Source: an uncultured Bacteroidales bacterium (lineage in GTDB: Bacteria > Bacteroidota > Bacteroidia > Bacteroidales > Paludibacteraceae). Taken from it: DNA of 5,939 bases. The first letter of the stretch is position 1. Every line of letters starts with the position of its first letter. Below are positions 1 to 5,939 of the stretch, piece by piece. A program made the position numbers and the translations under genes. A model generated the notes under the pieces. That model saw nothing but the letters and a program-made list of their open reading frames with translations. It was not told the DNA's origin and made no database searches. Location of the stretch: positions 1 to 5,939 of the forward strand of contig CAIQOG010000134.1 in NCBI GenBank assembly GCA_903873355.1, given 5' to 3'.

Positions 1-101
1 AAATAAGTACGAAAAGTTCCAAAGTAAAAGTAGTGGTTATTCCGACTGATGAAGAATTCATGATTGCCTCTGATACACTGGTAATTCTTCAGAATTTATA
101 G
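1..101 (+). CDS. C-terminal fragment of a plus-strand protein, possibly ending in an RCK/TrkA-C-like domain
   Basis: An open frame enters from the left edge (codons start at position 3) and ends at TAG 99-101, giving 32 residues. The readable tail contains VKVVVIPTDEEFMIASDTLV and ends ILQNL. Its pattern is a hydrophobic strand, a P-T-D-E-E turn, then an x-x-S-D-T-L-V-I-L strand. This resembles the end of RCK_C/TrkA-C domains, which commonly close with a 'GDtLvvl' strand and occur in potassium channels and transporters. The fragment is too short for a firm family call. It is read as coding because the frame is open to the window edge, the composition is protein-like, and a strong terminator hairpin follows 21 bp after the stop. 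It converges on the small minus-strand ORF with only 2 bp between the two stops. The rest of the gene lies outside the window. Confidence 0.5.
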   Translation, partial: ISTKSSKVKVVVIPTDEEFMIASDTLVILQNL

Positions 102-103
102 AT

Positions 104-301
104 TTATCCCAATTCATATTTAAAAAAATAAGGCAGAACCTCATCGTCTGCCTTATTTTTTTTGCGGTTATATTGCTTCTTGCTTGCCATAACCTTTCGA
201 TAATTAATCGATTTCCCATGTGTCTGAATTTCTTCTTCGCGGCTCTGCTTTCGTGCCGCTTTTACCTGTTCCATTACGGAGTTCTTCTTTTTCTGTTTCA
301 T
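104..301 (-). CDS. Small basic protein with an internal terminator; candidate ArfA/BrfA-type ribosome-rescue factor
   Basis: A 65-residue, strongly basic ORF starts at ATG 301-299 and stops at TAA 106-104. The N-terminal part is a charged, probably helical segment (VMEQVKAARKQSREEEI, about 9-25). An HGKSINYRKV segment (28-37) and the basic cluster SKKQYNRKKNK (40-50) follow. The last residues, LPYFFKYELG, are more hydrophobic. The terminator hairpin at 122-162 covers codons 47-60 of this same frame. Its U-run falls at codons 58-60, so a terminated transcript would end before the stop codon. E. coli ArfA and B. subtilis BrfA share this arrangement and carry a basic KGKGSYxRKxKH-like cluster before the truncation point; similarity here is only in charge and layout. 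No separate TAnnTTTG promoter is visible in the 76 bp behind tsaE, so it is probably co-transcribed with tsaE. I recall similar short 'SKKxYxRK' proteins in Bacteroidota but cannot verify this. Gene reality is fairly likely; the function is an inference. Confidence 0.6.
   Translation of the reverse strand: MKQKKKNSVMEQVKAARKQSREEEIQTHGKSINYRKVMASKKQYNRKKNKADDEVLPYFFKYELG
122..162. terminator. Strong bidirectional intrinsic terminator, located inside the small ORF
   Basis: The arms 122-137 (A7 then TAAGGCAGA) and 147-162 (TCTGCCTTA then T7) are perfectly complementary over 16 bp, with a 9-nt loop (138-146). On the plus strand the T-run at 156-163 follows the GC-containing stem, so it would terminate the gene ending at 101. 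On the minus strand the complement of 128-122 gives U7, so it would also terminate the tsaE/small-ORF transcript. For the minus strand this happens before the stop codon at 106-104, which is the unusual point. Confidence 0.88.
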
Positions 302-377
302 TTAAATCATTTATAATTAGTACGCTGTGATTTTTTTACACGAAGCAAAAAAGCACTAATAACGCCGAAGGCAAATA

Positions 378-791
378 TCAATGAATAACAATTTGTCTTC
401 TCCCGTTTTCCACTTCTTCAATATCCACATTTACCAATGAGTCGGGTAGGATAGGGGCTATATTTTCCGACCATTCAATAAAACATAGATTCCCGCTGTA
501 CAAATATTCTTCAGCTCCTAAATCAAGTGCTTCCTGAATTTTCGTAATCCGGTAACAATCGAAATGATAAATAATCCGACCATCGGCTGCTTCATATTCA
601 TTAACTATTGAAAAGGTGGGAGAATTAACAGTTTCTTTCACACCCATCATTTCACAAATTGATTTTATGAAGGTAGTTTTACCTGCACCCATTTTTCCGT
701 TGAACGCAAAAACAGTTCGGTCACCAATTTGATCAATAAATTGTTGGGCAGTTCGATTTATAGTTTTTAGTGATTCTATTTCCAATCTCAT
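378..791 (-). CDS. tsaE: TsaE, ATPase subunit of the tRNA t6A37 threonylcarbamoyl-transfer complex
   Basis: TsaE (YjeE family) is the cytoplasmic P-loop ATPase that works with TsaB and TsaD to keep threonylcarbamoyl transfer to A37 of ANN-decoding tRNAs turning over. The 137-residue length is normal for this single-domain family. Visible motifs are the Walker A GKMGAGKT (residues 32-39), the family segment SPTFSIVNEY (57-66), HFDCYR (76-81) with the conserved Asp78, and FIEWSE (104-109) containing the Glu-Trp pair essential in characterised homologues. All key residues are present. The start at 791-789 gives the expected short N-terminal strand before the P-loop. A TAnnTTTG promoter lies about 65 bp upstream, so tsaE is probably transcribed separately from uvrC. 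The small basic ORF follows 76 bp downstream on the same strand. Confidence 0.95.
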   Translation of the reverse strand: MRLEIESLKTINRTAQQFIDQIGDRTVFAFNGKMGAGKTTFIKSICEMMGVKETVNSPTFSIVNEYEAADGRIIYHFDCYRITKIQEALDLGAEEYLYSGNLCFIEWSENIAPILPDSLVNVDIEEVENGRRQIVIH

Positions 792-856
792 AAATAATTT
801 CTATTACTAAATTTTAAGTTCGAATTTTGAGCTGTTTGGGGAACTGTATTTGTGTG

Positions 857-886
857 CAAAGATACGGCAAAAAATAAATACTCAAA
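857..886 (-). promoter_or_regulatory. Bacteroidota-type promoter for tsaE
   Basis: Read on the minus strand, a perfect -7 box TATCTTTG (864-857) is preceded, 18 bp upstream, by TTTG (886-883), which fits the -33 element. This matches the Bacteroidota housekeeping sigma consensus (TTTG, about 19-23 bp, TAnnTTTG). The predicted transcription start is near 850, leaving a leader of about 60 nt before the tsaE ATG. The promoter sits immediately beyond the uvrC stop codon and outside the uvrC coding region. It would drive tsaE and possibly the small basic ORF. Confidence 0.72.
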
Positions 887-888
887 TC

Positions 889-2706
889 TCAGGCCTTCAA
901 ATCACCTTTAAAATAGTTGTAAATAGTTGATGCTCTGCTACTTCCAACAACTTCAACAAGGTCGCTTAATTCAGCACTTCTAATTCGTTTTACGCTCTTG
1001 AAATATTTAATAAGGTCATTTTTTGTTTTTTCTCCAATTCCGGGTATTGTATCGAGTTCCGAAGCCACTTGTGTCTTGCTTCTCCTGTCCCGATGAAAGG
1101 AGATAGCAAATCGGTGAACTTCGTCCTGCATCGAAGCCAGCAACTTAAACAATGGGTCGTTAATTTTCAACCCAATTTCTTTTGGAGGAAATCCGAATAA
1201 TAATTCGCGTGTATGATGCTTACTGTCTTTTGCTAGCCCGGCAATTGGAATGTTAATCTGAAGTTCTTCTTCAATCACTTGCCGGATAACTTCCATTTGT
1301 CCAACTCCGCCATCGACTATTATCAAATCCGGCAGAGTTGACTCTTCATTTAATATACGACTGTAACGCCGCCTCACTACTTCTTTCATGGAAGCATAAT
1401 CATCAGGACCAACAACAGTCTTGATATTATACTTTCGATAATCTTTTTTGGATCGCTTTCCCTTTTTGAATACCACACAAGCTGCTACTGCATCGGTACC
1501 TGATATGTTGGAATTGTCAAAACACTCAATGGTTAATGGCGGTTTGTCCATGTGCAACAACTCTTGAATGCTTTTCATCATTTGCATGGCTCGCTGATCC
1601 GGATTAAGTTTTTCTTCCTGCTTCAGTTTATCCAGTTTATATTGTCTAACATTCTGTATAGCAAGCTCTAAGAGTTTTTTACGGTCGCCACGTTGTGGAA
1701 TAACTACTGTTGCATCCTTCAAATGGTAATTTATCTCAAACGGTACAACAATTTCCTTCGAATTACTTTGCAGGCGTTCACGAAGTTCAACTATAGCCAT
1801 CGAAAGCAGGTCTGCTTTGTCTTCATCCATGCGTTTTTTATATTCAATGGTATAGCCCTGAATAACACAACCTTTCGAAATGCGCAATATATTCACAAAA
1901 GCTGAATTTTCATTTTCATCGTACGCAAACACGTCCGTATTTTCAACCACTGTATTGGCAATAATAGATTTCGATTTATAGCTTTCAATCAAATCGTATT
2001 TTAATTTCAACAGATGGGCTTCTTCAAATTTATATTCCTTTGCCAGCTTTTGCATTTGGTCTAATAATAATTTGCTAATTTCATTTGCATCACCCCGTAT
2101 TATCTGACGAACCTGCTCTATGGTTTGTTTATATTCCGCTTCGGTTTCTTTTCCTTCACAGGCACCTTTGCATTTATGGATATGATATTGCAGACAAACT
2201 TTAAACTTTCCGGCTTCTATATTTTCTTTTGTTAGTGGTAACCTGCACGTACGAAGTGGAAATAATTCATGCACTATTTCTAAAATAGAATTGATGGTAT
2301 AGTTGGAACTGTACGGACCAAAGTACTGCGATCCGTTTTTAAATATATTCCTTGTTTTGAAAATTCGGGGAAAAGGTTCGTTGGTAATACAAATACTCGG
2401 ATACGTTTTGCCATCCTTCATTAATACATTATATCGCGGCTGATATTGTTTAATCAGATTGTTTTCGAGTAGGAGGGCATCTTCTTCAGTTTCAACAACT
2501 ATGTACTTTAAAGTTGCAATGTTTTTTACCAACACATTGGTTTTGCCCGAATCATGTAACTTGTTGAAATAGGAGCTAACCCGTTTCTTCAGATTCTTGG
2601 CTTTACCTACATAAATTATTTCATCGTTTACATTATAGTACTGGTAAACCCCCGGTTTGTCCGGCAGCGCATTTACCTGTTCTTTTAATGTGTTTGAAGT
2701 TTTCAT
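889..2706 (-). CDS. uvrC: UvrC, excinuclease ABC subunit C
   Basis: UvrC makes both the 3' and 5' incisions around DNA lesions delivered by UvrAB in nucleotide excision repair. The 605-residue length is standard, and all domains are present in order. The N-terminal GIY-YIG nuclease has GVY at 19-21, YVGKAKNLKKRV at 32-43 and the likely catalytic Glu81. A four-cysteine cluster (Cys154, 171, 179, 183) lies where characterised UvrC proteins bind an iron-sulfur cluster. A UVR helical segment for UvrB contact spans about 208-245. The RNase H-like C-terminal nuclease has ECFDNSN (Asp397), IIVDGG (Asp465) and DEVHRFA (His531), matching the D-D-H catalytic set. A tandem helix-hairpin-helix DNA-binding region beginning near DTIPGIGEKT occupies about 550-605. 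No residue loss or frameshift is seen. No clear TAnnTTTG box lies between mnmG and uvrC, so uvrC may be read from the mnmG promoter. Its leader contains the repeat arm next to the parS-like sites. Confidence 0.97.
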   Translation of the reverse strand: MKTSNTLKEQVNALPDKPGVYQYYNVNDEIIYVGKAKNLKKRVSSYFNKLHDSGKTNVLVKNIATLKYIVVETEEDALLLENNLIKQYQPRYNVLMKDGKTYPSICITNEPFPRIFKTRNIFKNGSQYFGPYSSNYTINSILEIVHELFPLRTCRLPLTKENIEAGKFKVCLQYHIHKCKGACEGKETEAEYKQTIEQVRQIIRGDANEISKLLLDQMQKLAKEYKFEEAHLLKLKYDLIESYKSKSIIANTVVENTDVFAYDENENSAFVNILRISKGCVIQGYTIEYKKRMDEDKADLLSMAIVELRERLQSNSKEIVVPFEINYHLKDATVVIPQRGDRKKLLELAIQNVRQYKLDKLKQEEKLNPDQRAMQMMKSIQELLHMDKPPLTIECFDNSNISGTDAVAACVVFKKGKRSKKDYRKYNIKTVVGPDDYASMKEVVRRRYSRILNEESTLPDLIIVDGGVGQMEVIRQVIEEELQINIPIAGLAKDSKHHTRELLFGFPPKEIGLKINDPLFKLLASMQDEVHRFAISFHRDRRSKTQVASELDTIPGIGEKTKNDLIKYFKSVKRIRSAELSDLVEVVGSSRASTIYNYFKGDLKA

Positions 2707-2720
2707 AACCCCTAACCCCT
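2707..2720. repeat. Tandem AACCCCT duplication directly before the uvrC start
   Basis: Two exact copies of AACCCCT (2707-2713 and 2714-2720) abut the uvrC ATG. On the uvrC mRNA they read AGGGGTT twice. The more distant AGGGG sits 9 nt before the ATG, where a Shine-Dalgarno sequence would lie, and it is a weak match to one. The second copy is also part of the left arm of the larger inverted repeat. Confidence 0.6.
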
Positions 2721-2751
2721 AAAGGGGAATAATAGATTTGTTTTTTAGTTT

Positions 2752-2767
2752 TGTTCCACGTGGAACA
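2752..2767. promoter_or_regulatory. parS-like ParB binding site 1
   Basis: TGTTCCACGTGGAACA is a perfect 16-bp palindrome, extending to 18 bp at 2751-2768 with flanking T and A. It matches the chromosomal parS consensus TGTTNCACGTGAAACA except for one base in the right half, a change that restores perfect symmetry with the left half. ParB dimers nucleate on such sites and spread to form the segregation complex with ParA. The site is intergenic between uvrC and mnmG, and parS sites are commonly found near gidA/mnmG and the origin. Confidence 0.78.
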
Positions 2768-2785
2768 AGTATTGTTTTGTTGTAT

Positions 2786-2801
2786 TGTTTCACGTGGAAC
2801 A
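2786..2801. promoter_or_regulatory. parS-like ParB binding site 2
   Basis: TGTTTCACGTGGAACA is a second CACGTG-centred site, 34 bp centre to centre from the first. Its left half is the canonical TGTTTCAC and its right half matches site 1, so one base pair breaks the symmetry (T2790 against G2797). Two such 16-mers in 50 bp are very unlikely by chance, which supports a functional ParB-loading site over a random palindrome. Confidence 0.75.
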
Positions 2802-2834
2802 TTCTTATTCCCCTTTATGGGTTAGCGGGCATCT

Positions 2835-4709
2835 CTATCTCCCTAATAACACCAACAATATATTTACATCGCTGGGCGAAATACCCGGAATGCGGCTTGC
2901 CTGCCCAATGTTTTCGGGATCTATCTTTGTCAGTTTTTGACGCGCTTCGGTGGATAAGGATTGAATACTGTTGTAGTCAATACGTCCACGAATGTTGATG
3001 TGTTCTAACCGTTGAAGCTTTTCAGCGATTAATTTTTCCCGTTCAATATAGCCTTCGTACTTTAAAAGCACTTCTGTAGCTTCGATTATTTCTTCTTTTC
3101 GGTTGCCAATTTCATTGATTTTAATCTTCAGAGCAGGAACAGCCTCAGCGAGCATTTCAATTCCAAGCTGAGGACGTAATACCAAATCACTCAATTTGCA
3201 GCCATGTTTTAATTCGGAAGAATCATTTGCAGCCAGAAAATCATTGATTGCAGCAGGTTTGATTGATTCGTTTTTGATGAAATCAGTCAAAATAGCCTGT
3301 GCTTCTTTTTTTGTCTGCAACTGATTGTGGCGGTTTTGAGTAGCTAAACCAATAGCATATCCTTTTTCAGTCAGGCGCATATCTGCATCATCCTGTCGGA
3401 GAATAAGTCGATATTCGGCACGGGATGTAAACATGCGATATGGTTCATCAACTCCTTTTGTTACGAGGTCGTCAATCAAAACGCCAATATAAGCTTCATT
3501 CCGGGCGAGGGTAAATTCATTCCCTCCGTGACAATTAATATGGGCATTTATTCCGGCAATCAATCCTTGTCCACCAGCTTCTTCATATCCGGTGGTTCCG
3601 TTTATCTGTCCGGCAAAGAAAAGGTTTTTAATTTTCTTTGTCTCAAGTGTGTGTTTTAATTGAGTAGGATCGAAGAAATCATATTCAATGGCATAACCCG
3701 GGCGATAAAGCTGTGCGTTTTCCAACCCGGTAACGGTATGAATAGCATCAATCTGAACCTGCAGTGGGAGCGAGGACGAAAAACCATTCAAATAGTATTC
3801 CTGCGAGTCGACTCCTTCGGGTTCAAGGAATAACTGGTGCGAAAGTTTATCGGCAAAAGTGATTATTTTTGTTTCTATACTGGGGCAATAACGCGGGCCT
3901 ATACTCTGGATTTGTCCGTTGTAAAGAGGAGAATCTGATAATCCTTTCCGCAATTCTTCATGAGTTGTTTCATTGGTATAAGTTATCCAGCAACTACGTT
4001 GTGTTAGTTCCCGTTTGGCATCTTCCAGAAATGAGAATTTATGAAAGTCATTTTCTCCGATTTGCTCGGACATTTTTGTGAAATCAATGGTACGACCATC
4101 TATCCGGCATGGAGTACCCGTTTTCATTCTATCTGAGATGAAACCGATAGATTTTAGCTGTTCGGTAATGCCAAACGATGCAGGTTCTGAAACACGACCA
4201 CCGCTTAATTGATTTTTACCGAAATGCATAAGTCCTCCAAGGAATGTTCCTGCGGTGAGGACGACTGATTTGGCTATCATTTCAACTCCAAGAGCTGTGA
4301 TGACTCCGGTTACTGCTCCGTTTTTGAAAGTAAGTTGTTTGACAGTATCCTGCCAGATATAGAGATTGGGTGTGTTCGATACGGTATGTACCCACTGTTT
4401 GATAAATTCCAGTCGGTCACTTTGGGAGCGTGGACTCCACATTGCAGGGCCTTTAGAGCGGTTAAGCATGCGAAACTGTATGGCAGAGCGGTCAGTAATA
4501 ATACCCATCTGGCCACCAAGTGCATCAATTTCGCGCACAATCTGACCTTTGGCAATACCACCAACAGCTGGGTTACAACTCATCTGACCAATTTTATTCA
4601 TGTCCATAGTGATGAGCAAGGTCTTTGAACCCATATTGGCGGCAGCACATGCTGCTTCATTGCCGGCATGACCGGCACCGATCACAATTATATCGTATTT
4701 GAAATCCAT
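2835..4709 (-). CDS. mnmG: MnmG (GidA), tRNA uridine-34 5-carboxymethylaminomethyl-modifying enzyme
   Basis: MnmG is the FAD-dependent partner of the GTPase MnmE. Together they install the cmnm5 group on wobble U34 of certain tRNAs, using methylene-tetrahydrofolate and glycine. The 624-residue protein has the usual length. It shows the FAD-binding GAGHAGNEAA (residues 11-20), the family block SCNPAVGGIAKGQIVREID (about 44-62), GTFLGG, the flavin-contacting GYEEAGGQGLIAGINA, and the conserved YRMFTSRAEYRLILRQDNAD-type block, here with QDDAD. A helical C-terminal domain for MnmE and tRNA contact ends in RIPGISPSDVNILLVLL. Nothing is truncated. The ATG at 4709-4707 gives the short MDFKYDIIVIG lead expected before the dinucleotide fold. 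A TAnnTTTG box lies about 85 bp upstream. mnmE is not in the window. Downstream on the same strand are the parS-type sites and uvrC. Confidence 0.97.
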   Translation of the reverse strand: MDFKYDIIVIGAGHAGNEAACAAANMGSKTLLITMDMNKIGQMSCNPAVGGIAKGQIVREIDALGGQMGIITDRSAIQFRMLNRSKGPAMWSPRSQSDRLEFIKQWVHTVSNTPNLYIWQDTVKQLTFKNGAVTGVITALGVEMIAKSVVLTAGTFLGGLMHFGKNQLSGGRVSEPASFGITEQLKSIGFISDRMKTGTPCRIDGRTIDFTKMSEQIGENDFHKFSFLEDAKRELTQRSCWITYTNETTHEELRKGLSDSPLYNGQIQSIGPRYCPSIETKIITFADKLSHQLFLEPEGVDSQEYYLNGFSSSLPLQVQIDAIHTVTGLENAQLYRPGYAIEYDFFDPTQLKHTLETKKIKNLFFAGQINGTTGYEEAGGQGLIAGINAHINCHGGNEFTLARNEAYIGVLIDDLVTKGVDEPYRMFTSRAEYRLILRQDDADMRLTEKGYAIGLATQNRHNQLQTKKEAQAILTDFIKNESIKPAAINDFLAANDSSELKHGCKLSDLVLRPQLGIEMLAEAVPALKIKINEIGNRKEEIIEATEVLLKYEGYIEREKLIAEKLQRLEHINIRGRIDYNSIQSLSTEARQKLTKIDPENIGQASRIPGISPSDVNILLVLLGR

Positions 4710-4716
4710 TTTTATA

Positions 4717-4750
4717 TTTACTTATTAACAATTTAGCATTTATAAGTAAA
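4717..4750. repeat. 9-bp inverted repeat in the mnmG leader
   Basis: TTTACTTAT (4717-4725) and ATAAGTAAA (4742-4750) are perfect inverted copies with a 16-nt spacer. In mnmG mRNA they would form an AU-rich stem ending 7 nt before the ATG. It could be a weak leader structure, but in such AT-rich sequence a chance origin is quite possible. Confidence 0.35.
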
Positions 4751-4793
4751 CTGATTCTAATAACAGATACTTTATTGCTAATGTTTTGGACTG

Positions 4794-4801
4794 CAAAGTT
4801 A
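4794..4801 (-). promoter_or_regulatory. Bacteroidota-type -7 box for mnmG
   Basis: Read on the minus strand the box is TAACTTTG followed by CA, very like the tsaE promoter (TATCTTTG followed by CA). No clear TTTG -33 element is seen at the usual distance, so the call rests on the -7 box and position. The start of transcription would be near 4788, giving a leader of roughly 80 nt that includes the 4717-4750 inverted repeat. Confidence 0.55.
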
Positions 4802-4822
4802 TAAAATTGAACTGAATTTATC

Positions 4823-4834
4823 ATTAGTACTAAT
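4823..4834. promoter_or_regulatory. 12-bp palindrome upstream of the mnmG promoter, possible operator
   Basis: ATTAGTACTAAT is a perfect 12-bp palindrome starting 22 bp upstream of the mnmG -7 box, so it overlaps or lies just upstream of the expected -33 position. A dimeric regulator could bind there. There is no direct evidence, and the AT-rich background weakens the case. Confidence 0.3.
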
Positions 4835-5049
4835 TTGTTTAGTTTATAATTAGTAAATGTAATTACAATATATCATTTGAAACAGGGTTTTTTAAAAGAA
4901 TATTGGAGTAAATGGAAAAAAATACAAATCCTAAAGTGATGAAATCCGCTATATAAAGATACAGATTGTAGGATAACAAAATTTTATGCCGTGATTGAAC
5001 AAAATCTCTAATTTGAGGTTATAAATAAATTAAATCAAAACACAATTTT

Positions 5050-5415
5050 ATGGACGGATACGAATCGAACAGACGGGATTTTCTAAAGAAGTTAGGACTT
5101 ATTGCAGGCGGTGCAGCACTTTCTGCTACTGGTGTAAATGGTGTTGCTGAATTAATTACCGAGAAGAAGGATAGTTTTACGCTTACTAAGGAGCAAGGTG
5201 TGTTTGCCAAAAAATATGAAAAATGGCTGAAAGAGTTTCACGCTATGGCTAAGTTTCAGGTTACCGATCGTGAACATATTGAAAATAATAAGAAATTGGT
5301 AGCATTATCGGAAGAAGCTAAAGTTTGGCAAAAAGAATTGATAGAGCACATGAAGGATGAGAATTTTGCCCGTTATTTTATGGTACTGACAGAGAAGGTT
5401 ACTAAAACCATCTAA
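5050..5415 (+). CDS. Small protein with a twin-arginine (Tat) signal sequence, function unknown
   Basis: This 121-residue protein starts MDGYESNRRDFLKKLG. The twin arginines (8-9) followed by D-F-L-K match the Tat pattern (S/T)RRxFLK, and a weakly hydrophobic Gly/Ala-rich stretch LGLIAGGAALSATGV (15-29) follows. There is no lipobox cysteine and no clear AxA cleavage site, so the segment could be cleaved or kept as an anchor. The mature part (about 34-121) is charged, predicted mostly helical, and lacks cysteines or recognisable cofactor motifs. Export through Tat usually implies a folded or cofactor-bearing protein or a complex with one; nothing here identifies a partner. The upstream 340 bp is non-coding. 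Downstream it converges on asd across a hairpin terminator. The ATG at 5050 is the natural start because it places the RR motif at the usual N-terminal distance. I do not recognise a named family. Confidence 0.8.
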   Translation: MDGYESNRRDFLKKLGLIAGGAALSATGVNGVAELITEKKDSFTLTKEQGVFAKKYEKWLKEFHAMAKFQVTDREHIENNKKLVALSEEAKVWQKELIEHMKDENFARYFMVLTEKVTKTI

Positions 5416-5418
5416 CAT

Positions 5419-5454
5419 ATTTACTATTTAGTCATTTGCCATTTACTATTTTAA
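5419..5454. repeat. Imperfect heptamer tandem repeat (ATTTACT-like)
   Basis: Five consecutive units begin with ATTT: ATTTACT (5419-5425), ATTTAGTC (5426-5433), ATTTGCC (5434-5440), ATTTACT (5441-5447) and ATTTTAA (5448-5454). The 11-mer ATTTACTATTT occurs twice, 22 bp apart. The array lies between the Tat-signal gene stop and the terminator. It resembles short degenerate heptamer arrays of intergenic DNA; no function is visible. Confidence 0.5.
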
Positions 5455-5458
5455 TATT

Positions 5459-5489
5459 AAGCCCTGATTTCAAATCGAAATCAGGGCTT
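5459..5489. terminator. Hairpin terminator between the convergent Tat-signal gene and asd
   Basis: AAGCCCTGATTTC (5459-5471) and GAAATCAGGGCTT (5477-5489) form a perfect 13-bp stem with a 5-nt loop. On the plus strand the T-run is short (5488-5491). On the minus strand the stem is followed by an AU-rich stretch starting AATATTAAAA. It probably serves both converging genes and lies 43 bp past the stop at 5415 and 20 bp past the asd stop. Confidence 0.85.
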
Positions 5490-5509
5490 TTAAATGAACG
5501 AATAATCAA

Positions 5510-5939
5510 TTACTTAATATCACCTTCTGCAATAAGATATTCTGCAATCTGAACAGCATTAAGCGCAGCACCTTTTTTGATTTGATCGCTTACACACCAG
5601 AATGTCAGTCCGTTAGGATTCGAAATGTCTTTACGCAAACGTCCTATATGTACAGGATCTTTTCCTGACAGGAACAATGGCATTGGGTATTTCTTTTCAG
5701 CGGGATTGTCAATCATTTCAATACCCGGAGCAACAGCAAAAGCAGCACGGGCTTCTTCGACACTTACCGGACGCTCAGTTTCCAACCAAACGCTTTCTGA
5801 GTGAGCACGCAATGCAGGAACACGAACACACAAAGCGCTTACTTCCACATCGGAATGCATAATTTTGCGGGTTTCGTGATACATTTTCATTTCTTCCTTG
5901 GTGTAACCGTTGTCGGTAAATACATCAACTTGTGGAATT
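5510..5939 (-). CDS. asd: Aspartate-semialdehyde dehydrogenase, C-terminal part (5' end outside window)
   Basis: Asd reduces aspartyl-4-phosphate to aspartate-4-semialdehyde with NADPH in the cytoplasm, the branch point toward lysine/diaminopimelate, threonine and methionine. About 143 C-terminal residues are present, ending at TAA 5512-5510. The frame stays open to the window edge: the residues before the first internal Met read [16 protein letters not shown], a typical Asd block, so 5890 is not the start. Motifs include [23 protein letters not shown] with the catalytic base His (codon 5803-5801), a GRLRKD block with the substrate-binding Arg, and [19 protein letters not shown] at the end of the domain. 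The active-site cysteine and the NADP-binding domain lie beyond the right edge. The residues seen are intact. It converges on the Tat-signal gene and shares its hairpin terminator. Confidence 0.96.

Follow-up and report, generated by a model that had tools for sequence, protein, structure and literature searches.

We propose that a 65-codon open reading frame (ORF) on the minus strand (301-104) of the window, i.e., the whole 5,939-nucleotide stretch of DNA analysed here, encodes a Bacteroidales counterpart of ArfA and BrfA: a small, basic, release-factor-dependent backup ribosome-rescue factor whose message would be non-stop and whose level trans-translation would keep low. We put the probability of this reading at about 75%. 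The case for the non-stop layout itself is strong at the sequence level: a terminator lies within the ORF, so most of the mRNA should end without a stop codon once RNA polymerase halts there. A ribosome reaching the mRNA 3′ end near codons 58-60 would stall, and tmRNA-SmpB would normally tag the product for degradation. When trans-translation is overloaded or lost, an untagged protein of about 58-60 residues would accumulate. By analogy with known factors, its C-terminal SKKxYxRK segment would insert into the mRNA channel left empty in a stalled ribosome, and the rest of the protein, N-terminus and middle, would recruit a release factor, most likely RF2, freeing the peptide.

The ORF (protein MKQKKKNSVMEQVKAARKQSREEEIQTHGKSINYRKVMASKKQYNRKKNKADDEVLPYFFKYELG) is preceded by an in-frame UAA immediately 5′ of its ATG and stops at 106-104. 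The hairpin AAUAAGGCAGA/UCUGCCUUAUU lies at 162-122 of the minus strand (stem-loop core 158-126, U7 at 128-122), spans codons 47-60 and is backed by folding, by our terminator finder and by frozen synonymous sites. Its A-run pairs with part of the U7, and the stem is counted as 16 bp in this way; with that detail, translation and folding bear out both the terminator placed 5′ of the stop and the 16-bp stem with U7 of the preliminary description. The RNA of 310-95 (minus strand) folds with a z-score of −4.5, equalled by none of 200 shuffles. The U-run extends to codon 60, which lies five codons 5′ of the stop, and we infer that the mRNA 3′ end falls at codons 58-60. A simple consensus terminator scan of the window did not return the in-ORF hairpin, we suspect because the stem consumes the U-run, and our own finder does detect it. 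The opposite strand folds likewise, with U8, so the same hairpin may double as the terminator of a convergent open frame truncated by the window start, whose 3′ end lies at 3-101 (plus strand). Within the protein, an AlphaFold2 model of low confidence (mean pLDDT 67.6) places helices at residues 9-28 and 34-47. The first of these (218-277, minus strand) carries the VKAxRKxSREEE string conserved in alignments A1 and A2, and the basic motif KKQYNRKKNK follows at codons 41-50 (152-181, minus strand).

By homology, the ORF is a member of a large unnamed Bacteroidales family. The window protein retrieved 217 homologues at E ≤ 0.01, 120 of them listed. A 27-member profile retrieved 612 proteins at E ≤ 0.1 and a distant-clade profile 1,187 at E ≤ 0.01, each with 120 listed. 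Among the matches listed, named sources are Paludibacter or Paludibacteraceae and the product is a hypothetical protein; two automatic product names (E3 component, Skp chaperone) look wrong. Searches of genomes at E ≤ 0.01 gave matches in 19 of 295 from the order (profile A1; the count includes the centre genome and one very weak match), in 8 of 395 from the class (profile A2, three weak) and in 31 of 101, 13 of 18 and 26 of 151 from three taxonomic families (profile A2). Profile A1 found no phage copies among viral contigs. Neither the window protein nor 18 family members had a significant match in Pfam or NCBIfam, the best chance matches of these members having E-values of 0.047 and 0.02. 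L051, L052 and L113 were excluded before counting as incidental matches, the weak matches L041, L095 and L120 were not counted as members, and the weak members L039, L050 and L119 were retained.

A conserved block ending in a hairpin-coded string of the KAD..LP[YF] type is kept in all 121 proteins (window protein plus 120 listed homologues); beyond it the sequences diverge and lengths run from 60 to 113 aa. Conservation within the window's clade thus reaches the end of the U-run at codon 60. Over 101 aligned rows the most constant positions are the R of SRE and the S, K, K, Y, R and K of SKKxYxRK, the latter six at 92-99%. Several proteins (L004, L021, P0081, P0092 and P0108-P0111) have strongly differing N-termini, with inserted GGFRGL-type strings, and a constant remainder, so that the first residues may be dispensable. 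L039 (E 3e-6) is an atypical member with KKKHARGGKHKKRYR in place of SKKxYxRK. The weak homologues L050 and L119 (E about 6e-4 to 8e-4), which have another hairpin type in the ORF close behind KRKYDR, may form a further branch of the family.

The preliminary description had placed a terminator between basic motif and stop in one ORF; this arrangement recurs among the homologues. The hairpin is present in 21 of the 22 closest loci, and the ORF stays open through it in 20, the exceptions being L021, in which a stop just precedes the hairpin, and L022, where the contig ends. L009 has a shorter loop that shifts the frame, and its ORF is still open. Family-wide, 48 of 105 loci have an in-ORF terminator according to the finder, all at −10.3 kcal/mol or better; a 49th, in L090, falls outside the finder's limits and was read from the sequence. 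As a control we took 298 ORFs from the neighbourhood, each 120 aa or longer, counting as inside the last 120 nt of the ORF: the strongest terminator lay inside in 3, across the stop in 3, after it in 60, and 232 had none (0 inside, 1 across and 54 after at −10 kcal/mol or better). With the same finder the family gave 47 inside, 3 across, 5 after and 48 none (n = 103). The difference in in-ORF terminators has a Fisher p of 1.8e-21, which is only a guide, since related family loci are treated as independent.

The in-ORF terminators are not of one kind. Shared 9-mers sort them into eight clusters, namely the GGCAG type, L034, the UCCGGA type (6 loci), L037/82/93, L086, L088, L089 and L050/119, the last from weak homologues. 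The hairpin of L090 is of the L086 type and that of L092 of the L088 type, L092 having first been grouped with the GGCAG cluster through a chance 9-mer. Because L089 shares UCCGGA with another cluster, we speak of about seven unrelated hairpins. Family hairpins measure 23-46 nt and carry U-runs; the unrelated ones of distant clades begin close behind YxRK and are still in frame. An open frame through the hairpin was dropped as evidence in itself, frame 0 being open by selection and the +1 frame being open in 45 of 48.

Synonymous sites over the hairpin are frozen in the window's clade, which upholds the expected bias there. Among 18 close loci, 9 of 10 hairpin codons are invariant (entropy 0.03) vs 2 of 30 upstream (entropy 0.87; p = 7e-6), a test that leaves out L009, L018, L020 and L021, with differing frames or loop lengths, and L022. 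Among 17 distinct GGCAG hairpins, one core-adjacent pair is A-U in 11, G-C in 4, G-U in 1 and A-G in 1; outer and flanking stem pairs vary, with several mismatches. The invariance of the GGCAG core is itself no evidence, as it was the search string.

The family-bearing genomes were also searched for other rescue systems. In 30 of them, the set to which the RqcH, SmpB and tmRNA counts refer, SmpB was found in 29 and a tmRNA over the cut-off in 27; the tags read GENNYALAA in five of six loci and GEENFALAA in one. An RqcH domain was found in none of the 30, nor was ArfB over the cut-off. Among 80 further genomes, ArfB over the cut-off was found in none of 38 that have the family vs 12 of 42 that do not. 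Pooled, none of the 68 family-bearing genomes has ArfB over the cut-off, compared with 12 of the 42 others (p = 3e-6). The counts are 0/68 vs 4/31 (p = 0.008) once the 11 class-wide genomes are set aside, and 0/18 vs 4/14 (p = 0.03) within the taxonomic family of genome G147, presumably Bacteroidaceae. Phylogeny and incomplete assemblies are confounders here, and ArfB over the cut-off is also missing in 30 of the 42 family-free genomes. Under our reading, the family would cover for ArfB and RqcH, not found in the searched family-bearing genomes. Two of those 30 genomes do have short ORFs with a release-factor domain below the ArfB cut-off, one of 138 aa (G044) and one of 207 aa (G147). Such ORFs of 207-213 aa, below the cut-off and too short for RF1/RF2, were seen in G147, G720, G702, G780, G722, G715 and G721, and we take them to be possibly PrfH.

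A resemblance to the mRNA-channel segment of ArfA is suggestive. The family motif R[VI]xKxKK-YxRKxK(H) aligns with ArfA 28-46, as RVxKxKK, a gap for GKG and YxRKxKH. In hhalign comparisons with 11 ArfA sequences, the score of the whole family was equalled by 4 of 300 column shuffles; rows with KH after YxRK (20 of 101, chosen post hoc, with ordinary stops) gave 1 of 300 and rows without it 33 of 300. The window protein does not have the KH pair, and a single ArfA compared with A2 scored a probability of 0.2%. None of 18 members matched the ArfA family PF03889 at E ≤ 10, where HMMER filters remove most matches above about 0.1, and the window protein had no match to it at E ≤ 1. A search of PDB chains with profiles A1 and A2 (E ≤ 10) matched neither ArfA nor BrfA. 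Passages of PMC5378476 state that ArfA residues 31-48 occupy the mRNA tunnel and that truncation at Asn47 is tolerated; those of PMC6881298 describe BrfA residues 30-40 touching RF2 and Lys49-His50 in the channel.

The best surviving alternative is that the protein senses the failure of trans-translation, by which it would be repressed, and then regulates, hibernates or degrades rather than promoting peptide release. A non-stop layout reveals control, not activity, and the PF03889, PDB and hhalign comparisons do not prove homology to a tested rescue factor. However, those genes with this layout that are described in passages of PMC6881298 and PMC8012679 are backup rescue factors, the basic C-terminal motif resembles the ArfA mRNA-channel segment, and the searched family-bearing genomes show neither RqcH nor ArfB over the cut-off. 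We regard a function other than rescue as unlikely.

It is also conceivable that an ordinary small basic protein had its stop drift past a bidirectional terminator shared with a convergent gene, the overlap being neutral. U-runs on both hairpin strands would fit this, as would the downstream gene, which in 11 of the 22 close loci is convergent and belongs to a single cluster (an M13 peptidase in L001). The read-through tail is consistent with it too, as it is with our own reading. The variable tail of the window (codons 61-65 and the stop UAA, 104-121, minus strand) is as long as expected from other frames: from U-run to stop the median is 7 codons in frame, compared with 7.5 and 11 for the two alternative frames (p = 0.49), and the tail beyond the terminator looks unconstrained. 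The hydrophobic tail noted in the preliminary description, after a basic cluster that is indeed present, exists in the window but is not conserved in relatives; a functional degron was dropped for the same lack of pattern, tail lengths and sequences looking random. Shared tail strings, e.g., FSTGTN..ASYH, recur among homologues, and we tentatively take them to be the convergent M13 peptidase gene read in antisense. Nevertheless, 20 of the 22 close loci retain the layout, including those whose downstream neighbour runs in the same direction (L002, L007, L010, L014, L018 and L019), distant clades show it again with about seven unrelated hairpins, and it is rare among 298 neighbouring genes. A neutral overlap is thus quite improbable. 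Slippage on the A8 before the hairpin, which would lead to an immediate UAA, a product ending in YNRKKK and an mRNA that is not functionally non-stop, is very improbable: the window does have A8 and then UAA in the −1 frame, and L021 has one extra A and that stop, but the stem sequence accounts for this UAA, and an A-run of that length is missing from L007, L024, L025, L026 and L030 as well as from the unrelated-hairpin loci L034 and L037.

Upstream of the candidate rescue ORF, the window holds tsaE (378-791, minus strand; PF02367, 2.3e-38) and then uvrC (889-2706, minus strand; PF08459, 6.8e-57). The uvrC-tsaE order is shared by 17 of the 22 close loci; L003, L009 and L010 start too near a contig end to judge, and L006 and L011 have other neighbours. 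The proposed association with tsaE thus holds for the window and its clade but not for other clades, where uvrC-tsaE was absent from the two nearest upstream frames; since neighbours differ there, we dropped this neighbourhood as a functional clue. In the taxonomic family of G147, neighbours include members of aldehyde-dehydrogenase and carbamoyltransferase families. Elsewhere in the window, TGTTYCACGTGGAACA occurs twice between uvrC and mnmG, at 2752-2767 and 2786-2801 (plus strand), with two matches in none of 200 shuffles. We take it to be a parS site bound by ParB; parS sites are often close to the replication origin. A 121-aa ORF at 5050-5415 (plus strand) begins with the twin-arginine-like RRDFLKKLGLIAGGAAL, has no Pfam match above the cut-off and may encode a small exported protein.

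Not all of the family carries the switch. Members from the taxonomic family of G147 and most from that of G179 have an ordinary stop and no in-ORF terminator; measured from the first base of the Y codon through the stop, the distance is usually 39-54 nt, and in L065 and L068 a terminator lies across the stop. One row, probably L048, has a misplaced motif and appears as a 279-nt outlier in these distances and as a long branch in the tree. The tree, made by a quick search with a simple model from 100 rows and 54 columns, has 46 rows with the switch and 54 without, and implies at least six state changes, a number to be read with its poor resolution and many open forks in mind. As about half of the sampled family, mostly other clades, has an ordinary stop, the non-stop layout appears to be clade-dependent regulation, and in the ordinary-stop clades the same protein would presumably be outside this control. 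The earlier suggestion of a Bacteroidota counterpart of ArfA and BrfA is supported: in the window's clade both the kept in-frame terminator and the synonymous-site bias speak for it, and several distant clades have unrelated hairpins at the same place. The 54 of 100 rows with ordinary stops qualify it, and the rescue activity is putative. A further-reaching hypothesis is that this is an ancient Bacteroidales family of rescue factors, distantly but truly related to ArfA by way of the mRNA-channel segment, that its switch, probably ancestral, was lost in whole clades and re-created at the same site by about seven unrelated terminators, and that the family takes the place of ArfB and RqcH. We offer it tentatively and consider it less likely than not.

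Passages of a survey of 15,259 genomes give arfA in 0 of 1,956 of the group holding Bacteroidota (PMC11633108), and those of the BrfA study expect unidentified rescue systems (PMC6881298). In the open-licence literature, which does not cover bioRxiv, we found no paper evidently on such a rescue factor in Bacteroidota, or matching this one with internal terminators. If our reading is true, it would name one hitherto missing rescue system, in Bacteroidales, and suggest what backs up trans-translation in genomes that lack ArfB and RqcH. It would also add a further case of the terminator-in-ORF switch, and the unrelated hairpins and the switched and unswitched clades would offer natural replicates for studying the evolution of such feedback.

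Compared with known systems, the proposed factor shares tmRNA-independent rescue with ArfB (YaeJ). ArfB, however, has its own GGQ motif, as passages of PMC6881298 describe, and the 65-aa window protein has none; ArfB over the cut-off and the family were never found together in the searched genomes. ArfT of Francisella, compared by description alone, is likewise a small protein enabling RF1 or RF2 on non-stop ribosomes, according to passages of PMC6881298, PMC8012679 and PMC6514570, but it has about 40 residues, as given in PMC8012679.

With ArfA of Escherichia coli and relatives, the family would have in common a small basic protein, a hairpin behind the basic motif and the suggestive RVxKxKK(GKG)xYxRKxKH alignment. 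It differs in having neither a PF03889 match nor KGKG, and in a dissimilar N-terminal region. Our finder, applied to ten arfA loci as a positive control, placed a hairpin behind the KGKG motif, inside the ORF in 2 and across the stop in 7, with none in 1; in nine arfA loci it measures 44-50 nt vs 23-46 nt with U-runs in the family. According to passages of PMC8012679, RNase III may cleave the arfA transcript, whereas the family hairpins carry U-runs.

BrfA (YqkK) of Bacillus subtilis, which we compared through its description, belongs to a different phylum, has the Lys-His pair that the window protein does not have, and was not matched in the PDB by A1 or A2. The points in common lie in the layout. 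Passages of PMC6881298 describe a terminator in the coding region, a product of about 62 of 71 residues and N-terminal helices, which in the family are predicted from a low-confidence model; the intrinsic terminator, basic C-terminus, non-stop mRNA and trans-translation control described there for BrfA are the features that we propose for the Bacteroidales ORF.
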